From Exiguobacterium sp. (GTDB lineage Bacteria > Bacillota > Bacilli > Exiguobacteriales > Exiguobacteriaceae), in NCBI RefSeq assembly GCF_020832205.1, contig NZ_JAFIFD010000048.1, positions 17,570 to 81,569 of the forward strand: a stretch of DNA of 64,000 nt, given 5' to 3'. The notes beneath the pieces are model-generated. The model had not been told where the DNA came from, searched no databases, and was given only the letters and a program-made list of their open reading frames with translations. Below, piece by piece: positions 1 to 64,000 of the stretch (its first letter is position 1; every line of letters begins with the position of its first letter). The translations under genes and the position numbers were made by a program.

Positions 1-287
1 ACGCTCGGGATCGGATCGAGTTTCTCGACGATTCCAATCATCGCGGCCATTTTCGTTCCACTCTGCATCCAGTATGGATTCTCAGTCGAGGCGACGATCG
101 CAATCATCGGTACGGCCGGAGCACTCGGTGACGCCGGTAGCCCGGCAAGTGACTCGACACTCGGTCCGACGAGCGGATTGAACGCCGACGGTCAGCACGA
201 TCACTTGCGGGAGACGGTGTGGCCGACGTTCCTTCACTACAACATCCCCCTCATCGTATTCGGTTTGATTGCCGCGATGGTCTTGTG
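1..287 (+). CDS. Na+/H+ antiporter family protein (NhaC-type ion transporter), 3' end only
   Basis: Open frame from the window edge: [56 protein letters not shown]...[10 protein letters not shown]; transporter-like hydrophobic C-terminus. Confidence 0.7.
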
Positions 288-288
288 A

Positions 289-384
289 TTACTTTCGATC
301 ACGACGCGCGTAGATCGTCCCGAGCAAGACGAGGACGAGAATGAACCAAATTCCTGTATACATGAGGATCTCAGTAATCATCAT
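289..384 (-). CDS. Small single-TM protein (31 aa: MMITEILMYTGIWFILVLVLLGTIYARRDRK)
   Basis: AGGAGG just upstream of ATGATG; hydrophobic core with a basic C-terminus; absent from the ORF track (below its size limit). Confidence 0.6.
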   Translation of the reverse strand: MMITEILMYTGIWFILVLVLLGTIYARRDRK

Positions 385-404
385 TTTCCTCCTGTGACAA
401 AAAG

Positions 405-436
405 ATAAGGAGCGACGCTTGGCGTCGCTCCTTTTT
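405..436. terminator. Rho-independent terminator, possibly bidirectional
   Basis: GGAGCGACGC-TTG-GCGTCGCTCC followed by TTTTT. Confidence 0.8.
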
Positions 437-1886
437 ATGATGAAGTTTTTAACTCGTTTTGACAAGCGATGAAGTACGCGTCGACTTTTTCTGCGACTTC
501 GCGTCCTTCACGGATCGCCCAAACAATCAAACTTTGGCCTCGTCGTGCGTCACCGGCGACAAACACTCCATCGATATTTGTCACATAGTCTCGTTTCGAC
601 TCGACCCCAAGTTTTCTCAGTTCGGGTTCCGGTCGTTCAAAACCGATGGCGACGAGCACGAGGTCTGCCGCGTACGTCTCTTTCGAACCTTCGACGACGA
701 AGAACGTGGCTTGACCGTCGGGTTTCACGACTTTCTCCATCCGTTCCGTTTCGACTCCGACCACGCGGTCTCCTTGTTTCACGATTCGGTTCGAACGGAT
801 CAAATACGTGCGCGGGTCCTTATCCAAATGTTCGATTGCTTCCGCGTACGCGTAGTCCGTCGACAACGTGTCCGGTTGAAGCGGCCACGGTCGATCCGGT
901 GCCCGGAACAACCCTTTCTCCGGATGTTTCCCGAATTGCGTCACCGATTTGGCACCTTGACGAATCGCTGTCGCGACACAATCGGCACCAGTGTCCCCTC
1001 CACCGATCACGATGACGTCTTTACCGGCCGCTTCAAAGCGAGGCTCGACGGCCATCCCGCCGAGTTCTCGTGTCGAAGCGGTCAAGTAGTCCATCGCCGC
1101 CTCGACTCCCGTCGCGTCGTCCCCTTCGATGCCGAGCGTCCGTTGCTTTTGGGCGCCAGTCGCTAAGATGACAGCGTCGTGGGTGGCCCGGAGCGATTCG
1201 ACCGTCACGTCGGTCCCGACGTTCACACCGGTCTTGAACTGAATGCCTTCTGCCTCGAGCAGCCGCACGCGCCGACGGACGACTTCTTTGTCGAGTTTCA
1301 TGTTAGGAATCCCATAATATAGCAGACCCCCTATCTCGTCTGCCTTTTCAAACACGGTAACCGTGTGGCCGGCTTGATTCAACTGGTCGGCCGCGGCAAG
1401 GCCTGCCGGACCGCTGCCGATAATGGCGACGCGGTAGCCGGTGCGCACGCGGACATGCCTCGGTTCGACCCACCCTTGTTCGAAGGCACGATCGATGATC
1501 GTTCGCTCGATCGATTTGATTGCAACCGGGTCTTCGCTAATGCCGAGCGTACACGACCCTTCACAAGGGGCCGGACAGACCCGTCCGGTAAACTCCGGGA
1601 AGTTATTCGTTTCCATCAACCGCTCGTAAGCACGTCTGAAATCTTGTTCACTGACGAGTTTGTTCCATTCCGGAATCAAGTTATGGATCGGACAGCCGAT
1701 CGTCTCTTGTCCAATCATGTCCCCGACATGGCAAAACGGTGTCCCACAGTCCATGCAACGCTCGGCCTGCTTGACGATCGGGCCGTCTTCCATTCGTGAT
1801 GCATACTCTTTATAATCGTGGATCCGCTCGAGTACCGTCCGCTCTGGGAGCGTCTCACGCGGAATGCTTAAAAATTTGTGTCTCAT
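435..1886 (-). CDS. gltD: Glutamate synthase small subunit
   Basis: N-terminal Cys clusters (CMDCGTPFCH, CPAPCEGSC), FAD and NAD(P) GxGxxG motifs; ATGA overlap with gltB. Confidence 0.95.
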   Translation of the reverse strand: MRHKFLSIPRETLPERTVLERIHDYKEYASRMEDGPIVKQAERCMDCGTPFCHVGDMIGQETIGCPIHNLIPEWNKLVSEQDFRRAYERLMETNNFPEFTGRVCPAPCEGSCTLGISEDPVAIKSIERTIIDRAFEQGWVEPRHVRVRTGYRVAIIGSGPAGLAAADQLNQAGHTVTVFEKADEIGGLLYYGIPNMKLDKEVVRRRVRLLEAEGIQFKTGVNVGTDVTVESLRATHDAVILATGAQKQRTLGIEGDDATGVEAAMDYLTASTRELGGMAVEPRFEAAGKDVIVIGGGDTGADCVATAIRQGAKSVTQFGKHPEKGLFRAPDRPWPLQPDTLSTDYAYAEAIEHLDKDPRTYLIRSNRIVKQGDRVVGVETERMEKVVKPDGQATFFVVEGSKETYAADLVLVAIGFERPEPELRKLGVESKRDYVTNIDGVFVAGDARRGQSLIVWAIREGREVAEKVDAYFIACQNELKTSS

Positions 1887-4800
1887 ACTCCCCCTCCTTC
1901 TGTCACAACCCGGAACAGTTCGAGTGCCCGGTCGGCCTCACTCAACTCGGGCCGAGATGCCTCGAGCTGACGCATGACGTCAAGCACGTTCGCGTAATCA
2001 CGCGGCACGACTTTGACGAAACGATGGCGTTCTTCTTCAAATGAATCTAGGATGAGCCTTGCTTTCACACTATCCGTGTGGAACTGATGCAACTCGAGGA
2101 GCGCGTAGATTTGTTCCGCATCCTCATCGTCCAACCCATCGACAGCGACGAGCTCGTTGTTGACGAGTTCGCTGTAATCCTGGTCCCCGTACAAGTAGGC
2201 GACTCCCCCTGACATTCCGGCCCCAAAGTTGCGGCCGATCTCGCCAAGCACGACGACCGTACCTCCAGTCATATATTCACACCCGTGATCGCCGACCCCT
2301 TCTGTGACGGCGACAGCGCCTGAGTTACGCACGGCGAACCGTTCCCCGACGTGGCCGTTGAAAAATGCCATGCCGTCTGTCGCTCCGTACAGGCAGACGT
2401 TACCGGCGATGACTTGTTGTGACTCATCGAACGGGGCATGTTTTTCGGCGATGACGGAGACTTTCCCTCCACCCAATCCTTTTCCGACGTAATCGTTCGC
2501 GTCGCCGATCACCGACAACGTGATACCTTTCGGCAAAAATGCCCCGAGACTTTGACCTGCAGAACCGCTGAGTCGAATCGAAATCGTGTCTTCGGCGAGC
2601 CCGACTTTCCCGTGCACTTTCGTCAATTCGTAACCGAGCATCGTCCCGACGGCCCGATCGGTATTGCGAATCCGCCCGACGAAGAACGTCGGCTGCAATG
2701 ATTTGATCGAACGGGAGACGGCCGGCATGAGTTTCCGATGGTCATATGATTTGAACGCTGGATGTGGCAGCTCTTCTTTTGCCGGCAAAGGTGTCGGCAT
2801 GCCGAGCATCGGATGCAAGTCGAGCGTTTTCGCTTTCACGTGTTGCTGTTTCCAGGCACTCTCCTCTAACAGGTCGGTCCGTCCAATCACTTCCTCGAGC
2901 GACCTCGCACCGAGTGACGCCAAAATCTCACGCACTTCTTCGGCGAGGAACGTCATCAAATTGACGACGTGCTCTGGTTTCCCCATGAATTTTTCCCGGA
3001 GTGCCGGGTCTTGAGTCGCGACACCGACTGGACACGTATCGAGGTGACAGGCCCGCATCATGATGCAGCCGAGGACGACGAGCGGCGCCGTCGCGAACGC
3101 ATACTCTTCCGCTCCGAAAATCGCAGCCATGACGATGTCCCGGCCCGTCATGAGCTTTCCGTCCGTCTCAAGCGTGACGCGTCCACGGAGACCGTTCAAG
3201 GCGAGCGTCTGATGAGTTTCGAGGAGACCGAGTTCCCATGGGAGCCCGGTATGCTTGATCGATGTCCGAGGTGACGCGCCGGTCCCTCCGTCGTAACCAG
3301 AGATGACGATCGTGTCTGCGTTCGCTTTGGCGACACCAGCCGCAATCGTCCCGACACCTGATTTTGAGACGAGCTTAACGCTGATTTTCGCTTTCGGGTT
3401 CACATGCTTCAAGTCGAAGATGAGCTGAGCCAAGTCTTCGATTGAATAAATGTCGTGGTGCGGCGGCGGGGAAATGAGTCCGACACCCGGTACCGAGCCC
3501 CGGACCTCGGCTACCCAAGGGTAAACCTTGTTGCCGGGGAGCTGACCGCCTTCACCCGGTTTTGCCCCTTGTGCCATCTTGATTTGAATCTCGTCGGCGT
3601 GATACAAGTATTCAGCCGTTACGCCGAAACGTCCGCTCGCCACTTGTTTAATGCGGCTGATGCGTTCCGAACCGTCTTCGTCTGGCACGAACCGGTTGCG
3701 GTCTTCGCCGCCTTCGCCCGAATTGCTCTTCCCACCGATTTGGTTCATAGCGATGGCGAGCGTCTCATGGGCTTCTTTCGATAACGAACCGAACGACATC
3801 GCACCCGTCTTGAAACGGCTGACGATCGATGCGACCGATTCGACCTCCTCGAGCGCGACCGATTCTCGTTCTTTGAAGCTGAACAGCTGTCGTAAAAACT
3901 GGCCCGAAGATTCATGTAGATGAACGTAAGCGTCGTAATAACGGCGCTCATTCTCGCGGCACGCCCGTTGCAACAGATGAATCGTCTTCGGGTTAAACGC
4001 GTGCTCTTCCCCATCGGCGCGCCACTGGAAGTCGGCACCTGCCTCGAGCGGTCGGTCACGGTCGTAAGCCGAAACGTGCTGGGCACGGCTCTCGGCCTCA
4101 AGTTCCGTGAAGCCAATACCAGAAAGTTGTGACGTCGTCCCCCGGAAATGTGTCTCGACGAGGCCGCGGTCTAAACCGACCGCCTCAAAGATTTGCGCGC
4201 CACGGTAGCTTTGCACGGTCGAGATCCCCATCTTCGACATGACTTTGACGATGCCGTCGACCGTTGCCGCTTGATAGCGTTTGACCGCCTCATCGAGCGA
4301 GTAGGACAGTTGATTCGTCTCGATCGCTTCCCGAATCGTGGCGTATGCCAAATAAGGGTATACCGCGTCGGCCCCATAGCCGATCAATGCCGCGGCTTGA
4401 TGAACTTCTCGCAACTCACCGCTCTCGCTGATGAGGCTGCATGATGCGCGCAAATCTGAACGAATGAGCCGTTGATGGACGGCGCTCATGACGAGGAGCG
4501 CCGGCATGGCGATTCGTTCTGCGCTCATGTCTCGATCGGACAAGACGATGACTTCCGCACCTTCTTTCACGGCTGATTCGACGCGCATGAACAACGTCTC
4601 AAGCGAGTCCTCTAAGTTCTGGACGTACGTCGCATCGATGCGTTCGACGCGCAACTTGGACTCGATCCCGCGGAGCGTTACCGCATCGATGATTGGATGT
4701 TCGAGCCATACGCGGCTGGCGTGACCGCGCCCGGTATGGACCGGGTTCGATTGCGGTCCGATCCACGTGAACGTCGCCGTGACGATTTTTTCACGGAGCG

Positions 4801-6319
4801 CATCGATCGGAGGGTTCGTCACTTGGGCGAAATGTTGTTTAAAGTAATGGAACAAAGATCGCGGCCGCTCTGAAAGGACGGCGACAGGCTGGTCATGCCC
4901 CATCGAACCGATCGGATCTTTCTTCTCACGGATGAGCGGGACGATATATTGTTCGATGTCTTCTTTCGTGTATCCGAACGCGCGTTGCTTTTGAAGGATT
5001 TCTGAGATGACCGGTTCATCGACGGGACCGTTCTCGAGCGTCTTCATTTGCTTTAACCATTTGCCGTACGGTTCGGCACGTGAAATCGTCTGTTTGACTT
5101 CCGTATCTGGGATGAGTCGCTTTGACTCTAAATCGATGAGCAGAAGCTGACCGGGGCGGAGCCGTTCCTTTTTCATGACTTTCTCGGCTTGGACCGGGAT
5201 GACGCCGCTCTCTGACGACAAGATGAGTTCACCGTCAGTTGTTTCGATATAGCGCATCGGTCGCAGTCCATTTCTGTCTAGAATGGCTCCGATTTGGCGT
5301 CCATCTGTGAAGACGACACCCGTCGGCCCGTCCCACGGTTCCATGATGGACGAGTGATACTGATAGAAATCTCGTTTTTGTTTATCGATCTTTCCTTCGA
5401 TGAACGGTTCTGGAATGAGCATCATCGCCGTATGGGCGATCGAGCGTCCTGTCCGGGTGAAGAACTCGAACGCGTTGTCAAGCATCGACGAGTCGCTTCC
5501 TTCTTCTTGAAGCACCGGGAACAGCCGCTCGACATCCTCGTACAAGTCAGTCTCAATCACGCCTTCACGGGCTCGCATCGCGTCGATGTTTCCTCGCAGC
5601 GTATTGATCTCACCGTTATGGACGATCATTCGATTCGGATGGGCCCGTTCCCATGATGGAAACGTGTTCGTCGAGAAGCGTGAATGCACGATGCCGAACG
5701 TGCTCTTATAAAACGGCGACTGCAAGTCAATGTAAAATCGTTCAATCTGTTCCGGTGTGAGCATTCCTTTATAAACGATCGTCTTCGTCGAGAAACTAGG
5801 CATGTACAGGTTGAGTTCTTCGACTTTTTCAATCGTACGGCGCAACTCATAGAGTGAGCGCTCGTTCGCGTCATAATCCAAATATGGACAAGCGACGAAC
5901 CACTGATAAATCGTCGGTTGCGTGACGCGTGCGTGCTCCCCGATGGCAGAAACGTCAACAGGAACTTCACGCCAAGCGATTGTCGCCAAGTCGATCTCGT
6001 CGGCGAGACGCTCCATCAGCTGTTGCTTGTCACGAAGCGCCGTCTCTTCAGGCTGAAAGAATACCATTCCGACCGCATAGTTGCCTGGTGCCGGCAGATT
6101 CATCGTCTGAAGAAACAATTCGTGCGGAATCTCGGTCATGATGCCAGCGCCGTCTCCCGCGTCGATGACGCCTTGGCCCCCTCGGTGCTCGAGTTTGCAG
6201 AGCATGGATAGTGAACGGCTGACAATGTCGTGTTTTTTCTCTCCGTTAAGGTTGACGTATAGGCCGATGCCGCAAGCGTCTTTTTCGAATCGTGAATCGT
6301 ACAAACTCGTCCGTTTCAT
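1883..6319 (-). CDS. gltB: Glutamate synthase large subunit
   Basis: CGIGLYVNLNGEKKHDIV amidotransferase N-terminus; FMN/Fe-S domain GEGGEDRNRF...CHLDTCPVGVATQ; start placed at MKRTSLYDSR after GAGAGGGG. Confidence 0.95.
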   Translation of the reverse strand: MKRTSLYDSRFEKDACGIGLYVNLNGEKKHDIVSRSLSMLCKLEHRGGQGVIDAGDGAGIMTEIPHELFLQTMNLPAPGNYAVGMVFFQPEETALRDKQQLMERLADEIDLATIAWREVPVDVSAIGEHARVTQPTIYQWFVACPYLDYDANERSLYELRRTIEKVEELNLYMPSFSTKTIVYKGMLTPEQIERFYIDLQSPFYKSTFGIVHSRFSTNTFPSWERAHPNRMIVHNGEINTLRGNIDAMRAREGVIETDLYEDVERLFPVLQEEGSDSSMLDNAFEFFTRTGRSIAHTAMMLIPEPFIEGKIDKQKRDFYQYHSSIMEPWDGPTGVVFTDGRQIGAILDRNGLRPMRYIETTDGELILSSESGVIPVQAEKVMKKERLRPGQLLLIDLESKRLIPDTEVKQTISRAEPYGKWLKQMKTLENGPVDEPVISEILQKQRAFGYTKEDIEQYIVPLIREKKDPIGSMGHDQPVAVLSERPRSLFHYFKQHFAQVTNPPIDALREKIVTATFTWIGPQSNPVHTGRGHASRVWLEHPIIDAVTLRGIESKLRVERIDATYVQNLEDSLETLFMRVESAVKEGAEVIVLSDRDMSAERIAMPALLVMSAVHQRLIRSDLRASCSLISESGELREVHQAAALIGYGADAVYPYLAYATIREAIETNQLSYSLDEAVKRYQAATVDGIVKVMSKMGISTVQSYRGAQIFEAVGLDRGLVETHFRGTTSQLSGIGFTELEAESRAQHVSAYDRDRPLEAGADFQWRADGEEHAFNPKTIHLLQRACRENERRYYDAYVHLHESSGQFLRQLFSFKERESVALEEVESVASIVSRFKTGAMSFGSLSKEAHETLAIAMNQIGGKSNSGEGGEDRNRFVPDEDGSERISRIKQVASGRFGVTAEYLYHADEIQIKMAQGAKPGEGGQLPGNKVYPWVAEVRGSVPGVGLISPPPHHDIYSIEDLAQLIFDLKHVNPKAKISVKLVSKSGVGTIAAGVAKANADTIVISGYDGGTGASPRTSIKHTGLPWELGLLETHQTLALNGLRGRVTLETDGKLMTGRDIVMAAIFGAEEYAFATAPLVVLGCIMMRACHLDTCPVGVATQDPALREKFMGKPEHVVNLMTFLAEEVREILASLGARSLEEVIGRTDLLEESAWKQQHVKAKTLDLHPMLGMPTPLPAKEELPHPAFKSYDHRKLMPAVSRSIKSLQPTFFVGRIRNTDRAVGTMLGYELTKVHGKVGLAEDTISIRLSGSAGQSLGAFLPKGITLSVIGDANDYVGKGLGGGKVSVIAEKHAPFDESQQVIAGNVCLYGATDGMAFFNGHVGERFAVRNSGAVAVTEGVGDHGCEYMTGGTVVVLGEIGRNFGAGMSGGVAYLYGDQDYSELVNNELVAVDGLDDEDAEQIYALLELHQFHTDSVKARLILDSFEEERHRFVKVVPRDYANVLDVMRQLEASRPELSEADRALELFRVVTEGGGV

Positions 6320-6434
6320 CGAATCAACCCCTCTCTTTCGTACTTGTTTCGTAAGTTTCATTTTGTTCTAAATATTCTGAAAAATCAAGCGTAATGTATA
6401 TTTTTATGCATAACAGAAGCTGGTTGTATTAATA

Positions 6435-6449
6435 TTGAAAGCGCAATCA
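6435..6449. promoter_or_regulatory. Candidate cre (CcpA) site upstream of gltB
   Basis: TTGAAAGCGCAATCA matches WTGNAANCGNWNNCW at every fixed position. Confidence 0.45.
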
Positions 6450-6542
6450 CTAGCTTCATCAAGCCTTTTTTAAAAACAACTTATAATCAATAAAGAATAA
6501 TTATCCATGAAACATATTAATATTTAAGTTCATAAGAACATA

Positions 6543-6575
6543 AAAAATAACCGCCATCTAGTGACGGTTATTTTG
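6543..6575. terminator. Rho-independent terminator
   Basis: AATAACCG...CGGTTATT inverted repeat flanked by A/T tracts. Confidence 0.6.
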
Positions 6576-6577
6576 CG

Positions 6578-7372
6578 TTATTGGACAGTTTTGCGCGAAT
6601 GATGGAGAAAGCCGCGAGGGCGTTTCCAAATGATGAGCCCGACGTATCCGAGCGCGAGCAAAATCAACGCACTGACGAGAACGACGTATAGCGTCGCGTT
6701 ATCGATTCGGGCGAAAATGGCGATATATGCCCAAACGAATACGAGCGGATAAATGAAGTCACGGTGCCACCACATGAAGACGAGAGCGAGGACGACCCCG
6801 ACCATGAGCATGAGTGATGTCCAAGCGAGTTCATCGAGACCGAGCACGGTCGTGATGCGTTCTGTCTTCATGACGACGAACACGTTGACAATCGTCGCGA
6901 CCGACACCCACCCGATATAGACCGAGAAGGGAAAACGATCGAGCCAGCTCGTCGACGTCCGGAACGCCACGTGATACAGCCACGCGAGCGTCGCCAAAAA
7001 GAGCACCATCACGATGAGCGAGGCGATGAACCATTCATTCGTGAAGGCGAGGAGCCACAAACCGTTCAAAATACAGGAGACGAGAAACCCTGCCTTCATC
7101 CGGTTCGCCTGTCGATTCGCGACCGATCCTTTTTTCAATTGCAAGACGAGCCAGACGGCGAGCGCCACATAAATCAGCCCCCAAATCGAGAACGCGTAGC
7201 CGGCCGGTTTGAAGTATATGTCGATCCGGTCCGAGACGGCCGCATTATCCCCGCTCGCAAAATAGTTGATGACGACGGTCGCCAAAAACGCCAACCAATT
7301 AATCAATGGCCATTTTGATAAGTCCATACGTAGGATCTTCCGAAGAAGACCTGACACCTCCTTTATTAACAT
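6578..7372 (-). CDS. Tryptophan-rich sensory protein / TspO-MBR-like membrane protein
   Basis: Multi-TM, Trp-rich; YFKPAGYAFSIWGLIYVAL pattern typical of TspO-related proteins. Confidence 0.65.
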   Translation of the reverse strand: MLIKEVSGLLRKILRMDLSKWPLINWLAFLATVVINYFASGDNAAVSDRIDIYFKPAGYAFSIWGLIYVALAVWLVLQLKKGSVANRQANRMKAGFLVSCILNGLWLLAFTNEWFIASLIVMVLFLATLAWLYHVAFRTSTSWLDRFPFSVYIGWVSVATIVNVFVVMKTERITTVLGLDELAWTSLMLMVGVVLALVFMWWHRDFIYPLVFVWAYIAIFARIDNATLYVVLVSALILLALGYVGLIIWKRPRGFLHHSRKTVQ

Positions 7373-7448
7373 AGTTTTCTATACCCATGAGACTCCACTC
7401 ATACACAAGCGAAACAAAAAAAGAGACCCTCTGTCGGGTCTCGATGTG

Positions 7449-8261
7449 TCAAAATTCAATTTTGTCCGGGTCTGGACCGATCCGTTCGTGTGTCGCGACC
7501 GCGTCGAGCCGCGCCATGTCATCCGCATCGAGTGCAAAGTCGAATACATCGAAATTCTCTTTGATGCGGTGTGGGGTGACCGATTTCGGGAGCGCGACGT
7601 TCCCCGTCTCAAGGTGCCAGCGCAGGACGACTTGCGCAGGCGTCTTCCCGTGCTTCTCGGCAATCTCCGCGAATACCGGGATGTCGAGGAACTTCCCTTG
7701 CATGAGCGGGCTCCACGCCTCGATTTGAATCCCTTCGTCTTGGCAATACTCGACGAGGTCCGGCTGCGGGAGTTGTGGGTGTAACTCGACTTGGTTGATG
7801 AGCGGCGTCATGAGTCCCGCCTCTTTTAACGCTTCAAGGTGATGCTCTTTAAAGTTTGAGACGCCGATCGCCTTGATTTTCCCCGCCTCATACAACTCGA
7901 CGAGGTCTTTCCAAGCATCGACAAAGCCGTCGACCGGCCAGTGCAAAAGGCATAAGTCCAAGTGATCGGTCTCAAGACGCGCGAGCGACTCAGCGAACGC
8001 TTCCTTCGTCCGTCCTTGACGGATGTCCTCGTTCCAAATCTTCGAAGTCAAAAAGATGTCGGCACGATTGACGCCTGAAGCCGCGATCCCCTTGGCCACG
8101 CCCTCTTCGTTTTTATAGACGGCTGCCGTATCGATGTGACGGTAACCGACTTTCAACGCCTCAGCGACCGCTTCGGGTGCCTCGGTCTCGTTATCGACTT
8201 GCCAGACGCCGAATCCAATCATCGGGATTTGGACGCCATTTCGTAACGTTGCGAATTGCAT
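7449..8261 (-). CDS. Aldo/keto reductase
   Basis: MIGFGVWQV, GYRHIDTAAVYKNE, LLHWPVDG, GVSNFKEHHL, NQVELHPQLPQ motifs. Confidence 0.95.
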   Translation of the reverse strand: MQFATLRNGVQIPMIGFGVWQVDNETEAPEAVAEALKVGYRHIDTAAVYKNEEGVAKGIAASGVNRADIFLTSKIWNEDIRQGRTKEAFAESLARLETDHLDLCLLHWPVDGFVDAWKDLVELYEAGKIKAIGVSNFKEHHLEALKEAGLMTPLINQVELHPQLPQPDLVEYCQDEGIQIEAWSPLMQGKFLDIPVFAEIAEKHGKTPAQVVLRWHLETGNVALPKSVTPHRIKENFDVFDFALDADDMARLDAVATHERIGPDPDKIEF

Positions 8262-8325
8262 ATCATCATTCCCCTTTCAACTGTTCGAGCTGATTGTATC
8301 ATACCCGACATCTTATTCCGAAAAA

Positions 8326-9123
8326 CTAAATCGTCAAATCTTTCCGGGTGAAGCGGGTGTAGCAAGCTGACGCAGCAACGAGGAGCAATCCACTTAACAA
8401 AAGTAGCGACAGGACGGGCACGTCCCCTTGAACTTGGGCGTTGGCATCAAACAGCGAGAACAGTGACAAGCGCTCGAGCCACTCGAGCCGCTCACTGAAA
8501 CCAGAGAAGATATTCGCGATCAAGAAGAGGGCGAACAACCCGCCAGTCACCATGTAAGAACGATTGCTGTCGTCGAACAGACTCGCGAGCATATAGGCGA
8601 GAGCACCGAGAACGAGTAAAATGAGACCCGCGTTCAATTGTAGCGTCCACAGGACACCGTAATCGATTGCCAAGTCAAACAACACGTCAGCGAGTGTCAG
8701 GCTCAATCCGTTCAACCCGACGAACAGAACCGTGGCGATGAGCAAGACGACGAGGCTCGCCGAAACGTAAGCACGTCTTGAGATCGGTGCCGCCATGAAC
8801 AACATGACCTCTCCCGAATCGACCGGTTTGCCCATGAGCCGTGAGGCAAACGTGAGCGCGAACAGAATCGCCAGGACGTAAAAGATGAGGCCGTAGTAGT
8901 TGCCCCCAAGCAAGTTGATGACGTTGTCCATCGCGAGAGTCGGATCGATTTTAAACACGTCGAGCAACTCGGGTGGCAACGATTCGAGCTTCCCTTCGAT
9001 CAACCCAGTCTCTTTGATGGACGGAAAGACGGACGCCAAGAAGAACAAATACAGGCTCGTCCCGATCGAGTAACCTAAAATCCAGCTCCGGTTTTGTTTA
9101 AGCAGCGATGCGATCAATACCAT
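8326..9123 (-). CDS. ABC-2 type transporter permease
   Basis: Six hydrophobic segments; adjacent to the ATPase gene on the same strand. Confidence 0.85.
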   Translation of the reverse strand: MVLIASLLKQNRSWILGYSIGTSLYLFFLASVFPSIKETGLIEGKLESLPPELLDVFKIDPTLAMDNVINLLGGNYYGLIFYVLAILFALTFASRLMGKPVDSGEVMLFMAAPISRRAYVSASLVVLLIATVLFVGLNGLSLTLADVLFDLAIDYGVLWTLQLNAGLILLVLGALAYMLASLFDDSNRSYMVTGGLFALFLIANIFSGFSERLEWLERLSLFSLFDANAQVQGDVPVLSLLLLSGLLLVAASACYTRFTRKDLTI

Positions 9124-9996
9124 TTACGTCGCCTCCCCATAATATTGCATGAACATTTGCTCGAGTTCGTCGGCTCCGCTCGTGAGCGACTCCACTTCAA
9201 ATTGTGTCAACGTAGCGAGAAATACGTTCAGTTCTTCCGGACTTGAGATCGAGACGTCAACGTTTCGACCATCGCGTGTCCCAATGCGTGCCGCCAGCAA
9301 GCCCGCGTCGGTCTCACTTTTCAATCCAACCTGATACGTCTTCACACTTCTGCGCTTCAGTTCGTTCATCTCGGATTCAATGATGATCCGTCCGTCTCGG
9401 ATGAGTGCGGCCCGGTCACACGTCTTCTCCATCTCCGGGAAGTGGTGGGAGCTCATCAAGATGGCTTTCCCGGCCGCCTTCTCGGCGAGCACCCATTCGA
9501 CGAGCCGCTCTTGCATGAGCGGATCGAGCCCGCTCGTCGGCTCGTCCAATAAATAAACGGGAGCATCTTTCATGAAACACGTGACGATTGCTAGCTTTTG
9601 CTTCATCCCTTTTGACATTTTTCGGACTTTTAACGTCGTATCGAACGCAAAAATTTGGCGCAGGTGTGTCTCGCGCTCAAGACTCGTTTCATGCAGACGA
9701 CTAGTTAGCCGAATGATTTCTTCCCCCGTCATGTCTTGCGGGTAGTTGATCTCGCCGGGCAAGTAACCGACGTGCGCCTTGACCGTCTCGCTCTCGCGCC
9801 AACAATCGTAGCCCATAATCGTCGCTTTACCAGAATCGGCATGAAGCAGTCCCATCAAGTGACGAATCGCCGTCGATTTTCCTGCTCCGTTCGGACCAAT
9901 AAATCCAAAGACGGTGCCTCGTTCGACTGTCAACGAGACGTCAAAGATCCCGTGCGAGGCGTCGAACCGCTTCGTCAATCGCTCGATGTGAATCAT
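9124..9996 (-). CDS. ABC transporter ATP-binding protein
   Basis: Walker A GPNGAGKST, degenerate signature KMSKGMKQKL, Walker B VYLLDEP. Confidence 0.95.
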   Translation of the reverse strand: MIHIERLTKRFDASHGIFDVSLTVERGTVFGFIGPNGAGKSTAIRHLMGLLHADSGKATIMGYDCWRESETVKAHVGYLPGEINYPQDMTGEEIIRLTSRLHETSLERETHLRQIFAFDTTLKVRKMSKGMKQKLAIVTCFMKDAPVYLLDEPTSGLDPLMQERLVEWVLAEKAAGKAILMSSHHFPEMEKTCDRAALIRDGRIIIESEMNELKRRSVKTYQVGLKSETDAGLLAARIGTRDGRNVDVSISSPEELNVFLATLTQFEVESLTSGADELEQMFMQYYGEAT

Positions 9997-10032
9997 GTGT
10001 ATCCCCCCTACTTTTGAAATATATGAACTTTA

Positions 10033-10094
10033 TGATTACAAAACTAGTATATCACGTTATTTTTTGAAATGGAAATGGTATATTGATTACAAAA
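10033..10094. promoter_or_regulatory. Divergent promoter region with exact direct repeat TGATTACAAAA (candidate TetR operator)
   Basis: TGATTACAAAA at 10033-10043 and 10084-10094; GTTATTTT...AAAATAAC inverted repeat between and around them. Confidence 0.4.
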
Positions 10095-10115
10095 TAACAG
10101 AAGTGAGGGTTGCTG

Positions 10116-10685
10116 ATGGACGGTTTCACGAAACGGACCGAGGAGAAACGCCGGGCCATTCTCGAGGCTGCTCGCACGTTGATGAAACAAGAACAGTCGC
10201 GCTTCACGATTCACGAGCTCGCGCGTGCCGCCTCTGTCTCCCCTGTCTCGATTTACAATTACTTCGGCTCAAAAGAGCAAGTCATCCTGCACGTCCTCAC
10301 TCGCCTGACCGAAAAAGAAATGAGTTGGATTGAGCAACGGATCGAGGCGCAAGTGCCGTTTGAAGAGTTATTGATCGACATCTTAAGACGGAAAATCGAA
10401 TCGGCCGGATTGTTCGACGATACGGTGTTGGCAATCGTCACGACCGACCCGTCGTGGCAACAACTTGCAGCCCGCGGGTACGCCGCGTTTCGAAACTTGA
10501 TCGAGTACGGCAAGATGACCGGAGCGGTCGACCCGGACATCTCGACCGACGCCTATTTACGCTACGTTCAATTGATGCAACAAGCTATCTTGTCAGACCC
10601 TAAGCTGTCGACGGCACAGATGACCGACACGATGCACGAATATTTTCATTTTTTCCTCCACGGCATCATGCGTAAAAACAACTAA
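10116..10685 (+). CDS. TetR/AcrR family transcriptional regulator
   Basis: N-terminal HTH FTIHELARAASVSPVSIYNYFGSKEQVILHVL; divergent from the ABC operon. Confidence 0.9.
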   Translation: MDGFTKRTEEKRRAILEAARTLMKQEQSRFTIHELARAASVSPVSIYNYFGSKEQVILHVLTRLTEKEMSWIEQRIEAQVPFEELLIDILRRKIESAGLFDDTVLAIVTTDPSWQQLAARGYAAFRNLIEYGKMTGAVDPDISTDAYLRYVQLMQQAILSDPKLSTAQMTDTMHEYFHFFLHGIMRKNN

Positions 10686-10738
10686 AAAGTCGCCTTCTCC
10701 TTCTGATCCGTTCAAGAAGTGATAGGCGACTTTTTTAT
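10686..10738. terminator. Rho-independent terminator
   Basis: AAAAAGTCGCCT...AGGCGACTTTTTT. Confidence 0.7.
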
Positions 10739-10763
10739 ATGCCGATATCGTATGGAAATGATT

Positions 10764-11111
10764 CTACTCTTGAAGTTCAGGGGGGATGTACGAATCAACA
10801 TCCAATTCATCTCCGCAGGCGATGATCAGTTCCGAACTTTCAGGTGTCATAAAGACACCCATGCGTTGACAAACTAAGCCTTCCATCATCGGTTCAATAT
10901 GCTCGTGTCTCCCGACTTGGAAGCGGTGTGCCATCCGAACCAACTCTGTGCCGAGACCAATCATGGCATTTCGGCTCAATGAGATCATCACCTTGCTTTG
11001 CGGGCTGACGTTTACCCACGACTCATCAAATACCATGACCGTGCCTACATTATCCGCCAACTGCTCGAATTCATCATTTTCATCGTCAATCAAATCAAAT
11101 TCGTACCGCAC
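10764..11111 (-). CDS. Hypothetical protein (possibly Imm32-like family)
   Basis: Protein-like ORF MRYEFDLIDDENDEFEQLADNVGTVMVF..., GTG start after AAAGGAAG; family call is weak recall. Confidence 0.55.
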   Translation of the reverse strand: MRYEFDLIDDENDEFEQLADNVGTVMVFDESWVNVSPQSKVMISLSRNAMIGLGTELVRMAHRFQVGRHEHIEPMMEGLVCQRMGVFMTPESSELIIACGDELDVDSYIPPELQE

Positions 11112-11132
11112 TCGTTCACTTCCTTTCGTCAA

Positions 11133-12266
11133 TCAGCTGTCTTCCGTTTTAAACACCGAGTCCGCAATCGGATAGAGCGACATGTCGAGCTCACAGTCCC
11201 CTGTCAAGACGAGGTCGGCGAGTACTTTCCCGATGTACGGACCGACCGTCAAGCCGGACGACCCTAGACCATTTGCAACGAGCAACTGATTCGCTCCCGG
11301 CACGCGGCCGAGAATCGGAATCGAGTTCGGGGTGACCGGACGGAAGCCGACCCGCGTCTCAATCAGTTCGGCCTCGGCAAGTCCTGGTGCCGATTCGAGC
11401 CCTTTCGAGAGCACTTCATGAATCCCGACCGCTGTCGGCCGTGCGTCAAACGCCTTGCCCCGCTCGTGCGTCGATCCGATGACGATGCGCCCGTCTTCAA
11501 ATCCGAGCAAATAGCGGCGCCGCGGCGGCATGACGACCGGCCAATCGGACGCATCCGTCTGCGGTAGCTGCACGTGCACGATTTGTGCCTTCTCGCCGGA
11601 GACACGGGCCGTGTAACCAATCGGCTCCATCAACTCGGGCAACCACGCCCCACAGGCGAGCACGATCTCGTCCGCCTCATAGCGGACACCGTCACATTCC
11701 ACATGATATCCGTCCGTTTCAACGAGAACGGCAGAACCGTCAATCAAGGTGACACCTCGTTTCACGGCCACCCGCTCCAGGGCCGCTCTCAACTTCTCTC
11801 CATCGACGCGAGCCCCGCCTTCAACGAGGAGGGCGTCGTACTCATCAGACAACGGGGGGAATCGTGTTTTCGCTTCTTCAGCCGTCATCCGGGTCAAGTC
11901 ACCGATTTCCGGTGCTTCTTCCCGGCGCAGCGCCGTCCGTTCGAGCATCTCGTTCAACTTCTTATCTTCATGTAAAGCGAGCGTGCCGACACGTTTGTAG
12001 CCGGTCTCTGTCTCGCCTTCTCGCTTCAAGTCGTCGACGATGGTCGCATAGTAGCGGGCACCGCCTTTAGCGAGCGCATACCACGCCTTGTTGCGGCGCT
12101 GGGCGATCCACGGGCAGACGATGCCTGCCGCGGCGTCGGTCGCCCGTCCGACTTCTTTTCTGTCAATGACGGTGACATCGGCTTTGCCCGCCAAATGATA
12201 TGCGGCCGAGATACCGACGATCCCGGAACCGATGATGACTACTTTCTTCATACGTTTCGCCCTCAA
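11133..12266 (-). CDS. FAD-dependent oxidoreductase (DAO / glycine-oxidase-like)
   Basis: VVIIGSGIVGISAAYHLAG Rossmann motif; C-terminal GFRPVTPNSIPILGRVPG...NGLGSSGLTVGPYIGK. Confidence 0.9.
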   Translation of the reverse strand: MRAKRMKKVVIIGSGIVGISAAYHLAGKADVTVIDRKEVGRATDAAAGIVCPWIAQRRNKAWYALAKGGARYYATIVDDLKREGETETGYKRVGTLALHEDKKLNEMLERTALRREEAPEIGDLTRMTAEEAKTRFPPLSDEYDALLVEGGARVDGEKLRAALERVAVKRGVTLIDGSAVLVETDGYHVECDGVRYEADEIVLACGAWLPELMEPIGYTARVSGEKAQIVHVQLPQTDASDWPVVMPPRRRYLLGFEDGRIVIGSTHERGKAFDARPTAVGIHEVLSKGLESAPGLAEAELIETRVGFRPVTPNSIPILGRVPGANQLLVANGLGSSGLTVGPYIGKVLADLVLTGDCELDMSLYPIADSVFKTEDS

Positions 12267-12333
12267 AAAATGAAGGCATTCACATCCTTTCCTATCTTCC
12301 TGAAAAAATCACCGGCCTTGTGGCCGATGATTT

Positions 12334-13068
12334 TTAGTCGCGCATGGCGAGTCGATACAATAAGTCGAGCAACTCGATATAGAGCCAGATGAGCGTCACG
12401 ATCAAACCGAACGCGGCCACCCACTCGAGGTGCTTCGGTGCCCGGTCTTCGACTTGGCGTGCGATGTAATCGAAGTCGAGGACGAGCGCGAGCGACGCGA
12501 TGATGACGATCACGAACTGGACTCCGATTGCGAGCGGTGATGAACCCGTCATGAACGGTAGCCCTGCTCCGAAGAAACTCATCCCGATTTGGAAGAGATA
12601 AAGGAGCATGACCGTAAAGATGGCGGCCATGATCCCAGCGCGGAACTTTTGCGTCACTTTGACGAGTCCCGTCGAGTAGACGAACCACATCGCGAAAGCG
12701 ACGACGAACGTCGTCAATACGGCACGACCGACGATGCCTGGCACCATCGCTTCAAAGAAGTACGAAATCGTCCCGACGAATACGCCTTCGACGATCCCGT
12801 AGAGCGGGGCGACGACAGGTGCCGTGTGCGGTTTGAACATGATGACGAGCGCGAGCAATAGCCCGAGGATGAGCGACCCGATCATGAGCGGGAAGAGAAG
12901 TCCTTCTCCGATGGTCGGAACGAGCGACCATGTCGCTCCTGCCGTCGCTGTGACGAGCATGAGCAACATGAAGATTTTAGACCACGTACCGGCTTTCGTC
13001 ATCGGTGCGGTCGCATAAGAAGACGTCTCCATCGATTTACGGAGAATTGGATTTGATTTAAGGTTCAA
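12334..13068 (-). CDS. Bax inhibitor-1/YccA family membrane protein
   Basis: Seven-TM pattern, NPILRKS N-terminus typical of YccA-like proteins; TTG start after AAAGGAG. Confidence 0.8.
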   Translation of the reverse strand: MNLKSNPILRKSMETSSYATAPMTKAGTWSKIFMLLMLVTATAGATWSLVPTIGEGLLFPLMIGSLILGLLLALVIMFKPHTAPVVAPLYGIVEGVFVGTISYFFEAMVPGIVGRAVLTTFVVAFAMWFVYSTGLVKVTQKFRAGIMAAIFTVMLLYLFQIGMSFFGAGLPFMTGSSPLAIGVQFVIVIIASLALVLDFDYIARQVEDRAPKHLEWVAAFGLIVTLIWLYIELLDLLYRLAMRD

Positions 13069-13094
13069 CGTTCGTAAGCTCCTTTATGAGTTGT

Positions 13095-13619
13095 TCAGCG
13101 CTTCGCCATCACATCGATGAAGGCGCGCATATAATCTGGTAAATCAGGTGGACGACGACTCGAGACGATATGGCCATCGACGACGACCGGCTCGTCATGC
13201 CAGATCGCGCCTGCGTTTTCCATGTCGTCTTTAATGCCTGGCGTGCTTGTTACGTTGACACCTTTAAGAATGTCAGCGGAAATGAGCACCCAGCCGGCAT
13301 GGCAGATTTGACCGATCGGACGTTTTTGTTCATGCATATAACGGACGAACCCTTTCACCGAGTCAAACCGGCGCAATAAGTCCGGTGACCAGCCTCCTGG
13401 GACGAGCAACGCATCAAATGACGTGATGTCCACGTCTTCGAACGCGACGTCAGACTTTGCAGGCACGCCATATTTACCCGTGTAGACGTGCGCACCTTTT
13501 TCCCCGGCAAGGATGACGTTCGCGCCTTCCTCACGTAAGCGGTGAATCGGATACCACAGTTCTAAATCTTCAAAATCGTCACTGACGATTTGCAGGATAT
13601 TCATACCTTGTAATTTCAT
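13095..13619 (-). CDS. DJ-1/PfpI family protein (type 1 glutamine amidotransferase-like)
   Basis: DALLVPGGWSPDLLR, IGQICHAGWVLISA nucleophile elbow; start MKLQGMNILQ after GGGAGGGG. Confidence 0.9.
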   Translation of the reverse strand: MKLQGMNILQIVSDDFEDLELWYPIHRLREEGANVILAGEKGAHVYTGKYGVPAKSDVAFEDVDITSFDALLVPGGWSPDLLRRFDSVKGFVRYMHEQKRPIGQICHAGWVLISADILKGVNVTSTPGIKDDMENAGAIWHDEPVVVDGHIVSSRRPPDLPDYMRAFIDVMAKR

Positions 13620-13729
13620 CGAACCCCTCCCTTTCATTGTCTTTCACAAGTATACCCTATAAGCAACGTGGCGAAAACAAAGACTATCGACGAAACGCAC
13701 GCCTATAAGCTTTACTTTTATCTGTCCAA

Positions 13730-14650
13730 TCAATCCGTTCGCGTCACTGTCACGATGACGTTTCCGACTTTCCCGCCCGCATCAACGTAGCGATGGGCCG
13801 AGGCGATGTCCTCGAGCGGATATATCGAGTCAATGACGGCTCTCACATGTCCCGATTCGAACAGTTCGTTCAGGAAAGTCAGGTCCTCTTTCCGTTCACT
13901 AGAGACACCTTGACCAGCTACGGAACTAAACTTTCCGTGGTCACTCATATGCTTACGGGCCATCCGTTTATCGATTTTACCGGCCGCATCAAACACGGCG
14001 TCATACATAGTCAAGTCGTTATCGTATCCTGCTTTTGTATGATCGACCACAACGTCTGCCCCCAAACTTCTCACGAGTTCGAAATTCCGCTCCCTACAGA
14101 CAGCCGTCACGTGGGCCCCGTAATATTTCGCGATTTGAACGGCCATTGAACCGACTGCACCGGAAGCCCCGTAAATCAATACGGTCTTCGCTTGTTCGAT
14201 GCTCACTTTACGCAAAAAATGAAGGGCTGTCGTCCCGCCGAACGGTAGGTATGCCGCTTCGACATAGCTAGCGTTTTGAGGCATGAGCTCAACACACTTA
14301 CTCTCTTTGACACACGCGTATTCGGCGTATCCTCCGAATCGCATCCCGGTCAACGCATAGACGCGGTCTCCGACCTTGAAGTGCTCGACGCGTCTGCCCG
14401 TCTCAACGACTTCCCCTGCCAAGACGACACCTAAGATCGGCTGTCGCGGCGCCTTGAAACCTATGACGACCCGCATCGGAAGCTTACCGACTGCCGGCAC
14501 ATCGAGTGCTCGTAGGCGGCGGTCCCCTGAATGGACGGCCGTGGTATGGACTTTAATCAACAAATCAAAGTCTTTTGGCACAGGCTTGTCCACCACTTGA
14601 AGCTGTAGCACATCCGGCGGCCCATATGCGGTACAAATCACTGCTCTCAT
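13730..14650 (-). CDS. NAD(P)-dependent alcohol dehydrogenase / quinone oxidoreductase-like (MDR superfamily)
   Basis: MRAVICTAYGPPDVLQL, YGASGAVGSMAVQIAKYYGA; start after AAGGAGGG. Confidence 0.9.
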   Translation of the reverse strand: MRAVICTAYGPPDVLQLQVVDKPVPKDFDLLIKVHTTAVHSGDRRLRALDVPAVGKLPMRVVIGFKAPRQPILGVVLAGEVVETGRRVEHFKVGDRVYALTGMRFGGYAEYACVKESKCVELMPQNASYVEAAYLPFGGTTALHFLRKVSIEQAKTVLIYGASGAVGSMAVQIAKYYGAHVTAVCRERNFELVRSLGADVVVDHTKAGYDNDLTMYDAVFDAAGKIDKRMARKHMSDHGKFSSVAGQGVSSERKEDLTFLNELFESGHVRAVIDSIYPLEDIASAHRYVDAGGKVGNVIVTVTRTD

Positions 14651-14742
14651 TGTAACCCTCCTTTTCGTGCCTGAAGTTGTTACTAATGAATTCACCGTTT
14701 CAACAAAAGATAATCAAATGAAAAAGTCACCTCGTTCACAGG

Positions 14743-14886
14743 ATGTCATTACTTATGAAACGAGCTGAGGAATATGAACGATTGCTGAAAGAAAAGCTGT
14801 TGATTCGAAGGGCCGCCCCTATTCCTCTCGATAAAGAGTATTCATATTACTTTTGGAAAAGATTCCAACTTAATCGGGTACAATAA
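14743..14886 (+). CDS. Possible small protein, 47 aa (MSLLMKRAEEYERLLKEKLLIRRAAPIPLDKEYSYYFWKRFQLNRVQ)
   Basis: Intergenic ORF with ordered amino-acid composition; weak ribosome-binding site; not in the ORF track. Confidence 0.35.
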   Translation: MSLLMKRAEEYERLLKEKLLIRRAAPIPLDKEYSYYFWKRFQLNRVQ

Positions 14887-14923
14887 GATTGATGCCTCAA
14901 TCAACTATTGAAGGAGACTTAAT

Positions 14924-15610
14924 ATGACTACGTACTACTATCTAGGCTGGTTCAACAATTTCTTCCCAAAAGATTTGGCACATGCATTATCTCGAGATAC
15001 GACGACTCGTCATTCGCTCGTGATGATCAGCTCGAATCCTGCCTCCAGTTCGGTAAATGGCTTCACCGAACTGTCTTGGTTAGAGGATGCGGGAATTTTT
15101 TTTGACGAGTACCATCTAATCAATTATGAAGTGGAGCAGGAAGAGGCTAAACGCCGGATTAGTGATGCTTCGGCGATTTTCTTATTAGGTGGGGACACTG
15201 TAAAACAAAACTCGTTTTTATATGAGTACGATTTATTAGAGTTGATTCAATCTAATGGTGGTATTGTCATCGGAGCCAGTGCAGGCGCTATCAATATGTC
15301 TTCGAAATGGGTTTGCTCCCCAAACTTAGGTCATTTGACTTCCGCAACAACGATTTACAACGGCCTGGCATTTCATAACTTTTCCGTTCTCTCCCACTTC
15401 GATCTGGAACACAATATGGATGTAGTCAAACAAGAACTCGCCCTTTTATCCGATGAGTTGCCGGTTTTTGTGTCCAACAAAGACTGTGCGATTCGGGTTC
15501 AAGAAAATAGAATTGAGATTTTTGGAGATGTGTATCTATACTCTCAACAAAACATGACGAAGCTAACTGAGCGCGTCCATTCCGTCACGGACTTCCCATC
15601 CCCGCTCTAA
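14924..15610 (+). CDS. Peptidase E-like (S51 / type 1 glutamine amidotransferase-like) protein
   Basis: AIFLLGGDTVKQNSFL and GIVIGASAGAINMSSKW nucleophile motif. Confidence 0.8.
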   Translation: MTTYYYLGWFNNFFPKDLAHALSRDTTTRHSLVMISSNPASSSVNGFTELSWLEDAGIFFDEYHLINYEVEQEEAKRRISDASAIFLLGGDTVKQNSFLYEYDLLELIQSNGGIVIGASAGAINMSSKWVCSPNLGHLTSATTIYNGLAFHNFSVLSHFDLEHNMDVVKQELALLSDELPVFVSNKDCAIRVQENRIEIFGDVYLYSQQNMTKLTERVHSVTDFPSPL

Positions 15611-15696
15611 AATACGTTTGCTCAAGAAAGCGACGTACTTCCAGACAATAAATCTGTATATAGAAATCGTAACGTTTTGTCATCAATATATTGTGT

Positions 15697-15702
15697 TATA
15701 AT
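15697..15702 (+). promoter_or_regulatory. Candidate -10 box (TATAAT) of the thyA-dfrA operon
   Basis: TATAAT about 50 bp upstream of the thyA start; -35 not convincingly placed. Confidence 0.4.
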
Positions 15703-15748
15703 GAGTGCGACTTTTTGTTAACTTTTAACGAGAAAGGGGACTTCCCAC

Positions 15749-16543
15749 ATGAAACAATATCACGATTTATGCACCCACATCCTCGAGCACGGTGTCGTCA
15801 AAGAGGACCGGACCGGTACCGGCACGACGAGCGTATTCGGCTATCAAATGCGTTTCAACCTTCAGGACGGGTTTCCCCTCATCACGACGAAAAAACTACA
15901 TACCCGTTCGATTATCCATGAACTGCTTTGGTTCATTTCAGGCGACACGAACGTCCGTTACCTGCAAGACAATGGAGTCCGCATTTGGAACGAGTGGGCC
16001 GATGAGGACGGCAACCTCGGTCCCGTCTACGGTGCCCAGTGGCGATCGTTCCCGAAACCCGACGGCTCGAGCGTCGATCAGCTCGCGGAAGTGATTGAAC
16101 AGATCAAGACGAACCCCGATTCACGTCGCCTCGTCGTATCGGCTTGGAACCCAGGTCAACTGAAAGATATGGCGCTCCCGCCGTGCCATTTGTTGTTCCA
16201 ATTTTATGTCGCGGACGGGAAGTTATCGTGCCAGCTGTATCAACGAAGCGCTGACACGTTCCTCGGTGTCCCGTTCAATATCGCGTCTTACGCCTTGTTG
16301 ACGCATATGGTCGCGCACGTCACGAACCTTGAAGTCGGCGATTTCGTCCATACGCTCGGCGATGCGCACATCTATCATAACCACCTCGAGCAAGTGAAAC
16401 TCCAGTTGACACGTGAGCCGCGTCCGCTCCCGAAACTTAACATTTTACGGGACGTCTCATCGATCGAAGACTTCCGTTTTGAAGACTTCGAGATCGTCGA
16501 TTATGACCCGCATCCCCACATAAAAGGAGCCGTCAGCGTATGA
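15749..16543 (+). CDS. thyA: Thymidylate synthase
   Basis: [30 protein letters not shown] active-site Cys, DPHPHIKG. Confidence 0.98.
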
Positions 16544-17022
16544 TCATCCACGTCGTCGCCTACGGATCAAATCGGGAGATCGGAAAAGATAACGGCTTGT
16601 TATGGAACCTTCCTGACGACTTGAAACAGTTTAAAGCGATCACGACCGGCCAGACGATCGTGATGGGCCGAAAGACGTACGAATCAATCGGCCGGCCCTT
16701 GCCGAACCGACGCAACATCGTCGTCACCTCGGATGAAACGTTCCGAGCTGACGGCGTCGAAGTATGGCACGACCTCGATCGGCTCCGCAATGAAGCCACG
16801 TCTGAAGATTTCTATATCATCGGCGGAGCGACGCTGTATGAACAGACGATGCCGATCACAGACCGCTTTTATGTGACAGAAGTCGACGGGGCGTTCGAGG
16901 CGGATACGTTTTATCCGGAACTCCCTGACGTCGTGGTCACGCGCTTTCAGGCTCACCCTGCCGACGACCGCCACGCGTACAGCTTCACCTTTTATCAATA
17001 CGACAAAAAAGACATCGATTGA
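16540..17022 (+). CDS. dfrA: Dihydrofolate reductase
   Basis: [47 protein letters not shown] overlap with thyA. Confidence 0.97.
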
Positions 17023-17040
17023 GTTCGATGTCTTTTTTAG
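17004..17040. terminator. Convergent terminator between dfrA and the GGDEF gene
   Basis: AAAAAAGACATCGAttgagtTCGATGTCTTTTTT. Confidence 0.8.
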
Positions 17041-18518
17041 TCCGGCAACTTTTCGAGCCACTGTTCAATTTTTTCGGTGATGACGTCTTCTCCGTCCGAT
17101 TCGGACACATCATCGTAAAGCCCGAGTTCCGCGGCGGTGCGGGCCGTCACCGCAAGGATATGACTGTACTTCCCGCGTTGCTCTTTCACGGCGGACAATG
17201 TCCGCGCCTCATTCGAACCGGATTCGTCCAAAATGAACATCTCGACATGATCGTTACAGACGTAAGCCCCGTATGGCCGATACACGACCTCGTAACGACG
17301 GTGCTGTTTAGGCAACTGGTCAGCCAAAAGCGCATATTTTTTTGAACTCATCGTGACATAAGCAAGGCGTTTCTCATCCCGGACTGCCGTCGAGTAGCGG
17401 ATGATGCGGTTGCGACCGTCCCGTTTCGCCTTGTAGAGCGCTTCGTCCGCATACGCACACCATTCTCCTAGCGTCATCCCGAGTTGACAGACACGGGTAT
17501 ACCCGATTGACACCGTCACATGATGCTCGTACGGGAACGTCATTTGTTCGATCCGAGTCCGTACCCGTTCAAGGACCGCATCGACGACGGCCCGGTCCGA
17601 GACGTTCAAGATGATGAGAAACTCCTCACCTCCGTAACGAATCAACTCGTCGCTCGATCGGATCGCAAGCCGAATCTCTTCGGCGACACGGTGGAGCACT
17701 TCGTCCCCGTAAGCGTGACCGAACGTATCGTTCAATTGCTTGAAGTGATCAATGTCCAATAAAGCGAGCGTAAAACTTTCTCCAGAGCGTTCGAGCCGGG
17801 ACATGAAACGACCGAACGTCGCTTTCAAATATTTGCGGTTGAAGGCGCCGGTCAACTCATCGACGAGCAGCGCGTTCGAGACGAGTCGTGCTTTTTCGAT
17901 GTGCAATCCGAGACGGACGAGCCGCTCTTCCATCGGGATCCACGATTCCCAATAATCATCGAAGCCATATGAGTAAGCGGCAAGACGATAATGTTCGTTC
18001 GTCCCGATGACGATGAGCGGGACGTAAAGTTTCTTCATTTTGCTGACAAACGATTGGATGTCGCGTTCGAGGAAATTCGGCCATAGCTCCACATCCATGA
18101 TGATCGCTTTCGGCACGTCTTCATAGTCGTATTCGACGGCTTCTTCCAACGTTTGTAGAAACACCGGTCTTGCCCCGAGCTTCTCGACGCGCGGTTTATA
18201 TCGGCTGAACGTCGACAAGCTCGCCGCCAACACGAGAACGAGATCCTCATCTTCTTGATCGATTCCGAGAATCGTATGTATGTAACGCTTAACCGGTGCA
18301 AGCAACGCGTTCGCTTCCGCCTGGGATAAGACGGGCGGTAAATCACGGACTTCCGACTCGACCCGGCTAAAAATCTCAAGCAAGTGCATCAGCCGCCGCT
18401 TCCGGACTTCCGCCTTCACCCAAGCCAACAGAAACTCGATATCCTGTGTCGGAATCTGTCGTGCCTCCGTCAGTTTCGTTAATATATCGTGTACGCGATC
18501 TGTAGGTTGATGCTCCAT
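17037..18518 (-). CDS. Diguanylate cyclase (GGDEF domain) with flanking regions before and after the catalytic domain
   Basis: DELTGAFNRKYL, DIDHFKQLNDTFGHAYGDEVL, RYGGEEFLIIL, VSIGYTRV, ADEALYKAKRDGRNRI. Confidence 0.95.
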   Translation of the reverse strand: MEHQPTDRVHDILTKLTEARQIPTQDIEFLLAWVKAEVRKRRLMHLLEIFSRVESEVRDLPPVLSQAEANALLAPVKRYIHTILGIDQEDEDLVLVLAASLSTFSRYKPRVEKLGARPVFLQTLEEAVEYDYEDVPKAIIMDVELWPNFLERDIQSFVSKMKKLYVPLIVIGTNEHYRLAAYSYGFDDYWESWIPMEERLVRLGLHIEKARLVSNALLVDELTGAFNRKYLKATFGRFMSRLERSGESFTLALLDIDHFKQLNDTFGHAYGDEVLHRVAEEIRLAIRSSDELIRYGGEEFLIILNVSDRAVVDAVLERVRTRIEQMTFPYEHHVTVSIGYTRVCQLGMTLGEWCAYADEALYKAKRDGRNRIIRYSTAVRDEKRLAYVTMSSKKYALLADQLPKQHRRYEVVYRPYGAYVCNDHVEMFILDESGSNEARTLSAVKEQRGKYSHILAVTARTAAELGLYDDVSESDGEDVITEKIEQWLEKLPD

Positions 18519-18655
18519 TCCCGACCCCCCAGTTTCGTTCTTCCCGAAATTCGCTTCTGTCTTCGATTATGCGACTTCCTCCACGAAAATACAACTATTT
18601 CCTCATTTCCTTCCTATTGTTTGACATATAGTTAGTACTTACGTCCTAAAATAAC

Positions 18656-18700
18656 GAAAGAGAAAGGCGACTCTTCGGCCGCCCTTCTCTTATTTTTCCA
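18656..18700. terminator. Terminator downstream of fumC
   Basis: AGAGAAAGGCG...CGCCCTTCTCT inverted repeat with T-rich flank. Confidence 0.6.
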
Positions 18701-20090
18701 CTTTTAAGTTCGGAGACGTCATCTCTTCCGGACGAATCCACTTGTCAAATTGTTCCTCGGTCAAGAGGCCAGTTTCAAGCGCGGCTTCTTTAAGTGATGT
18801 CCCTTGGCGATGGGCCAATTTAGCAATTTTCGCTGCATTCTCATAACCGATGTGCGGATTGAGCGCCGTGACGAGCATGAGTGAGCGGTCCACGTTATGG
18901 GCGATCACATCCAAATCAGGCTCGATACCGACCGCACAATGCTCATCGAACGAATGAAGACTATCCGTCAACAAACGGCACGTTTGCAAAAAGTTGTACA
19001 TGATGACCGGTTTGAACACGTTCAACTCAAAATTCCCTTGGCTCGCGCCGAACCCGATCGTCGCATCGTTTCCGAGCACTTGAGCCGCGACCATCGTCAA
19101 CGCCTCGCTCTGCGTCGGGTTCACTTTACCCGGCATGATCGAGCTGCCCGGTTCATTTTCAGGAATCGTGATTTCGCCGATACCGGCACGCGGGCCAGAA
19201 GCGAGCCAACGGACGTCGTTGGCGATCTTCATCGCATCCATGGCGAGTGCTTTCAACGCCCCATGGGTGAATACGAGTTGGTCGTGGCTCGTGAGCGCAT
19301 GGAACTTGTTCACTGCGGTCACGAATTGTTTTCCGGTCTCCTCAGAAATTTTAGCCGCGACGACTTCCCCGAACTTCGGATGGGCGTTGATGCCTGTCCC
19401 GACCGCTGTTCCCCCGAGAGCGAGTTCCGTCAACGGGTCGAGCGTCCGTTCGATCATCTGTTTCGATAGCTCGAGCATCCGGACCCAACCGCTGATCTCT
19501 TGGCCGAGCGTGACCGGTGTCGCGTCTTGCAAATGGGTACGACCAATTTTGACGACGTCCATGTACGCCTCCGCTTTTTTGTCGAGCGTCGCATGGAGCG
19601 CCTCAATCGCCGGCAGCACTTTGTCTTCGACCGCGAGGATGGCCGCGATGTGCATCGCTGTCGGATACGTGTCGTTTGAACTCTGCGATTTATTGACGTC
19701 GTCGTTCGGGTGGATCGTGATTGATTGGCCGCGTGCTTTCAACTTGTCGTTCGCCAAGTGGGCGATGACTTCGTTGACGTTCATGTTCGATTGCGTGCCT
19801 GAGCCTGTCTGCCAGACGACGAGCGGAAACTCGGCGTCGTGTTCGCCCGCTACGATCTCGTCAGCGACTTCGGCGATGACGTCTGCCTTATCCTGCTCGA
19901 GAACACCTAGTTCAGCGTTGGCCAAAGCCGCGCCTTTTTTCAAGATCGCGAACGCGTGGACGACCTCAAGCGGCATTTTTTCTGTCCCGATTTTAAAGTT
20001 TTGTAAGCTTCGTTGTGTTTGCGCGCCCCATTTCGCTGAAGCTGGAACGTTGATTTCCCCCATCGTGTCCCTTTCGATCCGATATTCCAT
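18690..20090 (-). CDS. fumC: Fumarate hydratase class II
   Basis: [16 protein letters not shown] signature; [14 protein letters not shown]. Confidence 0.98.
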
Positions 20091-20171
20091 GAAAATTCCC
20101 CCTCTTTTTTTGACTACGCTTTCATTCTAGCGAAACTTATGTGAAAAAGAAACGGGCGTATCGTCAAATGT

Positions 20172-20205
20172 AAAAAAAGTCGAGACCATGTCCCGACTTT
20201 TCCAA
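20172..20205. terminator. Terminator downstream of the RNase H-like gene
   Basis: AAAAGTCG...CGACTTTT with T tract on the minus strand. Confidence 0.65.
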
Positions 20206-20594
20206 TCAATCACTTGATAGCGCCTGTTTGGCGATGCGATCCGCCTTGTTTTCACTACGTGGCACCCATTTGATGAACGTGACGGGCAAGTCATCATAGG
20301 CGATGAGCGCCTTAAGAAAAAGTGGTTTGACCGAATGATCTTTCAAAAACCGTTGTTCCAGTGCTCGGACGATCGTCTCGGCGTCCGAATGGAGCATGAA
20401 CGTCGTCTCCCCCTCAAGGCGATGCGCGTGTTCGAGGGCGAAACCGAGCGCGGCGAGTTCAGCTTGTGCACTCGTCAGCCCTGAAGTCTTTCGGGTATGG
20501 GTGCTGACCATACCGTCCGACGTCTTCACCCAGACACCGAGGCCGATCGCACCCGTCTGTTGATTCGTCGCCGCATCAAAATAGATGTGAACCA
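20206..20594 (-). CDS. RNase HI-like / reverse-transcriptase-like ribonuclease H
   Basis: IYFDAATNQQTGAIGLGVW, SAQAELAALGFALEHA, LHSDAETIVRAL, ENKADRIAKQAL; probable GTG start inside the end of the upstream ORF. Confidence 0.75.
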
Positions 20595-21358
20595 AACCGG
20601 TACGCCTCCCAGTCTGTCTCGATCGGCGCATGCACGTCGATCAAGGACAGTCGCTTTGACAACAACGCGACTTGTTCTTGTCCGTCGAGTTTCTTCGAAT
20701 ACTTCCTATGCGCGTCGAGCAATTGCTCGTTCTTCAGACGTTCATACAAGAGCTCGACAGTGTCGTACGTTTGGACGAGCAACGTAGCCGTCTTCGGCCC
20801 GATGCCGCGCACGCCCGGAATATTGTCTGACGCATCGCCTTGAAGCGCCTTCACATCCACGAACTGGAGCGGTTTGACACCATACGTTGACTCGAACAGC
20901 TCCCGGTTCATGAGCAGTTCTTCTCCTTTTTTCGGAACGATTTGGTAAACGTTCGCTGACAGCAACTGGTGTAAATCCCGGTCCGATGAATAGAGGAATG
21001 ACTCCCCTGGGAATGCTGTCGCCACTGCGCCCATCAAATCGTCCGCCTCATAGCCAGCAAGCTCGGATTGGAATATGCCGCGCTCCGTTAAAGCGGCCCG
21101 CAGCTTCACGTAGTCATCGAACAACGGTTCAGGTAATCCGGTCCGCGTCGCTTTATAGTCCGGGAACATGGCGAAGCGATGGGTCGATTCACGAGGCCCG
21201 TCCCAGAAGAAGGCGATGTGAGTGAAGTCGTTCGTCCACCCGTCGACTTTCCGAATCAATCCTTTTACGGTCACGTCGGGGTCCTGCGCACGACGACGTT
21301 CCGTCGCGAAATAATAACGCGACAGCAAGTTAAAGCCATCCACTAGCATAAGTTTCAC
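20576..21358 (-). CDS. 5'-3' exonuclease (FEN / Pol I N-domain-like, YpcP-like)
   Basis: MLVDGFNLLSRYYFA, GYEADDLMGA, FLYSSDRDLHQLL, LQGDASDNIPGVRGIGPKTA. Confidence 0.95.
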   Translation of the reverse strand: MKLMLVDGFNLLSRYYFATERRRAQDPDVTVKGLIRKVDGWTNDFTHIAFFWDGPRESTHRFAMFPDYKATRTGLPEPLFDDYVKLRAALTERGIFQSELAGYEADDLMGAVATAFPGESFLYSSDRDLHQLLSANVYQIVPKKGEELLMNRELFESTYGVKPLQFVDVKALQGDASDNIPGVRGIGPKTATLLVQTYDTVELLYERLKNEQLLDAHRKYSKKLDGQEQVALLSKRLSLIDVHAPIETDWEAYRFGSHLF

Positions 21359-22290
21359 GTTTGATTCACCTCACATGCTTTTAATCCTCGCTCGAGCGCG
21401 TCTCGGTCGAGTTCTTTCCCAATCCAGACGAACACCGAACGGGAGTCTTCGCTCGATTCGTTCGCGAACGTCGCACCCATCAACTGATTGGTGGCCTGGA
21501 CGATATATTTTGATGCTTCCCCATCAAGTCGCACGATCGCCTTCAACCGATAAAGTTGATCCTCATAGTGCATGAGCACTTCTCGGACGTAACGCGTGAC
21601 GCGTTCTCGCGAAAGCGGAACATCTGTCGTCAGTGTGACGGCACGGAGCGTAGCGACCGATCCGTATCCTTCCGTCAACGCCGACAGCTGTCTCTCGTCG
21701 ACACGTGACAATTGGAACGTGTTCTCGAGTAAATCATAATCACCCTCGGTCGCAACGGTCTCGACGACACGAACGGTCGGATTGATCGTCCGTATCCGTT
21801 CATGTGCTTGACTGAGCACCGCTTCGTCCACGAGATCGGTCTTGTTCAATAAGATCATGTCCGCGTAAGCGATTTGATGAATCCCTTCTATAAACAGTTC
21901 ACGGTCCATTTGGCTCGCGTCGACGACCGTCAAAATCGCGGTCAATTTGAAATGGGACCGTAAATAATCATCGTAATAAATCGTCTGGATAATCGGGGCC
22001 GGGTCGGCGACTCCTGTCGTCTCAATGACGACGCGGTCGAACGACTTGTCACGAGCCGCGAGTCGATAAAACGTCTTACTTAAATCGTTTTGAATCGAGC
22101 AGCAAATACATCCGTTAGACAGTTCTATTTGTTCTTGGTCCATTTGAACGATCAATTGTTCGTCGAGGTTGACCGAACCGAGCTCGTTGACGATGAGCAA
22201 AATCCGCTCATTCGTCGCCGCGAGCAATCGATTCATGTAGGTTGTTTTACCGGCACCTAAAAAGCCGGTCACTAATTGCACGGGAATCAT
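21355..22290 (-). CDS. COG0523 / CobW-family GTPase (metallochaperone-like)
   Basis: GFLGAGKTTYMNRLL, SNGCICCSIQNDL (CxCC), IETTGVADPAPI, LLNKTDLV. Confidence 0.92.
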   Translation of the reverse strand: MIPVQLVTGFLGAGKTTYMNRLLAATNERILLIVNELGSVNLDEQLIVQMDQEQIELSNGCICCSIQNDLSKTFYRLAARDKSFDRVVIETTGVADPAPIIQTIYYDDYLRSHFKLTAILTVVDASQMDRELFIEGIHQIAYADMILLNKTDLVDEAVLSQAHERIRTINPTVRVVETVATEGDYDLLENTFQLSRVDERQLSALTEGYGSVATLRAVTLTTDVPLSRERVTRYVREVLMHYEDQLYRLKAIVRLDGEASKYIVQATNQLMGATFANESSEDSRSVFVWIGKELDRDALERGLKACEVNQT

Positions 22291-22305
22291 CACGCATACC
22301 TCACT

Positions 22306-23484
22306 TCATAGATTGTCATGGACTCGTGCCCACTTTTCGTAACGGGCGTCGAGCAAGTCGATCAAGTGCAGGAGCCAGCCTTCCGTCGTCGCCGGGAGCA
22401 CGCTCGATCCCCATTCTCGCTTCCCGTGGTGCGATAAGATCATGTGCCAGATCCGGTGATGGACGTCGAGCGGCAACACGACGCCCGCGCTGCGTTGACT
22501 CTTCTCGAACAAGAGCCCGCCATACGGCATATGGCCAATCAAACTTCCCATCGGATTGATCGAGATTCCTGTCGTCTCACTCGTCCCACTGACGGCGAAC
22601 AACTCTTCGAATCGCCGTGGCGACGACAGCAAATGACTATACTCATACAACTTGCCGATATCATGGAACAAAATGCCGAGGGCAAGCTCGTCCCAACGCA
22701 ACGGCTCTTTTAACTCAGCGATCGCCTCACACGCCGCGTAGAGCGACTCGAACGTCCCGCGGAACGCTTGCTCGACTTTTACACCGTTCATCGTATTCCA
22801 TACGTCTACTTTGTGCAACTGCTCGGCTTCTTTCAACACACGGAAAACCGTCGCCAAGTAATCGTCCTGCTCTTGGATCCGATAACCGAGCCGGAGCATA
22901 CATGTCGTATGCTTCAGCAGGCCGCCTGCGTAATTATGATGATGGTATAAGGCAGCCGGGGCCAATACGAAATCGTCCCACACATCATCGAGAAGGGCGT
23001 GAGCGATTTTCTGAGCGTCAGGAGACAGAGTGGAAAGGAGCGCGAATAGCTCTTCTGCGAACGCTTCAATCGTCTCCTCACCCGGCAATCCCGGCAGCAA
23101 CGACACCGCCTCGTCACGCGAGATCGGTTGCACTTTGTCGATCGTGATCGACTTGGCTCCGTCCGGCTTCGGATAGACATCGATTTTCCCTGACAGTTCG
23201 ACGACCCCCGATTCGTAAATCGGGAGAAGTTGATCTTCGTTTCCGCGCAACCAATGCTTGGCTCGAATCAATCCGCTCGCCGTCGTCACGCTCAGTTGGA
23301 GCCACTTCGCCCCGGATTTCCCTTCACGAACCTCGACCGTACTGACGAGCGCCTTCGTTTGAACAGGTGTCCCGTCGGTAAGATCCGTCAAACGTTCATC
23401 GGACTTCTCCATTGTCGGGATTCGATACGTCTGTCGGTCGAACGTGCCTCCTAAGACTGGATCGATTTGTTGATAATAATTCAT
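22306..23484 (-). CDS. HD-domain 3'-5' exoribonuclease (YhaM-like) with OB-fold N-terminus
   Basis: Nucleic-acid-binding-like N-terminus; HHHNYAGGLLKHT, FHDIGKLYEY, LSHHG HD-type motifs. Confidence 0.85.
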   Translation of the reverse strand: MNYYQQIDPVLGGTFDRQTYRIPTMEKSDERLTDLTDGTPVQTKALVSTVEVREGKSGAKWLQLSVTTASGLIRAKHWLRGNEDQLLPIYESGVVELSGKIDVYPKPDGAKSITIDKVQPISRDEAVSLLPGLPGEETIEAFAEELFALLSTLSPDAQKIAHALLDDVWDDFVLAPAALYHHHNYAGGLLKHTTCMLRLGYRIQEQDDYLATVFRVLKEAEQLHKVDVWNTMNGVKVEQAFRGTFESLYAACEAIAELKEPLRWDELALGILFHDIGKLYEYSHLLSSPRRFEELFAVSGTSETTGISINPMGSLIGHMPYGGLLFEKSQRSAGVVLPLDVHHRIWHMILSHHGKREWGSSVLPATTEGWLLHLIDLLDARYEKWARVHDNL

Positions 23485-23579
23485 GTTAGCCCCTCCTTCA
23501 CATCTGTGCCCATTGTACCGTTTTTTACACGAGCAGGCGAACATACTTTCGTTACAGGTAGGAAAATCTGTTTGAAATA

Positions 23580-23608
23580 TTGAAAGCGCTTACTTTTATT
23601 GGTACGAT
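23580..23608 (+). promoter_or_regulatory. Candidate sigma-A promoter overlapped by a cre site
   Basis: -35 TTGAAA 23580-23585, 17-bp spacer, -10 TACGAT 23603-23608; TTGAAAGCGCTTACT 23580-23594 matches the cre consensus. Confidence 0.5.
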
Positions 23609-23637
23609 AGAGATAGTTCGAAAAAGGGGGAATCGAC

Positions 23638-24150
23638 ATGATTTCATTAATTGATACGTATGAACGTCTCATCGCGACAGGGGAAGCGACACGTTATGCG
23701 AACGACCATCCGACGATTCAACATATTTTAGATGCGGCCGCCTGCCCGGTGCCTGAAGCCGAGCTTGAGCAAGCCGTCACCGGTCATGCCGGTAATCCAT
23801 ATACGCATGACTCAGTGCTTGATTCAGTGATCGAGCACGAGTTGAAAGGGGCGATGGCAGCGCTCATCGTCACGGGTTACCCGATTCAAACGCCGCTCGC
23901 GAAAGCGGTCGTGTTATCGGCGTTCGCCCGGACGAACCGGATGAACATCGAGAAGTTCAAAGAGCTCGGCCATGCCGACTTGCTCGTCCGGATTCAAGCA
24001 GCGGAACGCGCTTGGAAGCGGACGTTCGCCCATCTGTACCGCTCGGCACCAGCACAACTGTGCGACCAACTCGAGTCGATTCTCGGCGGTTGCGCGATCC
24101 ATCGTGTCCTCGAGGCAATCGATCACGACCCGAACGTAAAAACGGCATAA
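23638..24150 (+). CDS. Hypothetical protein (170 aa, mostly helical)
   Basis: AAAGGGGG ribosome-binding site, own promoter and terminator, protein-like composition. Confidence 0.75.
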   Translation: MISLIDTYERLIATGEATRYANDHPTIQHILDAAACPVPEAELEQAVTGHAGNPYTHDSVLDSVIEHELKGAMAALIVTGYPIQTPLAKAVVLSAFARTNRMNIEKFKELGHADLLVRIQAAERAWKRTFAHLYRSAPAQLCDQLESILGGCAIHRVLEAIDHDPNVKTA

Positions 24151-24184
24151 GAAAAGAGCGGTCCCCGGGCCGCTCTTTTCTTAT
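24150..24184. terminator. Convergent terminator
   Basis: AAGAAAAGAGCGGtccccgggCCGCTCTTTTCTT. Confidence 0.85.
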
Positions 24185-24191
24185 GCTTTCA

Positions 24192-24440
24192 TCAACCTTC
24201 TGTCACTTCGACCGCATCCGGCTCATACAGTGTGACGTTACGCGCCGGCGAGAACGTCGAGATCGCATGCTTGTAAATCAACTGTTGCCGTCCCTCTGAC
24301 TCGACGATGACGGTGAAGTTGTCAAACGACTTGATGACTCCCCGAATTTGAAACCCGCTTACTAAAAACACGGTCGTCGGCACCATTTCTTTGCGTAACT
24401 GGTTTAAAAAGTGGTCTTGGATGTTATAGCTTGCCTTCAT
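24192..24440 (-). CDS. hfq: RNA chaperone Hfq
   Basis: [60 protein letters not shown]. Confidence 0.97.
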
Positions 24441-24452
24441 GTTGCATTCCCC

Positions 24453-25403
24453 CTAGTCTATGTCTCTTTCAAATAATCGGAATTTTCGAAAAAACCCCTC
24501 AACCTCATCATAAATATTTTTATACGATAGTTCAAATGATTTTCTTCCCATATCTACCCAAATCCCATCAAATTGATGGCGGAACCACGTCAATTGTCGT
24601 TTGGCGAACTGGCGCGTGTGTTGTTTCAGCGTTTCGCGCATTCGTTCTTCGGACATACGCCCTTCGACGAAAGGCACGACTTCCTTATAACCGATCGCTC
24701 GCATCGCCTGGGTGTCCCCGTAACCTGAGTCGAGAAGCCGAGTCACTTCTTCAACGAGCCCAGAGGCGAGCATCATATCGACCCGTTCGTTGATCCGTTC
24801 GTATAACACGTCACGATCGGCGTGTAAGACGAACAGCTTGTATGCGTAGTGTTCGGATGGTGCGCTGTCCATCGCTTGAACATCTCCTTTTAGTGCCACT
24901 TCTAGCGCTCGGATGACGCGGCGGACGTTATTCGGATGGATGAGTTCGGCTCGTCTCGGGTCGAGGGCGCGCAACCGGTCATGTAACGCTGCAGCGCCAT
25001 GTTGTTCCGCCTCTTGCTCGAGCTCCGCACGCAACGCCTCGTCGACCGGACGTTCCGTGAACTCATAGTCGTAAAGAATCGCCCGGATGTATAAACCAGT
25101 GCCACCAACTAAAATCGGCAGCTTGCCGCGCGCATAAATATCGTCAATCGCCGCACGGGCGAGCTGTTGAAACTTGGCGACACTCATCGGCTCATCCGGA
25201 TCACAGATGTCAATCAAGTGGTGCGGGATGCCCTCCGCTTCCTCGACCGTCACTTTGGCCGAACCGATGTCCATCCCCCGATACACTTGAACCGAATCTC
25301 CTGAGACGATCTCACCGTTGAACGCTTTCGCCAGCTCGATTCCGGTCTTCGTTTTACCGACCGCCGTCGGTCCGACGATCACGATGACTGGTGTTTTTTC
25401 CAT
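24453..25403 (-). CDS. miaA: tRNA dimethylallyltransferase
   Basis: GPTAVGKTKTGIELA, GDSVQVYRGMDIGSAK, VGGTGLYIRAI; adjacent to hfq. Confidence 0.97.
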   Translation of the reverse strand: MEKTPVIVIVGPTAVGKTKTGIELAKAFNGEIVSGDSVQVYRGMDIGSAKVTVEEAEGIPHHLIDICDPDEPMSVAKFQQLARAAIDDIYARGKLPILVGGTGLYIRAILYDYEFTERPVDEALRAELEQEAEQHGAAALHDRLRALDPRRAELIHPNNVRRVIRALEVALKGDVQAMDSAPSEHYAYKLFVLHADRDVLYERINERVDMMLASGLVEEVTRLLDSGYGDTQAMRAIGYKEVVPFVEGRMSEERMRETLKQHTRQFAKRQLTWFRHQFDGIWVDMGRKSFELSYKNIYDEVEGFFRKFRLFERDID

Positions 25404-25451
25404 CTTGCTCACTCCTCAAACGAAAGACCGTTTCTGTAAGGAAACGGTCTG

Positions 25452-25547
25452 TCAAATTCTTCGTTTAATTGTATCATCAAATACGACGGCAAACAGCATC
25501 CATCCACATAATAGTAGCCCGAGCAACAAAATTAATCCATCACTCAT
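25452..25547 (-). CDS. Small single-TM protein (31 aa: MSDGLILLLGLLLCGWMLFAVVFDDTIKRRI)
   Basis: AAAGGAGG 11 bp upstream of ATG; hydrophobic core plus charged C-terminus; absent from the ORF track. Confidence 0.65.
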   Translation of the reverse strand: MSDGLILLLGLLLCGWMLFAVVFDDTIKRRI

Positions 25548-25640
25548 GTATGTCCGCCTCCTTTTCTTTCTCATTCCCGATTTTCACACTTTAGACACAA
25601 ATTAACACGCACAAAAAAAGACGCTCACGAGGAGCGCCTA

Positions 25641-26240
25641 TCATGAAGTCGCTTCGACGAGACGACGTTGCCGCCAAATCGTCAAGCTGAAGTACAGCAC
25701 AGCCGTGCCACTCGCTGCCCACCAGATGACCGTGTAGAGCGGAGTCATCAATCCGGCGAGACCGACCATCGCAGGTACGATCAACGTGAGCCAGGCGAGG
25801 ACGAGCGCGACGCGAGCAGTCAACGCATCGACAGGACGACCGAGTCCCATGCCGAGGAAGAAGAGTGCCCACAGGAACGCCCAAAACGTCCACATCGCCC
25901 CGTCCACAAAGTCGGCACGTCCAAAGCCGATTCCTGCGTAAAACAGTGCTGCGATTGCGACGAAGAGTGAGAACCAACCGACGCCTCGCCCGTCCATGTT
26001 AAACAAGAACGTCACGCCGACATACAAGTACGTGAAGGCGAACAAATAAATGCCAGCATAACCGAATACTTCTGCCGGTGCGGCGTTGACGACGAGCCAC
26101 GTCGCGATGAATGACTGCAAGACACCGGTGAATAGGCTGAACACACCCGCACTCTTCACATCAACTTTTCCTAACATGACGAGGCTGTTTAAAAACAACG
26201 CTACGCCCCCAAACAACAAACTGATATTCCCCACGCTCAT
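25641..26240 (-). CDS. AmiS/UreI family transporter (acid-activated urea/amide channel family)
   Basis: GNISLLFGGVALFLNSLVMLGKVDVKSAGVFSLFTGVLQ; six TM segments; AAAGGAG ribosome-binding site. Confidence 0.8.
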   Translation of the reverse strand: MSVGNISLLFGGVALFLNSLVMLGKVDVKSAGVFSLFTGVLQSFIATWLVVNAAPAEVFGYAGIYLFAFTYLYVGVTFLFNMDGRGVGWFSLFVAIAALFYAGIGFGRADFVDGAMWTFWAFLWALFFLGMGLGRPVDALTARVALVLAWLTLIVPAMVGLAGLMTPLYTVIWWAASGTAVLYFSLTIWRQRRLVEATS

Positions 26241-26384
26241 TACTCCTTTGTACAGATGTCTGACGTCTTTCGATATATCCACTGTACTGTGAATTCGTTT
26301 TCAACGCAAGAGGGGAAATTGTTGTTCACGAGGACGTCAAACTTCATTCGTCTTGAGGGTATGGATGGCCTCATCGATCTTTTC

Positions 26385-26732
26385 TTACTCTTCTTCCGTG
26401 AACGTCGGAAATTGCGGGTCGATGCGCTCCAATACATCAATCATGACTGACGATACGATTTAGCGGGCATACCATTCGTCATCGGCCGGCAGCACGTACC
26501 ACGGCGCATGCTCGGTCGCTGTCTGCGACAGCATGTCAGCAAAGATGGCTTGATAGTCGTCCCAGTACTGTCTCTCCTCGACGTCACTGAAGGAGAACTC
26601 CCAATTTTTCTTCGGGTCTTTCAACCGCTCCAACAGTCTGTCCCGTTGAACATCCTTTGAGACGTTGAAGAAGAACTTGATGATTTCGAATCCATTCTCG
26701 TTTGAATAGCGCTCGAAATCATTGACCACACA
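26385..26732 (-). pseudogene. Polyphosphate kinase 2 (PPK2) remnant: 5' half missing and in-frame TAA
   Basis: VNDFERYSNENGFEIIKFFFNVSKDVQRDRLLERLKDPKKNWEFSFSDVEERQYWDDY...APWYVLPADDEWYAR*IVSSVMIDVLERIDPQFPTFTEEE*; internal TAA at 26460-26462 in frame with terminal stop 26385-26387. Confidence 0.85.
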
Positions 26733-26765
26733 AAAAACCATCGACTCCTTTCGAAGTCGATGGTG
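26725..26765 (-). terminator. Terminator of the neutral protease gene, abutting the PPK2 remnant
   Basis: Minus strand ACCATCGACTTcgaaaggAGTCGATGGTTTTTT. Confidence 0.75.
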
Positions 26766-26785
26766 ATCCATTCAGTGTTTGTCTA

Positions 26786-28348
<1,563 letters not shown>

Positions 28349-28457
28349 TTACATAGTTTCCCACAATTAATGAATCCAACTTTCTAATTATTTTGACAAT
28401 TTAAAATATTAAGTCAATAGGACTAGTTTGTTCCTGTCGGCTAGCCCTTTCAACCGC

Positions 28458-28490
28458 ACAAAAAAACGTCGCCCGTGAAGGCGACGCCGA
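28458..28490 (-). terminator. Terminator of the ABC operon
   Basis: Minus strand GGCGTCGCCttcacGGGCGACGTTTTTTT. Confidence 0.8.
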
Positions 28491-29498
28491 TCAATATACA
28501 TCTTTTTGAGTGAAATGATAAAACGCGAAGCCAAGCGCGGCAAGCGCCCAGGCGGTAATGATGACGAGCGAGAACGGTAACGTCATGCCGTCGATCGGTG
28601 GCGCCTGTCCTTCCAAATAGGTATGAAGACCGAAGTTGACGTTCACTAAATATTTCGAGCTGTCCCAATTCGAGCCGAGCGACGTGAGGAGCGGTCCCGA
28701 AATGAGCACGGCCATCATGATTCCGATCCCGGTTGCCGTATTCTTGACGACGACGGACACCATGAGGGCGATCGTCCCGACTGCAGCGACGACGAACCAA
28801 GCGAGCCCGACGGACATGAGTAAATATTGCCACATCGGGAGCGTATGCACGAAGTCGGTCGAGAACGTTCCGGTCGGAGAGGCTTGGAAACCTGTCAATA
28901 TCGGGGCGGTCCACCCGTCCCAACCGAGCACGATCCCGGAAATCGCGTAACTGACGAACGCCGTGATAAAAATGAGGAGCGACGTATACAGCAACGTCGT
29001 CATCCATTTGGCGAGCAGAATCTTAAAGCGCCGGACCGGCCTCGACAACAAGGTCTTGATTGTCCCGTCGTTATGTTCCCCGCTGACGATATCGGCCATG
29101 AGGACGATAATGAACAGCGGCAAGACGAGGGTCGTCCCTTGCGAGAAGAAGATGCGCATGAACGTTGGAGCACCCGGATAGCTCGGATTAATGTCATTAT
29201 CTAAGTAATATTGGTTCTGTTGGACACGAAATTCAAGGATTTGCCGGAACTCGTCCTGCACATTCGCCGAGGCGAGCCGGTTCTGCGTATCGATGATTTC
29301 TTGCTGAAGATCGACACGCCAGTCAATCGTCCCTTGCTCTTCCCGCTGTTTCTCGATTTGACGATAGTTCGCATACGTGAACATCGACACGAGGACGACG
29401 AGAATCGTCGACACGACAAGCAGACGTCGCTTCCGATGAATCTTTAATACTTCGTTCCGAATTAAACCTATTAATGAAGGATTAGACAATATGGTCAC
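28491..29498 (-). CDS. ABC transporter permease
   Basis: FTYANYRQ-type N-terminal TM, large extracytoplasmic loop, DIVSGEHNDGTIKTLLSRPVRRFKILLAK. Confidence 0.9.
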   Translation of the reverse strand: MTILSNPSLIGLIRNEVLKIHRKRRLLVVSTILVVLVSMFTYANYRQIEKQREEQGTIDWRVDLQQEIIDTQNRLASANVQDEFRQILEFRVQQNQYYLDNDINPSYPGAPTFMRIFFSQGTTLVLPLFIIVLMADIVSGEHNDGTIKTLLSRPVRRFKILLAKWMTTLLYTSLLIFITAFVSYAISGIVLGWDGWTAPILTGFQASPTGTFSTDFVHTLPMWQYLLMSVGLAWFVVAAVGTIALMVSVVVKNTATGIGIMMAVLISGPLLTSLGSNWDSSKYLVNVNFGLHTYLEGQAPPIDGMTLPFSLVIITAWALAALGFAFYHFTQKDVY

Positions 29499-30402
29499 CT
29501 CCGGTCAATGTGATAAACAGTTCTTCAAGCGTTTGCACACGCCGTTCTAAACCGGAGACAGCCACATCGCGTTCAAGCAAATAACGGTTCAATCGGGCCG
29601 TGTCTTCTAAGTTCATCGAGACACGGATTGTCCGCTCATCGACGACGTCCGCTTGCGTGACCGACTCAAAGCCACGCACGACCGGCAACGCTTCGAAACT
29701 GTCCGGGACATGGATGTCGACCGTCGATGCAAGTTCGTTAATCAAGTCTTGCACCGTCCCGACTTTCACGATTTTTCCGCGCGACATGATGGCGACACGA
29801 TCAGCGAGGAGCTCGATTTCCGCCAAAATGTGGCTCGAAACGAGCACGCTCAAACCGGTCTCTTCAACGAGTCGCCGAATGAAGAGGCGGAGGTCGCGGA
29901 TCCCCATCGGATCAAGCCCGTTCGTCGGCTCATCTAAGATGAGGACGCGCGGGTTGTTGAGGAGCGCCTGCGCAATTCCTAACCGTTGCCGCATCCCGAG
30001 CGAGTACGTCTTCACTTTATCATCGATGCGCGCCGTCAAATCGACGAGGTCGATGACTTCTTGGATTCTCGCCTCGGTCACATCCGGCAACATACGGGCG
30101 AACACTTCCAAATTTTCACGCCCGCTCAAAAACTTATACAGCTCTGGGTTTTCGACGATCGCCCCGATTTGGGTCATCGCTTGCACGAATTCACGTTCGA
30201 CGTTGTGGCCACAAATCGAAACGGTCCCTTTCGTCGGTTTGATCAAACCGACGATCATCCGTATCGTCGTCGTCTTCCCGGCCCCGTTCGGTCCTAGGAA
30301 ACCGAACACTTCACCTGGGAACACATCGAACGAAATGTTGTCGATGATCGTCTTCTTTCCAATCACTTTGCTCAATTGATTAATCTTCAATGTTGGTTGC
30401 AT
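29482..30402 (-). CDS. ABC transporter ATP-binding protein
   Basis: GPNGAGKTTTIRMIVGL, SLGMRQRLGIAQAL, VLILDEPTNGLDP; overlaps the permease gene. Confidence 0.96.
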   Translation of the reverse strand: MQPTLKINQLSKVIGKKTIIDNISFDVFPGEVFGFLGPNGAGKTTTIRMIVGLIKPTKGTVSICGHNVEREFVQAMTQIGAIVENPELYKFLSGRENLEVFARMLPDVTEARIQEVIDLVDLTARIDDKVKTYSLGMRQRLGIAQALLNNPRVLILDEPTNGLDPMGIRDLRLFIRRLVEETGLSVLVSSHILAEIELLADRVAIMSRGKIVKVGTVQDLINELASTVDIHVPDSFEALPVVRGFESVTQADVVDERTIRVSMNLEDTARLNRYLLERDVAVSGLERRVQTLEELFITLTGGDHIV

Positions 30403-30520
30403 CGTCTCACCTCTTTTCCATTCTAGCGGACACAGACATGATCTGTCCTATTCGAACATTCACATAGGGCAGGTTCGGGAATATTTGATATGATAGTGGC
30501 AACGAAAGCGAGGTCATCAG

Positions 30521-31270
30521 ATGAAAAATCGAAAATGGTATGCGTTTTTGATCGGTACGCTGTTTCTCACGGGGACAGCTCTATATGGACTATGGATCGG
30601 GTATCAAGATATCGTTCATCCTCCGGAACGGACACTTTCCGTGAATGAAGACGCCCGTCCGGAACCGGAAGGCGAAGTGTTCGTCGCACTCGGCGATTCA
30701 CTGACGCGAGGGGTCGGATCGACGTCTGGCGCCGGATACGTCCAGCCGGTCAGCCGAGTACTGCAGGAAGACGGGATTCGTTCGCAAAACTTGGCCGTCT
30801 CCGGTGCTAGAACCGAAGACTTGCTCGCCCAACTTGAGCAACCTGAAGTCAGACGGACAATCGCGAATGCCCGGTACATCACATTGACCATCGGGGGCAA
30901 CGACTTGTTCAACCGCGGCGAGAACGTCGATAATTTCGAATCAGTCGATATTGAGCAAGTCGTGACCGACGCAAAAGCGAATTTGAATGACATCTTCGCT
31001 CAATTGCGCGATTTAAACGACAGCGCCCAAATCGTCTACATCGCCCTCTATAACCCGTTCCAAGACAACGAGAACGGTCAGGCGTTCAACCAACTCATCC
31101 TCGATTGGAACGCTTCGGCCGCAAGTTTCGGCAATGCGCACCGCATCGACGTCATCGACCCGTTCGCCTACGTGTCTGACGTCTCCCGAGATCTCGCGAC
31201 CGACCAGTTCCATCCGAGCGACCGGACGTATGAAAAGTTTGCGGATGACGTTTTGTTCGTCCTCGATTAA
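30521..31270 (+). CDS. SGNH/GDSL-family hydrolase (YpmR-like), membrane-anchored
   Basis: N-terminal TM; FVALGDSLTRGVGS, TIGGNDLF, DQFHPSD blocks. Confidence 0.9.
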   Translation: MKNRKWYAFLIGTLFLTGTALYGLWIGYQDIVHPPERTLSVNEDARPEPEGEVFVALGDSLTRGVGSTSGAGYVQPVSRVLQEDGIRSQNLAVSGARTEDLLAQLEQPEVRRTIANARYITLTIGGNDLFNRGENVDNFESVDIEQVVTDAKANLNDIFAQLRDLNDSAQIVYIALYNPFQDNENGQAFNQLILDWNASAASFGNAHRIDVIDPFAYVSDVSRDLATDQFHPSDRTYEKFADDVLFVLD

Positions 31271-31272
31271 TA

Positions 31273-31303
31273 AACAGGCCTGATCACATTGATCAGGCCT
31301 GTT
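31273..31303. terminator. Perfect 14-bp inverted-repeat terminator between convergent genes
   Basis: AACAGGCCTGATCA-CAT-TGATCAGGCCTGTT; contains the stop codon of the GNAT gene. Confidence 0.75.
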
Positions 31304-31985
31304 CGCGTTCATAACGGACGTACCAGTTGTCGCCATCTTGACGCATCCCCGTGCCGTACCAACCGTCTTCTAACCGTTCTGCCTGCAACGACGTGTCCGC
31401 CATGTCAATCCATTCCGGCTCTCCGCCCGGTTGCCAACCGGTATGGAGCTCTTTCATGAAAATATAGCGAAGCTTGCCGCCGTATTTCAGCTTCAACGCA
31501 CCAATCCGTAAGCCGAGGGCGAACTTGTCTTTTAGACTCGGGATATTGAACGGAGCGACGGTTGCGCAGACGAGGTCGAACCGGCTATCTTGACTCAACT
31601 CCTCCATCAACAGACGGCCAAGGTGTTGCTGGAGACGATACCCACGAAAAGAGGGGTGCACGTTCGTCACTTCTTGATAAATAATCCGGTCGAGTCCATG
31701 CTCGGGATAACCGATGTCCCGTCCGAGATGCTCCTCGTCAAGCGGCGGGATGAGGAGCGCCCGAAACGCGATCAACGTCTCGTCATGGAACGCTCCAAGC
31801 ATCGTCTTGTCCGCCAACAGTTTCCGGAACTCTTCGGTCGAAAGCGACTCATACTGGCTCGCGAACGCCAACTCGGCCACGACCGCGTCTTGAACCGCTT
31901 CGATTTGCGAGAGATCATCGGCCGACAAATAGCGGACGCTTAGCGTGATTCCGTTCCATACCCCGTTCCATACCTCGTCTCGCAT
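31293..31985 (-). CDS. GNAT family N-acyltransferase
   Basis: VTNVHPSFRGYRLQQHLGRLLMEEL motif-A-like region; TGATG overlap with the upstream enolase-superfamily gene. Confidence 0.7.
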   Translation of the reverse strand: MRDEVWNGVWNGITLSVRYLSADDLSQIEAVQDAVVAELAFASQYESLSTEEFRKLLADKTMLGAFHDETLIAFRALLIPPLDEEHLGRDIGYPEHGLDRIIYQEVTNVHPSFRGYRLQQHLGRLLMEELSQDSRFDLVCATVAPFNIPSLKDKFALGLRIGALKLKYGGKLRYIFMKELHTGWQPGGEPEWIDMADTSLQAERLEDGWYGTGMRQDGDNWYVRYEREQA

Positions 31986-33097
31986 CAGTCGATCACCTCG
32001 TAACGTGCCGTCGTCAATCGTTCGAGCACTGCTTCATCGACATCGATCCCGAGCCCAGGTTGATCGTTCAATCGAATGTGCGGCAAGTCGTACGATAAGT
32101 TGCCGATGTCTTCAGAGAAACGGAGCGGTCCCGTCAATTCGACCGAATGAACGATTTTGCTTGAAAAGGCGACGTGGAAACCGGCACTCGAAGCGACGGA
32201 CGATTCGACCATCGATCCGATTTGACACTCGATCCCTGACATCTCTGCGACATGGAGAAGTTTTTTTGCCGGATAAATGCCGCCACACTTCATGAGCTTG
32301 ATGTTCACTTTGTGGGCGGCCTGCATCATCGTCAATCGACGCATCTCACTCATGCCCCGGACGCCTTCATCGATCATGAGCGGCACATTGATCTTCGATT
32401 TCACTTCGACCATGCCTTCGAAATCATCAGCACGGACCGGCTGCTCGACCCAATCGAGGTCATATCCGTCGAGTTGTTTCATCGCCTGCAGTGTTTTGCC
32501 GGCATTGACCCAGCCTTGATTCACGTCGATTCGAATCGGCACGCCCGGCCCTACCGCTTGACGTACCGCTGCGACGCGCTCGACGTCTGAGGCGACGTCG
32601 ACCCCGACTTTCATTTTGACCGACGTGTAGCCCGCCTCGATTTGTTGCTTCGCCTCATGCGCCATCGCTTCCGGTTCCCCTATGCTTAAAACGTGCGTCA
32701 CCGGGAAAGCGTCATGGTAACGTCCACCGATCCATTCATACACCGGAAGCCCAAGTTTTTTTCCGACGAGGTCGTGACAAGCGATATCGAGTGCCGCCTT
32801 AGCAGCCGGCACGTCACGGATGGCCCGGTCCATCACGTCATGGATTTGCTCGAGGTGCATCGGGTTTTTACCGAGCAACATCGGTCCGAGCAAGTGACGG
32901 ATGACGCTGATCGTGCTTTCGAGAGACTCGCCGGTGACGTGTTCGTCAGCTACGGCTTCCCCGTACCCGACATGACCACAGGCGCTCGTCATCTTGACAA
33001 TGACCGACGGCATGTCGTCGTAGCGATGATAACTGACGATAAACGGTACTTTTAGCGGTAACCGAATCGCGAATAATTCAATCTTCTCAATTTTCAT
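31985..33097 (-). CDS. Enolase superfamily (mandelate racemase / muconate lactonizing enzyme subgroup) racemase/epimerase-like enzyme
   Basis: YTSVKMKVG (KxK), RIDVNQGW, WVEQPV, MIDEGV, GSMVESSVASSAGFHVA; start after AAGGAG. Confidence 0.9.
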   Translation of the reverse strand: MKIEKIELFAIRLPLKVPFIVSYHRYDDMPSVIVKMTSACGHVGYGEAVADEHVTGESLESTISVIRHLLGPMLLGKNPMHLEQIHDVMDRAIRDVPAAKAALDIACHDLVGKKLGLPVYEWIGGRYHDAFPVTHVLSIGEPEAMAHEAKQQIEAGYTSVKMKVGVDVASDVERVAAVRQAVGPGVPIRIDVNQGWVNAGKTLQAMKQLDGYDLDWVEQPVRADDFEGMVEVKSKINVPLMIDEGVRGMSEMRRLTMMQAAHKVNIKLMKCGGIYPAKKLLHVAEMSGIECQIGSMVESSVASSAGFHVAFSSKIVHSVELTGPLRFSEDIGNLSYDLPHIRLNDQPGLGIDVDEAVLERLTTARYEVID

Positions 33098-33116
33098 GTT
33101 CATTGCTCCTTTACTT

Positions 33117-33159
33117 CTAACGTGTCGTTAGTTATATTGTCGTTAAATAGTCGCTATAT
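33117..33159. promoter_or_regulatory. Candidate operator in the divergent regulator/racemase promoter
   Basis: Palindrome CTAACG-TGT-CGTTAG (33117-33131), then TTGTCGTTAAATAGTCGCTA with TCGYTA cores at 33140 and 33151 (11 bp apart); related copy at ~35857-35875. Confidence 0.55.
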
Positions 33160-33176
33160 TGCAAGGAGGAGTTTTC

Positions 33177-34364
33177 ATGTCCATCCAAATCGCCATCGTC
33201 GGTTCGTCAGCGTTCGTCGCGACCGTCTCGCACGCCGCACCGAAATTCGACGATGTCCGTTTCGCCTACTTCACGTATACTCACCCTCGCGAAACGGCCC
33301 AGATCGCGGCACAGCTCGGATCTTACGACGGCGTCTTTTTTTCCGGGTCGTTCCCTTATGCCTATGCGACGCCTTATTTGAACGAGACGATCGCCCATCA
33401 CGTCGTACAAGATGAGACCGTCCTATTGACGACCATTTTATATGCGACGCTCGCCCAAAAGCTCGCTCTCGATGAATTGACGATCGATGTGAACGAACCG
33501 GAGCGGCTAAACGACATCTTCACGGCGTTTACCGACTTGACGCAACCCGCTGTGATGAAAATCGATCCGGATGTCGACTTCTCGGACGTGTTTCGCTTTC
33601 ACGTTTCGCATCAACAACGTGACTCCAAGTTGGCCGTAACGAGCATCGAGCGGGTTCATCGCCAACTGCTCGAAGAAGGATTTAACAGCCAGCTCATGAT
33701 CGAACCGGTCAGCACGGTCATCCATCATCTTGAAAACCTCATCGGCCAAGTCCGAAAGCATCTTGCCGACTTGTCTCAGTTCGCCATCGTCCTTTACGCC
33801 ACGACGAGCATTGCGCTGCGCGAGCATTTACACACGATGCGGCATCAAGGCCACGTCTAAACCCAAGACGATACGCCTTTACTTCTCACGACAAAATGTG
33901 AGATTGCGCATGCCCTCGAGACAGCGACGTTGTCCCCTCGTGACGACGATTCCGTGATCGGCATCGGGTACGGTTCCGACTACCAGACGGCACTCGAGCA
34001 TGCCCGCATCGCCTTGTCCGCCTCAACCGAACAGCAGATGCGAATCGTCGATGCGACGAAACGGTTGTCGTTCCCGGAAAGTGGCGAATCTGTCCAGTAT
34101 CGGGTGACCGACGAGAATGCTTTTGACATAATTAAACGAATCGGGATCAGCCCGGTGAACATCGGAAAGATTCTTGCGTTTTCCAAACGTAAACATGAGT
34201 TCACCGCTAAAGAATTGACTGACTATCTCGGGGTATCTCGACGGACGACGGAACGGCTCATCAAAAAACTTCATGATGCCGGATTCGTCGATGTGATCGG
34301 CGAAGAGATGAGTTATGCCCAAGGACGTCCCCGCGCCGTCTATATATTTAAGTTACCGTCCTGA
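33177..34364 (+). pseudogene. Transcriptional regulator with degenerate GGDEF-like domain and C-terminal winged helix, interrupted by in-frame TAA at 33858-33860
   Basis: ORFs 33159..33860 and 33930..34364 are in the same frame; read-through ...MRHQGHV*TQDDTPLLLTTKCEIAHALETATLSPRDDDSVIGIGYGSDYQTALEHARIAL...FTAKELTDYLGVSRRTTERLIKKLHDAGFVDV. Confidence 0.75.
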
Positions 34365-34402
34365 AAACAGGCGCATCGCACATGAGCGACGCGCCTGTTT
34401 TT
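34364..34402. terminator. Convergent terminator
   Basis: AAAACAGGCGCatcgcacatgagcgacGCGCCTGTTTTT. Confidence 0.75.
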
Positions 34403-35822
34403 ATTGGGCTTCCTGTTCAATCGGCGGTTCTGCCTTCAACACGTGAAGCTTTGCAATCGTGAAGCCAGTGAACGCGTAAATGATGGAGATGACCGGTACG
34501 ATAAAGTTCAAGATGGCATATGGCGCATACTCGAACGCCCCGACGCCGAGCGTACCGAGAATGAACACCCCGCACGTGTTCCACGGAATGAACACCGATG
34601 TGAGCGTCCCGCCGTCCTCGAGTGCGCGGGATAGATTTTTTGATTGGAGTCCCATCTTCTCATAAGCACCGGCAAACATGCGCGCCGGGACGACGATTGA
34701 TATGTACTGTTCAGAACACGTCGCGTTCGTAGCAAAACCGGCCAAAATCGTCGACGCGATCAGCGATCCGGCTGACTTCGCGAGTTTCACGATCTGATTC
34801 ATGATCGATTGGAGCATCCCCGAATATTCCAATATCCCCCCGAACGTCATCGCAACAATCGTCATCGAGACGGTGTACATCATCGCGTCTAACCCGCCCC
34901 GACTGAACAAGTTGTCGACGAGTTCGTTCCCCGTATCGATGACGTACCCGCTCTGGAGCGCTCCGACGCTGTCAGCGAGCGAACCGCCTTGGACGAAGAC
35001 TTGTGCGAGGAAACCGAGCGCGATCCCGACGACGAGCGCCGGGATGGCCGGCACTTTTTTTGCGACGAGCACGATGACGGCAAGCGGAATCAGCAGCAGC
35101 CACGGCGAGATGAGAAAACTGTCTTTTAAAATCCCAAGCGTCTGTGTGATCTCCGATGAATCCGTCGACGTCTCTCTGAATCGTCTGCCGATCCAGAAAT
35201 AGACGCCGAGCGCAATCAACAACCCCGGGATCGTCGTATACAGCATGTGACGAATGTGTTCAAACAAGTTCGTGTGCGTCAATCCGGCTGCAAGGTTCGT
35301 CGTGTCCGACAGCGGCGACATCTTGTCCCCGAAGTACGCTCCTGAGATGACCGCCCCCGCGACCATCGCTGCCGGAATCCCCATACTGAGCCCAATCCCC
35401 ATCCCGGCGACACCAATCGTCCCCATCGTCGACCAAGAACTGCCGATTGAGAGGGCGACGACGGCACAAATCAAGCAAATCGTGACGAGGAAATAAGCCG
35501 GTGAGATGATCGTCAATCCGTAGTAAATCATCGTCGCGACAATCCCTCCCCCGATCCAGGCACCGATCGTCAACCCGACGAGAATGATGATGACGACGGC
35601 CGGCAATGCGAGCCGAATCCCTTTGTACATCATCTCCTCGATCTCTTTCCACTTGAAACCGTGCTTGTAGGCGACGATCGATGCGACTGCCGTCCCGATG
35701 ATGAGCGGGATGTGCGGTCCTTGCTCGAGCAAGACGATCGCCACCAGCATGACCCCGATCATGACAAGTAGCGGCAGAATCGCCCACCCGAGCTTCATTT
35801 CTAATTTGTTCCCCTGTTCCAT
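34401..35822 (-). CDS. NhaC-family Na+/H+ antiporter-like transporter
   Basis: About 12 TM; SIGSSWSTMGTIGVAGMGIGLSMGIPAAMVAGAVISGAYFGDKMSPLSDTTNLA. Confidence 0.93.
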   Translation of the reverse strand: MEQGNKLEMKLGWAILPLLVMIGVMLVAIVLLEQGPHIPLIIGTAVASIVAYKHGFKWKEIEEMMYKGIRLALPAVVIIILVGLTIGAWIGGGIVATMIYYGLTIISPAYFLVTICLICAVVALSIGSSWSTMGTIGVAGMGIGLSMGIPAAMVAGAVISGAYFGDKMSPLSDTTNLAAGLTHTNLFEHIRHMLYTTIPGLLIALGVYFWIGRRFRETSTDSSEITQTLGILKDSFLISPWLLLIPLAVIVLVAKKVPAIPALVVGIALGFLAQVFVQGGSLADSVGALQSGYVIDTGNELVDNLFSRGGLDAMMYTVSMTIVAMTFGGILEYSGMLQSIMNQIVKLAKSAGSLIASTILAGFATNATCSEQYISIVVPARMFAGAYEKMGLQSKNLSRALEDGGTLTSVFIPWNTCGVFILGTLGVGAFEYAPYAILNFIVPVISIIYAFTGFTIAKLHVLKAEPPIEQEAQ

Positions 35823-35835
35823 ACGTTTTCCTCCC

Positions 35836-35898
35836 CGTTAGCGAAAAATTCAGAATTGTCGTTATATTGTCGCTAATAGAATTATGATAACGCTTACA
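35836..35898. promoter_or_regulatory. Candidate operator plus cre-like site upstream of the NhaC-family gene
   Basis: TTGTCGTTATATTGTCGCTA (cores at 35859 and 35870, 11 bp apart) matching the 33.1-kb motif; ATGATAACGCTTACA (35884-35898) has one mismatch to cre. Confidence 0.5.
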
Positions 35899-35931
35899 TC
35901 GTTTCTTGGCAATAGAAAAAAGACGAAAGCA

Positions 35932-37041
35932 TTATGCTCCCGTCTCTATCCCTACTACCGCTCGCCGCAACGTATCGGCGAGCAAAAGCGCCCCTTCTTG
36001 TAACACGGACCGGTCAAACGTCATCTCTGGGTGATGGAGGCCCGGCGTCAAGTTCGCGCCGATCCCGATCATCGTCGCATCGAGCGTCGGTTGTTTGACC
36101 GTATAAAAATGAAAGTCATCGCTCCCCGACGTGACGACGCGCTCGACGAGTGCCGAAGGACCGTAACGCTCCACGATTGCCTCGCTCGCATGACGGCTCG
36201 ACATTGGACCGACGACGGCGCCCGGCGTGAAATCTTCCCAAGCCCAGTCAATCGTCACCCCGTGGAGACTAGCGATTTGAGACAACATCGTCTCGACGCG
36301 GTCACGTAAAGCGAGCAGCTCATCGTTCGCTTGTGCGCGCACATCAATCGAAAACGTGGCGTTGCCCGGGATGATGTTCAAGTTATCACTTCCTGCCTGG
36401 ACGCCTGTCAACTTGATCGAGTGTGGCTCGAACGGGGACAAATAAATATTTTTCAACTGTTGCTGAATCGTGAACACGACATCGAGCGCATTTTGCCCTT
36501 GGTGCGGGCGCGCACCGTGCGCATCGTCCCCGAGGATACGGCCTTTCATAAAAATGGCGGCCCCGTGTTGAATCGTCGCCGCAAATTGACCGAGTGCCAG
36601 CTCCTCGGCAGGACGCAAGTGAATGCCATACAGCTCGGTCACGTCGGCGAGTGCCCCTTTTGAAATCATCGCGAGCGAACCGTTCCCTTGTTCTTCGGCC
36701 GGTTGAAAGATGAACCGGATTCGTTTCGACAACTCCTCATGTCTCAAGATGTCGAGCGCGCCGAGCACCATGCTGATGTTGGCGTCGTGCCCGCACGAAT
36801 GGTTTGCTTTGAACGTTCCGTCAACTTGTTGCCATAAGGCGTCAATATCGGCGCGGACGGCGATGACTTCCTCCCCAGCACCGATTTCGGCGATGACACC
36901 CGTGACGTCGTCGTACGTCTCGTGACGAACTCCCCATGACGCCAGGATGGCCGCAATCGTCGATGTCGTTTCAACTTCTTTCCAACTCACTTCAGGATGA
37001 GCGTGAAAGTGTTCGAACCATGTCAGTACGTTTGTACTCAT
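35932..37041 (-). CDS. M20 family amidohydrolase / aminoacylase-like peptidase
   Basis: RADIDALW, NHSCGHDANISMVLGAL, FIFQPAEEQGNGS, GIHLRP. Confidence 0.93.
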   Translation of the reverse strand: MSTNVLTWFEHFHAHPEVSWKEVETTSTIAAILASWGVRHETYDDVTGVIAEIGAGEEVIAVRADIDALWQQVDGTFKANHSCGHDANISMVLGALDILRHEELSKRIRFIFQPAEEQGNGSLAMISKGALADVTELYGIHLRPAEELALGQFAATIQHGAAIFMKGRILGDDAHGARPHQGQNALDVVFTIQQQLKNIYLSPFEPHSIKLTGVQAGSDNLNIIPGNATFSIDVRAQANDELLALRDRVETMLSQIASLHGVTIDWAWEDFTPGAVVGPMSSRHASEAIVERYGPSALVERVVTSGSDDFHFYTVKQPTLDATMIGIGANLTPGLHHPEMTFDRSVLQEGALLLADTLRRAVVGIETGA

Positions 37042-37063
37042 GTTGCATCCCTCCGTATGTACA

Positions 37064-37438
37064 TTATATTTTCTTTACTCCTTTGATGAGCACCCACTGC
37101 AGCGGCAGACGAGCCCATGTCACCCAGTTCGGAATCGGTCTCCTTCCAAGACGTGACGGCTTGAGCGCCATATTGATGTTTGCCGGGAAGACGGCGAGCA
37201 AGAAGGCCGGCAACGTCTTTTTGACGAAACCCGTCCCGCGGTTCATGAGCAACAACGCGCCGTAGACGATTTCGATCACGCCGCTTGCCTGAACCATGAA
37301 TCGCTTGAACGGCCACGACTTCGGGATGATGGACATAAAGGCACGCTCTTGGACGAAATGCATGATTCCTGCTCCTAAAAATAATATGCCATATAACGTA
37401 CGAATCATTATAACCCCTCCTTTTTTACAGCATACCAA
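37064..37438 (-). CDS. DoxX-like small membrane protein
   Basis: About 4 TM; GILFLGAGIMHFVQERAFMSIIPKSWPFKRFMVQASGVIEIVYGALL. Confidence 0.75.
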   Translation of the reverse strand: MVCCKKGGVIMIRTLYGILFLGAGIMHFVQERAFMSIIPKSWPFKRFMVQASGVIEIVYGALLLMNRGTGFVKKTLPAFLLAVFPANINMALKPSRLGRRPIPNWVTWARLPLQWVLIKGVKKI

Positions 37439-37462
37439 AAAAGGCGGGCAACATGCCCACCT

Positions 37463-38719
37463 TTACAGTGCCGAACCATTCACGTTTTGAATCTCGACGT
37501 CGACCGTCTCCGTCTGGCCGTTTCGAATGTATTCAATCGAAACCGTTCCGTCCGTATCGCGAATCAATTCGCTTCGGAGGTCAATGAAAGAAGAAACGTC
37601 TTGGTCATTGATCTTGACGATGACATCTCGCGCCTGCAACCCGGCCCGTGCGGCTGAACTATTCGATTGGACGTCGATGATGATCGTGCCGTTCGTCACC
37701 GTTTCCGGTAAATTGATTTGTTCTGTCAAGTATCCGGGTGGAAACTCGGACACATCCCGGAGTGACACGCCGAGGGATGGGTGGTTCACTTCACCGGTCT
37801 GCTCGATTTGGTTGATGAGCGGCAAGGCGATATCGATTGGAATCGAGAAGCCGACGCCTTCCACCGTATCGGTCGCAATTTTCATCGAGTTGATTCCGAT
37901 CAATCGGCCCGATTCATTGATGAGCGCACCACCTGAGTTACCCGGGTTGATCGCGGCGTCGGTCTGAATGACCTCGGCGTTGAAATCGGCCTGTCCGTTC
38001 TCGTCCGTATCGACCGGGACGAGTCGTGACGTTGACGAGACGACGCCGCGCGTGACCGAATTCTCGAACTGTCCGAGCGGGTTACCGATCGCGATGACCG
38101 TCTGTCCTGGTTTCAACTCACCCGATTTTCCAATCGTGATGACGGCCGGGACGTCGTCCGCGTCGACTTTGAGCACCGCCAGGTCATACGTCGCGTCACT
38201 CCCCATCAATGTCGCATCTGCCGTCTTCCCGTCATTGAACGTGACCGTCAGACGGTCAGCCCCGTTCACGACGTGGTGGTTGGTGACAATGTATGCGGCG
38301 TCTCCTTCTTTTTTGTAGATGACACCAGACCCGACACCCGCCTCGACCGCTTCACTCGAGAAACCAGTCGCAGCAAAGTTGTTCACCGTCACGACAGCCG
38401 GTTGCGCCGCCGCAACGGCATCGGTCACGGACGTATCCCCGACGCCGGAAGACGTCTGAACCGGCGTCCCTTCAGATGTGACTGCCGTATCGTTCACGTT
38501 GCTCGGTGCTTGATCCAAAAACGGTAACGCGACCGCCCCCGTCACGAGCGCCCCGATGACCCCGCCCACAAACCCGGGAAACATGCGTCCCATAAAAGAC
38601 GGTTTGGCCGATTGGTCCGCACGAGGCGGTGCCGGTTGCCGGGTCGACGAACCGAGTTCGGTGTCGAGCCAGTCTTCACGTCGATTGTCTTCATGATGGT
38701 CGTTTCGTTCCATGTTCAT
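37463..38719 (-). CDS. htrA: HtrA/DegP-like S1C serine protease with PDZ domain
   Basis: TNHHVVNGAD, DAAINPGNSGGALINESG, C-terminal PDZ ARAGLQARDVIVKINDQDV, N-terminal TM. Confidence 0.93.
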   Translation of the reverse strand: MNMERNDHHEDNRREDWLDTELGSSTRQPAPPRADQSAKPSFMGRMFPGFVGGVIGALVTGAVALPFLDQAPSNVNDTAVTSEGTPVQTSSGVGDTSVTDAVAAAQPAVVTVNNFAATGFSSEAVEAGVGSGVIYKKEGDAAYIVTNHHVVNGADRLTVTFNDGKTADATLMGSDATYDLAVLKVDADDVPAVITIGKSGELKPGQTVIAIGNPLGQFENSVTRGVVSSTSRLVPVDTDENGQADFNAEVIQTDAAINPGNSGGALINESGRLIGINSMKIATDTVEGVGFSIPIDIALPLINQIEQTGEVNHPSLGVSLRDVSEFPPGYLTEQINLPETVTNGTIIIDVQSNSSAARAGLQARDVIVKINDQDVSSFIDLRSELIRDTDGTVSIEYIRNGQTETVDVEIQNVNGSAL

Positions 38720-38836
38720 TCATCTCCTCAATGATGTTTCCTCTAATCTCTACCTTGATTATAATCGGAACAGATTGACCCATCGAGAATTGACGGAGCG
38801 TTTACAAAATTCTTCACAATTTGCGTCAATGTCGAT

Positions 38837-39655
38837 TTAGACGATGACGTTCCGTAGCGTCCCGAGCCCAGTGATCGATACTTCGACGGTATCGCCCGTC
38901 TGCAAGTAGACAGGAGGTTTCATCCCGTGTCCGACCCCGGCCGGTGTTCCCGTCGCGATGATGTCGCCCGCTTCAAGCGTCATCCCTGTCGACAACGTTC
39001 GAATCAGTTCTTCAATCGGGCGGATCATCTCGTCTGTCGTCCCAGACTGACGATTTTGTCCGTTCACTTTCGTCTCAATCGTCAACGGGAACGATAGCTC
39101 ATCCGGCGTAACGATGTAAGGACCGATCGGACAGAACGTATCAAACGACTTGCCGCGGAAAAATTGGACGTGCTGCTTTTGGACGTCACGCGCGGTGATA
39201 TCGTTCAAGATGGTGTACCCGAAAATATGGTCCGCGACGTGTTCGATGTCTCGACCGGACTTGCCGATGATGACGGCGAGCTCGCCTTCATAGTCGAGCT
39301 GATCGGTCAGCTCAGGATGCCGTTCGACGACCGCCTCAGGCCCGACGACCGACGTCGGTGCTTTCGTGAAAATGACCAATTTGCCGGCCCCTGCCGTATC
39401 CATCTCTTTCACGTGTTCTTCATAGTTCTTGCCGATACAAATCACGTTTTTGAGCGGCCGGTACGGGGCGAGCAATGTGACCGCGTCGATTGGATAGACC
39501 GGGGCGACATCGAGGTCGATGTCCGGCTCAAATTCGCGGGCGATCACTTCTAACAACGAGTTCGTATGTAATTGATTGCTGACGTCATAGACGTTCATCC
39601 CATCGACGATACCGATCGCCGTCTCTCCGTCACGTTCGTATGTACACCATTTCAT
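38837..39655 (-). CDS. Fumarylacetoacetate hydrolase family protein
   Basis: VICIGKNYEEHVKEM, LDYEGELAVIIGKSGRDI, GYTILNDITARDVQ, IATGTPAGVGHGM. Confidence 0.95.
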   Translation of the reverse strand: MKWCTYERDGETAIGIVDGMNVYDVSNQLHTNSLLEVIAREFEPDIDLDVAPVYPIDAVTLLAPYRPLKNVICIGKNYEEHVKEMDTAGAGKLVIFTKAPTSVVGPEAVVERHPELTDQLDYEGELAVIIGKSGRDIEHVADHIFGYTILNDITARDVQKQHVQFFRGKSFDTFCPIGPYIVTPDELSFPLTIETKVNGQNRQSGTTDEMIRPIEELIRTLSTGMTLEAGDIIATGTPAGVGHGMKPPVYLQTGDTVEVSITGLGTLRNVIV

Positions 39656-39709
39656 GTAAATTCCCCCTTTTGTATCAGTATACAAAAAATCGGGACGCTG
39701 TCGCCCCGA

Positions 39710-40168
39710 TTACACTTTATTCAAAAAGATGATGCGCTGATTGCTAGAACCTCTAAAGCGTAGTGACCGGTCGAGTAACGTTTCCACAAACTTGCCGTCG
39801 ACGAGTACGTCAGCATGATCGAGAACGTCATTGACCTGTTCATCTTCGAGTTGCTCGAGCGCCTCGAGCGTATACCCGGTATACACCCAGACGTTTTTCC
39901 CGAGCGCCTTGCAGCCGCGGACGAGCCGAGACAGCTCGCGCGGCTGCAAAAACGGTTCTCCTCCCGACACCGTGACGCCGTCCCAACCGGACGCTTCGAC
40001 CCGTTCGAGCAACGACTCGACCGTCACCTCGTCCCCGCCTTTCGGATTCCACGATTCAGGGTTATGGCAGCCGCGGCATCGGTGCGGACAGCCGGCTGTA
40101 AAGATGACGGTCCGCACACCGGGCCCGTCGACGACTGATTCATCAAGTACGGATAGGACGCGCATCAT
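39710..40168 (-). CDS. nrdG: Anaerobic ribonucleoside-triphosphate reductase activating protein
   Basis: Radical SAM FTAGCPHRCRGCHNPESW; overlaps nrdD. Confidence 0.96.
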   Translation of the reverse strand: MMRVLSVLDESVVDGPGVRTVIFTAGCPHRCRGCHNPESWNPKGGDEVTVESLLERVEASGWDGVTVSGGEPFLQPRELSRLVRGCKALGKNVWVYTGYTLEALEQLEDEQVNDVLDHADVLVDGKFVETLLDRSLRFRGSSNQRIIFLNKV

Positions 40169-41993
40169 GTTTCACCCTCGCTCTTTCTTCTTCTCGTTTT
40201 GCCGAGTTCCAACGGTCCATCGTGCCGACCAAGTAACCGGTAATACGGCGGATTCGTTCGATTTGTTCACGTTCCCCGCACGTCGGGCACGCCTCATCAA
40301 TGATTCCTTCGAGTCCGCAACTGCCGCAACGGTCGACCGGATGGTTTATCGAGCCGTAACCGACGTCATACTGACGCATGAGTCTGACAATCGACTCGAC
40401 CGCTTCCGGATTATGGGCAAGTGACCCGTCGACTTCGACATACGTGATATGACCGGCATCACAAAGCGCATGATACGGCGCTTCTAGCCGAATTTTTTCT
40501 CGGATCGATACGTTCTGATAGACCGGGACGTGATAGGAATTCGTGTAGAAGGCGCGATCGGTCACTCCTTCGATCATTCCAAACGACTGTTGGTCTTTTA
40601 AAACAAATTTACCGGATAACCCTTCTGCCGGCGTTGCCAATAGCGAGAAGTTCAAGTCGTAGCGTTCTGCCGCCTCCTTTACCCGCTCGGCCAATCGAGT
40701 CACGATATCGAGACCGAGCCGCTCAGCATCTCTTGATTCTGCATGCGTCGCCCCGGCGAGCACGCGCAACGTTTCCGCGAGTCCGATAAAACCGACAGAC
40801 AACGTCCCTTGTTTCAACACTTCCCGAAGCTCATCGTCAGGGGCGAGCGTCTCACTACCGCGCCAGACGTGCTGGGCGTACAAGAAGCGGAACTCATCCG
40901 CGCGACGTTTGCACTGATATTCAAATCGTTCAAGCAATTGTTCGATGGCGATGTCAGTATACGCATCGAGCGTCTCATAAAACGATTTCAAATCAGACGA
41001 GACGAGTGCGATCTTGACGAGATTCAGCGTCGAGAACGACAGATTCCCCCTACCGATCGACGTCTCGGCACCGTGACGATTCCCCATGACTCGGGTGCGA
41101 CACCCCATGTAAGCGACCTCCGAGGCAGGCGTGCCGTCATAATACGCAGCATTGAACGGGGCGTCGACAAAGGAGAAGTTCGGGAAGAGTCTTTTCCCGG
41201 TAACCTGGCACGCCAACCGGAACAAGTCAACGTTCGGATCATCCTCGTGAAAGTTGACTCCTTCTTTCACTTTAAAAATTTGAATCGGGAAAATCGGCGT
41301 TTCCCCGTTCCCGAGTCCCCGTTCTGTCGCCTTTAACAATTCCCTGATGAAGACACGGCCCCATAGCGATGTGTCGGTCCCATAATTGATGGAGACGAAC
41401 GGCACTTGACCGCCGCCGCGGGAATGCATCGAGTTCGCGTTATGGATGAACGCCTCGCATGCTTGGTACGTTGCCTTGACCGTCTCTTGTTCTGCAATCA
41501 ATTCGATTTGGTTATCCGATAAGTCGACCGGAAGTGACTTCAAACGTTCCACATGCCGGTCGTACGTTTTCTCGACGTACGGGGCGAGATCAGCATCAAA
41601 CGTCGGAAACGCTTGCCCGCCATGCTGCATGTTTTGGTTCGCTTGAAGGATGATCGATGCGAGTGCCATCGCCGAACGGATATCTTGAGGTGGTCGGATC
41701 GTCCCGTGTCCGGTATGGAATCCGTTCGTGAGCAAGTCCCCGAGAGGGATTTGACAACACGTCGTCGAACCGGTCACATAGTAGTCCGCATCATGGACGT
41801 AAAGGAAATTGTCCGCAATCGCTTGTCTTGAGCGCTCCGACAACAAGTACGCCGTTGCCAACTCTTTTGACACTTCAGACGATAGGCGCGCCAATTTACC
41901 GAGCGGTGACTTCCCGTCGACGTTAGCGTTTTCTTGCACTAAATCTTGATCGGGGAGGACGCAGACGTCCTTGTACAGTTGAACTAAATTCAT
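40143..41993 (-). CDS. nrdD: Anaerobic ribonucleoside-triphosphate reductase
   Basis: ENANVDGKSPLGK, STTCCQIPLGDLL, zinc site CGSCGLEG...CPTCGE, C-terminal RRITGYLVG glycyl-radical region; start moved to MNLVQLYKD. Confidence 0.95.
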   Translation of the reverse strand: MNLVQLYKDVCVLPDQDLVQENANVDGKSPLGKLARLSSEVSKELATAYLLSERSRQAIADNFLYVHDADYYVTGSTTCCQIPLGDLLTNGFHTGHGTIRPPQDIRSAMALASIILQANQNMQHGGQAFPTFDADLAPYVEKTYDRHVERLKSLPVDLSDNQIELIAEQETVKATYQACEAFIHNANSMHSRGGGQVPFVSINYGTDTSLWGRVFIRELLKATERGLGNGETPIFPIQIFKVKEGVNFHEDDPNVDLFRLACQVTGKRLFPNFSFVDAPFNAAYYDGTPASEVAYMGCRTRVMGNRHGAETSIGRGNLSFSTLNLVKIALVSSDLKSFYETLDAYTDIAIEQLLERFEYQCKRRADEFRFLYAQHVWRGSETLAPDDELREVLKQGTLSVGFIGLAETLRVLAGATHAESRDAERLGLDIVTRLAERVKEAAERYDLNFSLLATPAEGLSGKFVLKDQQSFGMIEGVTDRAFYTNSYHVPVYQNVSIREKIRLEAPYHALCDAGHITYVEVDGSLAHNPEAVESIVRLMRQYDVGYGSINHPVDRCGSCGLEGIIDEACPTCGEREQIERIRRITGYLVGTMDRWNSAKREEERARVKHDARPIRT

Positions 41994-42007
41994 TTCGCAA
42001 CACCTCA

Positions 42008-42060
42008 CTATATATTGATTCATCGTTCGTTATAAACGGTTGAATGACCTATATATTGAT
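42008..42060 (-). promoter_or_regulatory. Two candidate NrdR boxes
   Basis: Exact direct repeat CTATATATTGAT at 42008-42019 and 42049-42060, 41 bp apart, upstream of nrdDG. Confidence 0.55.
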
Positions 42061-42122
42061 TATGTCACGTTTGACGAATACAAGGCGGGACGAAATTGTG
42101 ACAGTTGATCCGAGCGCAGATG

Positions 42123-42165
42123 AGAAAAAACAGCCGAATCCTAGGCGTGGACTCGACTGTTACGA
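42123..42165 (-). terminator. Terminator of the formate/nitrite transporter gene
   Basis: Minus strand AACAGTCGAGTCCacgcctaGGATTCGGCTGTTTTTT. Confidence 0.7.
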
Positions 42166-42178
42166 TTCGTGATATAAG

Positions 42179-43021
42179 TCATACTTCTTTAGCAGGCTTG
42201 ACGATTTTCAGTTCGACTTCTTCAGATTCTTGGGCTTCCCGCAATCCTTTCGCGTTTAACCACGTGTAGATGGCTCCCATGAATAACGCCCCGCCGATAA
42301 TGTTCCCGAACGTTGCCGGAATCAAATTGTGGATCGCCCCAGCGAAACTGATCGTCTCCGGATGCGGGACGACGAGTGTGAGCGCGAATAAGACGAAATT
42401 AGCGATGACATGATCGAATCCTGAGGCGAAGAAGACCGCGACGAGAAAGATCATGGAAAAGATTTGGGCGAACTCATTTTTCATTTGTTTCGGTAAGAAA
42501 ATCGCGAGACAGACCATCCAGTTACAGAAGATGGCTCGGAAGAAGATCTCCACGGTCGTATGGTGCATCTTGCTCTCGACGACTGCGAACAACCAATTGT
42601 CCATCCCGAGCTCTTGAATCACGCCTGTTGGTGCGAGCAACAAGGCAAATAAAATCCCCCCAAGGGCGTTCCCGACAAAACAAAGCAACCAGACGAGCAT
42701 CGTGTCACTGAGCGTCGTATAACCGCGCATCGTCGACGTCGTGAAGTACATCGTGTTCCCGGTGAACAACTCGGCTCCCCCGTAGATGATCATGACGAGA
42801 GCGATCCCAAACGAGAAACCACCGATGAGCGTCGTGAACGGTGAGTCGATCAAATACATGCCGTTGACGACTTTTAACGTAAAGATTGAAGCGAACCCGA
42901 TAAAGATCCCCGCGAGCATTGCCCGTAAAAAATATTCCATCGGCCGATAATGAATCATGTGCGAGGACGCCTGTGCTTTCTTCCGCAATGATTCAAGTGC
43001 ATGGATTTCCATTGATGCCAT
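42179..43021 (-). CDS. Formate/nitrite transporter (FNT) family protein
   Basis: GGAELFTGNTMYFTTSTMRG, NWMVCLAIFL, FASGFDHVIANFVLF. Confidence 0.93.
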   Translation of the reverse strand: MASMEIHALESLRKKAQASSHMIHYRPMEYFLRAMLAGIFIGFASIFTLKVVNGMYLIDSPFTTLIGGFSFGIALVMIIYGGAELFTGNTMYFTTSTMRGYTTLSDTMLVWLLCFVGNALGGILFALLLAPTGVIQELGMDNWLFAVVESKMHHTTVEIFFRAIFCNWMVCLAIFLPKQMKNEFAQIFSMIFLVAVFFASGFDHVIANFVLFALTLVVPHPETISFAGAIHNLIPATFGNIIGGALFMGAIYTWLNAKGLREAQESEEVELKIVKPAKEV

Positions 43022-43151
43022 GTCACAAAACCCTTCTTTCTGTTTGAATGAACCTATTAAATAAGAACGTATATGTGAAATCATTAACAATATAAGCCCA
43101 ACCGCCTGAAAAAGCAATCGCCGTTTCAAGATGTTGACACATTTTTCACAT

Positions 43152-43166
43152 CGTAATCGTTTACAT
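43152..43166 (-). promoter_or_regulatory. Candidate cre site upstream of the FNT gene
   Basis: Minus strand ATGTAAACGATTACG matches WTGNAANCGNWNNCW except the last base. Confidence 0.45.
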
Positions 43167-43184
43167 ATGGCGAAGTCGTGACAA

Positions 43185-43216
43185 CAAAAAACGACCCTCG
43201 AGGAGGGCCGTTTGAA
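43185..43216 (-). terminator. Terminator of rplY
   Basis: Minus strand AAACGGCCCTCctcgaGGGTCGTTTTTTG. Confidence 0.75.
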
Positions 43217-43224
43217 ATCGCTAC

Positions 43225-43881
43225 TTATTCTTTTTCTGAAGACTCTTCTGAGGCATCTTCTGCTGATTCTTCTGACGCTTCAGTCGATTCAGCACCACCT
43301 TCAGGAGCTGTCTCTTCGTCAAGCTCTTCCACAGCGACCGGTTCGTTCACAGACGCGATTTGAAGTTCGCCGTCTGAGACGATTTCGTAGTCTTTGTTCT
43401 CAGGAATGTCAGCTACCGTTACCGAGTCGCCGATGCCAAGTTCAGATACGTCGAGCTCGATCCGCTCTGGGATGTTCGCTGGCGTCGCTGAGACCGTGAC
43501 TTTGTACAACGTTTGCGCCAAGTAGCCGCCTTCTTTGACGCCTTTCGCGTCGCCGACGAGCGTGACGTCCGCTTCGACTTCCGTCGCTTCGTCCATCTTC
43601 ACTGCCATGAACTCGACGTGCTTGTATTCGTTCGTGAACGGGTCAACTTCTGCACCGTGCACGAGCGTGTTTACTTTTTTGCCGTCGATGTTCAATTCGA
43701 TCAAGGCGTTATCGCCATGCTCGCGAAGAATTTTACGGAGCGCCATTTCTTCGAATGCGACCGGTGTGCTCTCGACTTTGTAGCCGTAGACGACACCTAA
43801 CACTTTTCCTTCTTTGCGCAAGTTCGCGCGGACCGAACGTGGTCGTAGTTCTCGTTTCGTTACATTGAGCTTGTCTGCCAT
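43225..43881 (-). CDS. rplY: 50S ribosomal protein L25 / general stress protein Ctc
   Basis: [29 protein letters not shown]; acidic low-complexity C-terminus. Confidence 0.94.
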
Positions 43882-44044
43882 AATCTTTTCCCCCTACTGG
43901 TTTATCGATCATGTCTACATCTTGAGGGTGAGGCAGTGTAAGAGCCACCTCTCAACCTCGATGCGTTTAGCGACATGTGTATATTGTTCCCAGAGGCCGG
44001 TCAAGGTAAACGTTACAGCCCGTTAAAAAAAGATTACAGCGTTG

Positions 44045-45853
44045 TCACATGACGCGCTTGAATAGCTTCTCAAGTTCATACGTGCTCCACTTCACGAGAA
44101 TCGGCCGTCCGTGCGGACACGTGTACGGAGATGCGGTCTGATTCAAATCATCGATCAGTTGGCGCATCATCTCGATGTTCAACGGATGGTTCGCTTTGAT
44201 TGAACGCTTGCACGCCATTAAGATCGAAGCCTCTTCGCGATACTTGGCAATATTAATGGAGCGGTCACGAATCGCCATCTCAATCAAATCGCGGACCGTT
44301 CCTTCGAGATCATGTTGCGGGTACCACGTCGGGATCTCGCGAACGAGAAACGTGTTGCCACCGAACGGCTCAAGTTGAAGACCGGCTTCTTCTAATAGCG
44401 GGGTGACTTCCTCGATGGCGAACGCTTCTTCTTGCGTGAATTCAAGAGTGAGCGGAAGAAGCAACAACTGATACTCTTTTTCGGGACGGCCGAGTTGCTC
44501 GTAAAACAGCTCATATTTGATCCGTTCTTGGGCAGCGTGCTGATCGATGACGTACATCCCGTCCTCGGCACCACAGACGATGTAGCTCGCATGGAGCTGT
44601 CCGATAATGTCGAGCGGAGGAAGCCGTTCTTCACGTTTCTCGGGGCGTGGCGCTTCGAACGCTTCTCGTTCCCGTGGCTCTTCTTGAACGAGCGGTGTCG
44701 GAGACCACTGGCTCGGAGACGTGATCGGTTCACGGGGAAGCGGATAGTTCCATTCAACCGGCTCCTTCACTTCAGGCGAACGTTCGACGGTAAAATCTAG
44801 CCGTTCTTGTTCAGACTGGACACGCTCCGGTTGCAGTTTCGGCTTCGACTGCACGGACGGGATGAGCCGTTGTTCGCGGAGCGTCAATTGCACGGTCTCG
44901 CGAATCAATTGACACAGTTCTTTCTCTTTCGAGAGCCGAACTTCCCGTTTCGTCGGGTGAACGTTGACATCGATGAGCATCGGGTCCATCCTCACCTCGA
45001 GCACGGCAATCGGATAGCGCCCGATTGGAAGGAGCGTATGGTATCCATCGAGCACACTTTGCGTCAACGCGAAGTTTTTAATGCTCCTCCCGTTCAAGAT
45101 GAGTGTCACGTACTGTTTATTCGACCGAGTCACTTCCGGGCGGACGAGATACGCGCTCAAACTGTAATCGTTCGTCTTGCTCGTCGCCGTGACGATCTGC
45201 GAGGCGACTTGGCGGCCGTATATGGCGAGCATCGCTTGCTTAACGTCTCCGTTCCCGTTCGTCCGGAGCAACTCTTTGTCTTCATGGAACGCTGACAGAC
45301 GGACTTCCGGATGGGATAGCGCGATTCGGTTGAGCGTATCGGTAATGCTCGCAAGTTCCGTCGCCGACGTCTTCAAATACTTCAACCGAGCCGGTGTATT
45401 GAAGAACAGCTGACTGACGGTGATTTCCGTGCCGACGTTGGTCGCTGCCGGGATCGTTTCGGTTACGACGCCGCCTTGCAGCGTCATTTCGAACCCGACT
45501 TCTTCTGCGCGGCGAGACTTGAGCGTGACGTGACTCACCGAAGCGATCGACGCGAGCGCCTCGCCTCGAAAGCCGAGCGTACGAATACGGAACAAGTCGT
45601 GTTCATCGCGAATCTTGCTCGTCGCATGACGTAAAAAAGCGCGCGCGGCATCTTCTTCATAGAAACCGTGGCCGTTGTCACGAACTTTAATCAACCGGAT
45701 TCCGGCCTCCTCGAGTTCAACCTCGATCTTTGTCGCACCGGCATCGATCGCGTTCTCGACGAGTTCTTTTACGACCGAGGCCGGCCGCTCGACGACTTCA
45801 CCGGCAGCGATTCGGTTCGCTAACTGTTCAGGAAGTTCTTGAATGATGCCCAT
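44045..45853 (-). CDS. mutL: DNA mismatch repair protein MutL
   Basis: LPEQLANRIAAGEVVERPASVVKELVENAIDAGA, FRGEALASI; C-terminal CPHGRPI. Confidence 0.98.
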   Translation of the reverse strand: MGIIQELPEQLANRIAAGEVVERPASVVKELVENAIDAGATKIEVELEEAGIRLIKVRDNGHGFYEEDAARAFLRHATSKIRDEHDLFRIRTLGFRGEALASIASVSHVTLKSRRAEEVGFEMTLQGGVVTETIPAATNVGTEITVSQLFFNTPARLKYLKTSATELASITDTLNRIALSHPEVRLSAFHEDKELLRTNGNGDVKQAMLAIYGRQVASQIVTATSKTNDYSLSAYLVRPEVTRSNKQYVTLILNGRSIKNFALTQSVLDGYHTLLPIGRYPIAVLEVRMDPMLIDVNVHPTKREVRLSKEKELCQLIRETVQLTLREQRLIPSVQSKPKLQPERVQSEQERLDFTVERSPEVKEPVEWNYPLPREPITSPSQWSPTPLVQEEPREREAFEAPRPEKREERLPPLDIIGQLHASYIVCGAEDGMYVIDQHAAQERIKYELFYEQLGRPEKEYQLLLLPLTLEFTQEEAFAIEEVTPLLEEAGLQLEPFGGNTFLVREIPTWYPQHDLEGTVRDLIEMAIRDRSINIAKYREEASILMACKRSIKANHPLNIEMMRQLIDDLNQTASPYTCPHGRPILVKWSTYELEKLFKRVM

Positions 45854-45857
45854 CGTC

Positions 45858-48383
45858 TCACCCTTTCTTTGCAGACTGTTGAAGCGCATAAAGCGCCTGC
45901 ATCGCCTCGATTGGATTCATGGCGAGTAAATCAAGATCGAGCAATTGTTGGCGGATGTCATCGCCTGTCTCGAACAACGACAGTTGAGCCGCCTCGTCTG
46001 CCGTCTCCGTCACGGCCGGCGAACGCGGGGTCGTGACCGGTTCGGCTTCAAGCGCTGACAGAATCGTTCTTGCTCGGTCAATCAATTCCGGGGGCAAATC
46101 GGCAAGTTCGGCGACGTGAATCCCATACGACTTGTCGGCTTTGCCCGGGTGTACCTCATGCAAGAAGACGACTCGGCCGTCCCGTTCAATCGCTCGGACG
46201 TGAACGTTCTCAAGCGCCGGGATCGACTCTTCTAGGACAGTGAGCTCATGATAGTGGGTCGAGAAGAGCGTCTTCGCCCCGATCGAGGCCGCGATATACT
46301 CGACGATCGCTTGAGCGAGCGCCATTCCATCATACGTCGACGTCCCGCGCCCAATTTCATCGAGTAAAATCAAACTGTTCGCTGTCGCTTCTGTCACGGC
46401 TTGACGAGTCTCCGTCATCTCGACCATGAACGTCGACTGGCCGCTCACGAGATCATCGGCCGCGCCAATGCGGGTGAATATCCGGTCAAACAAGGGAAGT
46501 TCGGCCGCTTCAGCCGGAACGAACGATCCGATTTGGTGCATGATCGTAATCAATGCGAATTGCCGCATGTACGTTGATTTCCCGGACATGTTCGGCCCTG
46601 TGATCAATAACATGCGACGACTGTCGTCAAGCGTCAAGTCGTTGGCGACGTATTCTCCGCGCGGGAGAACCGTCTCAATGACAGGGTGACGGCCGCGGTC
46701 GATTTGGACGTGAGCAGCTGTCGTCGCTCGAACGTAGTCACGTTTCTCAGCAACGATGGCGAGACTGAGCAACACGTCAAGCTCGCTCAGTGAGCGTGCC
46801 AGTTGTTGTAACGGCTTCGTCTCTCGTTTGACTCGGTCGCGGAGTTCGACGAACAGCTCATACTCAAGCGTACAGCTTTTCTCCTCGGCACCAAGAATGA
46901 GGGCTTCTTTTTCTTTTAATTCCGGCGTGACGTAACGCTCGGCGTTCGTGAGCGTCTGTTTCCGTTCATAACGGCCCTCCTCGAGCAAGCGTGCGTTCGC
47001 TTTCGTCACTTCCAAGTAATAACCGAAGACGCGATTGTAGCCGATTTTCAGCGACTTGATCCCGGTTGCGAGCCGTTCTTGTTGCTCAAGGTTGGCGATC
47101 CACGTCTTCCCGTTCGCTTTCGCCTCGAGCAGTTCATCTAACTCACTCGAATAACCGACACGAATCATTCCGCCTTCTTTCGTCGAGACCGGCGGTGCGT
47201 CGACAAGCGCCGAATGAAGCAACTTCGTCAACTCATCGAACGTATCGAGGTCTGCTTCAATTTGGCGAAGGCGTGACGCCTTGACCGATCGCAACAAGTC
47301 GCGCACGTCAGGGAGACGAGTGAGCGTGTCACGCAATTGCACGAGATCTCGCGCATTCGCCGTCCCGTATCCGACTTTGGCCACGAGACGTTCGATATCG
47401 TATACATGTTTTAACTGCTCTCGGAACTGGTCCCGGAGCATGAAGTCGTCTAGCAAGTTCTCGACTGCATCCAATCGGTCTTGAATCGCAGCTTCCGTAT
47501 AGAGCGGTTGCTCAAGCCAACGTTTCAACAACCGCCCCCCCATCGCCGTCGTCGTCTCGTCAAGCAAGGCGAGCAGTGACCCTTTTCGTTCTCCGGACCT
47601 TGCTGAACGGAACAGCTCGAGGTTTCGGGCCGTGTTGGCGTCGAGCTGCATGTGCTGCTCAACTTCATAGGCGACGGCAGGTTGCAAGTGGTCAAGTGAA
47701 CGTTTTTGTGTCCGTGTCAAATACGCGTACAGCAAGGCGAACGCGTCTCGTTGCGCCTCGTCTTTGGCATCTTGGGCCAAGTCGCTATCAATCCGGTCGG
47801 TTTGAACCGAGAGCGGGATGCCTAACGGCGCAAGTTCGTCCTCCAATCGTTCGTCATCGACGATCACTTCGTTCGGGAGGAGCCCTTCCATTTCCCGAAG
47901 TACGGCTTCTTTCGTCGGAAGCGTCGTGAGCCATGATTCGCCGGTCGTCACATCGCCACGGGCTACTCCATACACTGACCCATACTTCGAGACGGCGACC
48001 AAGTACCGGTTCTCTTTCTCACCGAGAGATGCCATGTACGTCCCCGGCGTGATCACTTGGATGACTTCGCGCTTGACGAGACCTTTCGTCGCCTTCGGGT
48101 CTTCCATTTGTTCACAGATGGCCACATTGAACCCTTTTTCGATCAATTGCTCGATATAGATGGCTGCCGAGTGGTGCGGGACCCCGCACATCGGAATCGG
48201 ATGCTCCGCATTTTTCCCGTTTTTAGCGGTGAGTGTCAATTCAAGCTCTTTGGCGACAAGTTGGGCATCTTCAAAAAACAGCTCATAAAAATCACCGAGC
48301 CGATAGAATAAAAAGGCGTCTGGATAGTCCGCCTTGATTGAAAAGTATTGTTTCATCATCGGGGTTTGATGTATCGTTTCCAT
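45858..48383 (-). CDS. mutS: DNA mismatch repair protein MutS
   Basis: [57 protein letters not shown]. Confidence 0.98.
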
Positions 48384-48402
48384 TCGTTTTCACCTCTAGA
48401 AA

Positions 48403-48436
48403 TTAGAACAGCTGACCAATGGCCAGCTGTTTGTTA
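48403..48436. terminator. Terminator between ricA and mutS
   Basis: GAACAGCTGacCaatGGcCAGCTGTTTG inverted repeat. Confidence 0.6.
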
Positions 48437-48862
48437 GTATCCGCAACCGCCGCGTGATTTCTCGGCCGCCATGCCACTTCCTGTTTTTCCTGCGAGGACA
48501 TCACCATCCGTCGCTTCGATGATGCGATCTGTCACCGAGTTGGCGAGCGTCACCGTCACGTATTGGAGTAAATCGTTCACTTCGACTTGTGTCTCTTGGA
48601 ACGCTTGGACGACCGGGATCGCGTCGAGCTCGTCCATCGCCTTGTCGATCTTCTGTTCGACTTTGGCGAGTGCTTCTGTCTTCCCGTAGTGTTGGCAGTT
48701 CACTGCTTCTTTTTGCAAGAACTTGATGCGTTTAATCAACGTTTGCACGCGCTCGCTCTCGTTGACTTTCGTCTCGGCTTCTTTGAAACGAGCCACTTCT
48801 GGTGTCTTCGCCAAAAGTTCTGCCAATTCTTTTGCTTTTTCGATCACTTGTTGGTCAGTCAC
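48434..48862 (-). CDS. ricA: RicA/YmcA-like protein (RicAFT complex, YlbF/YmcA family)
   Basis: IKRIKFLQKEAVNCQHYGKTEAL; C-terminal GGCGY; lies upstream of mutS. Confidence 0.85.
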   Translation of the reverse strand: MTDQQVIEKAKELAELLAKTPEVARFKEAETKVNESERVQTLIKRIKFLQKEAVNCQHYGKTEALAKVEQKIDKAMDELDAIPVVQAFQETQVEVNDLLQYVTVTLANSVTDRIIEATDGDVLAGKTGSGMAAEKSRGGCGY

Positions 48863-48967
48863 GTTCGTAAACCCCTTTACTGTCTATAATGGTATCGTGC
48901 GTTTTCACGCACGCGAGTATTCTCCATCATTCTACCACGAACTTATAGCGAAATGTACATCACGGCT

Positions 48968-49426
48968 TCAGTTCGGAGCTTGCTTTTCACGAACCATGTC
49001 GACGTGCGGGATTCCGTCTTCTAAGTATTCATCGCTCGTTCGTACGAAACCAAAATTGGCGTAGAACGGTTCAACATATGTCTGTGCTTGCAAATACAAG
49101 TCGACGCCTTCATAGTCCGCGACGGCCGCTCGCATCAATTCCCGTGCATATCCTTTCCCGCGTTGTCCCGGTCTCGTTACGACGCGGCCAATCGCAATCG
49201 GAGAAGTGTTCACGAGAACGCGGAGCGCGGCGGCGATCTCGCCGTCCGACTCGATCCAATAATGGACCGCTTCAACGTCTTTCCCATCAACTTCTTGATA
49301 CGGGCAATCTTGTTCGACGACGAACACTTCTGTTCGCAACGCTAACAACTCATACAGTTCTTTCGTCGACAGCTCGTCAAATGTTTTCTTCTGCATCACA
49401 ACGTCTCCTTCATGATAACTTCGCAC
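48968..49426 (-). CDS. GNAT family N-acetyltransferase (ElaA-like)
   Basis: LSTKELYELLALRTEVFVVEQDCPYQEVDGKD, GRVVTRPGQRGKGYARELM. Confidence 0.9.
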   Translation of the reverse strand: MRSYHEGDVVMQKKTFDELSTKELYELLALRTEVFVVEQDCPYQEVDGKDVEAVHYWIESDGEIAAALRVLVNTSPIAIGRVVTRPGQRGKGYARELMRAAVADYEGVDLYLQAQTYVEPFYANFGFVRTSDEYLEDGIPHVDMVREKQAPN

Positions 49427-50876
49427 CGAGCGCTCGACCGACGTGAAGCCCGCTCGTCATCGCCCCAATCGTCCCCGCTCCCGGGAACACCGTATCTCCA
49501 CAAATGAAGAAGTTCGGTAATTTCGTCCGGTAGCTCGCAGCATGGAACAAGGCTTGACCCGGAGTCTGCGCATAGCCGCCGACCGCACCGTTCGGCCGGC
49601 GCGTATATTTCACCCATGCCCCGGGACCACCGGGCAAGAGGACACTTGACTGCCCCGTCCACTCCGGAAACCCTATTCTCACGGCTTCTAGTAAACGCTC
49701 GGTCCATTCATGTTCAAGTTTCTCATAGACGGCGCGCTGTTTCCAATCTTTCCATTCCGAGAGATCGACATGCGTCGAGACGGTGACGGTTCGTTCAGGC
49801 TGATCGGTGCGCAACACGTCCCCGCCGGCTGACATCGATATAAACGCGTGTCCACTCGGTAGGTGAGATGTATAAACTTGTTGGAACAATGGTCGGTCGT
49901 GACAGACGTGTTCTGGCAACGTCACATATAAACTAAAAGTCCCCCATTGCGTTTGGCGCAACTGACGCGCGTATTGTCGGTTGAAGCGCTCGGCATCTTT
50001 ACCGACGAGTAATCGACTCGTCGCCTCGAGAGGAATCGCGGAAACGACCGTATCGACGATGTCGAGTCTCCCTCGCCGATCGGTGAGCAGCCATCCGTCA
50101 CTGACCCGCCCCACGCTCATAATCTGACGTCCGAGCAGCGCCTCGCCCCCGTCGTTTCGGAAAGCGCGTTCGAGAGCATGGGCGAGTTGATACAAACCGC
50201 CTTCGACATAAAAAGCGCCTTCATGATAAATCGATAGGGCGACAGCCGCGAGTACATGACTCGCTTCCCTTGCCCCTGTCTGTAAACTATCGAGTAAAAT
50301 CCCATCGATCAATCGTTCAAATTCCGTACCGTCCAGTCGATGATGCTCCAGTGTCTTCTGGAGCGGCCGGTAGAGCTTCGGCCCGATGTGTAAAGATGCC
50401 GGACGGATACCTGATACAGCGGTCCATACGTCCTCGACGGAATGGAACGGCAGCGCGGGAAGTTGTTCGAACAAAGGTCGCAACGCCTCAAAATCAGCCC
50501 ACATTTCAAAAAGAAACGACCGGATTTGCGGAGCAAACGCCGGGAACTTGAACTCAAGCTCAGCGAGAAATCGGTCCCGCTCTTGGTGATAAACGACAGT
50601 CTGCCCTTCTAAATGAATATGCATCACTTCTCGTAACGGACGGACCGAAACCGTTTCATCTAAATAACGAAGTACCCGATCATGCAGTCCGCCTCGTTCG
50701 AATCCCATCCCGAGCGTCGCCCCGGCCGGGAACAAGTAGTCCCCTCGCTCGAATTTGCCGGCACATCCGCCCCATTCACGTGACGATTCATACACTGTCA
50801 CGTCATGTCCGTTTCGTTGCGCAAGTGCAGCCGCAGTCAACCCTGCGATGCCGCCTCCGATCACTCCAATTCGCAT
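49410..50876 (-). CDS. Phytoene desaturase/CrtN-like FAD-dependent oxidoreductase
   Basis: VIGGGIAGLTAAALAQRNGHDVTVYE; C-terminal NFFICGDTVFPGAGTIGAMTSGLHVGRAL. Confidence 0.85.
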   Translation of the reverse strand: MRIGVIGGGIAGLTAAALAQRNGHDVTVYESSREWGGCAGKFERGDYLFPAGATLGMGFERGGLHDRVLRYLDETVSVRPLREVMHIHLEGQTVVYHQERDRFLAELEFKFPAFAPQIRSFLFEMWADFEALRPLFEQLPALPFHSVEDVWTAVSGIRPASLHIGPKLYRPLQKTLEHHRLDGTEFERLIDGILLDSLQTGAREASHVLAAVALSIYHEGAFYVEGGLYQLAHALERAFRNDGGEALLGRQIMSVGRVSDGWLLTDRRGRLDIVDTVVSAIPLEATSRLLVGKDAERFNRQYARQLRQTQWGTFSLYVTLPEHVCHDRPLFQQVYTSHLPSGHAFISMSAGGDVLRTDQPERTVTVSTHVDLSEWKDWKQRAVYEKLEHEWTERLLEAVRIGFPEWTGQSSVLLPGGPGAWVKYTRRPNGAVGGYAQTPGQALFHAASYRTKLPNFFICGDTVFPGAGTIGAMTSGLHVGRALGAKLS

Positions 50877-51017
50877 CGATATCGCCTCCTTCTTTCATCA
50901 TACCTTGATGCATCTTTTCCGTGACGATCCAACCTGTATTTTTAAGGTTTTTTGGACGAGGAGGCAGGGTTCTTCCAGACGATGGCGAAAAAATCGATAA
51001 AGGACAGGTGAAACCAT

Positions 51018-51515
51018 ATGCGAAGTCGGGTCATCATTTATTTGCTCATCCCCATTTTGATTTTCATCGGTATACTGATCACACCTCCATCAGAAGAATC
51101 GCAAAAAGTAGCCACGATGACGGCTGTCAACGTACAGGAAATGATTCCTTATGAACGAGAGTACACCGCTCAAAAAGTATTGCTCGAAGAGACGTTACAC
51201 GAGTATGAGGCGGTGATTGAAGAGTGGCAACTCGAACGCGGCGCCCGTATATCATACAGTTATGTTCTTCGTCTGCGCGGTTTTGAGACGGTCGTCCAAG
51301 TTGATGCCGGAGCGGCCAATACGCGATCGGACGGCTTCTACGCCATGCAGGCGCATAGCCCGATTTTCCAGGCTGCTCAACCGCTCTCGACCGGCTACCC
51401 AATCATTCTCTTCGCTACAGAACAAAGGCTCGTCCTCAATCAAATGGACATACGTGTCATTTATGAAGAGAACGGAGAGTTGAAAAAGTGGCACATCACC
51501 AGTCAAGAATCATGA
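51018..51515 (+). CDS. Hypothetical exported or membrane-anchored protein
   Basis: N-terminal TM MRSRVIIYLLIPILIFIGILI followed by a soluble region. Confidence 0.55.
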   Translation: MRSRVIIYLLIPILIFIGILITPPSEESQKVATMTAVNVQEMIPYEREYTAQKVLLEETLHEYEAVIEEWQLERGARISYSYVLRLRGFETVVQVDAGAANTRSDGFYAMQAHSPIFQAAQPLSTGYPIILFATEQRLVLNQMDIRVIYEENGELKKWHITSQES

Positions 51516-51534
51516 CATTCAAAAGGAGTTATCT

Positions 51535-52257
51535 ATGCACTTCAAACTTGAACCCATCGCAGCGGCAAGGACGTTCGTCGCTACACATTTTCCCGACTGT
51601 GGAGCCGCGTTGCTCGCCGGGAGTGTCGTTCGTGGAGAGGCGACTGAAACGTCAGATCTTGACATCATCATCTTCGATGACACACTCGTCTCGTCATATC
51701 GGGAATCGTTTATCGAGTCCGGATGGCGCATCGAATTGTTCGCCCATAACTTGACCTCGTATCGCGAATTCTTTGAGCAGGATTGCCTCCGAGCCATTCC
51801 GTCATTGCCGAGAATGGTCACCGAAGGTATCGTCTTGATAGATACAGGTATCATCGAAGACATCAAACGTGAAGCGGGAAACTTGCTCGACGATGGGCCG
51901 GAGCCTTGGTCGGATGAGACGATTGAGATGAAGCGGTATTTTCTGACCGATGCGCTCGATGACTTGACTGGATGTACGAATCGCGCAGAGGGCTTGTTCA
52001 TCGCGAGTACTCTCGCCACGTTAGTCTGTGAGTTCATCCTGCGCACGAATCGACAGTGGATTGGCTCCTCCAAATGGACGTACCGCGCTCTCGATCGCCA
52101 TGATGCCCAAGCAGCCCGCGAGCTTGCCGATGCCCTAGAATGCTATTATCAAACGAACGAAACAGATGCGCTCATTCGTTACGTCGATAAGACACTCTCC
52201 CCGTTCGGTGGCCGGTTATTTGCCGGATTCAGTCGCGGAAAAACAAACGAAACGTGA
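51535..52257 (+). CDS. Nucleotidyltransferase-fold protein with helical C-terminal domain (ANT/MNT-like)
   Basis: LLAGSVVRGEATETSDLDIIIF (GSx..DxD); all-helical C-terminal half. Confidence 0.8.
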   Translation: MHFKLEPIAAARTFVATHFPDCGAALLAGSVVRGEATETSDLDIIIFDDTLVSSYRESFIESGWRIELFAHNLTSYREFFEQDCLRAIPSLPRMVTEGIVLIDTGIIEDIKREAGNLLDDGPEPWSDETIEMKRYFLTDALDDLTGCTNRAEGLFIASTLATLVCEFILRTNRQWIGSSKWTYRALDRHDAQAARELADALECYYQTNETDALIRYVDKTLSPFGGRLFAGFSRGKTNET

Positions 52258-52266
52258 GGTAAACCG

Positions 52267-52794
52267 ATGTTTTTTCTTCAAATGTCCGGGTTCCCCGGGT
52301 CTGGTAAATCGACGCTTGCTCGGGAGATTGCTCGACGACTAAATGCGGTCATCGTCGATCATGACGTCACAAAGACAGCGTTGCTCGAATCGATGGCGGA
52401 TCAACCGCTCGACACGGCACTCACCGGAAAAGTAGCTTATGACATCGATTGGGCGCTCGTCTCCTTCAATTTGTCGCTAGGCCGCAACGTCATCCTCGAC
52501 AGCCCTTGCCTATATGACGTGATGATCGAACGTGGTTTAGCTCTCACACGGGAACATGGTGCTACCTATCGCTACGTCGAGTGCATCGTCGACGACATCG
52601 ATGAAATCAATCGCCGCCTGCAAGAGCGCGAACGAAAGATTAGCCAAATCGAGTCCGTCATGCCAGATGATTTTCATCGGACCGTCGCAAACAGCAAAAA
52701 ACCACCCTTTATGCATACGCTTACAATCGATGCAAGCCGCTCTCTCGAAACGTATCTTCCCGACATCATCGGCTATATTCAACAGATTGATTAG
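52267..52794 (+). CDS. AAA/P-loop kinase-like ATPase
   Basis: GFPGSGKSTLAREIARRL Walker A; VIVDHDVTKTAL; NVILDSPCLYD. Confidence 0.85.
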   Translation: MFFLQMSGFPGSGKSTLAREIARRLNAVIVDHDVTKTALLESMADQPLDTALTGKVAYDIDWALVSFNLSLGRNVILDSPCLYDVMIERGLALTREHGATYRYVECIVDDIDEINRRLQERERKISQIESVMPDDFHRTVANSKKPPFMHTLTIDASRSLETYLPDIIGYIQQID

Positions 52795-52801
52795 TCGTTC
52801 T

Positions 52802-52842
52802 TTTCATCCAGTCCCATCAGGACCGGGTGAATTTTTTTAATT
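52802..52842 (+). terminator. Rho-independent terminator
   Basis: TTCATCCAGTCCcatcaGGACCGGGTGAATTTTTTT. Confidence 0.7.
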
Positions 52843-52920
52843 ATTTATGTATTTTTATACTTTACAATTAATAATCATACATATACACTTAATCTCATAT
52901 CTTGAAGGAGGAATTTATAC

Positions 52921-53682
52921 ATGAAGAAATGGATCGTTACAGGGGCGCTCGTCATGAGTGCCATCGTACTTGGGGCTTGCAGTCAAGAGACAACGGGAGA
53001 AGAAAAAAAGACGCTCGTCATGGGGACGAGCGCCGACTACTTCCCGTATGAATTTGTGGACACGGCGAACGGGGACGCCATTGTCGGATTTGACATTGAA
53101 ATTGCGGAGACAATTACCGAGCGTCTCGGCTACGAGTTAAAGATTGAAGATATGGATTTCGGAAGTCTGCTTGGCGCACTCAACGCTGGTCGTGTCGACT
53201 TCGTCATGGCAGGGATGACGCCGACGGAGGAACGGAAAGAGAATGCGGCCTTCTCGGACATTTATTTGTCGGCGACGAACTTGATCATGTCAAAAGATGA
53301 GTCACTTCAAGCGATTGAACAACTCGCTGGAAAGAAAATCGGCGTCCAGACATCGTCGATTCAAGAAAATATCGCGAAAGAGCAAGCACCGGACGCTGAA
53401 CTCGTCTCATTGAACAAGATTCCAGAAATCGTTCAAGAATTGAACACAGGTCGGATCGACGCGATGGTGATCGAAGACACGGTCGCCCAAAAATATTTGG
53501 ACCAAAACGCGGGCTTCTATACGTTCGCATTGAAAGAGGATGGTGAGAAAGGTTCAGCCGCCGCCTTCAAATTAGATGATGAACTTCGCGACCAATTCAA
53601 CGAAGAGTTGAACAAAATGATCGATTCAGGCGAAATCGACGAGTTGACGAAGAAGTGGTTCTCGATGGAGCCGACAGAATGA
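52921..53682 (+). CDS. Amino-acid ABC transporter substrate-binding lipoprotein (orphan in this window)
   Basis: Lipobox LGAC; MGTSADYFPYEFVD...IVGFDIEIAETI; SBP family 3 pattern; GAAGGAGG ribosome-binding site. Confidence 0.92.
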   Translation: MKKWIVTGALVMSAIVLGACSQETTGEEKKTLVMGTSADYFPYEFVDTANGDAIVGFDIEIAETITERLGYELKIEDMDFGSLLGALNAGRVDFVMAGMTPTEERKENAAFSDIYLSATNLIMSKDESLQAIEQLAGKKIGVQTSSIQENIAKEQAPDAELVSLNKIPEIVQELNTGRIDAMVIEDTVAQKYLDQNAGFYTFALKEDGEKGSAAAFKLDDELRDQFNEELNKMIDSGEIDELTKKWFSMEPTE

Positions 53683-54683
53683 GACAAGTCGAGCTACCGA
53701 TCTACCCGGTCACCTACCCGAGCGGATTTCGTTTGAATCAAAATGAGAGCCAGTTCCCGGTGCCGGAACGGTTGCACGAACAACTTTCCACGCTCTCGTT
53801 TAAAGATTTGCATGAGTATCCGGTGCAGCCGATCGATGAGTTGTTCATGCGCTACGCGGCGTATGCCGGCGTGGAACCGACTCAATTGCTCGTCGGATGT
53901 GGCAGCGATGAAATGATTCACGTCGTCACCCAGGCGTTGTTATCGCCGGAAGACGTCGTCTTATCACCGAATCCTGACTTCGCGCTTTATCCAATCTTCA
54001 CGACAATCGCCCACGGACGACACGTTCAAACGGAAGACTTATCGTTCGATGCACTCGTCACGTCGGTGGAACTCTATGCGCCGAAACTGTTACTGCTGTC
54101 GAACCCGAACAATCCGACGGGGAAACTATGGAGCGTCGACGAGTTGACGGAACTCGCCGGACTCGTCCCTTATTTGATTGTCGACGAGGCGTATATCGAT
54201 TTCACTCCGGAATCGAGCATGATTCCTCACCTCGAGACGTTGAGCAACGTCATCATACTCCGAACATTATCGAAGGCGTTCGGTCTCGCCAACGTCCGAC
54301 TTGGGTTCATGATTACGACGACCGGGCTCGCGCACTATTTCCGGCAATTCGTGCCTCCGTTCAACATTAGCGGCGTCAGCGCGAAGATTGCCAACGTCTT
54401 CTTGCAAGATCCCTCTTATCTCGATGAGGTACTCGCTTGGCATGCCGAGATGCGCGAGAAATGGTCGGCGTTACTTGGAACGATCGGTCATGTGCACCCC
54501 GCCAAAGCGAATTTTCTCTACGTGACGCTCGACGAACCAGAAGCGGTTTGGTCCCATCTCGCCAAAAACGGGATTCACACGTCGCGTCAAACAAACGGGA
54601 TTCGAGTGACGCTCGGAGATGAGCAAGCGCTGTTAGCGACAAAACGTGCGTTGATGACGTGGTCGCCCGTTTCGTATTCTTAA
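53679..54683 (+). CDS. hisC: Histidinol-phosphate aminotransferase paralogue 1
   Basis: [50 protein letters not shown] (PLP Lys); ATGA overlap with the lipoprotein gene. Confidence 0.9.
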   Translation: MRQVELPIYPVTYPSGFRLNQNESQFPVPERLHEQLSTLSFKDLHEYPVQPIDELFMRYAAYAGVEPTQLLVGCGSDEMIHVVTQALLSPEDVVLSPNPDFALYPIFTTIAHGRHVQTEDLSFDALVTSVELYAPKLLLLSNPNNPTGKLWSVDELTELAGLVPYLIVDEAYIDFTPESSMIPHLETLSNVIILRTLSKAFGLANVRLGFMITTTGLAHYFRQFVPPFNISGVSAKIANVFLQDPSYLDEVLAWHAEMREKWSALLGTIGHVHPAKANFLYVTLDEPEAVWSHLAKNGIHTSRQTNGIRVTLGDEQALLATKRALMTWSPVSYS

Positions 54684-54735
54684 TCTCACGCCCGTTGAAG
54701 TTCGGTTTGATTCCGACTTCATCGGGCGTTTTTGA
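54684..54735 (+). terminator. Rho-independent terminator
   Basis: ACGCCCGTTGAAGT...ACTTCATCGGGCGTTTTT. Confidence 0.75.
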
Positions 54736-54907
54736 TTTAGGTCAATATTTTTCAGAAAACACACGTCTTTCGTTGACAAGATCAGAAAAGGCCATCAAAA
54801 TTCATCTTACTGCGCTAACTTCTAAGTTGAACGGCTTTTATCGAATAATGGACGATTCGGCCTCCACTAGTCGCAGCTTATACTTTTACAGATTTGGAGG
54901 AAACAGC

Positions 54908-56266
54908 ATGGTTTCACGCAACGAACCGGTCGAGACGAAATGGGGACGAAATCGCATCGGGAATCGCTGGTATTGGACGATTATGACGCGTTTTTGGTTA
55001 TCGCACAGTTTCTCACTCGCTTGGTTGCTCTTCTCAATTTATATTTCCTTACCTTGGTTTACCGATTTAGCAACATTGACGAATTGGCCGCTCGCTTTGT
55101 TCGTCATCGGTGGCATCGCCTACATACCAGGATATTTGATGGCCTTTTTACTCGCCAGTCTTGTCCTCGATCGCCAACCTCCGTTCAAAGACGAACATCC
55201 AACCGAAGCGGTGACAGTGATGATTGCAGCCTACAATGAAGAAGCGTTGATCTATGAGACGATCCGTTACGTGGCGTCACAAGATTATACCGGTCCGCTC
55301 CACCTCCTCGTCATCGACAATAACTCGAACGACGACACTGCAAAAGAAGTGATACGGGCGAAAGAAGATTTTATGATTCCAATTGACTTACTCCACGAAT
55401 CAAAGCCCGGAAAATTTCAAGCGCTCAACTACGGATTGACGCACGTGGCAACGCCTTACGTCATTACCCTCGATGCCGACACGTTAATTCACCCGTCCGC
55501 GGTTCGGTTTTTAGTTGCCCGTCTCGTCAGCAGTCCGAAAGATGTGTGCGCCGTCGCCGGAAGCATGCTCGTCCGGAATAGCCGCAGTTCGTTTTGGACC
55601 CGGTTGCAAGAGTGGGATTACTTCCTTGGGATCGCTTCAATCAAACGACTTCAAGGACTGTACCAAGGAACGCTTGTCGCGCAAGGGGCGTTCAGCTTAT
55701 ATGAGACCGAAGCCGTGCGAGAAGTCGGGGGATGGCCTGACGCCATCGGTGAAGACATCGTGCTCACTTGGCGGTTGCTTGAGAAGAAACGCCGTGTCTA
55801 CTTTGAACCGCTCGCAGTCGCGTTCACCGATGCCCCGGAGTCGTTCCGCCACTTTGCCCGACAGCGCTCACGCTGGGCCCGGGGCATGGTCGAAGGGTTG
55901 CAGGAAGTGAAGCCGTGGCGCCAGCCCCAGTTATATACAAAATACTTAACGGGCGTCAATTTGATCATGCCTTATCTCGACATCGCTTATACGTTCTTTT
56001 GGATCCCTGGGTTGATCCTCGCCATATTCGGTCATTATTGGATCGTCGGTCCGATGACGTTGCTCGTCTTGCCGCTCACCGTCCTCAGTTATGGTCTTCT
56101 CTATTTCTATCAACGCGATTATGTGTTCAAAAACTTGAACCTACGCGTCCGTAAAAACTTGTTCGGCTTCATCTTTTTCGTCTTGAGCTATCAACTGTTC
56201 ATGTCCCCCATTTCAGTATGGGGCTATGCACAAGAGACGTTCAAACTGAAACGTGTTTGGGAATAA
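54908..56266 (+). CDS. Family 2 glycosyltransferase, processive type (BcsA/IcaA-like)
   Basis: VMIAAYNEEALIYETI, LDADTLIHPSA, GEDIVLTWRLL, RQRSRWARG (Q/RxxRW); several TM segments. Confidence 0.93.
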   Translation: MVSRNEPVETKWGRNRIGNRWYWTIMTRFWLSHSFSLAWLLFSIYISLPWFTDLATLTNWPLALFVIGGIAYIPGYLMAFLLASLVLDRQPPFKDEHPTEAVTVMIAAYNEEALIYETIRYVASQDYTGPLHLLVIDNNSNDDTAKEVIRAKEDFMIPIDLLHESKPGKFQALNYGLTHVATPYVITLDADTLIHPSAVRFLVARLVSSPKDVCAVAGSMLVRNSRSSFWTRLQEWDYFLGIASIKRLQGLYQGTLVAQGAFSLYETEAVREVGGWPDAIGEDIVLTWRLLEKKRRVYFEPLAVAFTDAPESFRHFARQRSRWARGMVEGLQEVKPWRQPQLYTKYLTGVNLIMPYLDIAYTFFWIPGLILAIFGHYWIVGPMTLLVLPLTVLSYGLLYFYQRDYVFKNLNLRVRKNLFGFIFFVLSYQLFMSPISVWGYAQETFKLKRVWE

Positions 56267-56267
56267 T

Positions 56268-56304
56268 CAAAGGCCCTGCATTTTTTTTGCAGGGCCTTTC
56301 TTAT
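56268..56304. terminator. Convergent bidirectional terminator
   Basis: AAAGGCCCTGCAttttttttTGCAGGGCCTTT. Confidence 0.85.
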
Positions 56305-56855
56305 ACGATCGTCTTGATGACTCGTGCCGGGTTACCCCCGACGACTGCTCTAGCCGGCACATCTTTTGTGACGACGGCACCGGACGCAATCACGGCATCA
56401 TCCCCAATCGTCACTCCCGGGTTAATGATGGCGCCTCCTCCGATCCAGACACGATGTCCGACTGTGACGGGTTTCCCGAACTCGATGCCGGAGATACGTT
56501 CCGTCGGGTCGAGCGGGTGCGTCGCCGTGTAGACGTGCACCCCCGGTCCGAGCATACAGTCATCACCGAAGTGAATCGGACAGATGTCTAAAAACACGCA
56601 ATCGAAATTGGCGAAAAACCGCTCCCCGAGGTGGATATTGAATCCGTAATCACATTTGAACGTCGGTTCGAAGTAAAACGACTCTCCGGTCGACCCGAAC
56701 AACTTGCGGAGCACTTCTTTACGAACGGCGAGGTCATCAATGCCTGATTGATTAAATTGTTCCATCAGCCGACGTGCGTGGCGCCGTGCCGTCACGAGCT
56801 CTTCATCTCCGGCAACGTATCGCTCGCCTCGAACCATCTTTTCTTTTTCCGTCAT
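56301..56855 (-). CDS. Sugar O-acetyltransferase (maltose/galactoside acetyltransferase, LbH)
   Basis: [61 protein letters not shown] hexapeptide repeats. Confidence 0.95.
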
Positions 56856-56944
56856 CGTGTTCCCCCCTATTCTTTTTTCAGTATAGAGGATTTTCGTCAG
56901 AAATGGGGAATAGGATGTTGACGAACTTGAGGAGGAATAGACTG

Positions 56945-57868
56945 ATGAAACGTATTCTAGATTGCAGAGCCAGCGACTTTTTGACGTTCAATCGCAACGA
57001 TTTAATCGAGTCCATCCGAAAAGCTGAAGGACGCACTGTCCTCGCGGAAGTCATCCCGACGGTGCAACCGTTATATCCGGAAGTGACGAACGCGGAACTT
57101 GCCCGGGCGTTCGGTGCGGATATGATTTTATTGAACATGTTTGATGTGTTCCACCCGTACGTAAAAGGACTAGAAAGCCATGCCTTGTTCGGTAACGACC
57201 CGGAAGAAACGATGTCAGACAATCCGATTCTCGAGTTGAAACGGCTCGTCGGGTTGCCGATTGGTGTCAACTTGGAGCCGGTTGACTTTTCCGAGAAATC
57301 ATCGGAAATGCATGACGTCAAGCATGGACGGCTCGCAACACGCGAATCGTTCGCAAAAGCGTCTGAACTCGGCATCGATTTTATTTGTCTGACCGGCAAC
57401 CCGAATACCGGCGTGACAAATGAGGCGATTGAGCGCGCCATCATCACCGCCCGGCAAGAGTTTGCCGGTGTCATCATCGCCGGCAAGATGCATCAAGCCG
57501 GCGTCGGTCGTGTCCTTGATCGAGACGCTTATGTGCGCTTCGCTGAAGCCGGTGCCGATATCATCTTGATCCCGGCTCCGGGTACCGTGCCTGGAGTGCG
57601 CGAAGATGAGTTTTATGACGTCTCACGTGAAATCCAAGCGCTGAACAAACTCGTCGTGGCTGCGATCGGTACATCGCAAGAAGGATCTGACGAAGCGACG
57701 ATTCGAGACATCGCCCTATCATCGAAGCGCGGCGGGACTGACGTCTTCCATATCGGCGACGCCGGCTTGTCTGGGATTGCCACACCGGAGAATATCCAAA
57801 CGTTATCCATCGCCATCCGCGGCCGTCGGCATACGTATATCCGCATGGCCGCCTCGGTTAACCGCTAA
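56945..57868 (+). CDS. Uncharacterised TIM-barrel-like protein (PEP-phosphonomutase / DUF7916-like)
   Basis: [37 protein letters not shown]...[21 protein letters not shown] ribosome-binding site; family name recalled, not searched. Confidence 0.7.
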
Positions 57869-57910
57869 TTAAAAGGAACGAAGCCACAGTGGCTTCGTTC
57901 CTTTTTGTGT
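57866..57910. terminator. Convergent terminator at the end of the his operon
   Basis: AAAAGGAACGAAGCCACagtGTGGCTTCGTTCCTTTTT. Confidence 0.9.
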
Positions 57911-58218
57911 TACCAGTCGGTGACGTCACGGCGTGGTTTCGCTGGTGTCGTCGTCCCGTGCCGTTTAGCGAGGAGCGCCTCGACGTCATGTAATGATACG
58001 CCTTTGGCGGCGAGCAAGACGAGCAAGTGGTAAATCAAATCTGCCGACTCCTCGACCAACTCTTCATCGTTTAGCGCCGCGATGACGACCTCGAACGACT
58101 CTTCCCCGAATTTCTTGGCAATCTTGTCGACCCCTTGGTCGAACAAATACGAGGTGTATGAGCCTTCCTTCGGTGACGCCTGACGTGACTGAATCAACTT
58201 CTCTAATTCGTGAATCAT
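57910..58218 (-). CDS. hisE: Phosphoribosyl-ATP pyrophosphatase
   Basis: LEKLIQSRQ...GSYTSYLFDQGVDKIAKKFGEESFEVVIAA. Confidence 0.95.
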   Translation of the reverse strand: MIHELEKLIQSRQASPKEGSYTSYLFDQGVDKIAKKFGEESFEVVIAALNDEELVEESADLIYHLLVLLAAKGVSLHDVEALLAKRHGTTTPAKPRRDVTDW

Positions 58219-58547
58219 TCTTCCACCTCCGTGAAAAAGCAACTTCGATTACCGGTATGACACGTCGGACCGTTGGCGCGGACCCGGACGAGTAACGCGT
58301 CTTGGTCACAGTCAACGTGGATGCTTTCAAGGTCGAGCGTATTCCCACTCGATTCGCCTTTCATCCAGAGCCGCCCTTTTGACCGCGACCAGAACGTGAC
58401 CGTGTTCGTCTCGAGCGTCTTACGAATCGCTTCATCGTTCATATACCCTAACATGAGCACCGCCTCATCTGTCGTCGAGACGATGATAGCAGGAATCAGT
58501 CCGTTTGCGTCGTAACGAACCGCATCGGCAAGTTGCGCTCGCTGCAT
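58215..58547 (-). CDS. hisI: Phosphoribosyl-AMP cyclohydrolase
   Basis: VLMLGYMNDEAIRKTLETNTVTFWSRSKGRLWMKGESSGN; HVDCDQDALLVRV. Confidence 0.97.
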   Translation of the reverse strand: MQRAQLADAVRYDANGLIPAIIVSTTDEAVLMLGYMNDEAIRKTLETNTVTFWSRSKGRLWMKGESSGNTLDLESIHVDCDQDALLVRVRANGPTCHTGNRSCFFTEVEE

Positions 58548-59263
58548 ACGTGTTTCACCTCTTCCACTGTCGTCTTTCGGTCATGTAGAATCGACGCGAG
58601 CAAAGCCGCATCGACACGTTCGAGCGCATCGACGACGTGATCTGCGTTCCCGGCCCCGCCGGATGCGATAATCGGGATATCGACCGCTTCCCGTAATAAA
58701 TCGAGAATCGTTAAGTCGTACCCGTTTTGTTTTCCGTCCTGGTTCATCGACGTCACGAGCAGTTCTCCGGCCCCGAGCTCTGCGACCCGTTTTGCCCAAT
58801 CGACGGCACGCAGTTCTGTCTTTTGCTTGCCTCCGTACGTGTAGACGAAATATTCACCGTCTTCAAACCGGACATCGATCGCGATGACGATACATTGGGA
58901 GCCGAACCGATCCGCCGCCCGTTTGATCAAGTCAGGTGACTCGACGGCGAGCGTGTTGAGTGAGACTTTATCGGCCCCGGCCTTTAGGAGCGACGAGATG
59001 TCTTCTAACGACCGAATGCCGCCCCCGACCGTGAGCGGGATGAACACTTTGCGGGCGACGGCGCTGACGACGGCGAGCATCGTCTGACGTCGTTCCGTAC
59101 TCGCCGTAATATCTAGAAACACAAGCTCGTCCGCACCGGAAGCGTCGTAATATTTTGCGATCTCGACCGGGTCACCGATATCGCGAAGCGCCACAAACTC
59201 GACACCTTTGACGACACGGCCGTCTTTCACGTCTAAACAAGGGATAATGCGACGTTTAAGCAT
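58496..59263 (-). CDS. hisF: Imidazole glycerol phosphate synthase subunit HisF
   Basis: RIIPCLDVKDGRVVKGVEF; ADELVFLDITAS; TVGGGIRS. Confidence 0.98.
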   Translation of the reverse strand: MLKRRIIPCLDVKDGRVVKGVEFVALRDIGDPVEIAKYYDASGADELVFLDITASTERRQTMLAVVSAVARKVFIPLTVGGGIRSLEDISSLLKAGADKVSLNTLAVESPDLIKRAADRFGSQCIVIAIDVRFEDGEYFVYTYGGKQKTELRAVDWAKRVAELGAGELLVTSMNQDGKQNGYDLTILDLLREAVDIPIIASGGAGNADHVVDALERVDAALLASILHDRKTTVEEVKHVCSERNLPMRFVTTQTD

Positions 59264-59969
59264 GGCGGGCCTCCCACTCGATCAAGTCATCTAGACTGAC
59301 TTGCCCGGACAAGAGCGCCTTGCCGACGACCGCCTCGTCGATGCGAGCCTCATTCAACGCTTTGACGTCGGCTTCAGTCGTGACACCGCCCGAGGCGATG
59401 AGCGTGACATCGACCGCGTCTCGGAGCGTCTTCATGCGCGCCAAGTTCGGGCCGTTCAGCTTTCCGTCCGAACCGATGTCGGTGTAGAGGATCGTCTCGA
59501 CGCCACGGGCGACCAAGTCTTTCGCAACGTCAACGTCACGCAAGTCTGTCGCTTCCTGCCAACCGTTTATAGCGACCATGCCGTCGTAGGCGTCAAGGGC
59601 GACAGCGACACGGCTTCCATATTTCGCAAGGGCACGGTCCAGAAAATCCGGATCCGTGAACGCTTTCGTTCCAAGCAGGACACGATCTACGCCTGTTGCC
59701 ATGACCGCGTCCAGCGCTTCTTCAGAACGAATGCCCCCACCTGTCTGAACAAAGAAGCCACACGACTTGGCGAAGCGGACGACGTCGAGGTGTTTCGGCT
59801 CCCCCGCTTTCGCTCCTTCAAGATCGATTAAATGAAGCATCGGGACGCGTCCGGTCCATTCTTTTAACTTCTCGTACGGATCGCCGTATTGTTCTTCTGT
59901 GTTGAAATCTCCTTCTGTCAGGCGGACAATCTTGCCGCCGATTAAATCAATTGCCGGTAGCAGCTTCAC
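59256..59969 (-). CDS. hisA: Phosphoribosylformimino-AICAR ribotide isomerase
   Basis: [32 protein letters not shown]. Confidence 0.98.
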   Translation of the reverse strand: MKLLPAIDLIGGKIVRLTEGDFNTEEQYGDPYEKLKEWTGRVPMLHLIDLEGAKAGEPKHLDVVRFAKSCGFFVQTGGGIRSEEALDAVMATGVDRVLLGTKAFTDPDFLDRALAKYGSRVAVALDAYDGMVAINGWQEATDLRDVDVAKDLVARGVETILYTDIGSDGKLNGPNLARMKTLRDAVDVTLIASGGVTTEADVKALNEARIDEAVVGKALLSGQVSLDDLIEWEARHA

Positions 59970-60534
59970 GTTCGACCGCCTCCTTCCATTCTTTTAATAA
60001 GCTGAGTCCGAACGTCCCGCTCTTCTCGGGATGGAATTGCATCCCCGTGACGAGCCCTTTCTGAACGATGGCCGGTACACGTTCCCCCATATAATCGGCT
60101 GACGCGACGATATTCGCCTCACTTGTCACGACATGGTACGAGTGGACGAAATAGACATCCTCATCGCGTAAAATGGAGTTCCAGCCGACGTGTGGCAACC
60201 GTTTCGCCTGCATCCGCTCGACCCGGCCCTCGATTAAACCGAGTCCTGTCGTCGGCATCCCTTCCGTGCTCGATTCGAATAATAGTTGCATCCCTAGACA
60301 GATCCCAAGAAACGGTTTCTCGACCGCCATCCGCGTCAATAGCGGGACGAGCCCAGTCTCGTTTAACGCTTGCATCGCTTGCGGAAATGCGCCGACACCA
60401 GGCAAGAGAATGGCGTCAGATGCTTCAATCTCAACGGGGTCGTTCGTGATCGTGACGTAACAACCGATGGCTTGTAACGCCCGTTCGACGTTAAAGACGT
60501 TGCCCATCCCGTAATCAATCACCGCGACTCTCAT
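59947..60534 (-). CDS. hisH: Imidazole glycerol phosphate synthase subunit HisH
   Basis: [41 protein letters not shown]. Confidence 0.98.
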
Positions 60535-61118
60535 CCTTCAATCCGTCCTTTCGTCGATGGCAGGCGGTTTGAACCGTCCTGCGCGACCGCCTCCGCGAGG
60601 GCACGTCCGAACGCTTTGAACAATCCTTCAATCATATGGTGTGAGTTCGCCCCGTACAGCACTTCGAGATGTAGCGTCAAGCGCGCATTCATCGCCACGG
60701 CCCGGAAAAATTCTTCCGCAAGTTCCGTATCGAAATCGCCGAGTTTCGGGTTTTTAATGTCAGCCCGATAGACGAGGAATGGACGGCCCGAGACGTCGAC
60801 GACGGCGCGTGCGAGCGTTTCGTCCATCGGGAGGTAACTCGTCCCATACCGGCGAATCCCCACCTTATCTCCGAGCGCCTGACCGATCATCTGGCCGAGC
60901 GCGATCCCGACGTCTTCAACCGTGTGGTGTGCATCGACCCACGTATCCCCTTCGACTTGCACCGTTAAATCGATGCGGCTATGGAATGCGAATAACGTCA
61001 ACATATGGTCAAAAAAGCCGACGCCTGTCTTGATGTCGCTTTGACCCGTCCCGTCTAAGTCGAGCTTGAGCTCGATATCCGTCTCTTGTGTCGTTCGTTT
61101 CGTTTCAGCTGTTCTCAA
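60531..61118 (-). CDS. hisB: Imidazoleglycerol-phosphate dehydratase
   Basis: [45 protein letters not shown]. Confidence 0.98.
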
Positions 61119-62121
61119 AAGAAGTCACCTCTTCTATCGTTTGTCGAATCAATCGATACGCCTCGTCGGTACCCGAACTGACACGGATGCCGTCCGAGAA
61201 AGCACGGACGTGAACACCGTTGGCAAGAAAACGACTCGCCCACGCTTCGCTGTCTCGCGTCTCGACGTATAGGAAGTTGGCACGGCTCGGGAGAATCTTC
61301 CCGACCGGTGCTAGCAGTTGTTTCAGTTTTTCGCGTTGCTCGTTATGGTACGTCACGGCGTCACGGATGTATGCCGCATCCGCCAAGACGACGGCCGCAA
61401 CGGCCGCGCTCAGTCCGCTCACGTTGAACGGCGAGCGGAAGCGATCGATGTTCTCAATCAATGCCGGGGCCGCGATCATGAACCCGATCCGCAAGTTCGC
61501 GAGTCCGAACGCTTTTGATAACGTTCGTAGGATGATGACGTTTGGATGGTCGGCGAGACGACTTTTGAACGAATCATTCATCGTGAAGTCGATATACGCC
61601 TCGTCGACGACGACATATGGCACGCGACTGGCAATCATCTCGAGTTCGTCAAGCGTCCACATCTTCCCCGTCGGATTGTTCGGGTTCGAGACGAGGACAA
61701 GTTTCGGCTGATTCGCCTCGACCGTCTGTAACAACGATTGAAATGATAATCCCGCCTCGTCCGGTTGCACGAAATTCCCCCGCGCGATGTGCGCATAAAT
61801 GCCATACATCGAGAAGTCCGGGAGCGGCGCCACGACGACGTCATCGACGTCGAGAAGCGCCTGGCAAAGAATGGCGAGCAACTCATCACTGCCGCTGCCG
61901 ACCATCAGTTGGTCGACGTTCACGCCGGCATAGCTGGCGTATCGCTCTTTCAGCACGTTCAATTCATCGACGGGATAGCGGCTCAAACCGTCTAAATTGA
62001 CGTGACGAATCGCTTCTTTCAAGCGCTCGGGCAGTTCAAACTGACTTTCATTTTGATTTAATGCGTGTCCGCTGACCGCATGGGGCACGTAACGGGGAAT
62101 GGTCTCGTATCGTAGTCTCAT
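61105..62121 (-). CDS. hisC: Histidinol-phosphate aminotransferase (his operon copy)
   Basis: [50 protein letters not shown]. Confidence 0.96.
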
Positions 62122-63332
62122 ACGTCCTCCAATCGGACCGCCATCGCCCGGGCGTGTCCCTCGAGTTGTTCTTGTTTCGCGATCCGGATGGCGGCGCGTG
62201 TCACCGCTTCATCCAACTCCGTCATCTCGAGAAATGTCTGTCTGCGGTAAAAGTCGTCAACTGACAGACCGCTCGAGAAACGGGCCGTCCCGCTCGTCGG
62301 CAAGACGTGGTTCGGTCCAGCGATATAATCACCGAACGCTTCCGCCGCCGCATGTCCAAGGAAAAACGAACCGCCGTGACGAATGCGTTGCATATAGGCG
62401 TCGGGATCGCTGACGGCAAGTTGGACGTGTTCAGCTGCCATCTCGTTCGCTTCGTCGATCGCCTCTTCTTTCGTCATGACGAGGACACCGCCGCGTTTTA
62501 GCGCTTCAGTCGCGATGTCTCGCCGTGGCAAGTCGTGAAGTTGTCGTGTCAGTTCTTCACGGATCGCCTCGGCCATGTCGTCGGTCGTGACGAGCGCGAG
62601 CGCGGTCGCCTCGATGTCATGCTCAGCTTGAGCGAGCAAATCGGCGGCGACCCATTTCGGGTTGGCCGTCTCGTCGGCGATCATGAGCACTTCTGAAGGT
62701 CCAGCAACCGAGTCGATCCCGACGATGTGTGAGACGAGTGATTTCGCCGTCGCCACGTATGCGTTACCGGGTCCGACGATTTTATCGACAGGTCGAATCG
62801 TCTCAGTCCCAAACGCGAGAGCAGCGACAGCCTGGGCGCCACCGACGAGATAGCACTCATCGGCACCTGCGATTTTTGCGGCAATCAATAGCGACAAATC
62901 GATCCCGTCTTGTTTCGGAGGTGTCACCATGACGATTCGTTTCACGCCTGCGACTTTTGCCGGAATGACGTTCATGAGGACGCTCGATGGGTAGACGGCA
63001 GTCCCGCCCGGAACGTAAACGCCGACCGAGTCGAGCGGCATGAAGCGACGGCCGAGTCGGAACATCTCGTCTTCAAAGACGTCCTCTTCCCGGCGCTGTC
63101 GCTCATGAAACGCTCGGATTCGTTTCGCTGCGAGTGTCAGCGCCTCTGTCAGTTCCTCATATGCTGCCGGCGGTGTGAAAGACGCCAAATCGACCGCTTC
63201 GATTTGATTGACGCCATCAAACTGTCGTGTGTATTCAAGGAGCGCATCGTCCCCTCTTGACTCGACCGCGTCTAAAATCGGTTTGACCGCCTCGACCCAA
63301 TTCTCGCGACGTGTCTTATTGTCTGTGTTCAT
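62118..63332 (-). CDS. hisD: Histidinol dehydrogenase
   Basis: VPGGTAVYPSSVLMN; VGPGNAYVATAK; AGPSEVLMIADE; GPNHVLPTSGTARFSSGL. Confidence 0.98.
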   Translation of the reverse strand: MNTDNKTRRENWVEAVKPILDAVESRGDDALLEYTRQFDGVNQIEAVDLASFTPPAAYEELTEALTLAAKRIRAFHERQRREEDVFEDEMFRLGRRFMPLDSVGVYVPGGTAVYPSSVLMNVIPAKVAGVKRIVMVTPPKQDGIDLSLLIAAKIAGADECYLVGGAQAVAALAFGTETIRPVDKIVGPGNAYVATAKSLVSHIVGIDSVAGPSEVLMIADETANPKWVAADLLAQAEHDIEATALALVTTDDMAEAIREELTRQLHDLPRRDIATEALKRGGVLVMTKEEAIDEANEMAAEHVQLAVSDPDAYMQRIRHGGSFFLGHAAAEAFGDYIAGPNHVLPTSGTARFSSGLSVDDFYRRQTFLEMTELDEAVTRAAIRIAKQEQLEGHARAMAVRLEDV

Positions 63333-63937
63333 GCGTTCCCCTCCTTGCTCAACCGGCGAATCCAGGCTTTCAATTCGTCAGGATCGTTCGCGAGCGCAGT
63401 CTCGCTCGTAATGAATTTAGCGTTAATATCAAAAATCGTCTCGTACTCTTCGAGGTCGTTCGCGCGAAGCGTCGCCCCGGTCTCGACGATATCGACGATG
63501 CAATCAGCGAGCCCGGTGAGCGGAGCGAGTTCGACCGATCCGTTCAAGGCGATGACTTCGACGTTCTGCCGTTTCGACGCGAAATGCGAGATGGCGATGT
63601 TCGGATACTTGCTCGCCACTTTTAATTTTTTCGTCCCGTTTTTTCGTTCTCTCGGTCCACATACGGCCATCCGGCAACGGCCGAACGGTAAATCAACGAC
63701 TTCAAGAACACCAGGTGTCTTCTCACGTAAGATGTCGCCGCCGACGACACCGACGTCTGCGGCACCGTGCATGACGTATTTATAGACGTCGTCGCCTTTG
63801 ACGAAAATGAATTCATGCCCGTCGACTTCGACCGTCAACTCACGGCCTCGTTTTTCGGGCCAGACAGTCAATCCGACTTGTTCAAAATAGTCCCGGGCCG
63901 CTTTTTCAATGCGCCCTTTCGCGATTGCTACTTTCAT
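63329..63937 (-). CDS. hisG: ATP phosphoribosyltransferase, short form
   Basis: KVAIAKGRIEKAA; ADVGVVGGDIL; DIVETGATLRANDL; short form fits the adjacent hisZ. Confidence 0.97.
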   Translation of the reverse strand: MKVAIAKGRIEKAARDYFEQVGLTVWPEKRGRELTVEVDGHEFIFVKGDDVYKYVMHGAADVGVVGGDILREKTPGVLEVVDLPFGRCRMAVCGPRERKNGTKKLKVASKYPNIAISHFASKRQNVEVIALNGSVELAPLTGLADCIVDIVETGATLRANDLEEYETIFDINAKFITSETALANDPDELKAWIRRLSKEGNA

Positions 63938-64000
63938 GACATCACCTCACCTAATTGTTCTAGATCGAGCGAGAGTCCGAACGCACGGCGCGATTGTCCG
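63934..64000 (-). CDS. hisZ: ATP phosphoribosyltransferase regulatory subunit, C-terminal fragment (truncated by window)
   Basis: GQSRRAFGLSLDLEQLGEVMS* overlapping the hisG start; identity inferred mainly from synteny with short HisG. Confidence 0.65.
   Translation of the reverse strand, partial: GQSRRAFGLSLDLEQLGEVMS

Follow-up and report, generated by a model that had tools for sequence, protein, structure and literature searches.

Organization of the locus and its probable pathway

Within the window (the whole 64-kb stretch of Exiguobacterium DNA that was analysed), two short tandem sites, here termed O1 and O2, flank genes of a five-gene block encoding an acyltransferase-like protein, a racemase, a regulator, an antiporter, and an M20 hydrolase. 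The racemase gene (31985–33103, minus strand) encodes an enolase-superfamily enzyme that is a close relative of PDB entries 2P88, 2P8B, and 2P8C, which we take to be the N-succinyl-Arg/Lys racemase of B. cereus; the match to 2P88 (E = 3e-155) extends over nearly the full length, with an identity of ~65% as read by eye. The acyltransferase-like gene (31293–31985, minus strand) adjoins the end of the racemase gene; its product matched no Pfam family, and its weak assignment follows from a GNAT-type motif recognized by eye, the stretch "V.P..RG.GLQ" in the alignment. The two remaining enzyme and transporter genes, both on the minus strand, encode an NhaC/ArcD-type antiporter (34401–35822) and a clear M20 amidohydrolase (35932–37041), a candidate N-acyl-amino-acid deacylase, in a block that is conserved in other families.

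Conversion of D- to L-amino acids is known to proceed via N-succinyl derivatives, using an acyltransferase, a racemase, and an M20 deacylase. The Exiguobacterium locus resembles the N-succinyl-amino-acid racemase pathway known from Geobacillus kaustophilus and B. cereus in its racemase, whose gene adjoins that of the acyltransferase-like protein, with the M20 hydrolase gene near; it adds an NhaC/ArcD-type antiporter and a regulator. The substrates at this locus are probably D-Arg and D-Lys (D-Arg/D-Lys), either free or N-acylated, and the encoded pathway would comprise amino acid uptake and conversion via N-acyl intermediates by the acyltransferase, racemase, and M20 deacylase.

The regulator

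The regulator gene (33177–34364, plus strand; 395 codons) is interrupted by an in-frame TAA at 33861–33863. An intact regulator is encoded in each of the other 18 Exiguobacterium genomes (frame open in 18/18 congeners), such that the TAA is confined to this genome, where it occupies codon 228 (GAA in the congener G014). Synonymous and nonsynonymous codon differences from G014 number 49 and 34 before the TAA, and 34 and 22 after it; because the differences are similar on both sides, the TAA would be either recent or a base-call error.

The regulator has a PrpR_N-like N-terminal domain, a middle domain resembling GTP cyclohydrolase III and GGDEF proteins, and a C-terminal winged helix-turn-helix (HTH) that falls near HTH_11/MarR-type models. 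In an AlphaFold2 model of the E. alkaliphilum ortholog (pLDDT 84, pTM 0.64), Foldseek matched the N-terminal half to PrpR (2pju, E = 3e-5) and to 2q5c, and the end of the protein to winged-HTH regulators. At the sequence level, 6 of 20 regulator members gave a weak match to Pfam PrpR_N (best E = 0.017), distant homologs showed a weak middle-region match to GTP cyclohydrolase IIa, and the regulator profile had no significant match among PDB sequences. Neither a sigma-54 AAA+ domain nor an OmpR-type domain was found in the 395-residue protein, and a search of plasmid records for annotated homologs gave two matches, both named "hypothetical protein." Given the fold matches to the PrpR sensor and to a winged HTH at the end of the protein, the best reading is a ligand-sensing one-component repressor. 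The N-terminal half of the model resembles the sensor domain of PrpR of Salmonella and E. coli; unlike PrpR, this regulator lacks a sigma-54 AAA+ domain, has a C-terminal winged HTH, and is associated with predicted sigma-A promoters and predicted repression.

Sequence and uniqueness of the tandem sites

O1 (TAGCGACTATTTAACGACAAT; 33136–33156, minus strand) lies in the intergenic region between the racemase and regulator genes, and O2 (TAGCGACAATATAACGACAATTC; 35853–35875, minus strand) lies 5' of the antiporter gene; both sequences quoted in the original prediction were found at these positions. The pattern TARCGAC-N4-TAACGAC is common to O1 and to the 21-bp core of O2 (TAGCGACAATATAACGACAAT; 35855–35875, minus strand). 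Each site therefore consists of two 7-bp heptamers in direct repeat rather than a palindrome, and the 11-bp spacing of the cores, as originally described, is present at both and corresponds to one helical turn.

When up to three mismatches were allowed, the 21-mer had exactly two matches in the window (none in shuffled sequence) and exactly two in the 2.78-Mb Exiguobacterium genome (none for the reversed control), and exact matches genome-wide to the more general 18-mer TARCGACNNNNTARCGAC were O1 and O2 only. A third match to TARCGACNNNNTARCGAC, with one mismatch (C15:30937), was dismissed as being at chance level, with two such matches for the reversed control. As had been predicted, the motif is restricted to the gap between regulator and racemase and to the region upstream of the transporter, with no random scatter across the genome. 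The shared sequence, taken alone, might be put down to chance similarity or a copied repeat; this explanation has a virtually negligible probability in view of the zero matches in shuffled sequence, the footprinted conservation, and the occurrence of the motif in several families.

Conservation within Exiguobacterium

The five-gene block is syntenic in the same 18 congeners, except for G003, which has no antiporter gene. Over the 21 bp of O1, 18 Exiguobacterium species (counting this one) show 95.5% column identity, which falls to 65% in the 18 columns that follow; O2 is invariant (100% across its 21 bp) wherever the transporter is present (18 species), and the columns that follow it are at 76%. 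In 19 genomes of the sister genus, which serve as a negative control, the regulator, the racemase, and the motif are all absent.

Individual congeners depart from this arrangement. In G002 (L043), the O1-equivalent site is shortened by exactly one 11-bp unit, and the antiporter has a 47-residue in-frame deletion. In G003 (L047), the antiporter and its operator are both absent, and the regulator and the other operator are kept.

Promoter context and the predicted sign of regulation

For the regulator gene, a sigma-A promoter is predicted (TTTACT-17-TATATT; 33110–33138, plus strand), with a −10 element that abuts O1. Its −35 (TTTACT) and −10 (TATATT) elements are conserved islands in the genus, between which the 17-bp spacing is kept while the letters of the spacer diverge. 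On the opposite strand, a tentative racemase promoter (TTGCAA-17-GACAAT; 33136–33164, minus strand) was identified by inspection, with O1 filling its spacer and −10 element; this promoter is invariant in the genus, but weak and unrecognizable in outgroups. O2 is preceded by the sigma-A promoter predicted for the antiporter gene (TTGCCA-17-TATCAT; 35884–35912, minus strand) and starts 8 bp after its −10 element, near +1, a register that is identical in the outgroups G038, G079, and G387. Across most loci with a scorable promoter, the operator starts 5–16 bp after the −10 element on the sense strand.

Repression is the most likely sign of regulation, because the sites either follow a sigma-A −10 element closely or abut one. 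We infer that the regulator on O1 would block sigma-A RNA polymerase at its own promoter, with autorepression being favored on this arrangement, and tentatively at the racemase promoter, and that on O2 it would block the polymerase at the antiporter promoter. Alternatively, the regulator could bind O1 and O2 but act as an inducer-dependent activator of the racemase and antiporter genes, with repression limited to its own gene. The operator almost always points the same way with respect to the regulated gene, as is often needed by direct-repeat activators, the racemase promoter is weak, and the N-terminal domain of the regulator resembles that of the activator PrpR. However, activator sites are normally upstream of the −35 element, whereas the antiporter site begins at ~+1, 8 bp after the −10 element, with similar placing in other families; activation from a position such as that of O2 would be unusual, and we regard this alternative as unlikely.

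CcpA cre sites have a known consensus, which is matched by the sequence ATGTAAGCGTTATCA (35885–35899, minus strand). This cre-like site overlaps the antiporter promoter and is kept in most of the genus, but is an element separate from the tandem motif; it suggests that carbon catabolite control may act on top of the local regulator at the antiporter promoter.

Third cores and the palindrome

The original prediction included a third core near O1, as part of the palindrome CTAACG-TGT-CGTTAG (CTAACGTGTCGTTAG). This sequence is present at 33117–33131, inside the spacer (17 bp) of the promoter predicted for the regulator, but it is not conserved: the exact palindrome is kept in 1 of the 17 congeners that still have the tandem site at O1, and the third core on this side has the form TARCGA in five of them, a decayed form (TAATGA) in four, and no counterpart in eight. 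The distance from the palindrome core to the second O1 heptamer is 15 bp, not 11. On account of this poor conservation across congeners, we rejected the third core and the palindrome as part of the operator.

An inverted third core (TAGCGA, or TCGCTA on the minus strand; 35839–35844, plus strand) lies downstream of O2, and is largely kept within the genus and absent in G038. In the f22 family clade, an inverted third half follows the second unit (ACGACAnnTGTCG). Loci L096, L102, L107, L108, L130, L132, and L133 have an inverted third half-site (ACGACA-nn-TGTCG) after the operator.

O2 would be transcribed, and pairing of TTAGCGA...TCGCTAA is possible close to the ribosome-binding site, which is compatible with an RNA-level element such as a leader hairpin or riboswitch in place of a DNA operator. 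Against this, predicted folding is barely above that of shuffled sequences (z = −0.19 and −1.29), there is no Rfam match, G038 lacks the pairing partner, which is broken in G007 and G002, and the direct repeat has no self-complementarity of its own, all of which renders an RNA element extremely improbable.

Recurrence across Bacilli

Equivalent blocks with operators at equivalent places were identified in Psychrobacillus (L066–L069) and in the outgroups G038, G079, and G387, in which the regulator (members checked by identity) is about one third identical. In remoter families, the operator precedes a racemase homolog, an M20 gene, or another gene adjacent to the regulator. A survey of the class covered 400 genomes, of which 62 encode a good regulator homolog (at least 100 bits). 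The exact motif occurs in 56 of these 62 genomes and in 9 of the 338 genomes without such a homolog (Fisher p = 1.3e-51, with genomes treated as independent despite shared ancestry); outside the genus the figures are 37/43 and 9/338 (p = 1.5e-36, read in the same way, since ancestry is shared). Of 93 motif sites in the survey, 77 are <9 kb from a regulator gene. Six genomes have a homolog and no exact motif, and five of these (G305, G238, G352, G369, and G377) have a site with one mismatch in the locus.

Unlinked sites were also found: they precede M20 in G180, an operon of a racemase paralog in G185, and, in G394, a row of genes that resembles a peptide ABC transporter by gene sizes alone. 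In a further locus (L124; G357:C9, 6757–6988) there are two short TAGCGAC arrays with an 11-bp period on opposite strands, and no regulator homolog.

Footprinting with regulator orthologs, a check put forward with the original prediction, thus indicates that the site is conserved with the regulator both within Exiguobacterium and in far more distant groups; the alternative outcome, a motif not conserved with the regulator in relatives, is not what we found. The expectation of a local regulon is borne out insofar as the sites look like local operators, but they are not limited to this locus, being the probable general site of the regulator subfamily in several families of Bacilli. The same data bear on the alternative that O1 and O2 belong to a different, global regulator, with the local association being incidental. 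The cre-like site at the antiporter promoter signifies that more than one regulator may act there, but there are no sites elsewhere in the genome, the motif co-occurs with the local regulator across the class, and the type of recognition helix agrees with motif presence (see below), so that a global regulator is very unlikely.

Geometry of the proposed operators and the recognition helix

Heptamer spacing was counted in 52 loci that were either linked to a regulator or motif-bearing. Among direct heptamer pairs within 45 bp, 63 of 70 are spaced exactly 11 bp, compared with an average of 0.05 such pairs in shuffled sequences. The weighted operator consensus is TTARCGACTATWTAACGACAA, with nearly invariant CGAC cores. 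Homologs that have the motif share the recognition helix [RK]R[TS]xERxxK, whereas distant homologs without the motif have a helix of type RNARR or RSxHR; in L104, the helix is changed to SRCGAER and the locus contains no motif. In L099 (G345) and L117 (G074) the helix is kept, and there is no site within one mismatch near the gene. In the proposed mechanism, the winged-helix domains of two subunits, aligned head-to-tail along the same DNA face, would read the two TARCGAC half-sites.

The Pho boxes of PhoB and PhoP, which are OmpR-family response regulators, consist of two direct units of 6–7 bp with an 11-bp period, bound head-to-tail on one DNA face. O1 and O2 are like Pho boxes in having direct-repeat units at an 11-bp period, but differ in the word that is repeated and in the regulator, which has no OmpR-type domain. 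Identity with Pho boxes was ruled out on the basis of the missing OmpR-type domain, the non-phosphate genes at the locus, and the absence of the motif in the sister genus.

Predicted regulation and its significance

We infer that O1 and O2 are very probably operators of the adjacent regulator, which would exert local repression, including autorepression, over an amino acid pathway. Repression would be lifted by a pathway ligand sensed in the PrpR_N-like domain. This regulon would serve the uptake and conversion of amino acids, with the D-form being probable. More broadly, we consider it reasonably probable that the regulator represents a previously undescribed one-component family of Bacilli, with a PrpR_N-like sensor, a degenerate GGDEF/GTP-cyclohydrolase-III-like domain, and a C-terminal winged HTH, that uses 11-bp-phased direct-repeat operators (with an inverted third half-site in one clade) and controls the uptake and racemization of D- and N-acyl-amino acids.

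The motif had not been recognized as a published one in the original prediction, and a literature search, with most subscription journals outside its coverage, likewise found no publication on the motif, and nothing on the regulator architecture or the regulated pathway; the papers found that mention the racemase do not refer to regulation in title or abstract. The operator and the regulator family appear to be undescribed, while local repressors paired with an operator are a familiar kind of system.

Should the TAA in the regulator gene be genuine, neither O1 nor O2 would be occupied and the locus would be derepressed in this particular genome. For the family, the operator and the recognition helix together provide a testable DNA code for regulators that are widespread in Bacilli. 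The racemase, M20, and transporter genes concerned can readily receive a wrong name, such as dipeptide epimerase or Na+/H+ antiporter, and the operator could be used to find members of the regulon and help to assign the functions of these genes.
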